A stretch of 64,000 nucleotides of DNA from Hesseltinella vesiculosa (lineage: Eukaryota; Mucoromycota; Mucoromycetes; Mucorales; Cunninghamellaceae), in contig MCGT01000005.1 in assembly GCA_002104935.1 (NCBI GenBank), positions 806,001 to 870,000 on the forward strand, in the 5' to 3' direction. Positions 1-64,000 of the stretch are shown piece after piece. The position numbers and the translations under genes are program-made. The notes under the pieces were generated by a model. That model had not been told where the DNA came from. It made no database searches and was given only the letters and a program-made list of their open reading frames with translations. How positions within the stretch are numbered: the stretch's first letter is position 1; every line of letters starts with the position of its first letter.

Positions 1-2094
1 ACACAGGAGCTACAAGTACCTCTGCTCAATATCTCCGCACCTTCCATCGTGTCGGGTATGTCTGGGGAATCGGAAAAGAAGATCCGCGACGTGTTTGAAG
101 ACGCCAAAGCCAATGCGCCATGTCTGCTGTTCATCGATGAAATTGACGCCATTACCCCAAAACGCGAAACGGCCCAACGTGAAATGGAACGTCGCATCGT
201 TGCGCAATTGCTGACCTGCATGGACGGTAAGAAAAATGAAAAATGGACAACAGACCTAATCTCGTTCCTGTCATTTTTTTTTATTTCACTAGATCTGTCA
301 TGGGACAAAACAGACAACAAACCCGTCATGATCATTGGTGCCACCAACCGTCCGGATTCGTTAGACACTGCTCTGCGACGGGCTGGTCGCTTTGATCGTG
401 AAATCAGCATGGGTGTGCCTGACGAAAAGGCTCGTGAAAAGTAAGCCGTCTGTCGTTTGGGGAGGAAACTGAACGCCCTCTCGTCATTCTCTATAGGATC
501 CTGACCGTGTTGTCCAACAATTTACGATTGGATGGTAGCTTTGACTTTGCAGCGTTGGCCAAGGCCACGCCTGGTTATGTGGGTGCCGATTTACAAGCAC
601 TGATAACCACAGCCGGGGTGATTGCTGTCAAGCGTATTTTCAAGCATTTGCGAGAACTCTCTTGGTTAGAAAACAAGCAGATCGCCGCCGACGAAGCCGC
701 TTCGGACGACGAGAACAGTCTGTCCAGTCCAACCTTGGAAGACATGGAAGTCGACAAGGTCGATAGCATACCCCAGCCTCTGACAAACGCGCCCATCACC
801 ACCACCACTGTCGAAGAATTTGAATCGCAATCGGCTTTGGAGCAACTGCGCGCCATTTCAGACTTCATCCAGTCGCACAAGGCTCCTCTGACACCAGAGC
901 AGCTGGAATCACTCGCCATCACCCAAGACGACTTCCAGCATGCCCTGCTGAAGGTGCAGCCTTCGTCCAAACGTGAAGGCTTTGCCACGGTGCCCGACGT
1001 GTCCTGGGAAGACATTGGTGCGCTTCAATTTGTTCGTGACGAGCTCCGCATGGCTGTCGTCGAGCCCATCAATCACCCTGAGTTCTTTGAACGTGTCGGT
1101 ATCACGTCTCCTGCCGGCGTCCTGCTCTGGGGTCCTCCAGGCTGTGGGAAAACCCTCCTGGCCAAGGCCGTTGCCAACGAAAGCAACACCAACTTTATCT
1201 CTGTCAAAGGCCCAGAGCTTCTGAACAAGGTATGCAATGACGAGCAAGTGAAAGGGATGACGCTTACTTTTCTCGTATAGTACGTAGGTGAAAGTGAGCG
1301 TGGTGTGCGCCAAGTGTTTGCGCGCGCTCGATCATCTGCCCCCTGTGTGATCTTCTTTGATGAATTGGACGCCTTGTGTGCACGTCGGGACGACCAACAA
1401 TCCGAGGCGTCCGCCCGTGTTGTCAATACTCTGCTGACTGAACTGGATGGCGCTGAAAACCGTAGCCAGGTCTATGTGATTGCCGCCACCAACCGTCCCG
1501 GTAGGCACACCATAGCAAGGACGTGTTTGATCTTTGATTTGCTGACCTGTTTTGCGCTTTTTTGATAGACATGATCGACCCAGCCATGCTTCGTCCTGGA
1601 CGCTTGGACAAATTGCTGTATGTCGAATTGCCGACGCCCTCTGAACGTCTGGACATCTTGAAAAAGCTCACCAAGAAAACCCCCCTTGGTGCCGACATCG
1701 ACTTGGAGGCAGTGGCCAACGATGACCGCTGCGAAGGCTTCAGGTAAAGAAAAAAAAAACATCAACGCATAGGAGAACCTTGTACTCAACGTAGCCTATT
1801 TTGTTTTCTTTTCATCAGTGGTGCCGATTTAGCCTCTCTGGTCCGCGAAAGCGCCGTGGCGGCACTGCGCAGCAAGTTCTATAACCAGGGCGTCACCACC
1901 TTGGACAAAGACTCAACCGCTGAAGATATATTTGTCAACATGGAGCATTTCAATACTGCCTTCTCAAGGATCTCACCCAGTGTTGCTCCTCAGGTAAAGA
2001 CGAAAAGGGCGAAATCCCAAGTTCGGACACTCACCTCCCTGTTATTTTGTAGGACAAGAAGCAATACGACAAATTGCGAAGTAAATTTGGATAA
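1..2094 (+). CDS. RIX7: NVL/Rix7-type AAA-ATPase, ribosome biogenesis (5'-partial)
   Basis: The gene is open at the left edge. Exons read as 1-226, 293-440, 497-1229, 1281-1500, 1569-1743, 1819-1993 and 2053-2094, giving 572 visible residues in one frame. The first AAA domain is entered after its Walker A and shows the [12 protein letters not shown] segment, Walker B with IDEIDA, and the [10 protein letters not shown] sensor region. The second AAA domain has Walker A GPPGCGKT, the pore segment ELLNKYVGESE, Walker B FFDELDA and AATNRP. The pore and Walker B wording is that of NVL/Rix7 rather than Cdc48. The family remodels pre-60S particles in the nucleolus. An acidic linker lies between the domains. 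Other AAA subfamilies are unlikely. Confidence 0.93.
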
Positions 2095-2378
2095 ACTCCA
2101 AACATCCATTGTATCATAGTTTAATCATCATAGAAATAAATCCATCATGTGGAAAAACACAAGGGTTGTTTATGAATCTCGTGAAATGGCACGAGATTTC
2201 TGTGCGAGGAACCAACATTTGTTCTATCGAATGAACACGGAGGAAGGGTTTGGGTGAAAAGGCCAGACTGTCGAAATCTAGCAGGAAAAATCTCTTGGTT
2301 CAACCGCGCCATGTTTTTTTTCTCACTTTTTTTCTTTTTCGTGTTTCATTTTTTTTTCTATAAAATCATTGCTTGATC

Positions 2379-3731
2379 ATGACTGGCACAGCCACTCCTA
2401 TGGATGTTGACTCATCCTCTTCCAATCAAAAAGACGAATCATATGTTTTGCCTTGGTAAGAAAGATGGCCAGAAAAAAGAATGAACAAAAAAAAACAAAT
2501 CAAACTAAACGCACTCCTTGCACGGCATCCGCTAGGGTGGAGAAGTATCGACCTGTATACTTGAAAGATGTGGTTGGGAATGACGACACTGTTGCTCGAT
2601 TAAATGCCATTGCGCGTGATGGCAATATGCCAAACATTATCTTGAGCGTAAGACCAGGAGAGAGATCAATCCGATCGCTCCAGGACTCACCTTTCCTTTC
2701 GTAGGGTCTCCCCGGTATTGGTAAAACCACCAGTATTCTCTGCTTGGCACATGAATTGCTCGGCTCTGCTTACAAAGATGCCGTCTTGGAACTGAATGCC
2801 TCCGATGACAGGTAAAGGAAAGGAGAACAGGCATCTTAGCCCCTCACGACGCTTGCTTTTTTTAGAGGTATCGATGTGGTTCGTGGTCGCATCAAAGCAT
2901 TCGCACAAAAAAAAGTGACCCTACCCCCTGGAAGACACAAGATCATTATCCTCGACGAAGCCGACAGGTAAAAAGAGGTCTACCGGATGCTTGCTCGTCT
3001 CATTTGCTCTCTGCGTATCAGTATGACCAGCGGCGCTCAGCAGGCTCTACGACGAACCATGGAAATTTATTCGAATACCACCCGCTTTGCCCTTGCATGC
3101 AATCAATCCAACAAAATCATCGAACCCATCCAATCACGATGTGCTACTCTACGCTATACCAAGCTCACGGATGAACAAGTCTTGCGCCGTCTACACGATC
3201 TGTGCAAAGCCGAAAACGTAGGTACAAAAAGAGAATGCAAAAGGGTAGCTGTTTATGAAGTACCTTTTCCCCCGCAAAAAAAAACCATAGGTGGCAACGA
3301 CGGACGATGGCCTAGAAGCCCTGATTTTCACAGCCGATGGGGATATGCGACAAGCCATCAATAATTTGCAATCCTGCTTCTACGGCTTTGGCCTTGTCAA
3401 CAGCGAAAATGTGTTCAAGATTTGTGACCGACCCCACCCAGTGCTGATTCACCGGATCTTGCAGGACTGCGCCGAAGGCAGCGTGCGTGATGCTCTACAG
3501 CTGGTCCGCGAACTTTACGAAAAAGGCTACTCCGCCCTCGACATTGTTACAACCATGTTCCGTGTCACCAAGAGCTACGACGAGCTGGGTGATGGTCTAC
3601 AACTGGACTTTTTGAAGGAAATCGGCTTTGTCCACATGCGGATCCTCGACGGATATCAAACCCTGCTGCAGCTCTCCGGTCTTGTGGCAAAAATGGCCAA
3701 AGTCGGCGTGGCTGCCAAAGCGGCCTCATAA
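2379..3731 (+). CDS. RFC4: Replication factor C small subunit (human RFC2 / yeast Rfc4 type)
   Basis: Six exons (2379-2455, 2536-2647, 2705-2811, 2866-2967, 3022-3217, 3291-3731) give 344 aa, the usual size for a small RFC subunit. Visible motifs are PWVEKYRP near the N-terminus, Walker [10 protein letters not shown], the [10 protein letters not shown] box, Walker B IILDEADS and the RFC signature [10 protein letters not shown]. The SRC motif follows in [13 protein letters not shown]. The wording matches yeast Rfc4/human RFC2 better than the other subunits. Known role: part of the pentameric clamp loader that opens PCNA at primer ends in replication and repair. The start is the first ATG after the promoter and opens a short acidic leader before the conserved block. 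Confidence 0.93.
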
Positions 3732-3818
3732 ATCGCTCAATAACACCCAAACAGAATAAAAAGTGTGCATCCCTTTTTTTTTTTATCTTTCTTTTACAAT
3801 GCTACCGGGATGCAGGAC

Positions 3819-6800
3819 TTAGGTGGTGGCCGCCAGATACTTGGTAGGCACACGAGCATCGAATTCTAAAAAAAAAAAAAAAAAAAAAGACGCGCTCAGT
3901 CTTCATATTTCGTTTTGTCACTGGCGACTGTACCCAGCTCGTCCACCACCGTATGATTGTCCACGCAGCGCTTAACCCAGAGTGATGACACAATGTAAGG
4001 CACATGCGGTTGGGCTTGCCTATAAAAAGTAAGGAACTAAGTAAGCATCATCGTCGAATTGTTCCGTTTTTTGAAATTGCCGTACGGGCAAAGAGAAGCC
4101 ATCAAGGTCTTGGCACGTTCAAATTGGTTGTCGATGAGGACAATATGGGAGAGCCTTGGGTCGTCGAGGTCAGAGGTGAGGCTGCCGCCATAAAAGATGA
4201 CCGAGGTTTTGAGGCGACGGATTGTGTCGAGGTCGTTGGTATAGGCGACGCGTTCCGCAGGAGTGGTAGGTGCCGTGGCCCATTCCGTGTCAAAGTAGAG
4301 GGTCATGCCCAAAAAAAACATGCCGGGTATAGGTATACTGTCAAAGTATTTGCGCTGGACGCTGCGCAAGGTCTTTTGGTTGCAGGCCGAGGGAATGCCT
4401 GCCCAGATCTATGAAGCCAGCTCAGCATGAGCGTCATGTCGCCGGTTTCCCATTTTCTGGGCTACTTACGTCCTCTAGACTGTCCTGAGTCGCATCCTGC
4501 GTGTAAGAATCATTGTACTTGTCCATCTTGGTCAAGAACTCGCCTTTGGTTTGGCTGCTAGTGTAAAGCATATACCTAAGCGAAGAATAGAGCCGCATGG
4601 GTCAGACTACGGTTGCTTTTTTGAATGCTTACTTTGGCATCAGGGGGAGGATCTCCTTGGCTTCGACGCAGTCCAAGACCCACTGTGGCTTGATCACATC
4701 ACGTTTACCCTTGTTGATAATGCTGTTGGCGCGGATATCTAAATGTTGGCGGCAAAAAGAAAAAAAAATCAGTCAAGTTCCTTATTTTTGGGGAGAGAGT
4801 CTGCTGGTTTACTTTGTTTTCCTGCGATTACATATTTGGCAGTTACATCGGATTGCACAAACTCGCCGCCTTGCTCCTTGATCAACATCTCCAAGGCTGA
4901 CTTTTCGACGACGCCATCTTCACCATTGATTACGTCTACAGGGAAGGAAGAGAGAAACGCGGTTGAGATAAACACAAAGGCAGAGGCTTGGACTTACAAA
5001 ACACAAGCAAGGCAAACAAGTGAGTTTTGGTCAGGATGTTTTCCGTATCAGCGCCTTGTTGAGTGGAAATAATGCTGTGGGACGAACTGGCGCGCTTAGC
5101 GACCTGCAGACGAGGTCTCTTCTTATTGGACTCGAGCCTAGTACAGTCAAAAGAGAGTAGTGACGTCAGTTTCCTACAATCAGTCCCAGTCCGTGTTTTA
5201 CCAATCCGTCTTGGACGCAATTTCACTTCGCTTCGAGTCTGAATCTTTGCGCGTCTTGTAGACATCTGTAAAAGACCAAAAAAAAAAAAAAAATCCCAAA
5301 CATTAGCAATGGCAGTCCAGTTTCCCTCTATCTAGAGCACGCTCACCAGTAAAAGTCATGACGTCTTCCCATGTCTTGTCATGGCGGAACTTGATAAACC
5401 GCGGAAACCGCAGTGTGCAGCCGGCACTCCACATTTCTAATAAAAGAGACAAGATGGAAAGGTATGGATGATCTGGATAGCAGCGTAGCTTACGGGAAAA
5501 CACAATTTGCGCAGCCTTGACTTCGATCACAATACCATCGCGAAAGTCGTTGACCAGGACGTCCGGACGTTCGGTGGATTTTTCTGGGTGGTCAAACCAA
5601 TCAGGTAGGCGTTGAGGGTTGTAGGTTTGGATGTCTCTGAGCAAAGTATTGAATTCCTTGATCTGATCCATGGTGTATCCAGTGCCGATCATGCTAAAGG
5701 ACGTGAATCTATGCAGAGAGTGAGAAGTACGTCCGGCATAATAAATGTGAACGAAGGCTAGGAAAGGAGAGGGTGCTTACTTCACACTGTCGCGTACACG
5801 ATTGTCACGTACAGCACATATGAACTGTGCAAGCTGGTTGCTACGCCGACCTGTGCCATATTTGCCACCAACCACCAGAAGATCACAGTTTTCGCCAAGC
5901 GTGCCATAATATTCAGGTTTGATTTTTACCCACGATTTGTTGCGCTGACCAGGTTCATAACGAGAGCTAGGATCCTTCAATACGATGCCTTCCATTCTGG
6001 TGCGAGTCGCCATGGTAAAAAGTAAAATGAACCTAGACATCGGAACAGCGATTTTTTTTTACCTTTTTTGAACCATATCGCCCAGGGCTTGCAAAACATC
6101 GGCTTCGGTCGATTTTTCCTCACGAGGCAGCAAGTGGAGATAGCCATGGTTTTCCTTGACGACTTTTTTCAAGAGCTGCAGCCGCTCTCGTAGCGGGTAA
6201 TCGGGCAGAGGCGTGTCGTTACAGAACACGATATCGAAAACCATGACTAGAAAAAAAAAAGGGCAAGTCAGTTGTCGAGCCATCTTCAGAGGAGGTGTTC
6301 TCCATAATACTTACAGCACGGCCGAGGTCCGGTCGCGTCTTGGTCTAAAAAAAAAAGGGGGGGGGAGAAAAAGCTGGTGAGCAATTGGCTTCTTTCTATC
6401 CATTCACGTACTTCTAGCCGAAGACTTCAACGTCCCAAATGGAAGAACCATGTCCAGATTAGGATCGTAAGCGACCATTTCACCGTCCAGAATTAAACTA
6501 AAAATAAAAGAGCGGTTTTGATGTCAGGTCGAAGAGCAGCAAAGGAAGAACATTACTTTCTTGCATCGAGACAATTTGCCACAAAGCTTGCCAATTTGGG
6601 TGTTTCTGAAGGGCGATCTCCGTACAAATACGTGTAGTCCTTTGCTTTGCTGCATGAGAGATAAAAAAAAAGGGATCAGATTGACACAAGGACATCCTGG
6701 CTTGCATAAAGCCTACCGAGAGTACCACTTGAACAATTGCTGGCTTTGGTCATAATGCATTTGAATGCGCTCACCATCGATCTTTTCTTCAATGTAGAAC

Positions 6801-7827
6801 ACGCCATTGTGCTTGACGCTTTCCATCATGCTTGCCATGCCGCGGGTACCGAGTTGAGGCTTAAAGGATTGGAACAATTTGATGGGCTGAGGTGAAAAGG
6901 GTAGAGTGAGCAGCCTGGTCTATAAGCAAGCACATCAGGCTTACCATATCCCGGATACGTTTACTTTCATCCATGAGGCTGTCGCACACAAACTTGAGAT
7001 TACTGGAGACACTATACATATCACGAGCATCTGGGTGATAAACATCAAAAATAGAGTTGTCCGAGAGGCCGATTTTTAAATCGCGGAGGATGATACGCAC
7101 CAACCAGCGCTGCTCCATGGGGGTATAAGCGTCGACAACACGTCTGAAGATCGCGACCTGGTTGGCATGCGTGCTTGTACTACAATATGAAAAAAACCGT
7201 GTCAATCGTTTTGCTTTTATTTTCTGTCGAACCAGGTGCGGCCCTACTTTTCAATGCGACCCAGCTCATCCAACAGTTGGTTGACATCTTCCACAGTTTT
7301 GGTGGGAGTGGTGACTGTGCTTCGAGGAAAAACCGTTTCATAGACAATCATGGCAAAATCGCCGGTTGATTTCTAAGAGGAGAGATAAAGGTACCATGAG
7401 CTTTTGTGGCGTAGTGACAGGCGCCACAATGAAGCATATGCTTACTGTATTGGACTTTGACGGGAGCTTCCATTTTTCCAAGTGATGCCCGTCCTCAGAG
7501 GACATTGAAAGACCCAGGACTTCTCTATAAGCTCTGGACAACTTCGACTCCTTTAAGAAGTAACGCGTTTTGTCCAGCTATCAGTCATAAAGCGGGGTAT
7601 ATCGAGAAGAGTAAGGGTATCAAGGTTAACAAAAGCCAATGACAACATCCCCACGTTATTTTTACCTGGGGGAGCAACAATCGCATGGCACTGTAGAAAT
7701 CTTTTTGGTACGTTGTCCGCCATTGGTGAAGGTATTTTCTGAGCAGTCGTTTCTTTTCTTCATTGCCACGCAGCTCATTGATATCATTCATAAGCTTACA
7801 TAGGCTATAAAAGAGAGGGCATGCCAT
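3819..7827 (-). CDS. LIG4: DNA ligase IV (non-homologous end joining)
   Basis: A many-exon gene read leftwards. The N-terminal ligase domain begins CPLFYSLCKLMNDI, near the expected start of the family. The adenylation motif I is EEKIDGER, where Lys takes AMP. Motifs LDGEMVAYDP, EGIVLKDP and WVKIKPEY follow in order, then the OB fold with GCTLRFPRF. Two BRCT domains close the protein; the region between them binds XRCC4/Lif1 in known enzymes. This domain order identifies ligase IV, not ligase I or III. The last two introns need donors GTACGG (from 4085) and GTACAG (from 3933) to keep the BRCT frame and reach the stop at 3819-3821. Role: sealing of double-strand breaks in the nucleus. Confidence 0.93.
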
Positions 7828-7917
7828 TTAATTCAATAAAAGAAAAAGAAAAAAAAAAAAGTGGAAAGAAAAAAAATGTGGTGGCACGCGGTTTATTTAT
7901 ATGGTGGGAATCTACTA

Positions 7918-8576
7918 TCAAGCATGCAGGTTGATCTTGTTCATGTCAAGCTTCAGCTTATTCAAATCCATGGGGATGTTGTCATCAAGAACAGGGCCAT
8001 TGTCAACAATGGTCTTTGTCAGCTGCTGCCATTGCTCAGTCACATCGTTCTTCATGGCATCCTCCGATGCTTGAGTGATCTTTATAAACATAGAACGATT
8101 TAAATTAATGTTGTCTTGCAGCGACACTAAAAAAAGAGGAACACTTACGCTTTTCTTTTGCTTTTGCATAATGTCATTCATAACATCTTCATCCTTGTTG
8201 TTTATATAGGCGTCAACATCAATCTCATATGTATGGCGAGGAGGTGCATCGTTCACGGGAATGGCACCAAGAGGACGAAGCAGGACTTGGGTATCGACGC
8301 CATTTTGCGTTAAAAGGTAGTGTCTGAAAAAGAAGAAGGGTCAATGAGGACATATCGTTCCTAAGAAGAAGCGACGTACGCGTGCATGCTTTGGTTGTCA
8401 TTGGGAGCCTCTTGTTTGGAGAGAAGTGTGCTTTGCGTCGAGATTTGATCCAAATCTCTTTGCATGGAGGGCAGATCATGGTTGTTGATAATGGATGCTT
8501 GCAACTTGGATCGCTCCAAGATTTGTGAAAAGGATACAGGCTGTTGATCGCTGCTTGCTTGGGCTGACGAAGGCAT
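7918..8576 (-). CDS. Short protein resembling the N-terminus of nucleoporin Nup93/Nic96
   Basis: Three exons give about 177 aa. Residues ~16-50 (SFSQILERSKLQ, then LPSMQRDLDQIS) resemble the N-terminal helical segment of Nic96/Nup93, which in known pores anchors the Nup62-type channel complex. HYLLTQNGVD and YEIDVDAYINN resemble two blocks that follow in that family. The large alpha-solenoid of about 600 further residues is absent: a TGA ends the frame and only ~90 bp separate it from the LIG4 start. It may be a truncated paralogue or a free-standing anchor peptide. Homology is judged from memory of family motifs. The start is the first ATG of the exon at 8574-8576. Confidence 0.5.
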
Positions 8577-8756
8577 GGCTGACAAGGAAAAAAGAAAGAA
8601 AACAAAAAAGCTTGGCTTGTGGAGGCACAGGCGGGTTTTGAAAGACCGACGCTGTACTCAATTTTTTTTTTTTGGAGCAGTCAGATCCGCGGTTGCGTCG
8701 ACGATTTTTATTATTCCATCAAAAAAGGTAGTCAAACGATATGAAAGGATAGAACC

Positions 8757-9369
8757 TTATTTGATACCAAGTGCCTAAAAGTAAAAGAATGAGTACAAGA
8801 ACGTCTGGAAAAGAAATGCCCATCTCTCACGACCTCGCACTGTTTGAGAATTGTCCCCCCCCCCTTTCTCACTGCTTACCCCTTTGTATGGAATGATTTC
8901 CCACGATTTCCAGACGTTGCCTTGTACATAAACGTCCTTTTCTACTTGCTCCTTTGCTCCTTGAAGGGTATCAGCTTCTACCACCAGCACGCTTCCGATC
9001 ATACGGCCGTTCTAAGAGGAGGTGGGAAAAAGACGAGTCAGCCTTGTTGTTTGAGGAATTGTTTTCATCGGACCTTGGGCGAACTCCTTGCCCCTTTCCA
9101 CAGTTCACAACCACGTTCTCACTCTCTGTTTTGGTTCCCCTTTTTTGTTGCGCCAAGTGACTTACATCGTGTGAGTCCAACAAAGCTCCTCCCATCTTGA
9201 GCTGTCCATGGTGAAAAGATGATGTGGCATTTTCCAAATGGTCCTGTCGCACAGCTAACCGACGATGTAAACCAGCTTCGCCAGGGTGATCTTGTGCCAA
9301 CACCAAAAACAAATGGCGTCGAGGAGGTACAGTGCTAAAGGAGCGTCGCAAGGCAGTCAACTTGTTCAT
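8757..9369 (-). CDS. YciI-like (YCII-related domain) protein, probably mitochondrial
   Basis: Three exons. The N-terminus (MNKLTALRRSFSTVPPRR) is basic, rich in Ser/Thr and free of acids, as in mitochondrial targeting peptides. Then come HLFLVLAQDHPG, RLAVRQDHLENA, KMGGALLDSHD and, after an intron, MIGSVLVVEADT with DVYVQGNVWKSWEIIPYKG. This is the order of the YCII fold, a ferredoxin-like dimeric domain with a conserved His and Asp. The molecular function of eukaryotic members is mostly unknown. The last exon is very short (ALGIK then stop). Confidence 0.8.
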
Positions 9370-9681
9370 TGTGAGGAATAACAAACTGTTGTAGAGGGGG
9401 GGGGGAATATGTTTGTAGAAAAAAAAATAGATAAGATAAAGAAGAGAGAAACAAATACGATGGCCATTTTATTGATGCCAACCCCACCCTTCATGTGACA
9501 TCAGCTCGGAATTCAAACCCAGTGCTATTGTTTTTGTCGTCGGGGCCTTGACCGTGGAAAAAACATGCAAAACTGGCCCCCCGCAAAACCAGATTGCTAA
9601 TCCGTTTTTCAAAAAACGAGTTCCTGAAAAAAAAAACTGACAAACAAAGTTATTCCTTTTTATTGTCACTCCTTCTTTTTC
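9370..9681. other. Intergenic, no gene supported
   Basis: This stretch lies between the start of the YciI-like gene and the stop of the Ca3427-like gene. It serves as upstream region of the former and 3' region of the latter. Only short open frames without recognisable motifs occur. Confidence 0.5.
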
Positions 9682-10859
9682 TTAAACTAGGCGAGCCACC
9701 GTGGGATGAATCAATTGAGACAACCCAGGCAAAGGCTCTTGCACCACGCCGGCTTTTTTCAATGTCGTCAAGGTGGTTTCCAGGGCCAAACGGGAAACCT
9801 CGGCATGATCGCCAGCATAGTGGACGGTCTTGAACCAATCACGGACATCCTGTTCTTGGTATTTGAGGATCCGGATGATGTGGTGAATGGATTCATTGTC
9901 TTTTTGTGCCATGAACAGCTGAGTGGCTTGTTGGATGGCGGCAAGGAGGCGTGGCAGTTCAGGACAGTCCAAGTGATCTGTATGGGCTGCAAACATAAAG
10001 GCGGGCCATGGAGGGGTGATTTGACCAATGCATTTGACTTCCTTGCTGTCGTGGTAAGGTTTGGTTGTGAAGCGTTCCCACATGAAGAAGTCCGACGAAC
10101 CGTCGTTCACAGCATCGCGCATGGCTTGGAAATTGTGCAACACCGAGAAGTCAAAGGGGGCCTCGTCGGCATCTGGTCGCAGCCAGCCTTGTTGGTCGGC
10201 GAGCACGTAGGCCATAATATGTGAACCAGAGCCAAGGCGGGATACCGCGCAGTTGGAATGGTGTAAGCTATCGATGCTGTTGTGCTTGGACTCCTGACCC
10301 GAGGAGATTGCCCAGCCTGTGAAAAATAGACATGCGCGTGAGTACCGCACAGACACAGGTGTTATGGCTTCATGTACACAATGGCGCATCCACATAGGTG
10401 CCGATGATCTTGTACCAGTCTTGACCTTTACTGATGCCAGCCACCAAGCCTTCAGTCAATGCGATGGCCACGTCCAACGATTTGTCTTGCAACTTGCTGG
10501 TCATCTATGCCAGTCATGGGATAAAAAAAAAATTCGGTGAGTCATACCGTGTATGGAAGATGGCCCTTTTTACCTCGCCAGTCCCACCTAAACGCACAGA
10601 AGAAAAGAGTGAGTAGGTAGCAATGTCATACTTTTCATGCCGGTTATTTACCAGGACAGCACACAAGTTCAACATTGACATTGTTGTTTCTGAACAGGCC
10701 TTGCTCTTGGGCAATGTACAAAGGCGTGGAGAAATGCTCGGGCACTAATAAAGTCAAGGTGTAAGAAGAAAGGCCAGAGAGCAAGATTCAGCACACAGGA
10801 ATTGGCAGTCTGAATCGTGATTTACCATAGCCAAGGCGAATAGTTTTTTGTTCACTCAT
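9682..10859 (-). CDS. Ca3427-like periplasmic-binding-fold protein
   Basis: Multi-exon gene for a type 2 periplasmic-binding-fold protein of the kind found free in the fungal cytosol. Visible blocks: IRLGYVPEHFSTPLYIAQEQG at the start, the PGGTGEM loop, VAIALTEGLVAG, KIIGTYVDAPLC, then SRLGSGSHIMAYVLADQQGW, NDGSSDFFMWERFTTK and ARDWFKTV-like text near the end. The wording matches the Ca3427-like family, whose structure suggested a thiamine-biosynthesis link; the real function is unsettled. No signal peptide is seen. One internal exon is only 14 nt (10574-10587) and encodes part of the conserved glycine loop. Confidence 0.8.
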
Positions 10860-11446
10860 TGAGAAGGGATGTCAAAAATTGTAAAAGAAAAAAAAAAAAA
10901 AAAAAAAAAGGCGGCCATCCTTTTTTTGCTAGGCTTTCCCGTTGGAACCTGCAGGACGGATAAATACCGGTACGATCGACGATGGATCAAGCTGTGCCTT
11001 CGACGTGTTACACCAGTGGGTTTGACAGGGGGAGATAGAGGAAATACCAAGTACAGAGAAGGGGTTCAACAGCGAAGGTAAGGATGTGGGGTGGGCCAAG
11101 ACGAATGAAGGGTGCAGTGAAGGGCTGGGGAGATGTTCGCACTCTGTAAAGGTGATAGATTGCGTCAAGTAGAGTCTGGTCAGTTGTTTAATGCAAGGGA
11201 ACAAGAGACGACCAGCGTCTTCCATTTGCAAAATCTGCAAGTGGGCACACTCGACCAGAAGGGTGCCACGGACCCATTTGGGGGAAAAAATGCTTACAGG
11301 ATTTTCTGGGTTGGACAGTGAGTTTCACAAGAAATCCCCGCCACACCGTCCAATTTGCTGCAAAAAAAAACATCTCCAGCTTTTTTTCTTTTTTCCTTTT
11401 TTTTCTCTCTTCTCGTTTTTTACTTTCCCTCTCCCTCTTTTTTTGT
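10860..11446. other. Divergent intergenic region, possible exon relic
   Basis: Upstream region shared by the Ca3427-like gene (leftwards) and the YhhN gene (rightwards), with a poly-A run near 10890. On the minus strand about 11130-11290 reads as a leucine-rich stretch (CAHLQILQMEDAG...LTRLYL) reminiscent of a leucine-rich repeat. It has no start, no clear neighbouring exons and stays unassigned. Confidence 0.3.
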
Positions 11447-12112
11447 ATGGTGCAAGATACCTTTGTAGTGACGCAAGGCGTCAAGCTGACAGCAGTAGCT
11501 CTGCCTTTGTTGCTTGCTTCAGAATATCATAAATCTCATCGTGGGCGATGGGTGTTCAAGCCCCTGGCGTCGCTTGGGTTCTTGCTCTCAGCCATGGCCA
11601 ATCAGCAGCAAGGAGTGTCGGGTGCATCGGCCACATTTGCGAAATATGTTTTTGTTGGTCTTGCTGCTGGCGCAGTGGGTGATGTCTGCTTAATTCCCAA
11701 GGCTGGCTTTCTGCTTGGTCTTGGTAGCTTTTTGCTGGGCCATCTTTCACTAGGCTATGCGTTTGCAGCTCATGGGATGGACACTTCCTACGCTGTTGCT
11801 GCCCTAGCAGGAACAGGAACCATTGGCGCTTTGGTAGCTCGCTGGCTGCTTCCCAAAGTCAAGGACCCCGTCATGCGCAAGGCTGTTGTTGGCTACATGG
11901 TAGTCATCACTGCCATGGTGGTCACTGCCACTGCCAGCTTACCCTATACCCCTGTCCCTCGCCATCAGCTGGTAGGCGCCATCATGTTCTACCTTTCTGA
12001 CCTGTTTGTTGCGCGTGAAGAATTCGTCACCAAGTCCATCTGGAACCAAGGGATCGGTCTGCCTTTGTACTACGGCGGTCAGCTGTTGCTGGCTGGCTCC
12101 CTTGGCCTGTAA
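11447..12112 (+). CDS. YhhN/TMEM86 family membrane protein
   Basis: Single exon, 221 aa, with about seven to eight hydrophobic segments covering nearly the whole chain. Family-like pieces are a GLAAGAVGDVCL block, LGLGSFLLGHLSLGYAF, a PVMRKAVVGYMVVITAM helix, and near the end GAIMFYLSDLFVAREEF and YYGGQLLLAGSLGL. In YhhN/TMEM86 proteins the GD, H and SD residues form the site that splits lysoplasmalogen vinyl-ether bonds. Whether this fungal member keeps that activity is inference. The ATG at 11447 is preferred because upstream codons in the frame are low-complexity Phe/Ser. It acts in an internal membrane. Confidence 0.85.
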   Translation: MVQDTFVVTQGVKLTAVALPLLLASEYHKSHRGRWVFKPLASLGFLLSAMANQQQGVSGASATFAKYVFVGLAAGAVGDVCLIPKAGFLLGLGSFLLGHLSLGYAFAAHGMDTSYAVAALAGTGTIGALVARWLLPKVKDPVMRKAVVGYMVVITAMVVTATASLPYTPVPRHQLVGAIMFYLSDLFVAREEFVTKSIWNQGIGLPLYYGGQLLLAGSLGL

Positions 12113-12559
12113 GCTTTTTTGCCGGTCTTACCAGAAACTGTGTCAACGCTCGTAATAAATGATTTTGTTGAGGCATGGCCCAACCGAGAATCGTTTTATG
12201 AGCAGCCATATCATTGGCGTTTGAGCCGAGACCCATCCTTCTTTCTCACTGACTATCGAAGGGAAATCGGTTCTATACAATGACTTAACCGGGTAACGGA
12301 AGGTCTTTCTCATCATCTGCACTAGTTTCTGTAGGCCAAATTTGGAATGGCATTACTGCATTTAGAGCAATCCTGCCCTGAGGAAAATGACCAATGTTTC
12401 ATTTTTTTTTTTAGCTGGGCAAGTTCGTCCGTCTAAAGCGTTTTTTCACAGCTCAAAACCATTAAAACTCGATCTTCAATGAGAAATATAGCACAAGCAA
12501 AGCCCATAGTTAAATGGATAACATTCCCAAAAGCATGCTGTGCGAAGAAACAAGCGTCT
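12113..12559. other. Intergenic, no gene supported
   Basis: This is the 3' region of the YhhN gene and the region beyond the orphan exon at 12560. I see no RNA gene, repeat or coding signal. Confidence 0.4.
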
Positions 12560-12663
12560 CTAGCGTAGCATGGTCAGCCAGACTTGGACGCTTTTGCCAA
12601 AATTCATACCCCGCCGATCGACGGCAGACAGCTCCTCGACAACGGACGCCAGTTCCTCTCCAG
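12560..12663 (-). other. Orphan coding-like exon on the minus strand
   Basis: After a good acceptor (TTTCAG, with a CTAAT branch-like motif upstream) the minus strand reads GEELASVVEELSAVDRRG, then MNFGKSVQVWLTMLR and a TAG. The codon use looks real and the end resembles a small helical protein. I cannot connect it convincingly to a start codon before the CE4 gene's stop at 12832. It may be the last exon of a very small gene, or a relic. Confidence 0.3.
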
Positions 12664-12831
12664 CTGAAAGTCATGCAGAGCAAATTAGTTTAAAAAAATA
12701 TCCGAAAGGACATCATCAAGAATACTCGTATTCATGCACACCTTAGGGTGGCTCTTGGCTTCACCGCTGAAATGGATCTATTTTATTTCTAGCAAGCAGG
12801 GTAACGATTTTTTTTTTTTGGTAGTCGTGAT

Positions 12832-14400
12832 CTATAACAAAAATTGGGAAATCAACGCGGCGGCTGTGAGGTAAGTAGCAAATGAAGCGATGGGCATGGA
12901 CGTAGCGTCGTTGGAGCTCTTCATGAACATCAAGTCCTCTTCGTTCACTTCTTCCTCAACCACAAGCATGTCTTCTGGCACAGGCTGCTGCCCAGAATGG
13001 TATTCGGGCTGTTCAAACGAAAACTTATCAGAGACCGTTTCCAAACTCGTTGCGGCTAGGAAAAATAGGCGGGTTAGGAACAAGCGTCGGGGTTTGGTTT
13101 TTTGGATGTCTTTACTCACATTTTTTATATGGCTGGGGGTCATTCAAGCAGCCATCCATTCGCACCATGTCATAACCTTCGTCATTGATGGCATTGACCA
13201 TAAAAGGCACAGCATTCAAAGCGCCAGTCTCAGGGATATCGTATTGTACAGAGATAAACGACCCCATGGCGTCATAGGTATCTCTTTGTCGAACAAATGC
13301 GCTGCGGTAGACATCATCGATAGAATTGGGGCCGACAGAATCCTTGCGCGAGTAGTCTTGGCTGTCCAGATTGTACCCAACAAGCACATAACCCATGTCG
13401 GCAAGGATAGCCTCGGTCTTTACATCACGCTCGGGAGTATAGTGAAGACGTACGTACTTGGGAGACACGCCAATCAAGCTTTCGACTGTCTGGGCGTTCT
13501 TTATGATGTCGTCTCGAATTTGAGCATGGGACCATAGCGAAGAATCGTCATCACGCACGCGGTATGTCATGCCAATGAAGTGGCCGGAGTTGTAAATGTT
13601 TTGAATGACCATGGCGTATTGTTGAGTATACAGCCTGAAGTAAAAAAAAAAAAAAAAAAAAAAAAAAGTCAGCCTGATGTCAAACCCTTTTTTGAAATAG
13701 GGAGCATACCAGGAGGCGTTGACAAAAAAGTTGCCTTTGGCATTGAAATTGTTCAAATGGCGCACGATCTTAGCCGTAGCGTCACTTGGGCCTTCGCTCT
13801 GAAGTGAGTGGAAAAAAAAATGATCCGGTTACTGAGCGTAGGACACATTACCCGAAGCTTACATAGGTGACTGCAATTTGACCCTGGGTACGACAGCTGG
13901 AGATCTGTGGTGCAGCTGGTCGCACACCAGATGGGTGGTAGGCTGCGTCCAAGAAGATGTCATCCTCCACGAAGTCTGCCGTCGAGAAAAACCGAGTCAT
14001 TCGTGGGCAGCTCTTTTTTTTCCGACGGTTTTACCATAGTTATCCAAGATAGGATCGCCGCCTTGAGGGTTTGGAATGGTTGTGTTGGTTTTTTTCATAC
14101 TGGCAGTGATGTTATGAGCCTTGGGCATTCCGGATGGTGCGAAATTCTTTGCCAGCAAAGCGGGGTCGGCACTAGCGGATCGAGGTGCGGCGCCGGTAGG
14201 TGAATGGCTCGAGGATCCTGCCGCTTTCACCTTCCCACTAGCATGCGCTTTTCCATGTTTACCAGCAAAAACACATTGCTGACATAAAGTGAAGGTAAGC
14301 AGAATGGCGGCTGGGATCGGCGAGGCACGCAATAAAAAAAGGTGGTGAGGCCCCTAGCATTCACACGTTTGAACTTACCCTGAAGTAAAAGTGATCTCAT
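12832..14400 (-). CDS. GPI-anchored CE4 (chitin/polysaccharide) deacetylase-like protein, probably inactive
   Basis: Multi-exon secreted protein. The start MRSLLLQ joins across an intron to AAILLTFTLCQQCVFAG, forming a signal peptide. A Ser/Ala/Pro-rich stretch leads into a NodB (CE4) domain, and the C-terminus is hydrophobic (FATYLTAAALISQFLL) as for a GPI anchor. The fold is recognisable from KGNFFVNASWY and GHFIGMTYRV. The catalytic TFDDGP box reads TYSEGP here, the metal-binding His-x3-His block is replaced by MTYRV, and the RPPYG box reads RLHYTP. Active members deacetylate chitin in the wall; this copy likely binds sugar or is structural. Mucoralean fungi carry many CE4 genes. Confidence 0.85.
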
Positions 14401-14995
14401 GATGGCCTTTATTTTTTCTTTGCTCCTATATTTGATGTGCTACGTTTCAGAAAATTGAAAGAAAAAGAATAAAACACAGAAGGGGAAGGCTTCTTCGTAG
14501 GCTTATTAGAAATACCATGTTTGCAAAAAAAAAAAAAAAAAAAAAAATCTCCGTCCAAAAAAACAAAAAAAAAAAAATAAGCAACGGAATATGCAATCCG
14601 ATTTTCCGTTTCTCGGTCTAGTCTTCGTGGCGCTCTTTGTGTCCTGTTCAGATACCGTTGAGGTAAATTAAGCAAAGAAGAAAAAACTAGTAAATAATTG
14701 TACCCGGAAGAGGCTAATTGTGGAGGTGAGAGTGGATAAGCTTGGCGTCCGGTCATCGCACCTCTCCTGAAGAGTGTGTTTTGTCATTCAATTTTTTTTA
14801 CGGCAAACCTTTGCCACAGGCATTCATTTACATCGATGCTGGTGATCCACTCAAACCCCATCTTCGAGCCGCAGCCAAAATAAGAGAGACCTGTGATCAT
14901 TTCCATCCGCACTGACGTTTCATTTATTCCTGCATGTTTGTTGTAGGCATGAGTTTTTTTTTTTTTTTGTGACAAACTATGGCAGCAGCTGGGGT
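14401..14995. other. Intergenic region with long poly-A runs
   Basis: Upstream region of the CE4 gene and 3' region of the next minus-strand gene. It holds poly-A runs near 14525-14547 and 14566-14577. No supported gene. Confidence 0.5.
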
Positions 14996-15398
14996 TTAAT
15001 TTAGGACGGGTGAGCCAGGCACAGGAGAGTCTGCCACACGGGAGAGCATGGAATGAATGTTATGATGAACTTGGTCCAGCTCCTTCACCACCTGAGTCAC
15101 GCCATTGTCTTCATAACGTGTGTCCATCTTTTGGTCATAGAACTGTTGGTCCACATTGCTCAAGCGGCGCTGTAGAATGAATAAAAAAGTCCAGAGATTG
15201 GCTACCCAGGCTTTTTTTTGTTCATTTTATTTACCTGGAGCCTCAAGACATCATCCGCAGTATAACTTTCATGTGAGAGACAATGGGCTTCTTTGGAAAT
15301 TTCAACCAGTTGGCTGCGGATGTTGGCTAAACAAGCCTGGTTAGATAAAAAAAAAGATGTCGATTTGTACAGAGCTTACACACTTCAGAGGTTTGCAT
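14996..15398 (-). CDS. Small coiled-coil protein, unrecognised
   Basis: Three exons splice to about 94 aa beginning MQTSEVSNIRSQLVEISKEAH and ending SPVPGSPVLN. The body is strongly helical and charged (DDVLRLQRRLSNVDQQFYDQ, then VVKELDQVHHNIHSMLSRV), as in short coiled-coil subunits of larger complexes. The splice sites are good: donor GTAAGC after the first exon, acceptors TTTAG and CTACAG. I do not recognise the family. Small subunits of BORC/BLOC-1 type or kinetochore complexes have this look, but nothing specific supports them. Codon use fits an expressed gene. Confidence 0.6.
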
Positions 15399-15869
15399 TT
15401 GGCAGTTTTATGAAAAGATGAAAAAAAAATCATGAAATCTTGTTTATTTATCATTTGAAATGAAATATGACATGGGTTAATGAAAAAGGATTGCCACGGG
15501 AAAGGATGTCTCGTGACCTCCAACGTTCACCACCCGATTGCAGGCGGGGAAATGGCAAACGAAGGACAGCCAGGCGTGAATTCCCACTGCGTTTTATTTA
15601 TATTTTTTGACATGGCGAACTTTTTTCATTTCACATGGAGCTGCATTCCCATCCAACTCTCATAAACAAGAATACCCCGAGTCAGGTTTTCGACGCATCC
15701 AAATGCAGGTATTGTCAGGGGTTAGAAAGCCATGATGCAAATCCAATGAAGTAGAATTGGACGACAGTGCACATGGGAAATTTGAACCCTCTGAGAAAAC
15801 ATCACCGTGGGATTCCAATGGGCCGGCCCCTATTTCTTTTTATTTCGTTCGGTGCTCAGGTTCAAATGG
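15399..15869. other. Intergenic, no gene supported
   Basis: Upstream region of the small coiled-coil gene and 3' region of the MFS transporter gene. Short open frames lack motifs. Confidence 0.5.
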
Positions 15870-17882
15870 TCATCCTTTCGCTCGCCACGCTGGCCCATAA
15901 AACCACACCAGCAGCAGAGGCAGATAGAAAACAAAAACAGTGATGGCTGCGGTCGTGCTAATCACAAAAAAAATAGAAATAGCCTGAGACCACTGTTCAA
16001 AATGTCAAAGTGAGACTTACTAGGTCCAGCCGTCACCGAGGCCATTTCTGACAATGGCAGCCAGCACGGAAAACACAGTGGCAAAGATGTTGCGTAGGCA
16101 GTTGTTTACCGACACTACCGAAGCCGATCGCTCCAGATAGGCTTCAACAAGGTAGGTGTTTGACAGTGTGATGGAAAGCATGGTGGCATGGGTGACTGAG
16201 ATCGAAAAAAATGAGCGACAACGATGAGTCGGTGTCGGAGGTGTAAAAGTACCTACAGAAGAGATAGCCCAGCAAGGCAACAAACAGATTTGCTTGGTAG
16301 TCAATAGCCCATCCATAAATCAAGAGCCCAGCAAGAAGCAATGGCAAGGCAATGACAATTGGCGCAAGGTAAAATTCAGCCAATGGTTTGCCAAGGTTTC
16401 GCCGAGTCAGCCACAGGTAGCAGCGGTGAGCTATCAGGCCAGCCACGATGGCTCCCGAGCAATTGCCGATGCCACCTGGCAGGTAAAGCAAGCCAATCTT
16501 ATCCACCGAGAATCCATACCGATCAGAAAAGGTCAGTGGGAGGTTGGTCACCATGAGGTAAAACCAGCCAAAAGCTGTGCTGACTGCCAGACATACCAGG
16601 CCGATGGGCGGTTTCAGGAGTAGCCCAAACGTTGAGATCTTTTTTTTTTTTTTAAAAAAAAAAAAAAAATAGTGTAAGGTGAAGCGCTCGGATAGTTGCG
16701 TTTTATCTTGGCCTTTGTTTTACCGGATTGACACGCACCGACTTGAGGCGTTGCAAAAAAGGTGTTTTTGTATGAGGCTGATGCAGCGTTTCGTCCAGGA
16801 AGAAAAAGGAGGCTAGGGTGAGCAGGCCGCCAATGATGGCTTTGATGTAAAAGAGCCACCGAAATCCTAGGTACCGGGTGATGAAGCCGCCAACAGTGGG
16901 AGCAATGGCCTATGAAGTAGGGATCGAATCAGTTAGTTGGGCATGTCCAGCGTTCCTATTTTTTGTGTGCTTGCGGGTCCGAAAATGGTACTACAACGGC
17001 ATGGACGAAGGGTGTGTGAGAGAGAAAGAGGGAGAGAAAGAAAGAAGAAGCGTGTTAGTGGCCGGCTGTTTCTATTACTCTCTGGATCATCATACCCAAA
17101 CATGTAAAAGGACACTGCCCGACTTCGTTGACGGCCTTCAAACATGTCAGCAATGCTTCCGCCACCGAGTCCTTGGCCGATGCTAGCAAAGATGCCCTGG
17201 CACAGTCGGAAAAAGATAAAGGCTCCCAGATTGGTAGATATGCCACAAAGAATCGTAAAGACTGTGAATAAAAAAATGCCTCCAACGTAGATCCATCTAA
17301 AAAGAATAGCAAAGTGAGGACCACTTCCACCGAAGGTGTGATGTACCTTCTACCGATCTGTTCACTGAGCGGAGCAAAAAACAAAGGCGAGATGCCCAGC
17401 AACAGCACAAAAAAAGCAATGGTGGTGTTGACGACCTATTATGAAGATAAAAAAAAATGTCAGGGCAGGTGTAACCATCGATTTGGAAATTGCATTTTTT
17501 TACAGTGATGCTCGTGTTAAAGTATTCCCGAATCTCGGTTGTGGCTGGCATCTATAATGAAAATAGAAAAAGCGGTTCTGGTTCATGGATTTTTTTTTAT
17601 CCACACCATCGCTTACGTAGACAGCTGACGAGAAATAGCCCATGAGCGACATGAAGGACACAAGAAAGAGGTTCAGGTATTTTCTATAGAGGGGCCATGT
17701 CTAAGACAAATAGGTTAGGAGAAGCCATCTATTCTTTCTGGCTTCTTCTTCACCTTTGGATCTACGGGTTCAAAAGCTGTTGAGGAAGTCGAAGGGGTAT
17801 CAGTGACGTCTTTGGGTATGGACAGCTGTGGTTCTGGGCCCTTTGGCGTTCCTTGCGATGGGTCGGGCATCAGCTCTGACAT
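15870..17882 (-). CDS. MFS transporter (DHA1-like, 12-TM drug:H+ antiporter type)
   Basis: Multi-exon gene. A soluble N-terminal tail rich in Pro/Ser/Thr (start MSELMPDPSQG) leads into the first helix (YLNLFLVSFMSLMGYFSSAV). The DHA1-like blocks follow: LLLGISPLFFAPLSEQIGRR (loop 2-3 motif), a FFRLCQGIFASIGQ helix, GGSIADMFEGRQRSRA, and IAPTVGGFITRYLGFRWLFY. A central loop starts FFLDETLHQPH, and the second half has FYLMVTNLPLTFSDRYGFS. Such carriers at the plasma or vacuolar membrane export drugs, polyamines or similar solutes using the proton gradient. The substrate cannot be told from sequence. Confidence 0.88.
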
Positions 17883-18079
17883 TAGAAAAGGAACAAGAGA
17901 GAAAGAAGAAAACGAGCCGAAGAAATGAAAAAAGCGATAAAAAATATAGGCATGGCTGGAGCTTAAATTTGAGTTTGGCGAAAGAAGAATTCTTGGGATC
18001 TCGCACGCCATTGGGGACTTGCCCTAAAATAGCGAAGAGAGATATTTTTATGTACAGCAAGGCGGGCAAAGGTGGGCGT

Positions 18080-19821
18080 CTAGCGAGGGATGGCGATCAA
18101 GGCACAGTTTTCTAAAGTATCTGTGGCGTCAGCGTAGTAGACCAGACGAGCATCAAAACCATGCTGTTTCAAATAGTTGACGCGGCCCATGTCCAGCAGG
18201 CGCTTGCATTGGTAGCCCAGTTGTTCTCGTTGTTGATGTGTGCATCCTGAATAGTGGTTTCTAGCAGAGAGAAAAGGGGACGGTGAGTATGATAGTTGTC
18301 GGTTTTCCCACCTGCTTACGCTTGGGCATCTACAGCGTCTTCCTTTGCTTGAGGATGGCCGTCGTCGGTGCTGCGCTTTCCACAGACAGCCCAGCTACTG
18401 ACTTTACACAAGCGGTCAAAGTCTTGTTTGTCCAGGCCGAGTTGGTCGAGATAGGCGGTGTTGGGGTACATTTCATAGCGACAGAGTTGGTGGCAGCACA
18501 GGGCAATGACGATGCCTTGGATGGAGGAACTGGAGAGATCATCGGGTGAGCGTGATGGCTGAAGTGGTCAAAGACTTACGGCTGGCCAGCGTTCTTTTCT
18601 TGCTGCACATAGTTCATCAGGCATTTCAGAGTGATGTCGGTAGCGCTTCCACAGAGGTGCTTGGAGATGCAGACGATTTTTTTGGTGTGATCATGTTGGT
18701 CCTTGATGGAGGGTATTTTGCTAAAGTCCAAATCCTTGATGTCAATCAAAACGCGCTGTACTTCCGAGTCGGCCCCGCTGGTGCCCAGCAAGACTTTGTC
18801 AAACTACAAAGGTGTGGGTGGGAAGAGAACGAATGGCTAAGCTGGCTTACCTTGTTTCGCACACTCTTCCGATCGACCAGCACAAATGTCGGGCGTCCAT
18901 TTTCTTCGGTTAAGGCATTCTTGACATGGTGGGCCAATTCTCCTACCGGTAAAAAAAAAAGGGGGGGGTTACACGATCATGCAAGAAGCATGCTTACTAC
19001 CTTTGCCAGCACCAAATTCAGCATAACAAGTGTCTTTGTGATCCAGCATGCCGTTTTCTTTCATATGGCCTATCAGCGAAGACTAGCGCAAGAGAAAGCA
19101 AAATGAAGCGTAAGATGGCTTCCAGTAAGGACGCAGTGTACCTGCTGATCCAGGTGGCGGCAGGTTTTCAAGGAAGTGGCGTCGCTGACCAAGGAAGGGT
19201 GAGACAAGATTTGGGTGGGAATGGAAGGTAGGAGAGAGGAGGCAGTGTGTTGGATTTTTTGAAGTAGAGCCTGGAGCTCACCGTCGGGCAGCTGGTCGAG
19301 TTGGACGCGGGCGATCCACGGCTGGGATTTGAGTTCCTTGTGCGAAAAGATGTTTTGCTGGAATGCCAGTTCTTCGGGGCTGAGAGGTAAAGTGACATTG
19401 AGGTTCAGAGAGTGATAGACTGGAGGCGGAAGGGGTCGAGAATTGCATCTAGCCTTGTGGGATACCAAGTCTTTGATGGCCACCGTGCTAAAAAGAGGAA
19501 AGGGTGAGCTTGGAGGACCTCTGGGCTTTAGACGTTTACTGGTTGGGGTCAAAAGGGCATGGGACGCGACGGGTGTTTTCATTGCCATCTCTTTGATCAT
19601 CAGGCAAGTGCTCACCACAATACTGGTTGCCTGGTCTGGTCTTGAGACTGCAGTACTTGCGTTTGCGAGGCACGTAAAAATGACCTGAGGAAAAGAACAT
19701 CAGTGACATGGCTGGCGAGGCAATGGACGTTACATTGCTGAGGGCGATTAGGTGGAGGAGGAGGGATAAAGGCAAGCTTTGTCTTTTCTTTTGTTTTAAG
19801 CGAAGAGGATTCTTTGGGCAT
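18080..19821 (-). CDS. TRM13: tRNA:m4X modification enzyme Trm13
   Basis: Multi-exon gene. After a Lys/Pro-rich leader (MPKESSSLKT) comes the CCCH zinc finger CHFYVPRKRKYC...QYCGEH that opens Trm13. A U11-48K-like CHHC finger (CPFDPNQ...VSHKARC) follows. The methyltransferase domain has YAEFGAGKGELA (AdoMet loop), FVLVDRKSVRNK, IKDLDFSKIP, VCISKHLCGSATD and a CCHQLCRYEMY block near the end. These are characteristic Trm13 motifs. The enzyme 2'-O-methylates residue 4 of tRNAs (Gly, Pro, His in yeast). Its start is ~170 bp from the divergently transcribed RPS29, so the two may share a promoter. Confidence 0.92.
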
Positions 19822-19989
19822 GGTGGAATGGGGAAGAATAAAAGAAAAGAGTGCCTCCAGCTTGCCCGTGATGAAATGGCTGGCCTCCAAATTTTTGGGT
19901 GGCTGGTGCAGCCAAAAAAAAAAAAGCCCAAACAAAATTTTCTTCTGTTCTTCCTTCTTTCCTCCTCTCAATTCATATTTTCATATATC

Positions 19990-20314
19990 ATGGCTCACGC
20001 TAACGTTTGGAACTCTCACCCCCGTGGTTACGGCAAGGGCTCTCGTCAATGGTAAATCTGAATCTAACTGTTGCTTAGAAAAAAAAAAGATGCTGCTTCA
20101 TTGAAAAAGACATGCTTACCTTGTATTTTGTTATCTCTTAGCCGTGTGTGCGCTCACCGTGCTGGTTTGGTTCGCAAGTACAACCTTAACATCTGTCGTC
20201 AATGTTTCCGTGAATACGCCAACGATATTGGTTTCCACAAGGTAAGCCCATTGTTACTCTTTTTGAAGACCTCTGCTGACTTTTTTTTTTTTCCTCTCAT
20301 CTCAGTACCGTTAA
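19990..20314 (+). CDS. RPS29: 40S ribosomal protein S29 (uS14)
   Basis: Exons 19990-20051, 20142-20241 and 20306-20314 give 56 aa, the normal length. It begins [20 protein letters not shown] and carries the zinc-binding CRVC...CRQCF pairs. The last exon holds only two codons plus the stop. It is a structural protein of the small subunit head. It is divergent from TRM13 on the left. Confidence 0.97.
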
Positions 20315-20497
20315 GCTATCCTGAAATTCATTCTAAAAAAGAAACGAGCAGCTTGTGCAGCATCTTTTTTATTTTGTGAACAATAAAAAAAAAGATAAAA
20401 TCGACAGATAAAAAAAAAAAAAGAGTTGTTTAATTATGAGACAAAACGAGAAAGGGGGTAAAATGTACAGGCAGGGAAATAAGCGGCAGATACCAGA

Positions 20498-22070
20498 TCA
20501 GAAAGATACAAGGAGAATGAGGGATGAAAGAGCAATACAAAATCTAAATGAAAAGGAGGGAGATGAGGTGGCCGAGCCAGACCTTGTGGCCGAGGCGGTG
20601 GGCGACCGAGCAGGACCGGTGGGCACAATGCTGACGGATGCTGAAGGATTGCCAGTGGTTCCAACCAGGGGACGATCTGGACTCCAGTAGATGAGCTTCG
20701 GGCGGCAGGTATTGTTGGGTGACAGAGATTGTAATAAAAGGTATTGTTTGGTGCCTTGATACCCAATGGCTTGCATGGCTCGGAAGAGCAATGGACCGAT
20801 AGGGCCGGCTGGGAATTGATTATTCAGAGTGGCGATGGAGATACCAGCCTTGGTTGTGTAGGTCATCAGGTAGTCAGGGCTGTTGGCATAGGTGGCATTG
20901 TCGACATGAGAAAGAGATGAGCCGTCGGTAAAAGGGTTGAGGGAAGTTTCCAAGATCATTTGCACACTGGGGGTCGTGAAGGTGACAGCTTGGGCAGAGG
21001 TGCAGGCTTGGTAGATGCGTTGGCTGGCATTGAAATAGTCGGACATCACCCAGCTGTTGATCATGTCGAAGAGCGAGCGAAACAGGACATTGCCATCGCC
21101 CCAGCTAGACAGGTACCGGGTGGTGCTGGAGAGGTTGGACGTTTGAAATTGGATAAATTTGTCCATGGGGTATTCCACAAAGCCCCAGAAAGGCTCGGGC
21201 GTGGCAGTGTTGGACAGTTGGGTGGTGTCGATTTGTTGAGGAGGCTGCAGCAGCATGGGGGTCAAAAAGGGGGCCAGATTATCTACAAACGGGCTAAAAT
21301 GCTCATAGAGATCTTCGGTCCACGAACTGACGAACCCGAGGCCATGGATCAGTTCGTGACACATGGTACGCAAGAGATCAATCTGATTTGGTTGAATGCC
21401 AATGTTTGTCTGGGGGAAAAAAAGGGTCAGCCTGGCGTTTTTATTTTTGCATGCAGCAAATTACAGGTGTGTCAAAGTACCAATTGGCTTCCGTATTGAA
21501 TTGGGCATTGATGTCAAATTTACTCCAGCTGGGTTTGGGTTGAATGGGGAACTGCTTCAGAAGAGCCTGGGGGTACATGCGAGTCATATTGTCGCTGGTA
21601 TCGACCATCAAATAAGACACAGATGGATAGGCTTGACCTGGAAACAAAACAAAATAAAAAAAATGAGAGGTTGCTGAAGTGTGAAAAGGTCGTTTACCAA
21701 TGGTGACTTCTTGCTTGTTGACCATGCAGTTATCAAAATGGGTACAAAAGGAAATAAATGAGATATTGACGTAAATAGGTGCTTCGAAATGAAGAATTTG
21801 TGATAAAAGAGTGGTTGCTTGATTGACCGTGCTGTTCACAATGTCGCATGCCATGTCAGAGCCTTCACAGGACAGCTGATAATACATTTGATTAGCAATG
21901 GCATGGCGTTCACGGCTCTCCACATGGGGTTGTGTCTCGCATTCTTTGAGTCGAGGTTGGCTGTTCAGTAGTGGATTCGGCGATTCTAGACAAAGGATCG
22001 TGGCTGCAGTGAGCCTTGTTATTGCTGCATACACCAAGAGGATCCACCATTCACACCTTGATCGTTTCAT
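20498..22070 (-). CDS. Secreted GPI-anchored HExxH metalloprotease
   Basis: Three exons. A signal peptide (WWILLVYAAITRLTAATI) opens the protein. The zinc site is HELIHGLGFVSSW: an HExxH with a third ligand expected downstream. Several N-glycosylation sequons (NMT, NLS, NAS, NAT, NNT) are present. A Ser/Thr/Pro-rich tail and a final hydrophobic helix (FCIALSSLILLVSF) suggest GPI anchoring at the cell surface. The HE-hHGLGF-SW wording is shared by a group of fungal predicted metallopeptidases of little-known function; it is not clearly leishmanolysin, deuterolysin or fungalysin. The substrate is unknown. Confidence 0.75.
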
Positions 22071-22722
22071 ATAAACATAAACTCTGAGTGAAGTTCAAAA
22101 ATAAAAAGGGGGATGCAACAAAGAGAAGAAAGAAGAGAGAAAAAAAAAGAAAATGGGTTTTGCCTTTTTTTCTATTTGTGACACTCGAACGGAATTGACT
22201 CGAAACCAAAAGCGGAAATGCCAAGAAAAAAAGACCGTTTTGCCTTGCGCGAAGGAACAAAAAGGAAAAGCCCAGTTTCATGATGGTGAAAGACCGGAGA
22301 GGATGGCTTAGGACAAATGGTGACCATCGAAAAATAAATGAAGATCCACTCTTCAGCGGAAGCGTTGGCTGCACAAGGCGTTTCCTTTTTTTGCTTGCCT
22401 TTTTTTCCTGATTTGCATGTTTTTTGAGTTTTGCTTGTGCCCCTTGTGCACCATTGTGCCTGCTGACACTGAAAGAAAGGGTGGTTTTGATCACAGCAAG
22501 CAAGGCCAATCAGAACGTCTGGAAGAATCGATGCTGTCCACACCGCTCCATATACCAAAAACGAGATGCTTGCGCAACCACAGATGACGGCATGGTTAAC
22601 AGAGTGTGGGAGAATGGCGGGGAACCAGCTAAGTTGCATGAAAATAAAACCCCCTTAAAATCTGTCGGTGCATTTTTTCATTTTTCTTCTGTTTCTTTTT
22701 TTTTTTTTTTGCACGAACAATC
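22071..22722. other. Divergent intergenic region
   Basis: Upstream region of the metalloprotease (leftwards) and of the oxidase-like gene (rightwards). It is A/T-run rich, with a T tract directly before the ATG at 22723. No gene supported. Confidence 0.5.
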
Positions 22723-24043
22723 ATGCCAGCTTTACCAAATGTCCATGTGATTGGTGCCAATGTTGATGGTCTGACGACAGCCGTACTGTTACTACAACAA
22801 GGTTACCGAGTCACTTTGGTTGCCAACGCCTTTCCTGGTGACAAGGATTACCAGCCCGGCTGGTTCAACACCCACTGGCAAACCAGTGCTACGGCCTCTG
22901 ATACCATTACCCAACGTGAGTTGAACAAAACACGCCGAGGAACGGCTTGGAAGCTTACCCTTTTTTTTAAACAAGAAGCAGAGGACGATCTCACGTCGTT
23001 TCGAATGCTTTGGAAACTAGCCCAAGTGAAAGCCAAAGAGGCCGGCCTTACCATCATTAGCGCTGAGCACATTGACGAGAGCAACCCACCTGACCATCAC
23101 CATTTCTCTGGGCCATGGTGGAAAAACGCCGTTCCCTCGGTAACCACCTAAAAAAAAAAAAAAAAAGACGTTCCCACCCAACCAACACAAGCCTTTTTTC
23201 TAGTTTCATTGGATGCCAAAACACCATTTGCCTGAAGATGTCCAACAGGCATACAATTATACCACCGGTAAGTGATGCGGCCCTCAAGCGAAATGGAAGG
23301 AAGCCTGACTTGATTTTATCTCAGTTCTCATCCGGCCAGCGCGGTACCTGGTTTGGCTACAAGCTCAGTTCCTGACCCTAGGTGGCCGGCGGAAACGAGT
23401 CACTCTGGATAAACTGATGGATGTGGCAAAAGAAAACGACCAATTAATGATGGTGGTGAACTGTTGCCCCAACCTGGATCCACCTTTCTCCAAGACCCAG
23501 CCTAGTGACGAGATGGTGCAACAGTGGACAATCCGAGCATCGCAGATAAGAAAAGCTCTCCATATCAAACGCCAGAATCAAGATCTTTATTTGACGCCCC
23601 AGATGAACGGCACGGTTCTCGTTGGCGCCAAAGGATCGGCTTCGTTTGCCACAGTCCACGACCTTTTGCACCAGTTGAAAAGATACTGCCCAGAACTCTC
23701 CTGGGGCAAAGGTGTGTCGGATAAAGATGTCGTTTCTGCTCAGCCCGACGTCACGCCCACCCAACATCGGTGTTCAAGAGTCGAAAACCAATATTTGGGC
23801 AAGTGCAAAAGAAAGAAAGAAAAAAAAAAACGAGGGCGATGGGAAAAGGGCATGTCTAACCTTTTTTTTTCCCACGCAGTAACGCCATTGGGGACAAAGA
23901 TCTCGGTGACACACAATTATGGACATCAAGGTTATCAGTCAAGCTGGGGCGCGTCCAAACGAGTTGTGCAGCTGGTGAATGACGCCTATACCCATTTACA
24001 ACACGAACCAAAAGCCATTACCCGACTACTTTCCCGACTGTAA
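22723..24043 (+). CDS. D-amino-acid oxidase family protein (FAD-dependent), divergent
   Basis: Five exons. The start VHVIGANVDGLTTAVLLLQQGYRVTLVA is the FAD-binding beta-alpha-beta unit. The family signature near the end reads THNYGHQGYQSSWGASK, close to HNYGHGGxGxTLSWG of D-amino-acid and D-aspartate oxidases. A TASDTITQ...DDLTSFRMLWKLA block and FHWMPKHHLPE also fit the family. Oddities: the GxGxxG motif is GANVDG (second Gly replaced by Asn), and the region before the signature lacks the usual GLRPxR arginine. Known members oxidise D-amino acids in peroxisomes, but the C-terminus here (LLSRL) is not a typical PTS1. Activity is uncertain. Confidence 0.75.
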
Positions 24044-24206
24044 TCACTCCTCCCTTGATTTCCACCCGAATAATAATAATAAAAAAAGCATTTACGCTGC
24101 TGCATCCAAGGCAATATTACATTTGTACAGAGTAAATCAAAAACGTGGTGTAAGGCAAACGAGGGTATTCAATAAAGGCACAGAAATAAAAGTAAAGGGG
24201 CTGTCT

Positions 24207-26453
24207 TCACTGACGATGGAGGACACATTCCTTGATAGGGTCTCGGTATTCTGTCGAGTTCCACTGCACCAAGGTGGACGTCGCAATCCAGAGCATGCTA
24301 AAGAAAACGAGATGAGCTGGTTGGCAAGAAGAGAGAAAGTCCTACCAAGCGACGCCAAAGAAAATGAGTAGATAATTGGCAAATTTTCGAGCTGGAGGTA
24401 AAGAAAAGGCCCGCAGATGGAACATGGGCGGGAACACGAAGCACAAAGGGATGCAGAACAAGGCACCGATCAGAGGCACAAACTTATCCAGCTTATCCTT
24501 GGACCCAACAATACCAATCCAAGCACAGAGGAAGACCACCAGCACCCGGAACACGTTCTTCTGCCATTTGACCACCGCATTGTTCTTGCCCGATCGGGTG
24601 GTGAACAGGCCGTTTTCCATAATACGGATCGCCGGAAACAGCTGTAAAGGAATCGAGAGGCAAATCGCCAGGGAATACAGTGTCTGGATCGAAGACACGA
24701 CGGGGTCTTTGCTGGGTAAATTCAAAAGGATGATGGTTTGCACATGGTCGCCAAAGGTCATATAGGACAAGGCACCCATCGACACAAACAGCAACGTGAT
24801 GATGAACAAGGCTCGGCGCAGCACCATGGGGAATTGCTGAGGCTCCTTCATTGACTCGGTAATTGGGATCACTGTGATTAACAAATAAAATGAGACGTCC
24901 TTTTTTGATTCACAAACAGCTGACTTACCAAGGCCAATGCCTTCATACGTAAAGGCGGCGGTGCCCAAGAAGAGCGGGAAATGAAGTGAATTCCAAAGAA
25001 CGACCGAGTCGGCAACACCGTTGATCGAGAGCTGTTTGGCATCAAAGTAAAACAAATAGGCCAGACCAATGACAATGAACACATCGGCAATCAGAGCAAA
25101 GACAGAAAGACGTTGGATTTTTCGGATCATAGCCAGCGGGATAAAGGCAAAACTTTGGGCAAGAATCAGCAGGTGCATGGGGATCAACAGCTGGCATTTG
25201 GAAAACGTCAGTACCAACGACTGCAGGTTCTCGGCCACAAACACCATGTAAGCACACACAAAACCAATCTGAGACAAGGTGATCGCCACCAACACCGCCT
25301 TGCGCATTTTGGGTCCATAGAGCACACTGCCCATGTCACTGAAACTTGCAGGCACCACCAGCCTTGTTTCCACCAGCAGTAAGAACGACCAAAGTGAGAT
25401 CAACGCCCAGCCAATAATTGCAATCGTAGAAAACAATAGACCCCCATTTTCAAAACTGCAGAAAAAAAAAAATAGGTGAGTATCCATTTGTTCAGATGGA
25501 GGGGGGGAGACGCACGCTTTGGGTAAAAACATGATGCCTATGGGGAAGTAAACGTCAGTCTGATCCAACCATGCCTTTTTTTTTTTTTTTTTTTTTACAA
25601 ACATACCTGTTGTGACAAAGGATTTCAACAAGAGAAATATGGCCTTTCCAGGTGTGGCACGGCCCTGAACCACTTGGCCGGGGCGAGATCTTGAAAGCAA
25701 AGGAATGCTTTCTCTAGACTGGAGTTGTCGGTACTGTAGAGGAGCATGATCCTTCTTGTTGGCAACGGCTGGCAGAGGCAACGGCGTCATGGAGGAGGTG
25801 GAGGGCCCAAGCGCAGCAACGCGGGACGAAGCAGATGTGATGGAAGCCGCCCCATAGGAGGTCGGCAAGGCTGATGGTGGTTGGGCATCGTGGCCGTCGC
25901 TGGAATGGTCACTCATGTCATCGTCATTATCGCCGGATGATGAAGACGAGGATGTCATGCCGTCCAAGGACGACTCGTCCGAGTCGGACAAATCTTCGCC
26001 GCCGAAATGGCCATACAAGCACAAGAATTCGACAAAGCTAGAGGTAACAAAATTTGGAGGCCGCTTTCCTTGTTGGGTTGCACTGGTGAGGACATGGTGG
26101 CGTCGGAAACCGCCGGGTTGTTTGAGCGTTTTCCATCGTGGGTCCCATAAAGGCCGCGTTGATGGCAAAGAGATGGATTGTGTGCGTTGACGGCGTTGCT
26201 CTTGTCGTTCGACTTGGGTAGTCCACTTGTAAATGTCATCCAGGATGGCACCACTAGGGTACAGGAGATGCGGATTGTAAGAGGTCGTGTGAGGCTGTTT
26301 TTGTTTACGAGCCAAGCGTTTCCGTGAAGGCGAGGGGACAATTGAGGTTTCATCTCCAATGGACGGAAGTGACGGTTTTGGAAACACCAGATGCCGTTTT
26401 ACCACAATGGCTACTTGCTCCACAGGCAAATCAATGGCAATGGGCCGTTCCAT
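24207..26453 (-). CDS. Vacuolar amino-acid transporter, AVT3/4 (SLC36-like) type
   Basis: Multi-exon gene. A long cytosolic N-terminus of ~270 residues holds an acidic Ser/Asp tract (LSDSDESSLDGMTSSSSSSG) and ends just before GKAIFLLLKSFVTTGIMFLP, the first helix of the AAAP family. About ten further helices follow, with ENGGLLFSTIAIIGW, LSQIGFVCAYMVFVAENLQ, FTYEGIGLVIPITESMKEP and GALSYMTFGDHVQTIILLNLP, all standard for Avt3/Avt4 and PAT transporters. These export amino acids from the vacuole or lysosome. Two introns near the middle are multiples of three without stops, so intron retention would not break the frame. Confidence 0.9.
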
Positions 26454-26711
26454 TCAGCAAATTGTAGTGGGTTGTGCTTGGAAAGGAAGAAGATGTTGGT
26501 CAGTTGAGAAAAAACAAGAAGAAAAAAGAGGTGAGAATCCAAACGCCCAGTTTTTTTTTTTTTTTTTTAAAAAAAAACCAAAGTCCGCTCGCTTCCCGCA
26601 AGACCCTTCCCCTCCTTTTTTTTTTAGCTCTTGTCACCATCCATTCTTTATTTTTATCTTCTTTTACTTCACTTCTTAGCAAGTCTAGAGTATCTCATTC
26701 ACAGTGTATGA

Positions 26712-29700
26712 ATGATGGATTCTGATGGTAAAATGCTACTCTCATTCAATGAACTGAATGAATCATCCACCACCCCCGCTCATATCGTTCTTTCTTTCTG
26801 ATTTCATTGGGTCTCCCTGTAGCGATTTGCCGGGTGTGTCGCTGCGAAGGCACTGAACAGCAGCCTTTATACCATCCTTGTAAATGCTCTGGATCGATTC
26901 GTCATGTCCATCAGGATTGGTAAGCGATGACGAGTGTGTGGCGTTTTCCTCGTACTGACTTTATTTTCTGCAGTCTGCTTGAATGGTTGTCACACAGCAG
27001 AAAAAAATACTGTGAACTCTGTGAGCATGAATATACTTTCACGCCAGGTAAGCGCCATTCTCACCATCAAGCAGAAATGCCCTTGCCTACTCATTGATAT
27101 TTGTTTTCATTTTGTTTTGTAGTCTACCGACGGGACATGCCAGAGCGGATTCCTTTTCAGCTGTTTGTGCTGCAGTTTTTCAAGAAGATTGCTCAGGCCG
27201 TTTACAGACTCTTCCGTACATTCCTGGTGGCATGCTTATGGTTGATGGTCCTGCCTTACTTTACCGTGACAGTATGGCGCTTTTACTTTTGGACTGGCCA
27301 GGTGCTCTCGTTTCGGCTGGGTCGATTACAGCAAATGGCCAACCATTCTTTTCTGCCACCACTTTATCAACGAAACTTCTCTGACTTGCAACCGCCTCCC
27401 TCCTTCTTTAACCGGTCCTTCACCGAAGTCCAGGCAAACCTTTCCAACATCCCTGTCACCGAAATATTTGGCCATACGATCACCATGGCGGATATCAAGT
27501 AAACTTCCTTCTTGCAAAGGAAAGACCCCACTGACGACTTTTTTTTCCTCCGTAGGCTGATTGTGGCCGACTGTTTCCAAGGTCAAGTCATCACTTGTGT
27601 TGTGGTTGTTGTGTTTGTCGCCATCTTCCACCTGCGCGAATGGATCGTGCAGAACATCCCTGATGAGGTCTTGGCCGACGAGCCCCTTGCCGAAGATGAA
27701 CTGCCCCAACCAGACCATGAACAAGCCCAAGAAGAACTTGTGCACGACAGTGACAATGACAGTCACCAGGACCACTTCTACCGCCATCCTCAGCCGCACG
27801 CTTGGAGCGACGACAGCGACCTTGACGGTGACTGGGATCCAATGGACGTGGATGAAGACGACGACGACGAAGACACCTACAGCCATGGCTCCATTACAGA
27901 GGTGGACGACCGCTTTGACCGCGCCATCTCTGCTCCTCCCAGTACCTTTTTCATCGATCGCCTCCATCCTGAACAACCACCAGCTCGAGCCATGAGTGCT
28001 GAGCCTCCCAATCTGCACGATTACCATCGCTTTGCCCATTTGGACCCACTTGATGATCGTCCGCTTGGTGAAAGCTCCTCGTCTATCCCAGGTGCCCCTC
28101 GCCTTCACCATACCGAACTGCAGCCCACTATTGCGGCAGAGGACGACCTCATTCCCGGAACGCCCACGGCCCCTCTCGCTGATCTACCTGGTCGAGTGGA
28201 GCCGGATGACGCCTGGCAGCCTCAACCACCATTTTTTGAACCACCGGTCAATGACGAAAACGAGGAGGAAGAGGACGACGACGATGGTGACAACGTAAAC
28301 GACGCAAACGACGCAAACGCTGCCAATGTCGAAGACATGATTGACATCTTGGATGCTGTTGGTTTACGCGGAGGTCTCTTTCGCTTGGTGCAAAATGTAC
28401 TGTTGATTGGCTTTTTGATCAGCATTTGCCTTGGTGCCACTGTCTGGATGCCCTACCTTATTGGGATGACCTTTATCATGGTACAGAAAAAAAAAAAAAA
28501 TAGGAAGGCCAAAACTAAGCGTAACGCATAAATCACCCACCATCTCCCCAATCTGTAGGCAGACATCTTTGATATCGTGCGCATGCCTTTGGCTCTGACA
28601 AGATTGATCACCGACCCTATTCTAGACTGGCTTTTCAATACTTGCACCGACGTGCTTTGGCCACAGCTGCTCTTGGGTCTCAATGTATTATCCTCCCAAG
28701 TCAAAGCCACTGTTCCTTTGCCCTGGCAAGAAGCCGCCTCGTCTATCCTGCAATCCTTTGCTCCCTTTGATGCAATGACCAAGACACCTCCCTTGTCGAA
28801 CTCTGCCTCGACCACAGCCTCCTCGCTGGCCCAAGCGACTTGGGCTGCTTCACTCCCCTTTGTCAACAAGGTGTTAGATATGCCTTTGCCTGAAATCTCG
28901 ATCCAAAACGCTACCGACTCCTTCTTGTATGCCGTCAACCAAATCGAGCCATCTTTCAAAACCTTGTTGGCTAGTTATCAGCGTTTGGCTCTTGGGAACT
29001 CCAGCTTCGACCACCTTGTCTGCATCCTGATCGGTTACCTGGTGGTATTGTTCTCCAGCTACTTTTACGTTTCGCACCCTTGGGTACGACCTCTGCTGGG
29101 CAGCCGTGTGCAAGATACTGTCCACCAACAATACCTCATCCTCAAGGTCGGCCTGTTCTTTGTGCTGGAACTCTTCCTCTTCCCCCTGGCTTGCGGCTTC
29201 TTACTCGACTTCTCCGTCAACCCACTACTGGTGTCGGAGTCCCAATCCGCCTATTGGTTAAAAAAAGAGTATTTGCAAGTCTTCCCTATCTCGTCCGTCT
29301 TTGGTCACTGGTTTGTCGGCACTGCTTTCATGTTTCTGTTTGCCCTTATGGTTACTTCTATCCGTGGCCTTATCCGTCCTGGGGTGATGTGGTTCATCCG
29401 CGACCCCAACGACCCAACATTCAACCCTGTCCGTGAAATTGTCCAACGCCCAGTCATGTACCAGTTCAGAAAGCTTCTGATCAGCACCATTATGTACGGC
29501 TCCGTGCTCTTATTTGGCATTGGGGGTGTTGTGCAAGCTGTTCGTTTTTTAGCCCATGATTTGCTGCCTTTGCAGTGGCATCTTGCGTAAGCCTCAGAGC
29601 TCGATGCAATAGGCACCATCGACTTGACTCACGGTTTTTTTTTTTTTTTCAATAGGAATCCGCTATCGGTATTGCCGTTCGATGCGATCCTGATCCAGAT

Positions 29701-31102
29701 GGCTGTACCTGCCATCTACCGTTACTTGGATCCTCGACCCGTCGTCCGAACTTGCACGTACAGGTGGATTCGATTCCTAAGCCGACGTCTTCGGCTTACC
29801 TACTTTATGTTTGGCGAGCGAGAGCTGGATGAAGAAGGCTCCATCACCTACGACTCTGCCTTTCAGCATTTGCGACATGCCCTCTTTGGCTCTCGCGAGG
29901 ATGATGAGGATGAACTGTTCGAATATTGGCAACCAGCGATCGAACGGCCTCGCACTCCGCCTACTCGCACCGATCCAATCCGCCTGCCATCAGCTCATGG
30001 CATCTTTGAATGGGACGGTCAGTTCGTGCTAGCGCCCAGCCATGACACCGTGCCTTTCCAGCCCAGCCGCCGCATGCTTGTAGCTTTGGACCCGAACGAC
30101 CTCACCATCATCGACCCTGTCGAACGATCTCGCGGTCACCCTGCCAGCCGCCGCCTGCCCGACGGCTCTGTACAGTCCAACACGGTCATCGTCTACCTCC
30201 CCCCTAACTTCCGCTTGCGCGTCTATGCGCTGGTACTGTCGCTTTGGCTGTCTTGCAGTGTGCTCTTGTGCTTCTCTATTGTGGCCCCGCTATCCCTCGG
30301 CCGTTTCCTCTTCACTCAGGTACTTGGGGTCACCCGGCCCATGCACGACATGTATCCTTTCTTAGCCGGCGGGTCCATTGTGCTCTTGGTAGGCACCTTT
30401 ATTGTCCGTGTGGCCGTGGCAATCGATGACATCTGGAGTAGTCATGCTGCCAGTCGTTATCGCCGTATGGTCGAACATGTGCATGATCTTTCGATCCTTG
30501 TAAGTCTTTTTTTTTTTTTTTTTTTTTTCCCTGTAACTTGCTAATCCCTTCTTTTTCTCCCCTTGTAGGCTTTCAAATGGACGGCTGTCGTTACAACCTT
30601 TGTGGGCGTACTTCCCGTCTTACTTGGGCTGATCATCGAGCTGTATCTTGACCTTCCGTTCAAGTCGTTAGGCAATGAGTTGCCTCGATTGGAACTGTTT
30701 GGCATCTGGATCCGTGGTCTTGCTTGCACCATCATTTTGCACTGTCTTTTACAGCTGGCACCGCCCAATCCTCTGCAAGCCAATCTGCAGCGCACGTTCC
30801 GCCATGGCGTGAGCCGCTTAGATGTACGATTGCTCTTTACCAAGGTGATGGGGCCACTGTGCAGCATCTGTCTGATTGCGATTCTTCTCCCGTTGGCTGT
30901 GGCCTTGTTCAATGCCCAATTCTTGGCGAATGACTTGGCTACCAAGATTAAACTTCTGCAATTGATGTACCCGATCAGCTTGCTTGGCCTGGTTGGCTAC
31001 TATCTTGGCTTACTTGGCTCACGCGCCAGTCGACGGTGGGTCGAAACCATTCGTGATGATCACTATCTGGTCGGTCGCATGCTGCACAACATGGACCATT
31101 GA
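26712..31102 (+). CDS. SSM4: ERAD E3 ubiquitin ligase Doa10/MARCH6
   Basis: Eight exons, close to 1,390 aa. The N-terminal RING-CH finger is split over three tiny exons: [37 protein letters not shown], then [16 protein letters not shown], i.e. C4HC3. The first exon supplies only five residues. The finger is followed by many membrane helices in pairs, with a central acidic, cytosolic segment ([23 protein letters not shown]). This architecture is Doa10/MARCH6/TEB4. The enzyme sits in the ER and inner nuclear membrane and ubiquitinates misfolded and sterol-pathway proteins for the proteasome. Confidence 0.93.
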
Positions 31103-32102
31103 TCGCCTCATTTTTATTATATATCCAATATGTATATAGCAACTCTCTATTTTCAGCCCCTTGTTCCCTTTTTTTTTTTTCATTTGTTGTATTACATTGT
31201 TTTTTTTTTTTTTTTTACGCTCATTTCGAAAATAAAAATTCATTCGTGTTCAAGCCTTTAGTGCATTTCTGCCGACCTGGGCTGGCAACCAAACTTCATT
31301 TTGAAAATAAAAGCCAAGTGCTACGCCGCACATTTGCGTGATTTGATCATTACACATATTGATGTATGATGCCTGCACTGAAAAAATCAGGTTGATTGGT
31401 CAAGGCTGCCCAGCCAAAATTTTATGTCATGCTTCGCCACCTCACGTCCTCAGCCAAATACCATTTCGTCCTCATCGCTTCAGTCATTTTCTAAGAGTCT
31501 GGTCTGAAAAAAAAGACAGAATGGTCTTTTCACTACCGCTGAAGAGGACATCTTTAGCAAAAGGCAGCCGCAATATTAATGAATTTGCAGAAATTTGGGT
31601 GTGTAGGTAGGCTGCCAACCGCCTTGCGCGCCGTGCCTGACCAGAATGAAATCCCAGGTCATCAAAGATAAAAAAAGTCTGACAGCTTCCTTTGCTCTTT
31701 TTTATTTTTCCTTTTGCTGTTTTTCTCCCAATCGACCTTCCGGTGCCTGTCCTTCTTGCAGCGTTAAAACTAGCCTAAAGCTGGCTCAATGCGCTGCTTA
31801 CCAAGGAGTTGCAGCTGTTGAACTGTGCCTAGCATGGCTTGACCACCAGGACTATAAATCGCTCTAATACTTGTCATTCAACTGAACAATGCATGGAAAA
31901 AAAGAAATAGCGAAAACTTTTCCCTTCCTTTCCCCACTCCCTTTTGCTATTTTTGTAGAACCGCGTGCGTTGAGAAATCTCTGAGGTATGAGTGCTATTT
32001 ATTCAGCCGTAAAAATACAAATAATAATAATAATAATAAATCATGCAAGGAAGATCAAGTGAATAAAAGTTAAAAATTAAAAAAAAAATCAAAAGCCTTT
32101 GA
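31103..32102. other. Intergenic, convergent 3' regions
   Basis: About 1 kb between the 3' ends of the Doa10 and P4-ATPase genes. It shows A/T tracts, an (ATA)n-like run near 32020-32040 and short motif-free open frames. No tRNA, snoRNA or gene recognised. Confidence 0.5.
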
Positions 32103-35100
32103 TTATAGTTTTTTGCTTGCGTATTCGATGTGGCGCACTTGATGCAGCACATTAGGGAACCACCATTGGACAATAAAAGTACATGTATAACGAGGTAAAA
32201 AGGCTACCACCGTGGCAACAAAGAAGGTGAGCCAGAAATCCCAGGATCCAAACACTTTGAACGCCATGCCGGCGATGCTGGTATTAAAGGCGCCGTAGAT
32301 AACCACCCATAGGAACACAATGAGGATTTCTAGAAACACAAAGACAAACTGGAACCAGGTCCAGGCAAAGGTGTTGAAGCCAGGCATCAGATTGGCCAGG
32401 AAGACAGCAGTGACGGCCACGGAGGTGGAGAATTGGAGCGAGGATTCAGGCAGGCCCTGTGGGTTTGGGTTGACCTGGTAGGAAAAGAAAAAGGCAAAGA
32501 AGACGACTACCGACTGCCACACCCCATCAAAAAAGTAGAGCCAGAAACGTGGCTTTGTATACAGCTGTTGCTTCACGCCCACTTGGTACACCTGGGGGTA
32601 ACGTTGCAAGTACTTGGCGCTGATGTCGCGGTCCGTGGCACCTTCAAAAAAAAAAAAAAAAAAGAAAAAAGAAAAGAGAGGGTTTAGCCGAGGTTGGGGC
32701 GATTTTTTTTTTTTTGGCTTCATGGATGTTTACCGAGGACGACAACAGGAGCAACAGTGAAGATCAGGTTGTAGAGCTGCAGAAAGGAGTAGTCATAAAA
32801 GATGTTGCCGGAGAACTGACTGTAGATCTGGAACCAGAGGGAAGGGAACACCCAAAAGATGTTTTTGAAGAAAAAGTTGAGGATCATTTCAGCAATGCGT
32901 TCGTAGCTCCAGTGGCCTTGGACCAACAGCAGCTTGCGTAGGAATCGGAATTGGGCAATGGTGTAGTCAGCAGCCATGGCAGCCTGAACACCTTCTTGGC
33001 CAGTGATGCCCACGCCCACGTTGGCGGCCTGAATCATGGACACGTCATTGGCACCATCACCAATGGCCAAAGTCACGACGTGTTGCTCATTGCGGATCAA
33101 TTCCACCACCAGGGCTTTTTGCAGGGGGCTGACACGGCAACAGATGACACTCTTACACTGGATGGCGAGCTCGACGAGCTGGGCTTTGAGCTTATCATCG
33201 TTAAGGATCACAGTCAAGGCAGCACCGTCGATGACTAAACCAATGTTGGCATCGCCGCTTTCATTCTTCGCAGCAGATGTTGGAACGGGCAAGGTGATAT
33301 GCTGCGAGTCGCCATCGCCTTTGACCATCAGCAGCTCCATCCCGCTGTCCAACAGGTTGCATGCATAGCCAATGTTGATGGCTGTCTCCATCTTGTCACC
33401 TGTCAGCACCCAGATCTTGATGCCAGCGTGGCGTAGGTCGTCAATGCAATCGGGCACGCCTTCCTGTAGCTTGTCTTCGATGGCGGTGGCGCCCAGCAAT
33501 GTGAGGTGCTGTTCCAGCTCGTCCTGCAAGTCCTCCATTCGTTGCGATCGGTTTTCCAAGGCAGTGCTGGCGTCCTGCATGCGGGCTCGCCAATCTGCAA
33601 AGGCGTCAGGGTCGTCCAGGCGGCGATAGCCAAGCACAAGCGTGCGTAGACCTTCGCGTGAGTATGCGTCGATGTCTTGTTGTGTCTGTTCCATTCGGCT
33701 GTGATTGATGGGTGAATCCTTGTCAAGGCGGTCGTACATGACATTGTCGGCGCCTTTGCAATACAGCACCGTGTCGTTCCAGGGAGCTGGGCGGCGAACA
33801 ATGACGCTCATGCGTTTGCGGGTTGATGTAAAGGCAAACTCGTGCAGCACGTCAAAGGCAAAGGGCTCGCCCAGGATATCGACGGTGGCTCGCTTGTTGA
33901 CGCCGCCGTGGCCAGCGTGGCCCAAAAAGGTGAAGCCGACATTCTTGGCTGTTTCGACCAAAGCAGCTTCGTCGGGAGACTCGGCTTTGTACTCGATCTG
34001 CTCTTGTACCGTTGGATCGACCTGTTTGAGCCGTTCTTGTTCTTGCTCGCGTTTTTTCTTCTGGGCTTTTTCTTCGTCGGCTGCGGTAGGCTTCTTTTTG
34101 TTGGCGGGCGAAGACGGCATCAGGTCTTGAACATCTGGTTGGGACTCGGAGCTGACAACGTTGCCGTGCTTGTCCAGGCGCTCGACCACGACAGTGTGGC
34201 AGAGAGCCAGTAGCAAAAAGAAATCATGCAGCGCCATGCCATGGTCGGTGCGGTTGTCATGAAGGTCGCGCATCAGCTGAGGGTCGGCAAAGCTGAGGTG
34301 GCGCAGATCAGTGCTAGCGTATTTGCTGATGAAAAGCTGGCCCATGGCTTCCTTGTACTCGGCTAGAATGGCGGAGGATCGGGCTGGCTGTTGTTCGAGA
34401 GAGTGGCGAGGGGATGAAGGAGAGTGAGCTGGCTTTTCGTTCAGTGCAGGTTGCTGACGCATGCGGTCACCACGGGCTCCGTCGGTTTCTTGTGCAAAGC
34501 CATTGTTACCGTATTTTTGCCCGTTGATCGAGCATTCACGGAACTCCATCTTGTTTTGCGTCAGTGTTCCAGTCTTGTCAGAGAACAGATATTCGATTTG
34601 GCCAAGATCATCGGACAAATTCCACTAGGCAAGAAAAATAAAAGAAAAGAGGATAAGCCCACTTCGTATCACTCAGGTAGACGGTGAGAGGGGTTCTTTA
34701 CCGATTTGGGAATACAAGGTGCTTGTGATTCTTCGTCCCACATGTCCAGATCACTCCAAATGAAAAAAGCCTGTGGCACCAAAAGAATAAAAAGCGAGGT
34801 CAGCTTATGCCGTCGTCTCCTGCATCATGCCAAGATTTGTTTTTGTTTTTCTATGCTTGCCTGAAATGTTTTGACAAATTCAATGGACACATACAGAGAG
34901 ATAGGAATGATGTTTTGAAAGATAATCAAGCTCGACCTATTTTAAACATAAAAAAAAAGTGAGTGGGGCTTTTCCGACAAATCAAGTTGGGGCTTACCAG
35001 AAATTGAGAAAGCCAAAATAAGCGGGTGCTTCTTGGCGTTGGGTGAAGAGAGCTGATCCAGGCTGAGCATCATTTTGACTTTTACGGACACCAGCCATGA

Positions 35101-36269
35101 CAGCACACACGAGGCAAAGAATGATCAACACTGCAAATGCAATAAAAATCTAGCCAAAGAGGAATAGAAAGTGAGTAAAAAGCACGTGGCAGCTTTCGAA
35201 GTGGGGCACCCACCTGGGAATTCATTTGCCTTTCGACCTGGCTGCGCTTGCTTGGCGTTTCACCCGAGTTTAGGATGATTTTGGTGTCGGTGCCGGTGAA
35301 GACGACGATGGCGATTGCCCAGGGGGTATTGCGGACGACGTGGCCCCGGAGTAAGAGATGATCGATGGACAGTGGGGCTTTGGACACAGGATTCCATTTA
35401 CCCGAGGCATTTTGTTCGGTGTGGACAAAGGTGCCTTGGTAAGCATACAGGTTGGGGGTGGGGGCGGGGCTTTCGATGTAGAAATGGTGTTGGAGACAGT
35501 CGTGGCCGGATTGGATGTGGGTCATGGAGGAGATGCTGGTGCGGGGCTTGAGGTTGGTTTCGCCGTCGAGATCCTTGGTTTCGACAAAGCAAATGCCGTG
35601 TTCGGTGTCAGCGCTGGAGAGCAAGATGCAGTCGGCTGGGCAACTCTGGCCATTTCGTAGATAGAGGATATCTCCAACTTGCACATCTTTGGAAAGTACT
35701 GGACCAAAGGTGTTGGAGGTGTCGGTAGAAGGCGGTGTGGAGGAGGTTGGGTAGTTGGGGTTGGCGTAGTTGAGTAGGCGACTGGTGAGAGTGCCATTGT
35801 AGCGGGCATCGACCTTGTGACGTTGGAGATCTTCAAAGCCATCCTTGACGGCTGAGATAAAGACGACGGCACAGATGGGTAGCAGGGTGAGGGCTGGGGA
35901 TTTGACGCCAAAGACAGGGATTAGCTGGATAATAGCCATGATTAAAAAGTACATATTAGCAGCACGGCGAAACTGCTCAAAGAGGTTTTTGGGCACAAAG
36001 GTCCACCAGGTGTATTTGGAAGTACGAATGCGGTTGGTGACAAATGGATGAAGAGGCTGACCTTTGGCATTGAGCTCTTGTTGTGGTAGAGGCATGTTGA
36101 AGTAGACTCGACGAGCGCCCGATGCAACTGGTCGTAGGCGGACAGAGGTGGAGCGGCGGACGGATGACGTTAGAGATCGAGTGAGGGTGTTGTGGGTGAC
36201 AGAGGATGGGGAGCGGTGGTGTGTAGGGCCATCTTGATGAGAATGAGGAGGTGGGTCGGTGAGGCTCAT
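32103..36269 (-). CDS. P4-type ATPase, phospholipid flippase (Dnf-like)
   Basis: Large multi-exon gene. From the N-terminus: [25 protein letters not shown] (split here only for citation; the family's entry motif), [32 protein letters not shown] (actuator domain), the phosphorylation site [55 protein letters not shown] and [21 protein letters not shown]. Membrane helices end the protein. The wording around DKTGT is closest to Dnf1/Dnf2. Such flippases, with a Cdc50 partner, move phospholipids to the cytosolic leaflet of plasma and Golgi membranes. The ATG at 36267-36269 opens a Ser/His-rich tail; another exon upstream cannot be excluded. Confidence 0.9.
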
Positions 36270-36844
36270 TCTCTTAATACTTTCGATAGCAAAGGCATCC
36301 AAAGGGTTTCAACTAGTTGGATAAGCTTTTTTTGAAGTTGGGATGTTTCGGATTTTCCAGGAAAGAGGAACTGTTTCGATGATGCTGGTTGGATCAAAGA
36401 AAAAGAAGGCTTATAAAAGTACAATTAAGAGAAAAGGGATGAAGAATGATAATACAAAAAAAAAAAAAAAAGATACAATGCTAATACAGGGAAGAAGAGG
36501 AAAAAAAAAAAAAAAAGGGACTCAGGCACTCTTGCAAAAAAGAAAAAAAGGGCGGGACTCTGTTTCCTTTTTTAAAAAAAAGTGCTTCTTTTGTGAAACC
36601 TCAGGCCTTTTCCAAGAACAGTAGGGAAAACCAAGGCCATGCAAATCTCCTCTCTTCTTGATAGCAATTTATGTGACAACAATAGGAATAAATGAAAAAA
36701 TAAAAATAGGGGTATAAGGAGACAGAGACGACAGCAGTCAATTCATGCTTGCCACTCTTTTTCCGTCTAGAGCGGGGTCTAGATTTGTTCACCATTTTTT
36801 GTTTTTTTTTGTCTTTATTTTTTCTTCCATCCAACTCTTCCAAG
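36270..36844. other. Divergent intergenic region
   Basis: Upstream of the flippase (leftwards) and of the Atg43-like gene (rightwards). It carries several poly-A runs (36456-36470, 36500-36516). No gene supported. Confidence 0.5.
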
Positions 36845-37387
36845 ATGAGCAATGACGACAACTTGAAACGACTCCTGGCCATGCAGCAACGCGAAGCCGA
36901 GATAATTGCTGAATCAATGGCATTACAGGGAGACGACTTCTCAGATGACGATGACCATGGACACCGAAGCCGAAACGCCCTGGCCCATGTCCGGCCACCT
37001 ATGCCTGAGATGCGGTTTGAAAAGCAATTCGAGCGTAGTGTGCAGACACTGAAAGAAGCCGGCGCCGGTCCTCTCACTATCTTTTTGTCGGCTGTTGTCC
37101 AAGATCAAATCGTGATGCCTTTGTTGAATGGCTTTGTTTGGTGTCTAGCTGGCCATGCTTGGCGGTGGTATCGTATGCCCAAGCAGCAACGAGCGGCCGT
37201 TGCCGGAGAATCCTCTAGCTTTGTCCGAGGCGTGCAACATGGCATTGCGACCTGGGCATCGTAAGTTGTATTTCGTGAAAGGCCAGAGGGGTTGGCTGAC
37301 GTGATTTTTTTTTTCTACTGCAGGAACGTGTATCACACCCTTGTTCACTTGCCAGCCCTTTCATCATCCCCCACCAAGCTTGAATAG
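36845..37387 (+). CDS. DUF1770 / Atg43-like protein
   Basis: Two exons. The first ~50 residues are acidic and hydrophilic (LQGDDFSDDDDHGH). Then PPMPEMRFEKQFERSVQTL opens a conserved block, followed by LSAVVQDQIVMPLLNGFVWCLAGHAWRWYR, which contains one hydrophobic segment. PDLRFE-like text followed by DQ-hMPLhxGFhW is what I recall for the fungal DUF1770 family, which includes the fission-yeast mitophagy receptor Atg43 of the mitochondrial outer membrane. No obvious Atg8-interacting motif is picked out with confidence. If the family call is wrong, this is a small tail-region membrane protein. Confidence 0.6.
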
Positions 37388-37479
37388 ATGTCTTCCCTTT
37401 AAAGATTCCCCTGTATCATCCTTCTCCATTAAAGGCAGCCTGTCCATACTGTATCACTGTTCTATCAATGGTATCGGAT

Positions 37480-38410
37480 TTATTTTAGCTGGGGGAGGCG
37501 CTCGCGGTGACGAACGGTGATGATGTATTGTCTTTCTCGTCCAGCTCTTCGTTCCATCAGCATCTTGCATTCGAGGTTGTATTGTAAGTCGAGGATCTTC
37601 ATCACTTCCAGGGGCCGGTTCTCGTTGATCAAGAGCAAATAAAAGATGCCAGTGGCTGACAACAAATCCTGCAAAATCACGACGGAATGAGTTTTTTTTT
37701 TAAAAGGAGCGGGCAAGGAGCTTACCGTGACCAAAGGTAAGAGTTGATCGATGACTTCGCGGCCGTCAATGCCTCCTGCCCAAGCGGCCTCGATGCCATG
37801 ACTGCCGACTTCTTCAGAGGTGGTAACCACATAAGGTGGGTTGAAACACATGACGTCGACCTTGTGTTTTAACCGGGGCAAAAGGCCATCGACCAACGAG
37901 GTTTGGATGGTTTCCACGTTGTGCGCTTGATTGGCCAGAGCCGTGTGGCAGGTTGCATGACAGGCTCGGATGTTGATGTCCGTCGTCAGGTACACTAAAA
38001 CGCATCCGTTTATAAGAATAGAAAGGTTTGAGCGCTTTTCTTGTTTGGCGACTGGGTGCTACCTGCTTGGTTTCCAACAATTTTGGCTAGGAATGAAGTG
38101 ACACACCCAGATCCTGATCTAAAAAAAAAAAAAATAAAAACATGGTTGGTTCGAGGACGTCATTACAATACAAACGGCATAAATCATTTACCCGATTTCT
38201 AAACATACGGACGGCTTCATGGTTTTCAGGTCATTGGCATCTTGTTCTAGGGCATCCAGCAGTAAAAAGGTGTCCTCTGAAATAGAGATCGACAGTGAGC
38301 AAAGCATTGTTGGGCGATAAGAGTGATGCCATCATCGAGTTACCGGCAGGTTCGTAAATGTGGTCAAAATCCTTATGGGTCAGGTGGGAGAGATCTGGCG
38401 TAGGGATCAT
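37480..38410 (-). CDS. MTQ2: eRF1 glutamine methyltransferase Mtq2 (N6AMT1)
   Basis: Multi-exon gene. The N-terminus has HIYEPAEDTFLLLDALEQD, the start typical of Mtq2/HemK2. AdoMet motif I is CLEIGSGSGCVTSFLA, motif II VYLTTDINIRAC, and the substrate-binding catalytic motif is CFNPPYVVT. AAWAGGIDGREVIDQLLP and a C-terminal LLLINENRP...RRAGRERQYI complete the family pattern. With Trm112 it methylates the GGQ glutamine of release factor eRF1 in the cytosol. The start ATG is at 38408-38410, just downstream of an A/T tract. Confidence 0.93.
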
Positions 38411-38586
38411 TGGGAAATGGTTAAAAAAAAAAAAAAAAAAAAAGTGGTTTCGGCGATGTTTTGGCCTGTGTTTTTTTCTTTCATGCAGATCCACAGGTGA
38501 AACCTCCTTGTCTCATTCATTCACAGATCAAATTAAAAGATCACATTTTTCTAAATTTATTTATCTTCTCTTCTTCATTCAACGCC

Positions 38587-39834
<1,248 letters not shown>

Positions 39835-40032
39835 AAACAAATCAAAGACTCAAACAAATGCCCGATGCCGATGTCCGACCGACTTTTTGTAAAATAAAAA
39901 AAAAACGGGAGTATCATTTTTGTATTACGATGAAAAATGATTGGGAAAGGGAACGAGGGGGAGATCAAGGAATAAGTAAAAGGTTCAAATGCAAAAGTGT
40001 AAAGGAGGGGGGAGTGTGTATCTATGGGGTTT

Positions 40033-41378
40033 TCATGAGTTGTTGGTCACCTTGTCCAAAGCAGGTCGAATGTGATCAACCTTTTCCAAAAACACATCCA
40101 ATGCCCGGACAAAGATATCTTGAGGAGGAATAATCCCAGTTGATTCCACATTGACTAGACGAAAAAGAGAATTGAGAATGGCTGGGAAAGGTTTTCTTTT
40201 TTAGACTTACAAATGAAATGGTCACGCACACGGGATAAGCGCACCTTGTTTTCGAATTCTGGGTGACGCAAGGCTTCACGGCTGACAGTATCCTTGCGAG
40301 CGTTGACGACCTTGGCCAAGGTCTTGCCATTGTCTTGCACCAATTCAATCACACCATCGGCAAAACAGCCTTGGAACTTGATCGCAGCCGGGCCCTCAAT
40401 GGGGGACAGGATTTCAATCTTAGGCAGCAGCCGGTAGGAGGCTGTGGCGACAGGTGACCATTTAGCGTGTTCTCGACCGATGCCCTTGGTACAGTGCAAT
40501 TCCATTTCAATTTCTTGTCCTGGTCGGAGCTTGGCAAGCAAGATGTCATCGTACACTGGGCCAATCTTGTCCTCACCAAACTTCTCTTGTTGGTTGCCTT
40601 TGGGTTCCCATACAAGATCACGCGAGTACACTTTTTAAAAGGGCGTCAGCGTCCCATGCTTCCTTTTTTTTTTTTTCCTCTCTCTATGCATGCTTACCAT
40701 TGCTGTTAATATATAGGTTTTGGGGATCCGTTTCATCAGCAGCAGCATTGGGATTGCGTTGGCATTTGACTTTTAATTTGAATACAAGAGTGTTGAGATC
40801 GGTAGGGCCATCGTCAGCTAGAAAAAAAAAAAAGGATCAGTAATCGTGGTGGTGACTATTTTTTTTTTTTACCTGATCGGTAGTCAAAGGCATCTGGAGG
40901 AGCTCTGATAGGCACCAAGCCCAAACGGTGCGACAAGACTTCATCGTGGATAATCGAGGTGTTGTTCATGACATAAACATTTTCAATAGCCATGGTGGGC
41001 ACCTACAAACAAACAAAGGTTTGTGATCTGGCTCTTCTTCCAAGCTTCTTACCTCTGCGATCATCACACGACGGAAAGCATTGGCTACCGAGGCATCCAC
41101 GCCGACAAGATCGAATTCAACGCTATGCTCAGAGAGTCTATTGATCGTCACTTTGAAATTCTAGTAGGTAAACAAGGTGATGAGCGACTTATCTAATAGA
41201 CGTGGCTCGTTAGACGATCGCTTACTTCTTTAAAGGTTTCCAAGTCCCATTGGTTGTTGAGCCCAGGGTATTGGTGAGGGTAATCGCTGCCGCTGACGCT
41301 AGTAACTCGGTCCCGTTCGACAAGCACATGCTTACGAAGGAATTCAACGTTTTCGGGTAGATCAGTCGTGTTGGCCAT
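40033..41378 (-). CDS. RPC40: RNA polymerases I and III subunit AC40
   Basis: Multi-exon gene. The start [20 protein letters not shown] leads to [21 protein letters not shown] (alpha-like N-terminal motif), [28 protein letters not shown] and [19 protein letters not shown], which is the dimerisation core shared with bacterial alpha. Later blocks are [16 protein letters not shown] and a C-terminal [13 protein letters not shown]. This is Rpc40/POLR1C, which pairs with AC19 in Pol I and Pol III assembly. Position of the exon joints fits the conserved blocks. Confidence 0.94.
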
Positions 41379-41681
41379 GGTTGAGAAAAAAAAAAAAAAA
41401 AAAGATAAAAAAAAAAACTCAAGAAAAAAAAGCTTCCTGCTTTTTTTTTGGATTGGCGTCAAGCCACACTGGGATTCCCCGCCTATCCAGCTTAGCTCTC
41501 TTCCCCCTTTCATGCGGATCAGGGGCCCATGAGCAAAAGAAGAGGTTTCCATTCATACGGCTGTGTGTGCGTGGTGCTGTGCCAGAGCATGGCTGGTAAT
41601 GGTATGTTTATTTTTGGGAAAAAAAAAAAAAATACGTGAGAGGTAGGTAATTCATGTTTTACTTTAAAAATAAGGTGTGGA

Positions 41682-42108
41682 TTATTTGGCTTTTTTGGTT
41701 TGCTTGGTCTTCTGCTTGGACGAGGCATAGGCAAAAACACCAAAAATACCAATGATACCAAACACAAGGGTGGCGAAAGGTAACCGGATGGCGTATTCAA
41801 AGGCTGGGAAATAGGCTTGCCATGGGTTGGTCTCATCCACGAATGGCTAACAAGAACAATCATATTAATATAAAGTGAACAACATACAGAGCTCAAGCAT
41901 AATGCGTGTCTCTAAAACGAGGGATGAGCTAACATACCATGACAAGGGCCCAGAGTGTGTAATAGATGAAGATGATCCAAGCACCAAAAAAGGCGCCAGC
42001 ACCAACAATTTTATCGGTTGCAGTCTAACAATTATAAGAAAAACATAGCCGTTCAGTAAAGGAACACATTCACAAAAAGACCAATGGAGAGGGTGTCCAT
42101 ATTACCAT
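41682..42108 (-). CDS. DPM2: Dolichol-phosphate mannosyltransferase subunit 2
   Basis: Exons 42106-42108 (the ATG alone), 41938-42024 and 41682-41846 give 84 aa, the usual length of DPM2. It reads TDKIVGAGAFFGAWIIFIYYTLWALVMPFVD, a loop, then AYFPAFEYAIRLPFATLVFGIIGIFGV with a Lys-rich end: two membrane helices. DPM2 stabilises the catalytic Dpm1 subunit in the ER membrane for N-glycan, GPI and O-mannose synthesis. The start codon is immediately followed by an intron donor (GTAAT). Confidence 0.9.
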
Positions 42109-42373
42109 GGAAAGAGAATGATAATCGTGGATAGAAAAGAGACGTGGCAAAAAGAAAAGAAAAAAGAAAAAAACATTAAAAGCCAGCACAGTCATCCCTG
42201 ATTGCATTCCAAAGCTGTTCCTGCAACCCTGATACTCATCATTTACAAAAAGACGTTTTTAATGATATGCAATTTTTTTTTCTTGCTCTAAAAAAAAAAA
42301 ACGTAAGGGGGTGGTGATGATGGTGAGAGGGGGAGGGGTGTCAGTAAAAAAAATAACAGTGAAAGCCTGACGC

Positions 42374-43001
42374 TTAAGCTTCAGTCTTGCGGACACGACG
42401 GTGACGGACATCAGCGTTGGCAGCAACGGGGTTGGTCACTTGAACACCGGGCAAGTTTTCAAAGTTGAGAGCCTTCAACAAGTCCTTGGTGTCAGGATCG
42501 ATTTCAATAGCCGAGGTGTCCAAAGCAGAGAATTCGGGAACGAAGTTGTCACGACGTTCACGTTCTTCTTCTTGCAACTTGAAGGAGATACCACGGACGG
42601 GACCACGGGAGATACGGCGCATCAAGTGAGTGGTGAAACCAGCAATCTTGTTGCGAAGACGCTTGGAAGAAATGATAGCAACTTCATTAGCGATCTTCTT
42701 GTTGGTTTGGAAATCAACTGTCAAACGAGGATAGTACTTTTCAATCAAGACACGAGAAGCCTTTTTGACAGTCTTTGTGCGAACGCGACCCTATAGAAAG
42801 TAAATGGAGTAAGCATCTTTGTTCTCCATGTCATGCCATTCTTCTCCATGTGGCTTCTCTTCCCGCTGATCCATCCATCCATCCATCCACTCATTCATGA
42901 TGATCCATTTCGATTTTGCACTGATGAAGATTATCTAGTCGCTGAATGCATCGATCCTATTTTTTTTTCTAAGCCTATGTTGAATTCTGGCCACCTACCA
43001 T
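42374..43001 (-). CDS. RPS17: 40S ribosomal protein S17 (eS17)
   Basis: Exon 42999-43001 carries only the ATG; exon 42374-42790 carries the rest, giving 139 aa. It reads [20 protein letters not shown], then [27 protein letters not shown] and [24 protein letters not shown], all canonical eS17. The body is one long exon, as usual for highly expressed genes. Only about 90 bp separate its start codon from the inverted repeat that marks the Fanzor element, so the element lies in or next to its promoter. Confidence 0.97.
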
Positions 43002-43093
43002 AATGTAGTTAAAGTGAAAGAGGAAGAAAAAAAAAACCGAAAACAAGCAGAGACTTTTTTTTGGGCCGACGCCCTAGCGGGGTTTTCTACACC

Positions 43094-43107
43094 TCCACTA
43101 TGGAAAA
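43094..43107 (+). repeat. Left inverted repeat of the Fanzor element
   Basis: The 14-bp TCCACTATGGAAAA matches the reverse complement of 47142-47155 exactly. It lies 93 bp upstream of the RPS17 start codon. Confidence 0.6.
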
Positions 43108-43667
43108 TTTGAGAAGAAAAAAACAGCGCAACCAATCAAATATCCAGCTGCATATGCGCTACTAAGCGCACTAACATGATCCGCTTGCAGAAAAGAATTT
43201 GTCGCATCTTTCTGCAAAGCATGCTATTTTTACCACCTTGGATTTATAGACCAAACATGGTAAGGCATAGGGAGAGGCATGCGTGAAATAGACAGAATGG
43301 TATGGATAGTCGCAATTTCTTCAATCTGGAGCATTTTTGTTTAACTGAGGATGACTCTGGGGCCTGATTTTTTTTTTTTCGTGGTTTGGTTTGCCAGGCA
43401 GTGTTAAGTTTTTATTTAAGAAGCACAGTAAAATGAGCAATAGAGATAGGCAAAGAGTGTTACCTTTATCATTGATGGTACGCTACTTCATTTTATATTT
43501 CAAAAAGAAAGGTACGTAATAAAAAAAAAGGTTAAGGATGTGATTGGCGGTCATTCTCGCTGGCATTGGCAAAGGTTTGATCATCCGCAACACGCGATTC
43601 TTTTTTTTTGTTTGTTTATCAAGGCTCTTCTATCTTTTTTATTTTTGCTCATTTTCTATCTTTCCTG
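43108..43667. other. Left non-coding part of the Fanzor element
   Basis: About 560 bp before the Fanzor start. It contains a perfect 6-bp hairpin (TGCGCT-ACTA-AGCGCA, 43155-43170) near the left inverted repeat and T tracts closer to the gene. It should hold the promoter. No gene is seen in it. Confidence 0.4.
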
Positions 43668-46600
43668 ATGCAATCGCTTCTTCAATCCGTCTACGTAACT
43701 CTGTGCCACATCCCTGAAGAAGATTTCCGCCGGGCGTTGCCTGATCAGTTGGGCCAAGCTTGGATGACCACCGAACAATTCTACACTGTTTGGTCACAAG
43801 CAAAAGTCTATCGCAAACGTAAGTCATCCATCACTTCAATCATGTCTTTTTCCTTACCCATCTTCGTAGGATGGGAAACTGGGCCCACACCACAACGACG
43901 TGCCCAACAACAGGAACAAAACGATCGCGCCGAGGGGAGACGGCAGCGCCAAGAAGATGAGCGAAATCCTGATGCTGTGGGACCGTGTGCCACATGCGGC
44001 CAAATGGGACACTGTTCGTCTGCCAGCCGCCTCTGTCCTTTCCATCGCATGAACAAGAAGGATTACATCAACGAAATGATGCCAGGTGGTGAGCGCTACA
44101 CGATAAAAAAAAGCTTTGAAGATGCCATCCGGCAACCGTTCAAGCTCGCTTTGAAGCGCAACATAGAGTCGACCAGCGCCTGCAACAAGAACATCCTTTT
44201 CCGCCTCCAATTATTTCTCAACCATTTCGCTCTCACCCACCCGTCTGACTTTAAAAGCATCATGATCAGCCAGAACGGTCTCCTGTCCATCTCGCAGCTC
44301 GTCTATCCCCGCAACCCGCGTCGACCAGGGATTACTAACGCTCATGTCCTACGAAGCCTTCCTCCCACCTTCCTGCCTCACTGGAACCAGTTTGTCCGTG
44401 ACCACTCGAACATCACCTACAGCCCCAACGACCACCAAGGCATGGGTCCGCTCGACAATGCAGCCCTTCTCATTCCTGCTGATCACCGCAGCCTTCACTT
44501 CCACCACCCGCATAAATTCTATGCAAAAACGTTTGGGCCATGCTTGTCAACGCTTGCCACAGCTTACTCCAATTGTTTGGTGATCGACTTTGAGAAAAAG
44601 GTCAAGAAGTTTATTCGATTCTCCTTTGCCATCACGGATCTCAGCGTAGGTTTTATAAAAAAAAAAGAACCAAAAAAGGGATATGTTTTGACTTTTTTTA
44701 TGTCTCTTTCAGATCCCTCACATTGACCGGCAGGTGGATGATATCTACACGAGCTTTGCAGAGAGACCTTCCCATCCTCAATCAGGGGTCACACCTGGAT
44801 CGGCCACAAGCAATGTCCCTGGTGTGTCTACCGAAGAAGCGGCCATTGCCAGTGTAAAGGCGAAAACACTGGCCTTGAAACCCCACTACGTTGGCAAATT
44901 GACGTCGACAACCCTGTCCCGAAACCCCAGCAGTGCCTTGCTTGTCTACATCAACATCAACAAGCACTACGAGCAATACAAGTGCCAGCCCAATGCCAAC
45001 CCTAAAAAATGCCCGAAGCTTACCATCCTTCCTGAGCCTCACTTTGGACGCCGATTCATCCCCATCTTACCCGACACGATCAAATATCTAGCCGAATGCG
45101 ATGCCATTGAAACAAACAACGACAACACTGGTGAACGCGACGCCGCTTTCATCCGTGCCTTGCCCATGTTTTTCAAGGTGTTCCACATGGAGAAGTTCGA
45201 CTTTGGCAGGCCTGGGTACGGGAGGTAAGTTTCGCAGACACCAAAAAAAAAAAAAAAAGAACAACTTCCAACTTTTTTCTTCTTCTTCTCACCTAGTGTC
45301 CAGGACATGCTTGAGGGTATACTATACAACCGTCCACTGTTTGCTTGCCACATTTGGTGTGATGGCGTTTCGTGCTGCTTTGAATTTATTCGTTTGCCAA
45401 CCACGCATCGCCCAACGATGAAGCTGCCCAGCCTGGACCACTGGAATACCGAACTGGTAGAACGCTTCGACATGGTCGCCGTCGATCCAGGCCGCCGTGC
45501 CATCGTCACCGGAAGCTATGGCACACCTTATCCACTTTCTATGCTCCCTGAAACCCGGGATGACGAAGACTCTGCAGGTGAAGGTGGACCCGATAACGAT
45601 AATGACGAAGAACAAATGGCTATCGATACCCCATGTCCTATTCGTACTGCTCAGCCTGCACATCAACATCAGGACTTTGACAACGCCACTGGCAGCACTG
45701 ATATGGAGCAAGGAAATCTCTCTATGCCTATGATTGACGATACCGATCCTACCACCCCGATCCCCCAGTCTCACCATCTGCCTTACCGAGTCATCAAAGT
45801 TTCTGCAAAGGAATACCGCTCGCAATGTGGAACGCAGCGACGAATCCAACAATTGGAACGGCGCAAGGTTTCCACAACATACTCCTTCCGAGGTCAGCAA
45901 ATACCGTTCCATCAGATGGAAGCCGCTATCCCTTCTCACCGAACCACCAGCCCCACTGAATATGCCACACGAATCCAGTACCTGCTTGATCGTCTCCCGC
46001 TCTTTTTCGACTTTTATGGCCTCCAGCACTCCATCGACCGCTTCAATGCTTACAGAGGGCGTCAGCGGGGCGTGGCATACGTTGCCAGTGTTCTTGCTGG
46101 CCTGTCCAAGAAGTATGTCAAGTCCCAGCGCAATGTGCGCGGCCACCGTAGGCGTACCCACCGCAATCGGCGCAAGCGTCAGAAGAAAGCTCGGAAGAAA
46201 AAGGCCTTCAAGATCAGCATGGCCAAGAAGGCGATGGTGGAACACCTTGCCACAATGGATATTGCTATAAAGAAGATCGAAGATTTAGTGAACTGCTGTG
46301 CTGGCTCGACATTACCTGGGACGATGGATTCTTTGGTTGCAACATTGCAAACCATGCGCACCCAACGCGACCTGGACCATGACCTCCGCATTACTCTGAT
46401 CAGCCAAATGGAAGAAAAGAGGCAAGTCATCACGGCTTTCAGGAGGTCCACCAGGTGGTGCTGATTTTTTTTTTCCAATGGTAGACCTGCGCCACCAATG
46501 AAACCAACCACACGAATGCGCCATGGCGTGACAAAATACCCCAGCCAAAGAATTCCATTGATCCTCTTTGGTGATGGCCTCAAGGGCCGGAAGGTCGCCA

Positions 46601-46999
46601 CCCCTCTGAAAAAGCAACTTCCTGGTTCGTCCTCCCTGGTGTTCAACCAATTGGAAGACCGGCAACGACAGGGCAAGCTTTCTGTTATCTCGCTAAATGA
46701 GTTCAAAACAAGCAAGGTGAGTAAAAAAAAAAAAAGAGGTGTGTCAACAGCAACGAGGCGACTCATTCTTTTCTTCAACACAGCTCTGCTCCATGTGCCA
46801 TGGCCCAACGAAGAGCCCAGCCATGAATGGTAGCAAGGTGTATGGGCTTTTGCGCTGCAGTTCTTGTAATGTCACCTTTGACCGGGATGTGATGGCGGCC
46901 TGCAACATGGTGTCTATTGGCCAGCACTTTTTCCAACACAAGCAACGCCCCCTGGCCTTTTGCCCGCGCCGACGCCCCCAAACCTCTCCTATTGTTTAG
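43668..46999 (+). CDS. Fanzor: eukaryotic TnpB-like RNA-guided nuclease
   Basis: Six exons (43668-43818, 43870-44645, 44713-45224, 45297-46421, 46485-46716, 46784-46999) sum to 1003 aa with no frame break. The C-terminal half is a RuvC-like nuclease. RuvC-I is FDMVAVDPGRRAIVTG (D543); the segment LILFGDGLKG follows; LNEFKTSKLCSMC supplies E927; and FDRDVMAACNM supplies D967, like the DRDxNAAxN end of TnpB. A C4 zinc ribbon (C934, C937, C957, C960) sits between the last two. The GDG...EFKTSKxCSxC order is typical of Fanzors rather than bacterial TnpB. A Lys/Arg-rich stretch (VRGHRRRTHRNRRKRQKKAR) follows the RuvC-I region and could bind RNA. An acidic insert follows D543. Known relatives cut DNA guided by an omega-RNA. 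The fourth intron needs a GC-AG splice. Confidence 0.88.
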
Positions 47000-47141
47000 T
47001 TTTCATTTTCATTCACCAAAGCAACCCCGCAAAAAGGGTTACCGTCTGCTCTGGCAAGAACGCGTTTAATGCTTTTATCCGGTAATTGGTGTTTTTAGCC
47101 AACACTTAACACAAGTTCTGATTGGTAACGGAGTTTTCTTT
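47000..47141. other. Right non-coding part of the Fanzor element
   Basis: The 142 bp between the Fanzor stop and the right inverted repeat. It has a small hairpin (AACCC/GGGTT, 47023-47027 with 47036-47040). In TnpB/IS605 loci the guide RNA overlaps this position; whether one is made here is unknown. Confidence 0.35.
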
Positions 47142-47155
47142 TTTTCCATAGTGGA
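47142..47155 (-). repeat. Right inverted repeat of the Fanzor element
   Basis: TTTTCCATAGTGGA is the exact inverse of 43094-43107. It lies 143 bp after the end of the Fanzor coding region. Confidence 0.6.
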
Positions 47156-47248
47156 TTCATGAAGGTCGGACTGAAGGTGGCGTTGTTATTTTTGAAGTTT
47201 AAGGTATTTCACAGTGGTCTGGCCGTTTATATCTGTATGGGTCTATCT

Positions 47249-48379
47249 CTAATTCAGTCGGTCCTTGTTCTTTTGCGCCAGCATATCTTCTAGGATTTGA
47301 GCCACGCCATGATTGACATTGGTATCGGCGATGTGCACTACAGCAAAGAATGAATAACGAAGAAGAAAAAGCTGCTGCGCTTTTGGCTGCTTCCTTTTTT
47401 TTTTTTTTTTTTTTTTTTTACCTGCAGCTTGCTTCACTTGATCTTCGGCATTCTCCATCGCCACGCCAATGCCTTGAGGAGAGAGAAAAGGTGAGTATAA
47501 AGAAAGCCAAGGAGAGGAGGCTTACCGGCAAACTGGAGCATTTGAATGTCGTTGGGCATATCGCCAAAAGCTATGATTTGCTCACGAGGCACACTCATAT
47601 CTTGGGCGATCTGGGCTAATGTTGCTCCTTTGGAGACACCGGTGGCCGAGATCTCGATAAAAAATGGGTTGGAATAGGTGTTGTGCAAGACATCCTTCCA
47701 GGAGGCATCGTTGAACACATGTTGATCCAGGTGGCCGTGCAAGGTGGCTGCGTGCCAGGACGTGTGGAGGATGACAATCTTTTCGACAGGCTCATCGGCA
47801 AATTCCTCCAGAGAAGCCACCGTGTCGTAAGGGTGATTCATGTTGTCTGCACCACGGAACCGGGCGTAACCAGGCTCGCATCGGAATCGCATGCCGCTCT
47901 CCACGCCAAAACACACGCTGTCGCCTAGTTCCCGTTTGACTTCAGAGACAATTTTTATCACATGCTCAGGTTCAATGGCAAAGCTTCGCTTGATGTTCTT
48001 TTCTTTGTGGTCCAAGACAATCGCTCCATTGCAACACAGGGCAATGGGATGGTCCAGATCAACCAGATCCAGCACCGGCACCATCGCTCTAGGTGGTCCT
48101 GCCAGAATAAGCCAACGAAATCATGAGTACCTTGTGATTTAACGACAAACATGAACCTACTTCCTGATGCCAGCACGATTTGCACGCCTTGCTTTTCCAA
48201 AGCTTTGAGCACCCCAATGCTTCGCTCAGACAGGGCAGCCCTAAAAAAAAGGATGAGACAAAGCGATCCATCGGCAGTTGCCAGCGATTTGAAATGAATA
48301 CCTACTCATTGTACCCACCAGTAACAAGAGTGCCATCCAAATCAGAAGCTACCAGCTTAATATCGGCAAGATCAAGCAT
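47249..48379 (-). CDS. Cof-type HAD-superfamily phosphatase, paralogue A
   Basis: Multi-exon gene. HAD motif I is KLVASDLDGTLV (nucleophile and general-acid Asp), motif II QIVLASGS, the lysine of motif III lies in SKGATLAQIAQ, and motif IV is IIAFGDMPNDIQMLQFAG. The C2B-type cap between motifs II and III carries HPIALCCNGAIV. This is the Cof/YbiV group, which hydrolyses sugar phosphates and similar small substrates in the cytosol. The C-terminus (HGVAQILEDMLAQKNKDRLN) is identical to that of the neighbouring paralogue. The gene starts just right of the Fanzor element's end, read towards it. Confidence 0.9.
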
Positions 48380-49564
48380 GGCTTTCTTTTTTGGGGGGAA
48401 GAAAAAGAATCGCTTGGAACGGCTGTTATCAGGATACGATTTGGAGCCCAGCCAATGCCAAAAGTCGGACAGGTCCACGTTGCTCAACTCTTACTCAGCA
48501 CACTAGCCCAGGAAGGGAAGGCTGATCTCAACCAAACCTTTTGCTTGTCTAATATGTATTCCGTCTTAAAGTATGAAGTAGAATTCTCGACCAAAGGGTA
48601 TTATTTGCGCCCAGGCGGTGAAAGCCAAGCTACTGCACGTTGCATTGGTTATGCGTCTCGGACTGGCCCGCCTGCCTCGGTGCCTTGTGGTTTCATCACG
48701 TTTTGACATTTAGGTGCTCCCGTTTGCAAAAAATGATAGATGAATAAAGTTGGTTTGAGTTTAGCTGGGAGGTGATCGTTCTTTTTTTTTGGGGGCCAGG
48801 GGCTCGGAGGTGTCGACACTAAACTTACAAAACTGGCTGGGTGAACTTGGCCAATCGTCCTGATTTCTTCAGCATCAATACATTTAGGAAGAATGCCCAT
48901 GCGTGCAAAATGTCACACTGATTTACTCGTTCAAATAGGATTTAGGGCGTGCCCTGGCTTAATCAAAGTGGTATGCAATGGCAGGCTTTATTTTTTTTTT
49001 GGAGGGTCCATGCGCTTTGTTCGCGTCAAAAGCGAACACACCTAATTTGAGACTTTGCGAGGAATTTAATAGCGACTACAATGTGCACCTAGCATCTAGC
49101 GCGTTACATCGCCAAGCCCATCAAAAGAACTGCGTGTTTTTCTTCTTCTCCGCCCAGACACCCATCACTTGTTCCCAAGGTAAACAACACACACGAGCAA
49201 CCCATTATTTTTTTTTAGCTGTTTATGTATTTCCACCCAATTGACTTTTAGGTGGGAATAGTTCATTACCATTTTCCCTTGGTCCACCATATTAGCACCG
49301 TGTTTGCAGCCCGCACCCAGTTTCCAAATTGGGTATTTTGGTTGCCATCGTCACCTCTACCATGACAATAGCCGACATTTTTACCATTCCTTCATCGCTA
49401 TCGCCTTTATCCAACATACTATACCAGGATGCGTTAGAAAAATGATGATATCTGTCAAACTCTCACGTTTCTTTATCGCCGTTTATTTCTCGCCTACTTC
49501 TGGCTAAAACGCTTCTTTTTTTTAGCCTAATGATCAAGCTGGTTATGCTGGTTGAAAATTTCCA
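48380..49564. other. Spacer between the HAD paralogues, no gene supported
   Basis: Upstream region of paralogue A and 3' region of paralogue B. One plus-strand frame (48455-48706) and one minus-strand exon-like piece (48829-48900, MGILPKCIDAEEIRTIGQ followed by a GTAAGT donor) are open. Neither has a recognisable family or partner exons. Confidence 0.4.
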
Positions 49565-50696
49565 TTAATTTAACCGATCCTTGTTCTTCTGGGCTAGCAT
49601 ATCTTCTAAAATCTGAGCGACGCCATGGTTGACATTAGAATCAGCGACGTGCACTATAAGAAAAAAAAATTGGTGTGACGCTCTGTATCTTTCACCCTTT
49701 TTCTTTTTTGGTATGGCTGACGAGCTCTCGGTTGTACATACCTGCAGCTTTCTTGACCAAATCCTCAGCATTAGCCATGGCGACACCAATGCCTAAAAAG
49801 AATAGGAAAAGTTAGGAGAGTCAGGGCAGTGGGTAATGGAAGGCGAGTTTACCGGCAAATTGGAGCATTTCGATGTCGTTGGGCATGTCACCAAAGGCGA
49901 TGATTTGATCTCGGGACACATTCATTTCCTGAGCAATCTGGGCTAAGGTTGTTCCCTTGGAGACACCTGTGGCCGAGATCTCGGTGAGGATGGCACTGGA
50001 GTAGGTGCAGTGGATGATGTCCTTCCAAGAGGGGTCTTTGAATACGCGCTGATCCAAGTAGTCGTGTAGGACAGAGGCATGCCAGGTAGTGTGGACGATG
50101 CTGATATTTTCAACGGGTTCACGAGCGAATTCTTCCAGCGAAGTCACTGTGTCGTAGGGGAATTTCATTTTGATGGCTCCGCGGACGCTGGCATAACCAG
50201 CCTCGCAGCGGAAATGCATGCCACTCTGCGTGCCAATATACACATCGTCGCCCAGCTCTTGTTTGATTTTGGAGACGATTTGCAGCACATGTTCGGGATC
50301 AATGGCAAAGCTTTGTTTGATTGTCTTGTCGTTTTGGTCCAGCACAATGGCGCCATTACTGCACACGGCGATCGGGTGCTGTAACTGGACCAATTCCAGC
50401 ACCTGGAGCATCGATCTTGGCGCTCCTTTGAAGAACAAAGACAGATGAGTTCGGGCTGGTCGAAAGCGATTCATGGACTTACTTCCTGACGCCAGTACAA
50501 TTTGCACGCCTTGCTTTTCCAGCGCATTTAAAGCTCGAATACATCGCTCAGAAAGAGGCGTTCTAAGAAAAACAGAATCAATGCACTTCATCGTGCTTAG
50601 ATGGACGGCCAGTATTACTTACTCATGGAATGGACCTGAGAAGAGAGTGCCATCCAGATCAGAAGCTACCAATTTAATATCGGCAAGATGGAGCAT
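49565..50696 (-). CDS. Cof-type HAD-superfamily phosphatase, paralogue B
   Basis: Same layout as the gene to its left: KLVASDLDGTLF, QIVLASGS, HPIAVCSNGAIVLD, SKGTTLAQIAQEM and AFGDMPNDIEMLQFAG, with the same exon joints and the same last 20 residues. All catalytic Asp and Lys residues are kept. The pair is a tandem duplication in direct orientation, with divergence concentrated in the cap domain, which sets substrate choice. The role is likely sugar- or nucleotide-phosphate hydrolysis; the exact substrate is unknown. Confidence 0.9.
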
Positions 50697-51488
50697 GTGC
50701 GAAAAACGGAAGACTTAAAGAAAGGAACAACTTTTTTTTTTTAGACTCACACGGCACAGTAGGCATTTTTGGGGCCCCGATTCCACCCCTTCATTTCCCA
50801 ACGGCGCGCACTTGACTAGTAAACCGCGTGCCAAACAACAATATCATCACGAGTGCATCTAGGCCAAGTCATCAAATGGCACTCGTACGTAAGATTTGGC
50901 GTGAATTAATTTTCGAGGAATTTTCGAGGAGGGACTCTGGTTTTATTTTTATTTTTTGCACCATCTTGAAAAAAAAAGGAGTCGTGTGTTGGACACCAAA
51001 GTGAATCCATGTGATACTCGAGATGAGTTCCATACGTTGCCAATGATGAAGATGCCGAAAAAATCCAGCTTCAGGCCCAGGCTGCCTGCTGCATGTTTCT
51101 CCGTTTCCCCGCTAACAGCGCGATCAAAAATGACCAACAGCAAATCCAGTGTATGGCCCGCTCACCCAGGTTTCTCACAGAGGTGGGAGGTTGAAGACGA
51201 TTGCTTTGGAAGCAGTGCTTTGCTAACAAGTAGCCAAATGACGGGGATCTTCAAGGAATAAATGCTTTGTTTTCGATGGTGATGGCTGAACACTGTCCAT
51301 CGCTTTTATTGATTATTCCCACAACCATTCATAAAAAATAAAGAGTCCATTCAATAGCAATGGCCCATCGACAACCAAGTCCGTCATGCCTCGGAAACCA
51401 TGCAGCAAAGAAAAATCGTATCGTAGTTTCGGGCAACCGCACACATTTATTTCTAAATCGAGAAAAAAAGCGGAGTGAGCACAAACTG
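50697..51488. other. Intergenic, no gene supported
   Basis: Upstream of HAD paralogue B. Open frames on both strands at 50949-51261 overlap one another and lack motifs, splice context and start support. Confidence 0.4.
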
Positions 51489-51890
51489 AATCAAATGGAA
51501 CGAGAGGCTCACCTTTTTTCTAAAAAAAAAAATAAACGAGACACTGCGCTAGCCAGACTAGCATCGGTACATTCAGAGGTATCCAACAAGAGTCGACTAC
51601 GCAGTATGGCACGGTTTCAGTCTGGCAAGAGGAGGGGAGAGTCGCGGGGGTGAGACGTTGCCTGGGCGGGTGAAGACGGTAGGACGGCGTCCCAAGAAGA
51701 TGGTGTTCCAGGCAATGGCAAGAATGTTTCGAGAGGCCGTCCTACCGTCTTCACCCGCCCAGGCAACGTGCCATACTGCGTAGTCGGCTCTTGTTGGATA
51801 CCTCTGAATGTACCGATGCAAGTCTGGCTAGCGCAGTGTCTCGTTTATTTTTTTTTTAGAAAAAAGGTGAGCCTCTCGTTCCATTTGATT
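51489..51890. repeat. Large near-perfect palindrome (inverted repeat)
   Basis: The left arm 51489-51688 and right arm 51736-51890 are reverse complements, separated by a 47-bp spacer. About 155 bp pair with only two substitutions and one A-run difference. The left arm alone carries a 44-nt insert (51614-51657). Transcribed, it would fold into a long hairpin. It lies about 150 bp before the tricalbin start codon and contains no gene. The arms' similarity points to recent formation or gene conversion. Confidence 0.95.
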
Positions 51891-52022
51891 AAAAAGGCAA
51901 AACGGCAAAAAAAAAAAAATCATCGTTTCACAGCTTTTTTGCTTGGTTGTTTTCTGATTTTTTTTTCCAGCTGCCATCATTTAACAATCACGCGGCCTAT
52001 TCTCTTTACTTATCTTGTTTAA

Positions 52023-52040
52023 ATGTGCCTGGGAAGATGA
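52023..52040 (+). promoter_or_regulatory. Short upstream ORF overlapping the tricalbin start
   Basis: ATG TGC CTG GGA AGA TGA encodes five residues. Its stop overlaps the tricalbin start as ATGA (52037-52040). If the mRNA leader includes it, it could modulate translation by termination-reinitiation. Confidence 0.4.
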
Positions 52041-55000
52041 GCGAATCAACAACAAAGAAAGACAAGCAGAAAAGTCCAACAACATCACCGCGACTGGCTC
52101 CTGTGCCCAACAAAAAGCTTGTGCCTGCCGATCTGCTGCCTGATATCCACACCCTCAAGGGCAGCCCAGGGATTCAAACTGAATTAGCTTCCCATGATGC
52201 TAGCGCTATCCAACAAACTGTCACCCAGGCAGAATTCAAACCCACCAGCGACCCTCTACGACCCAACATTGCGGGGCAATTTGTCACCTTGGCAAAGCAT
52301 CCCGAGTGGTACCGTGTTGGCTGGCAATCGATGCTTGCGTCTGCCAACAAACCACCTTCCACTGCCATTACCACGTACTTGGACGAAGTGTTACCCAATG
52401 TGATGTACGGTGAATGGTACCATAATGTCATTGTCCTGCTCCTCACCGCCATTGCCAGCTGGTGCTTGGCCAAATGGGGTTCCAGTATTGGCACTGTCTT
52501 GGTTGCCTGCTTATGTCTAGGTAAATCAGCACTCGCACCACTTTTTTTTTTGGAGGCAGAAGGTAGACGCTCATTATTTTTCTTAGCTACGTATTATCAA
52601 GCGAGCATGCGCCGGTTCCGTGTCAACGCCCGTGACGACATCCAACGAGAGCTGGCCAAAATTAAATTAGAAGCCGACGAAGAACCTGTTGAATGGATCA
52701 ACAGCTTTTTGCAAAAGTTCTGGCTCATCTTTGAACCTGTGCTGAGCGCGCTCGTGGTTGAAAACCTCGATACTGTCATCAATGCCTACTTGCCGGGGTT
52801 CATCGACTCCGTGAAACTCACCACCTTTACCTTGGGCACCAAACCCTTCCGTGTTGAAAGCGTCAAGACCTACAAGAATACGGATCCCGACACCGTCGTA
52901 AGTCAGCTGCTCTTGCTGTTTTATGATGCTTTTTTTTTTTTTTTGATTTTTGTCTCTTTATCTACTCTGGCCCACGTTGATAGTGTATGGATTGGAAAGT
53001 CTCATTTACACCCAATGATTTGTCAGACGTGACTGTGGAAGAAGCTCAACACAAAGTGAATCCGCGCATCACCATTCTTGTTCGCTTTGGTCGAGGCACG
53101 ATCGGCACAGCCATGCCATGTCTCGTCGAAGATATGACCTTCTCAGGTCACATGCGCGTCAAGATCAAATTTATTGCTCGGTTCCCTTTTGCCAAATTAG
53201 TCGATGTTTGTTTCTTGGAGAAACCGACCTTTGATTATGTCCTCAAACCCCTTGGTACAGACAATTTTGGCTTTGATGTCAATTATGTAAGTCAGCTGCA
53301 TGGCGCGACCTAGCCTCTCACCGATTCTTCTCTCACAGATCCCTGGCCTGTATAGCTTTATTCGTGAACAAGTCCATGCTATCCTTGGGCCTATGCTGTA
53401 TTCCCCAAATACGTTTACTCTTGATCTAGAGAAACTCATGGCAGGTGAATTTGATATGAGTAAGTTTTTTTTTTTTTTTTTTTTTTTTTTTTGAACGGAT
53501 CGGGCCGCTTACTTTTTGTTTTTTAAGCCCAAGCCAATGGCTTGGTGGCCGTCACCATCTACAATTGCTCCACCATCCGACACGTGGATCACCTACTGCA
53601 GGGATTGCCGAGTACATATATCCGATTCTACTTGGATCACGGTCAAGAGCTGGGTCGCACCAGCTGCAAGGACCAAACCAAGCAACCGCAATGGAACGAG
53701 ACCCATTTCTTAATGGTCAACAACCTCTCTGCTCAGCTGTGCATGGAGTTACGTTCCCACTATCCCAACATCAAAGACCGTCGCCTCGCCACTGCCCAAT
53801 TTGATTTACGTCAAATGGATGACCAAGACCATCGTGAACAAGAAGGCTTGTAAGGGAAAAGAAAAAAAAATAACAGGGTGCCGATTGTCCAAACTCACCT
53901 TCGATGATTTACAAAGGGACCTCCTCATGCTGAACAGCGGCAAGTCAGTCAGTGACCTACGCCTGGACATTCGTTATTTACCAGTTTCCAAACCTGTCAA
54001 ACGCCTGGATGGTACTGTAGAACCTGCCCTTGAATCAAGTAAGTGACAAAAGGAATGTCAACCCGGCTCACCTACTCACTCTTCCTTTTTATTTATGCTG
54101 GGGCAAAAATAGACAGCGGGATTTTACGTACATCGGTGATTGCCTGCCGCGACCTGAACCTGGCAGGTAGACCTTCCACCTTTGTTCGCGTCATTGTCAA
54201 TGGCACCGAAAAATTCAAGACACCCGTGGTCAAGCGCTCCATCTCACCAGCATTTGCCTCTTCAGGCGAAATCGTAGTCTTGGATAAGACCGAGGTGCAT
54301 GTGCGTGTCGAACTCTGGTCGGAAGACGCCAAGCCGACCTTGGCTGGTGTACAGGCATCGTCCCTGACCGACTTGATGCGCCTGCAAGAGACGCAAGGTG
54401 GCTGGTGGCCGCTCACCCACGACAGCCAAGTCATTGGCCAAATCCACTTGGTCTTTGAATGGAAACCTGTGGTCATGACAGGGTTAGCTGATCGCGTTAT
54501 GGGCCGCCAAGGCTTCGAACAGCCTCCCATCGGAACCATCCGCTTCACGTTTTGGGAAGCCAAGGACTTGCGCAATGTCGAAGCTGTCACCAATGGCAAG
54601 TCGGATCCTTATGTACGAGTGCTCTCCGGTCACCAAGTGCGTGGCCGCACCGAGGTCATTGACAACAATTTGAATCCGGAATGGGGCGAATCCTTGTATG
54701 TGCCAGTGCACAGCACCAAAGAAAACCTGGTGTTGGAAGTCATGGACTGGAACGCTCGCTCACCCGACAAATCCCTTGGTGTCACCACCGTCACCATGTC
54801 GGACATGGTCCGTCATTGTGTAGGCGATCAAAGCGTTGACCCTGATCGCTGGTATGAAGCTGCCCAAGGTCCTATCAACAAGTAAGTGTCTCTTGTTTTC
54901 CTGTTCAGATTCGCCCTGACCCCCCCTTTTTTTTCACGTAGATGGGCACCTCTCCGGTCCATGAATCGCCGCGTGTCCAAGGGCGAATTGTTTTATCGAA

Positions 55001-56895
55001 TGGAGTTTCTGCCTGTGCTGACGCTGCCTCCTTCAGTACCGCTGTCCGCCAAGGATTTGCTTGGTAATTATGTATCCTACACGCCTGATGATTTGGTAGA
55101 CGTGGCCTGCTATACAGCTGGGGTCCTTCGTGTTAAGATCCACGAAGTCCAGCTCCCAACCAACACTTACGCCTTTTGTCAAATGGCGGCAGACTCCCTG
55201 CTGCCTCAATTCAAGACAAGCAAACTACGTGGCCAAAACTTAGCCTTTGACCAGATTGGCGATGTCTTTGTGAAAGAGCTTGACTTTTCGCGTGTGGGGA
55301 TTGAAATCAAGCCCGCCTCGGCCAACGAGAAGGATGATCGAAGGATTGGTTACTGGGTGTCGTCTGCCAGTGCTATTGTCAAACACATCCAAGAATGGCG
55401 CCGCCTCCACCAGCACGAAACTGCCGATGACAAGCCCGCTTGGGATGCTGAAGGCACTTGGTATGATCTCCTAGGTACCGGCCAAGGTGATGGCCAAATC
55501 CGCCTCAGTTTTGACTATGTACCCTGCAGTAACTATGTCTTGAACCCTGACGAAAGCCTCGACAGTAAGTAGCATCGCACCTTCCCCCCCTTGAGAAGCA
55601 GCTCATCGGCTTTTTTTTTTCACCAGACCAAGGCAACTTGACATGCACTTTGATCAAAGCTACTAATCTAAAGGCAGCTGATAAGAGTGGAACCAGTGAT
55701 CCTTATGTTATCTTTACGGTGAACGGCGAACGCCTTCACAAGAGTGCCATGATCAAGAAAACCCTCAACCCCGTTTGGAAGAATGAAGTCTTTTCGGTGC
55801 CTATTGTAAGTCGCCCCTTTCCACTCTGCTGGCGCAGCTTCACAACTGTTTCTTGTTAAATTAGCCATCTCGCGTCACAGCCAGCTTGCGTATCGAAGTG
55901 TTTGACTGGAACCAGATCAAAGGCGATTATCCAATCGGTGAGGCCTGACAAATCAGCACAAGCGGCACGGCAGCACTGACTTTTTATTCTCACCATCTAG
56001 GCTCTGGTGGCATTACCCTCCGAGGTGACAATGTGGAAAGCTTCTCAACACGTGAATTGGAAATACCGCTCGACGGTGTTGCTGGCGTCAGGGGCAGCGT
56101 GTTTGTGCGCTTCCTTTGGCACCCGCGCCTTCTCACCAACAAGAAATCATCCACCTCGTCTGTCCTGGGCGACTCGGAAACGTATGCCAGCCCAGCTGTG
56201 GCTCTCGAACCTTCCCGTGCGTCTATCGATGGTCGCCGACTTTCCATGGATAGCAACATCAGTGCTGGAGCCACTTCACTCGGCGCAGCTGCTGATCAGC
56301 TGTACTACCAACAAGAAGGCGACAGCCACCACGAGCGAGAAATATCCAACAACAGCGCTGCTGCCAGCAGTATCCAGGGCGATGCAGCTTCACTGCTCGA
56401 TGCCGATCATACCACGCTGATCAGCGATGCCCATGGCGTCGAAGGCAACGTGACGATCAAGATTGTCGAGGCCCGCGGCTTGCGTGGTGTCGACAAGTCG
56501 GGCACCAGTGATCCTTTTACGCGTGTCCGTGTCGATAACCACAATGTGTTCCGCACCCGAGTCATCAAGAAAACGCTACGACCGGAATGGTAAGCATACT
56601 GAGAGTCCGTCACGTCACGACATAGGCAGAGTTTCTGACGTGCTGTGGTTTCCTTCTTAGGAATGAGACGTTTGTTCAACCGGTGACGGGAGCGCCCATC
56701 GTTTTTGATTTCAAGGTCAAGGATCACAACCGATTGCACAACGACGTGGATTTAGGCCAATGTCATTTCAACATTTGGGACCTGGTCCAGCCCGGGCACA
56801 GCTTCGATCAATGGCTGCCACTGTACCCTCAAGAATCAGGCGAGATCCATCTTCGCATCGATGTTGAGCCGAGCTCGCAGGACCGCTCTCCTTAG
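52037..56895 (+). CDS. TCB3: Tricalbin (ER-plasma membrane tether, SMP plus C2 domains)
   Basis: Multi-exon gene, near 1,430 aa. After a ~120-residue cytosolic leader, a hydrophobic hairpin (NVIVLLLTAIASWCLAKWGSS) anchors the protein in the ER. An SMP lipid-transfer domain follows (EPVEWINSFLQKFWLIFEP, then LGTKPFRVESVKTYKNTD). Then come several C2 domains, including NGKSDPYVRVLSGHQVRGRT, KSGTSDPYVIFTVNGERLHKS and KSGTSDPFTRVRVDNHNVFR, whose SDP motifs hold calcium-ligand Asp residues. A Ser-rich linker precedes the last C2. Tricalbins bridge ER and plasma membrane and move lipids. The paralogue number (Tcb1-3) is a guess. A palindrome and a short uORF lie just upstream. Confidence 0.92.
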
Positions 56896-57490
56896 CCCAG
56901 TTAATTTATCCATCTTCCGTTCAGACCTGGATAGGTTTTAAAGTAAAAATGGTTACACTGTTACAAATTTAACTTTCAAAGTGCTGGTCGTCCAAGTCCA
57001 TCACGTATTCTAAAAAAAAAAAAACCGCATTGCAGAGACGAGCATTCTCGACCGACTGATTCTCACCGAAAATATGATCAGTGTCTTCTTTGTTTCTTTC
57101 ACCTCTCTTTACCGTTTTGGCTACTTTCTACAGCCAGGCAACAGCCATGAAGCATTCATAGCCCGGCTACGTGACCAAGATGCCTTCAGACGACGAACAA
57201 AGCTCTTTGGAGTAAGAATTTCCCGCCACAACCGCTGTAAACTCTCAAAGGAAAAAAAAAAAGATTTTAGCCCAAATGTGAAGCTGATCGGAGGAACTTT
57301 TTTTTTTTGAAAAAAAAAAAAAGTAAAGAGCTCTAGCTCGTCAATCAGTGATCAATCTATCAATATACAGTATGTACAAAAAAAAAAAAAAAAAAATACA
57401 AAAAAAGTGATCTATCAAGGCTTAAATTTTAGTCATCATCATCACTTGGCGTCCTTCTTGCCAAGGGCAGTGCAGCGCTTGAGTACAAAA
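56896..57490. other. Intergenic region with isolated exon-like pieces
   Basis: 3' region of the tricalbin gene. Two plus-strand pieces look coding: ETSILDRLILTEN at about 57035-57073 and, after a TACAG acceptor, PGNSHEAFIARLRDQDAF at about 57134-57210 ending at a GTAAGA donor. I cannot assemble them into a gene. Otherwise poly-A runs. Confidence 0.35.
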
Positions 57491-57542
57491 TGTGGTGCGC
57501 TTGATAAAAACAAGCTGGGAGTGCAGCCAAAAAAAAAAAAAA
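57491..57542 (-). repeat. Left copy of a ~51-bp inverted repeat
   Basis: TGGTGCGCTTGA, then AAAAACAAGCTGGGAGT, a CAGCC and a run of 13 A. The inverse is found at 60711-60761 with few mismatches and one indel. A related TGCAGCGCTTGAG lies just outside it. Confidence 0.7.
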
Positions 57543-58838
57543 GGTGCCGTTTGTGGTTTTCCTTCTTTCATTGAGCCCACCCTTTTTACCTAAACAATGA
57601 CTGAAGAGGGCAGCAACTTTGTGTGCCATCCGTGCAACAAACATTTCTCAACATCGAAGCAGAAAGCACTCCACTGAACTTGTCTTCAACCTTGGACCCG
57701 GAAGTAAGTGTTCCATGAGCATATGACAACAGGTGTTGAACTTTTATTTTTCACCAGTCTCCATCTTGTGTGCAAAACGGAAGTCAAATTCCATTGTCCC
57801 ATAATGCATTGTCGACGCAATTACTCTAATGTTGATACATTCCGAGCGCATGCTACTACCATGCATCCCGGAACCGAGGTGATATCGAACTATGACAATT
57901 CGGAAAAAAAGACCAACAGAAAGGAAGAAAATTGCGTCGCCACCGTTCTCAAAGGAACAAGGATGCTGGGATGCCCTCAGGCTGGACACACCTCATCGAT
58001 CAACACGGGCCGCTGATGCTTAGTATTGCGACCCAATGGCCTTGAATATTGCCCATGACAATCTCCAGGAACCTGTCACAATCCACAGCCTTGCTCGCGT
58101 ACAAGATATTCACAGGGCTTTCTTGCGTCTGCCACTTGCATCCCCGACTGAAACCGTGCCCCTGGCGATTTCCCTGCAACTCCGTGACGATCCTTACACG
58201 ATCATTCCTGCAACCAACGCTGACCAGTCCTCTGTGTGTCAGCCAGACCATGCCATAGCTTTCATGAAAGAAAAGGTTGCCACTTCCTGGATACCGAAAT
58301 TGTTGGACAAGGCTGGAAGCCATGTCGAGCCCTTTCGCAACGTACTGGAAGCCCTCAACTTTGATTTCCGACGATGACCTGGATTACTGCTAGCCGCGGC
58401 ACAGCTACATGCGGGACGTATGATTGTAGACAAGGAGGTGCTTCTTGTGGTTGCTGTGGAGGCTTATACACGTGCCAAATCTGTCGATGCTCATGCCGAG
58501 ACCAATGAAAAGTCAATTCCCCTCGTACAAATCGGAATTGGCTATTGGACTCTTCGAAGAAGCCGATGGATATGGTGACAAGGTAAGCTGAAGATTGGGT
58601 CCAAGACAATGAGCATCCTCTCTACTCTGTCTGTGCCTTTCAGTAGCAATCAAACTGTCGACTGTGGCCCTTCGACATCTGTTCCTGCCGAATTGACTCG
58701 ACCCGAAACGGCCAGGATTTTTTATCGACAAGAAAACACGGAGGCATTTTTGACTGCTTTTCATGATCAGTCCTATGTGTTCCCTGCCGTCAGCCTGTCC
58801 TCACTCTGACAACTCACCTCTGGCTTCAACGACGCTTC

Positions 58839-58849
58839 CACCTTTGCGC
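58839..58849 (+). repeat. Target-site duplication, left copy
   Basis: CACCTTTGCGC directly precedes the LINE and recurs at 59814-59824 directly after its poly-A tail. Confidence 0.85.
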
Positions 58850-59813
58850 CCTCCCTCTCCAAGACGTGTTCAATCTCTTCCCTGGTCGCTCTGGTCCACT
58901 GTTGGCACTTCGTCCTCGATCGGAACTTCGGTTCCCGTTCATGGCACATCGACTTTGGTCCGCTTTGGCTCCCTCTCCTGGCCTCCCTCCTCCTTGGCTG
59001 AACCCTGCCATGATCTCACTCTGCTTCGATTCTTGGTCCAGCTGTTGTCACCATCCTGTCGCCCTGCTCAACCCGCTTGACTATTGTTGGCTGGACGTGA
59101 TTGCACAGTGTCAACTTTTCGATCCTTCCAAATTCCTGTCTTCCAAACGACTAAGGAGTTTGACCATTCCCGCTCACCGCTCCCAGTGGCACCCACCTAG
59201 AAACCCCCCACCACTATCCTTCTGGTCCCGTTTGTGGGCGGCTCCCATGATCCACCTTGGCCGCACCGTCTTGTACAGGTACGTTCATGGGAAGATTTAC
59301 CGCGCCTCCTTACTCCACAAGAGGTTCCCCAGCGACCACATCTCCCCGCTTTGTCGCCACTGCCAGCTCGTGCCCGACTCCCTCGACCACTTTTTTTTCT
59401 CCTGCCCGCTTCGGTTCGCCGTGTGGCAGGAATGTTGGCGCCTGCTCTTTGACGTTCCTTCCCCGTCCTGGCACTCTATCAAATCAGCCTTGGTAACCCA
59501 GTCATGGCCTGATCTCCACGAGCCCCTGACCCTCAATCCTCCCTCCCTGCTGGCAGGTGCGATCATAGTTGGACTATGGCGAGCCCATTGGGCTTCGGTG
59601 TTCGACTCCTCTCCCTTCATCCCTCATAATGTAGTGACCTCGATCCACCGCAATATAATTTCCACCAACCGTGAATCCTCCCTCTTCCCACGTACTTGAT
59701 GTAGTCGTTCTCTCCCCAACTCCTGTCATAGTCCCTTCAGTCACTTTTGTTCGTACGCTATCGTCAAATAAAATTTTTGGTCGGATAATCAGACCTCAAA
59801 AAAAAAAAAAAAA
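58850..59813 (+). mobile_element. 5'-truncated non-LTR retrotransposon (LINE) with poly-A tail
   Basis: The 964-bp insert carries only the C-terminal end of a LINE polyprotein, open to a stop at 59697-59699. The reverse-transcriptase zinc-binding segment is visible: WSRLWAAPMIHLGRTVLYRY, then a CRHC...DHFFFSC motif followed by FAVWQECWRLL. It continues into a short 3' UTR and 16 A residues. Truncation at the 5' end, the poly-A tail and flanking 11-bp duplications are hallmarks of target-primed reverse transcription. The reverse-transcriptase core and endonuclease are absent, so this copy is dead on arrival. Confidence 0.9.
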
Positions 59814-59824
59814 CACCTTTGCGC
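59814..59824 (+). repeat. Target-site duplication, right copy
   Basis: CACCTTTGCGC, identical to 58839-58849, follows the LINE's poly-A tail. Confidence 0.85.
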
Positions 59825-60292
59825 ACTGGCGGGCAATCCTGCAGCAATTCAAATCTGATATGACCATACCGACAACAGTCTTCACCCTTTGTGACGTCCC
59901 AAGCAATCAAGGGTACGGTTCATCCGCACTATCGACCGAAAGAATTGCATCCAGATTTGTGCAAGCCCTTGCGATGTCATTTCTGAATGACGCCCAGATG
60001 CCACCTTGCTTTGAAAGCGCTCAAAAATTGGTTACTGCTGTCGATGAGGCCCGTGAGATCAAAGGCACGGCTCTTGCCAAAGACTGGGCGACTTTGAAGA
60101 AAATTGCAAACGACCTGCAAAGCCCGGCATTGAAGTCTTTGTCCGGACAAACTCTTGCCATAATCGTTGATTTTGGACCGTTCGCAAAACTGGCTGGGAA
60201 CAAGATTCCTGATAGCAACAAAAAGATCAAAGACGCCGTGATTGCAAAATTGGAGCGACTATACGGACTCCAGTGACTGGCAATTCCCTCCC

Positions 60293-60404
60293 TTTCCTTT
60301 GTGTTTTTCCCCGTACCATTTTTACGTGCCTTTGTATTCCCCCATTTCCTTTGTGTTTTTCCCCGTAGCATTTTTATGTGCTTTTTTCTTCCCCCATTTC
60401 CTTG
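60293..60404 (+). repeat. 52-bp tandem repeat, about two copies
   Basis: Units begin at 60293 and 60345 with TTTCCTTTGTGTTTTTCCCC and differ at a few positions; a third partial unit follows. It lies in the 3' region of the zinc-finger pseudogene. Confidence 0.8.
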
Positions 60405-60710
60405 TTCATTCATTCCCCCCCCCATCCCCATCCCCTCTGTCATTCACAGTGTTGTCAAAAAATAAATTGAAACCTGACAGCGAATCATCTCCGCCTGCAG
60501 TGCTTTACGTGTGCATAGTGTTCGTTGCCCGTCGTTGTATTCACACGTATCTGCATTCATGTCTATCTTGATCCATCGTTTGCTCCATTGATTCAACGCC
60601 ACCCGCAACCACTTGCCGTCGAACATACATGCATGCTTTGCTATGGTGTGAAGAAGAAAAAAAACTTCTTCACCTTCGGTTTCGGCATCTGTCAATTCAA
60701 GCGCACCACA

Positions 60711-60761
60711 TTTTTTTTTTTTTGGCTGAGACTCCCAGCTTGTTTTTCTCAAGCGCACCAG
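60711..60761 (+). repeat. Right copy of the ~51-bp inverted repeat
   Basis: 13 T, GGCTGAGACTCCCAGCTTG, a T run and TCAAGCGCACCA: inverse of 57491-57542. A further TCAAGCGCACCA copy lies at 60697-60708, so the unit may belong to a small satellite family rather than a simple terminal repeat. Confidence 0.7.
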
Positions 60762-61163
60762 AAGCACAAATAGAACCAAGGACGTGGAAAAAGGCAACGT
60801 TCTTAAAATGCGATATTATTCATTTGGTCATCCTGACAAAATTGAAAGTTCGCAATCCTTCAGCAGGTGTAGGTCATGGTACTGACAACGGTTCTGGCAC
60901 TGGCACTGGCACTGGCATTGGCGATGGCGATGGCTCCGGCCATGGCACTGGCACTAGCAATTCATGGAAAGAGTGTACTGTGAAATAACTACGGTGGTTC
61001 CCAAACTTTGCCTACAAAACAGAAGGAAACCTTAAATGAATTGAATGGCACGGGTCACTTGCATGCCTGTCAGAAAATGATCGGCATGAACCAAAATATA
61101 AAACAAAAAGGTTCTAGCGCTGCTTGGCGATTTCCTTCTTTTTTTTTCTCTCTACACTTCACA
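60762..61163. other. Intergenic region with a GGCACT-type minisatellite
   Basis: Upstream of the small zinc-ribbon gene. At about 60891-60958 a GGCACT/GGCGAT hexamer is repeated about eleven times with variants. The frame through it gives only Gly-Thr/Gly-Asp and is not considered a gene. Confidence 0.5.
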
Positions 61164-61445
61164 ATGGCTTCCAGGCGGCCAACATCGGCATTTGAACGAA
61201 GCCTAAAAACATGGCTGGCCAAACTTTCACGGTGCTGGGGTGCCCCAAAAAAGCATAAAAACGAGCCGCCGCTTCAGCCTTCGTTAGGCATACCCAGGGC
61301 TTTGGGCGCAGCTTGGCAATACAAGACAGGGTTCACACCGCAACCAAACTCCTCAGCTGTCTCCACCTTGTTATGGTGTTCTCATTGCGACTTCCAGGCT
61401 GAAAAAGGCTTTGGGTGTGAAGTTTGTCGCTCTCTTGTATTTTGA
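61164..61445 (+). CDS. Small zinc-ribbon-like protein, unrecognised
   Basis: Single exon of 93 aa. The N-terminus is basic and helical (ASRRPTSAFERSLKTWLAKL), the middle Pro-rich, and the C-terminus has two CxxC pairs (WCSHCDFQAEKGFGCEVC) 9 residues apart, enough for one zinc ion. The ATG lies after a pyrimidine-rich leader as in other genes here. I do not recognise a family; a DNA, RNA or ubiquitin-binding finger is possible. The minisatellite and repeats to its left make a relic origin possible. Confidence 0.5.
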   Translation: MASRRPTSAFERSLKTWLAKLSRCWGAPKKHKNEPPLQPSLGIPRALGAAWQYKTGFTPQPNSSAVSTLLWCSHCDFQAEKGFGCEVCRSLVF

Positions 61446-61689
61446 TGTGTCCTCGCCCTGCTGTGTTCAGCTCAATGGACAGCCACACGTCAACCTCCTT
61501 CTCTTTGTATCCTTCCTAAGCCATCCTACCTAGTAAGGCTGCCGCCTAGCCATGACGATTAGACATAAATAAAAGGATGATCGTTTTGAGGCGTCTGTGC
61601 CAATGTGCCATGATTGGCCAGACGCAGAAAAGTTTAACCACTTCAGAATTTGGCGGGGCGAATTTTTCCTTTTTTCTTTACCTTCTCAC

Positions 61690-63454
61690 ATGTCTGAAAG
61701 TGTTCCGGAACAAGGTAAAAAAGAAAAACAGAAGCAACATGGTAAAGATATTCATCGCGTTATTGTGATTATTTTTTTTTTTGCGATCTGGTAGAAAAAG
61801 AATTGCTGGTGCAACTGTCCAGCTTGCGCAATCGCCTGTCGGCTTACAAACGAGACCGGTCCAACCGTCTGGATCCTGCCAAACTGGAAGAATTTCGAGA
61901 GGAAACCACGACTGTAATTGAACAACTTTTGCAAGTGCGCAATGGGGAACTCCTAGACGGTGATCATGTTCATAACCGATGCGATGACCTGATGGATGAA
62001 ATTTGCCAAATGATAAGTTTGTGCTATCTGTCTATCGGCAAGACCAGAGAAAGTAAGGCGTTTTTTTTTTTTTTTTTTTTTTAATTTTACTCGAGAATTG
62101 ACTTTGAACGCTCTTGGTTAATTGCTTGGTCTTCACCCTAGGTCCTGCAGTCTTTGCCCAAGTGAATGCAATCATGGTAAAACAGAAGAATTGGTCTGGA
62201 TGTGGGTGACACTGACGATCGTTTATCTTTTCTCGTACGTCGTAGCATTGTTTTGACCGGCTAGAAGAGTTTGGGATCTATGCCGAAGAATTCTTGGAAC
62301 CCTACAAGAACATGCTCAAAGATATCCACCAAATCCTCGAGGTAGACGAACGAAACGGCGCCTTGTCCAAACCAGTGATGCAAATCTCATGGCACAAATT
62401 CCATCGCTGCGGTAAGCCAAAACTCAAGAACAGCTCTTCTTCCACCAAGAGCTGATGATTTGTATTTCATAGAAAATATCTACAATAAGCTTCTGAACAC
62501 CATCCATGAAGTATCTCCAGAGTTGTAAGTCGGGCAGAAAATCATTCCGAACCACCGCTCACTTTTTTTCTACCAAAACACAAGACTGCCGATCCGCAAC
62601 CAATTGCTACGCATTCGACGCCAGTTGCTGACAGTGGCGTGCCGTGCCGACTTTGATGCCGACGACATTCGACCTCTGCAAGAGGAGTTGGATGACATCG
62701 ACACCAAGCGTGTGGATGGCAAGTTTATGGCCGACGATGGCGTGTCAGTCCCCGCCGGCCAAGCCGTCCTCACCACCCTGATGGATCAAGTCTTTGGGTT
62801 CGCGCATGATCTGATCATCGTCACCACCCCCGACTTCTCGCCTTTCCTCCAAGCCATCCGCGAGCGCCTGGTGGAAATCAAGTGCCATCTGGAGCGGCTG
62901 GAACTGACGCAGAAATGGACCATGCGCCAGACCGATCTTTATACCTACCAACATCAACTACACGACATTGTTAAGCTGCGCTACAAAGGTGGCGATGATG
63001 AACAGCCTACAGACAACGACAAAGTGGGCCAGTTTGTCGATGACCAGGGCAACGTACCCGAAGGCCAGACCTGCATCAACTTCTTGTTGCACAAGTGCTA
63101 TCGCATGATCCTCATGCTCATCAACGAAAGCGTTCCCGTCAGTGAAGCCCTGACTCCCATCTACAACCAGCTGGTCTCGGTCAAACATTGTCTGCTTGCT
63201 GTCAAGAAAATAGGTGCCCCCTGCACTGATGAAGAGCTTTATCCGTAAGTCAAATCTGGGCGCCCCTTTCGCGGTCACCTTACCCTTTTTCTTTTCTTTT
63301 CTGTAGTTATCAAATGAAACTCTCCAGTATTGAAAGGCTAAGAAAAGATGGCAAATTTTATGTAGGAGATGCCATCCCTGAGGGCCAGGCACTATGTGTA
63401 TCGACCTTGGAAGAATGCTACCAGCTGCTGGATAGCCTACGCGAGAGTGTATAG
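61690..63454 (+). CDS. UPF0662 / DUF2408 family protein
   Basis: Seven or so exons. After MSESVPEQ, conserved blocks are LLVQLSSLRNRLSAYKRDRS, DRLEEFGIYAEEFLEPYKNML, RNQLLRIRRQLLTVACRADF, LQEELDDIDTKRVDGKF and VPEGQTCINFLLHKCYRMI. A repeat-like second copy of the RxDGKFxxxxxxxPEGQA motif occurs near the C-terminus (RLRKDGKFYVGDAIPEGQA). The protein is all-helical and cytosolic in look. The family is fungal and its function is unknown. The start is supported by the splice donor directly after the eighth codon. Confidence 0.85.
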
Positions 63455-63790
63455 ACTTCCTGAGGGTTTGCTTCTCCTCCCCTCAACCACCTTCTTCTGG
63501 TCTCTTTGTAGCCCCCCTTTTTTTTCTAATAAATCAACAATGAAATACAAGAAAGCTGTTAGATGAACGTGGTCCTGGTGCTCAGAAGCAACGTCAGTGA
63601 CCAGCTTTACGCTAAAAAACGAATGGGGCGGCAAATGAAGCCCAGAACATTGAATCGACGTGATTGGCCAGCACCCTTGAGGTCATCTTCCTCTTTCATT
63701 TTTTTCTCATTTTTTATTGTTTTCCCACCAAAATCCTACCCTCCACTTGTTCCATCTACTATTATTTTGTTGTCAACCCAAGTACATTAG
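63455..63790. other. Intergenic, no gene supported
   Basis: 3' region of the UPF0662 gene (an AATAAA-like TAATAAAT near 63528) and upstream region of the ING-family gene. No further feature seen. Confidence 0.5.
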
Positions 63791-64000
63791 ATGGAGTTCA
63801 CCGATATTCAACAAGATACCGGTCGTTACTTGCAAGAATATATTCAAAGTAAGCCCATGATCCTAGCTGTTGTTTATTTATTTTTATGTTGCCTTGGCTG
63901 TTTTCTACCTCTTTGTTGCTACTGCTCTAACGCCATTTTCTTATTCTTTCTTCTGTTCTTGCTGTCTATTAGGTTTAGAAAATCTTCCGAGTGAAATCGG
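63791..64000 (+). CDS. ING-family protein, 5' end (3'-partial)
   Basis: The first exon (63791-63848) encodes MEFTDIQQDTGRYLQEYIQ; after a 124-nt intron (63849-63972) the second exon continues SLENLPSEI and leaves the window. YLxEYIxSLENLPSEI is the opening of the ING N-terminal domain (Yng1/Yng2/Pho23, human ING1-5). Such proteins tether histone acetyltransferase or deacetylase complexes and end in an H3K4me3-binding PHD finger, which would lie beyond the edge. Which member it is cannot be told. Confidence 0.75.

What the first reader, a model, noticed from the sequence alone, without database searches (positions are those of the whole stretch)
43668..46999. Intact Fanzor (eukaryotic RNA-guided nuclease) gene in a fungal genome
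Seen: a six-exon, 1003-aa frame with VAVDPGRRAIVTG (D543), LNEFKTSKLCSMC (E927), a C4 zinc ribbon and FDRDVMAACNM (D967). Known: this order is the RuvC/zinc-finger signature of Fanzor proteins, homologues of TnpB, some shown to cut DNA with an omega-RNA guide. Inference: all three acidic residues and the zinc ligands are present and the frame is unbroken, so this copy may be active. The Asn usual in DRDxNAA is Met here.
Basis: partly seen in the sequence, partly recalled or inferred. Interest (0 to 1): 0.87.

Follow-up and report, generated by a model that had tools for sequence, protein, structure and literature searches.

The report
Fungal jumping gene encoding Fanzor nuclease
This stretch of a fungal genome holds an unbroken gene for a Fanzor, a protein of the family of RNA-guided DNA cutters, inside a small mobile element present in 23 copies; it is predicted to cut DNA with a guide RNA made from the element's own right end, which would make a native fungal Fanzor system directly testable.

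Summary

Open copies show purifying selection (mean dN/dS 0.28, 66 pairs). Right ends are fixed and followed by GA in 22 of 23; left ends are fuzzy, with pyrimidine-GA at a fixed distance in 11 of 17. The last ~57-71 bp also stand without gene pieces in three loci, like guide-RNA 'ghost' loci of Spizellomyces: the predicted omega-RNA. RNA folding gives no support; cleavage is untested. A new member of a known kind.

The parts
43096..47153 (+). Whole element, 4058 bp, left inverted repeat to right inverted repeat
   Evidence: 19 other fetched copies align nearly end to end at 87.9-98.5% and differ in flanks; coordinates
43096..43107 (+). Left terminal inverted repeat CACTATGGAAAA
   Evidence: varied or truncated in other copies
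47142..47153 (+). Right terminal inverted repeat TTTTCCATAGTG, nearly fixed in the family
43668..43818 (+). Exon 1 (ATG start)
43870..44645 (+). Exon 2
44713..45224 (+). Exon 3
45297..46421 (+). Exon 4, followed by a GC-AG intron (alternative GT donor would extend the exon to 46454)
   Evidence: GCAAGT donor in 20 of 20 copies; alternative in 19 of 20
46485..46716 (+). Exon 5
46784..46999 (+). Exon 6 with stop codon
43986..44045 (+). N-terminal zinc-knuckle-like motif C90-x2-C93-x4-H98-x7-C106-x2-H109
   Evidence: complete in 6 of 9 aligned proteins; zinc binding not tested
45484..45486 (+). Codon of D543, RuvC-I (VDPGR)
   Evidence: D in 9 of 9 aligned proteins
45523..45780 (+). RuvC insertion, residues 556-641, absent from at least 7 of 8 aligned homologues
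   Evidence: dN/dS 0.55 over 561-640
46699..46701 (+). Codon of E927, alternative RuvC glutamate (NEFKTSK)
   Evidence: E in 9 of 9; aligned to the E of mimivirus L79 NEYLTTK
46787..46867 (+). C4 zinc ribbon, C934 C937 C957 C960
   Evidence: C934 and C937 in 8 of 9, C957 and C960 in 9 of 9 aligned proteins
46886..46888 (+). Codon of D967, RuvC-III
   Evidence: D in 9 of 9
47087..47155 (+). Predicted omega-RNA scaffold (right-end core, ends with the GA of the flank)
   Evidence: kept without gene pieces in three loci as far as read and in deletion derivatives, 96.6% mean pairwise identity in 20 copies; no folding support
47156..47175 (+). Predicted guide of this copy, from the right flank
   Evidence: inference by analogy with SpuFz1 (PMC10432273); GATTCATGAAGGTCGG occurs exactly once in the genome, once more with one mismatch and 18 times with two

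Best explanation
A 4.06-kb, 12-bp-inverted-repeat mobile element carries one unbroken six-exon gene for a Fanzor1-family protein, which likely cuts DNA as an RNA-guided nuclease using an omega-RNA predicted to come from the element's right end. Shown: open gene model, Fanzor1 membership by profile and by the fold of a relative, copies, inverted repeats, right-end conservation, purifying selection. Inferred: the last ~70 nt plus about 15-20 nt of right flank would be the guide RNA, as in SpuFz1; the target next to the guide would carry a pyrimidine-GA motif (the left-flank signature, which reads G-GA at the occupied right end), so an empty site would be cut and the occupied one spared; repair from the occupied chromosome would then keep or restore the element. 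No transposase gene was recognised in the element, so movement is expected to use one supplied from elsewhere in the genome.
Against: RNA folding of 47016-47157 is no better than shuffles (z +0.86; 163 of 200 shuffles fold at least as well) and covariation is weak (4 of 41 pairs) or nil (0 of 3 pairs). Intron 1 and the 5' noncoding part are as conserved (97.7% and 97.1%) as the 3' part, so recent spread or gene conversion could explain some of the conservation. The window copy itself lacks the pyrimidine-GA at its left end and has no target duplication. In a single-sequence search of the PDB the best hit was a Fanzor2, and PpFz1, the solved Mucorales Fanzor, was not matched by sequence, only by fold. 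No transcript data. The lone right ends could be mere remnants, and right-end conservation could reflect transposase binding.
Confidence: 0.75

Rival explanations
1. The Fanzor is a real and selected gene but acts as something other than an RNA-guided cutter here, for example as a DNA-binding regulator of the element or of its transposase, and the right-end block is only a transposase binding site.
For: No folding support for the RNA; the right end includes the inverted repeat, which a transposase must bind anyway; the N-terminal zinc-knuckle-like motif could bind nucleic acid.
Against: All three acidic RuvC residues are identical in 9 of 9 aligned proteins; VAVDPGR, LNEFK and FDRD are all found in 11 of 12 open copies (not LNEFK in L054) and in 15 of 20 copies in all; residues 861-1003 have dN/dS 0.21.
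Confidence: 0.13
2. The element is a dead relic: an old Fanzor transposon whose copies are decaying, the open frame here being luck.
For: 8 of 20 copies have premature stops; deletion derivatives and lone right ends exist.
Against: 12 of 20 frames of about 1000 codons are open at mean dS 0.128 with dN/dS 0.28; the nearest copy is 98.5% identical with unrelated flanks, so spread was fairly recent.
Confidence: 0.08
3. It is a Fanzor2 or TnpB of an IS607-like element rather than Fanzor1.
For: Single-sequence search of the PDB puts mimivirus L79, a Fanzor2, first (E=0.0032); NCBIfam gives weak TnpB and Cas12f2 matches far below cut-off.
Against: Profile and fold comparisons rank Fanzor1 far ahead of Fanzor2; no serine recombinase domain in 15 other reading frames of the element.
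Confidence: 0.03

Closest known systems
SpuFz1 and the Spu-1 element of Spizellomyces punctatus (PMC10432273 and PMC3627910, passages)
   Same: Fanzor1 in an inverted-repeat element for which no transposase was found; many close copies, several intact; conserved right end with 'ghost' derivatives that lack the gene; same RuvC and zinc motifs
   Different: SPu-1-1p is 633 aa in one reading frame, this is about 1003 aa in six exons; Spu-1 has putative TA duplications and CA before the left repeat (flank motif CATA by my reading of PMC11423790, whose sections 4 and 6 disagree on which enzyme has it), this has pyrimidine-GA and fuzzy left ends; Spu-1 ghosts keep both repeats, the lone ends here show only the right one; its omega-RNA is measured, this one is predicted
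PpFz1 of Parasitella parasitica (PMC11423790, abstract, sections 4 and 7, other passages)
   Different: No sequence match to its PDB chains was found; the insertion here (556-641, further ones 785-797 and 810-858) was not shown to be the cyclophilin-binding FRI domain
MCi-2 Fanzor elements of Mucor circinelloides (PMC3627910, section 12)
   Same: Fixed 3' part, fuzzy 5' ends, target duplications of 11-12 bp that start with a fixed motif
   Different: MCi-2 lacks recognisable inverted repeats and its motif is ATAATTNNNN(N); here GA plus 2-10 variable bases and 12-bp inverted repeats
TnpB of IS200/IS605 and IS607
   Same: RuvC plus C4 ribbon, right-end RNA logic
   Different: Alternative glutamate (shared only with a narrow TnpB clade, PMC10711439), much larger protein, introns, eukaryotic element

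Membership tests
Fanzor1 | RuvC triad with DPG and the alternative glutamate between strand 5 and the zinc domain (DPG/E-alt signature, PMC10711439 passages; position, PMC11423790 section 7) | tested here: met
   VDPGR D543, NEFKTSK E927, RD D967, each 9 of 9 in the alignment
Fanzor1 | C4 zinc ribbon (TNB domain) | tested here: met
   PF07282 above cut-off; four Cys
Fanzor1 | Sequence closer to Fanzor1 than to Fanzor2, TnpB or Cas12 | tested here: met
   Profile A3: SpuFz1 5.6e-23, GtFz1 2.5e-9, LaTranC 1.8e-6, Fanzor2 L79 1.3e-4. Profile A4: SpuFz1 1e-20, LaTranC 6.2e-5, GtFz1 not listed. Against: the lone sequence ranks L79 first at E=0.0032. No tree was built
Fanzor1 | Fanzor1 three-dimensional fold | tested here: met
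Fanzor1 | TDG motif in the WED domain (PMC10711439 passages) | tested here: inconclusive
   DG is kept (D502) but the T is C: WCDGVSC
Fanzor1 | Carried by a eukaryotic transposon other than IS607 | tested here: met
   Inverted repeats, 23 dispersed copies, no recombinase recognised
Fanzor1 | omega-RNA from the right end | tested here: inconclusive
   Conserved block and lone ends but no folding or covariation support; expression not testable
Fanzor1 | RNA-guided double-strand DNA cleavage | not testable with these tools
   Needs biochemistry
Fanzor2 / IS607 | Serine-recombinase TnpA in the element | tested here: not met
   15 other reading frames of the element, 57-320 aa, carry no such Pfam domain; smaller or spliced frames were not scanned
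CACTA or MULE transposon superfamily | Cognate transposase with the same inverted repeat | tested here: inconclusive
   21 MULE and 7 Transposase_21 places in the genome; the nearest of the 55 repeat-like sites (up to one mismatch) lies 12.3 kb from a MULE and 38.6 kb from a Transposase_21 place. The repeat starts with CACTA, but duplications of 4-12 bp do not settle the superfamily

The most novel reading that the evidence does not exclude
The Fanzor takes part in integration itself: its staggered cut at a pyrimidine-GA site, followed by end-joining of an element with a fixed right end and a ragged left end, makes the variable GA-initiated duplications (4 bp in three copies, 10-12 bp in four, one with templated-looking filler), so this would be an RNA-guided eukaryotic transposon with trans-acting ghost guide RNAs.
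Probability: 0.07. Interest if true: 0.9.

Novelty: new member of a known kind. Interest (0 to 1): 0.52.

Why it matters
What Fanzors do for their eukaryotic host element is still open. This family would give sharp, testable pieces in one small fungal genome: a protein with 12 open alleles of 20 under purifying selection, exact right ends, a predicted guide RNA of about 70 nt plus flank, a predicted flank motif (pyrimidine-GA), and lone right ends that could act in trans. It also adds a long, six-exon Fanzor1 with RuvC insertions and an N-terminal zinc-knuckle-like motif to the set.

Tried and rejected
Fanzor2/TnpB membership: rejected on profile and fold ranking. A 21-30-nt intron 4 with a GT donor: set aside, not excluded. 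Autonomous partner: the one pair of outside repeat-like sites that I followed (C45:134323 and C45:140263) shows no shared sub-terminal sequence; the site at C85:260219 is a lone right end with host-like reading frames within 3.4 kb. RNA structure: no support; Rfam over 42900-47400 gave only two matches, both below their gathering scores. Exon-4 model of the window protein: mean pLDDT 52.5, unusable. Paper searches: Hesseltinella with 'transposable' listed two papers on 6mA; two of Hesseltinella, Fanzor and TnpB listed 10 of 54 papers, none of the ten holding Hesseltinella; Fanzor with Mucor listed two papers; Fanzor with target site duplication and fungi listed three. Of the papers I read passages or named sections, none whole. 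Subscription papers are mostly not in that library.

The 4-bp and 10-12-bp duplications could not be reduced to one length. The 4-bp ones are weak: given the shared GA only two further bases match. One 9-base near match in L054 lies in A-rich sequence and was not counted. L063 had no left anchor; left-end scoring used the 17 of 23 copies that keep a GGAAAATTTGAG-like end. The motif counts are post hoc: the pattern was seen before it was counted. For the lone right ends, 3.4 kb (C85), about 490 (C35) and 457 (C18) bases upstream were read, so a distant gene piece is not excluded in the last two.

Full report
WHAT WAS CHECKED. Joining six exons between 43668 and 46999 gives 1003 codons and a stop, with D543, E927, the C4 ribbon and D967 at the stated residues. 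Twenty copies of the same gene were aligned. Intron lengths vary (intron 1 47-51, intron 2 63-70, intron 3 65-77, intron 4 51-63, intron 5 59-67 nt), and 12 of 20 keep the whole frame open, 11 of 20 with GT/GC-AG at all five introns. The donor of intron 4 is the weak point: GCAAGT is present in 20 of 20, but a later GT, in frame in 19 of 20, would leave a 21-30-nt intron and a 1014-aa product in the window copy. Residue numbers here follow the GC donor.

DIFFERENCES. The protein has segments missing from at least seven of the eight aligned homologues: 26-37, 229-245, 556-641, 785-797 and 810-858. The 556-641 insertion lies just after the first RuvC aspartate and evolves faster (dN/dS 0.55 over 561-640). 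PpFz1 has a RuvC insertion of about 100 aa that binds cyclophilin (PMC11423790, section 4); homology to it was not tested. An N-terminal C-x2-C-x4-H-x7-C-x2-H motif is complete in 6 of 9.

THE ELEMENT. CACTATGGAAAA at 43096-43107 is matched inverted at 47142-47153. In the genome, 20 of 21 exact 14-base sites belong to copies of this family and the other is a lone right end. The own-genome protein search shows 23 close copies and one distant one (C1:1651494-1654262, 39-54% identity); 20 were fetched whole and 3 by their ends. The 19 others among the 20 are 87.9-98.5% identical to the window copy with unrelated flanks. Fifteen other reading frames of the element gave no Pfam match above a curated cut-off, so I recognise no transposase in it. 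Among the 12 open copies mean dS is 0.128 and mean dN/dS 0.276, range 0.154-0.482, over 66 pairs.

ENDS. The right repeat is followed by GA in 22 of 23 (GG in L056). The left end reads CACTAT in 9 and GACTAT in 2 of 23; it is altered or shortened by varying amounts in the rest. Among the 17 copies with a GGAAAATTTGAG-like left end, 11 have GA exactly 10 nt upstream (expected 1 in 16; P 4.9e-10), and all 11 have a pyrimidine before it (P 4.9e-4); these counts are post hoc. Duplications were recognised in 7 of 23: GAAT, GATT, GAAG (4 bp, weak), GAGTCGCGTT (10), GAGTGGGTATG (11), GACTCACACATG (12, followed by filler resembling the flank) and GAAAGCATGTGC (12). Bao and Jurka (PMC3627910, section 12) describe MCi-2 Fanzor elements in Mucor with 11-12 bp duplications starting with a fixed motif and fuzzy 5' ends, and could not classify them. 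The window copy has perfect inverted repeats but no duplication and no pyrimidine-GA at its left.

RIGHT-END RNA. The 3' noncoding part is 96.1% identical on average between copies, introns 2-5 are 86.4-92.5%, but intron 1 and the 5' noncoding part are 97.7% and 97.1%. A search with 47000-47157 gave 39 places: the 23 copies and 16 others. Eight of the 16 were read: five keep Fanzor gene pieces upstream; three (C85, C35, C18) match only over the last 57-71 nt, from about 47087 on, with 3.4 kb, 490 and 457 bases upstream read. SpuFz1 has a 75-nt scaffold at its right end, a 14-15-nt guide and ghost loci (PMC10432273, passages); the parallel makes this block the predicted scaffold. Against it: folding is no better than shuffles (z +0.86), covariation is slight (4 of 41 pairs) or nil.

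MECHANISM. By analogy with SpuFz1, whose flank motif seems to include its target duplication, the predicted motif here is pyrimidine-GA. It would be present at empty sites and reads G-GA next to the right end once the element is in, so the guide would cut empty sites and spare occupied ones. This is inference; no empty site was seen. The predicted target of the window copy occurs exactly once in the genome.

ORGANISM. A window reading frame at 24342-26453 matches Hesseltinella vesiculosa DM01DRAFT_1381263 (91%, 670 against 703 aa), whose contig is 1,071,548 bases, the length of the window's contig; taxonomy. So the genome is most likely that species (Mucorales); I take the missing identity to be a splicing difference in the annotated protein.

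VERDICT. It is a new member of Fanzor1 in an element family that my paper searches did not find described; fungal and Mucorales Fanzor1 elements were already in print. Interest 0.52: not surprising as a class, but unusually testable.

Noticed in passing
G000 contigs C78, C85, C2, C13, C5, C1 (L001-L003, L005, L007, L008): At least two further Fanzor-like families share the genome, with DE..TS or DE..SS..C..C ribbons; 46 TNB matches in all, this family included. L003, L005 and L008 share a right end GGAAATACAGTA, whose inverse TACTGTATTTCC sits at the edge in L004.
   Followed up: partly
G000 C1:1367676-1370607 (L008 covers part): A TNB match of another Fanzor family lies about 2.6 kb from a MULE transposase domain, in line with the MuDR-type Fanzor elements of Mucorales in PMC3627910.
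   Followed up: no
L050, left junction: 12-bp duplication followed by about 13 bases of filler that resemble the adjacent flank, as in end-joining repair.
   Followed up: no
window 42374-43096: The element's left end lies about 300 bp from a minus-strand reading frame that looks like ribosomal protein S17; the right side faces a minus-strand frame that looks like a HAD-type hydrolase (both names by eye and recall).
   Followed up: no
L066, L067, L070: Internally deleted derivatives keep both or one element end and lose most of the Fanzor gene; L070 is about 0.9 kb.
   Followed up: partly
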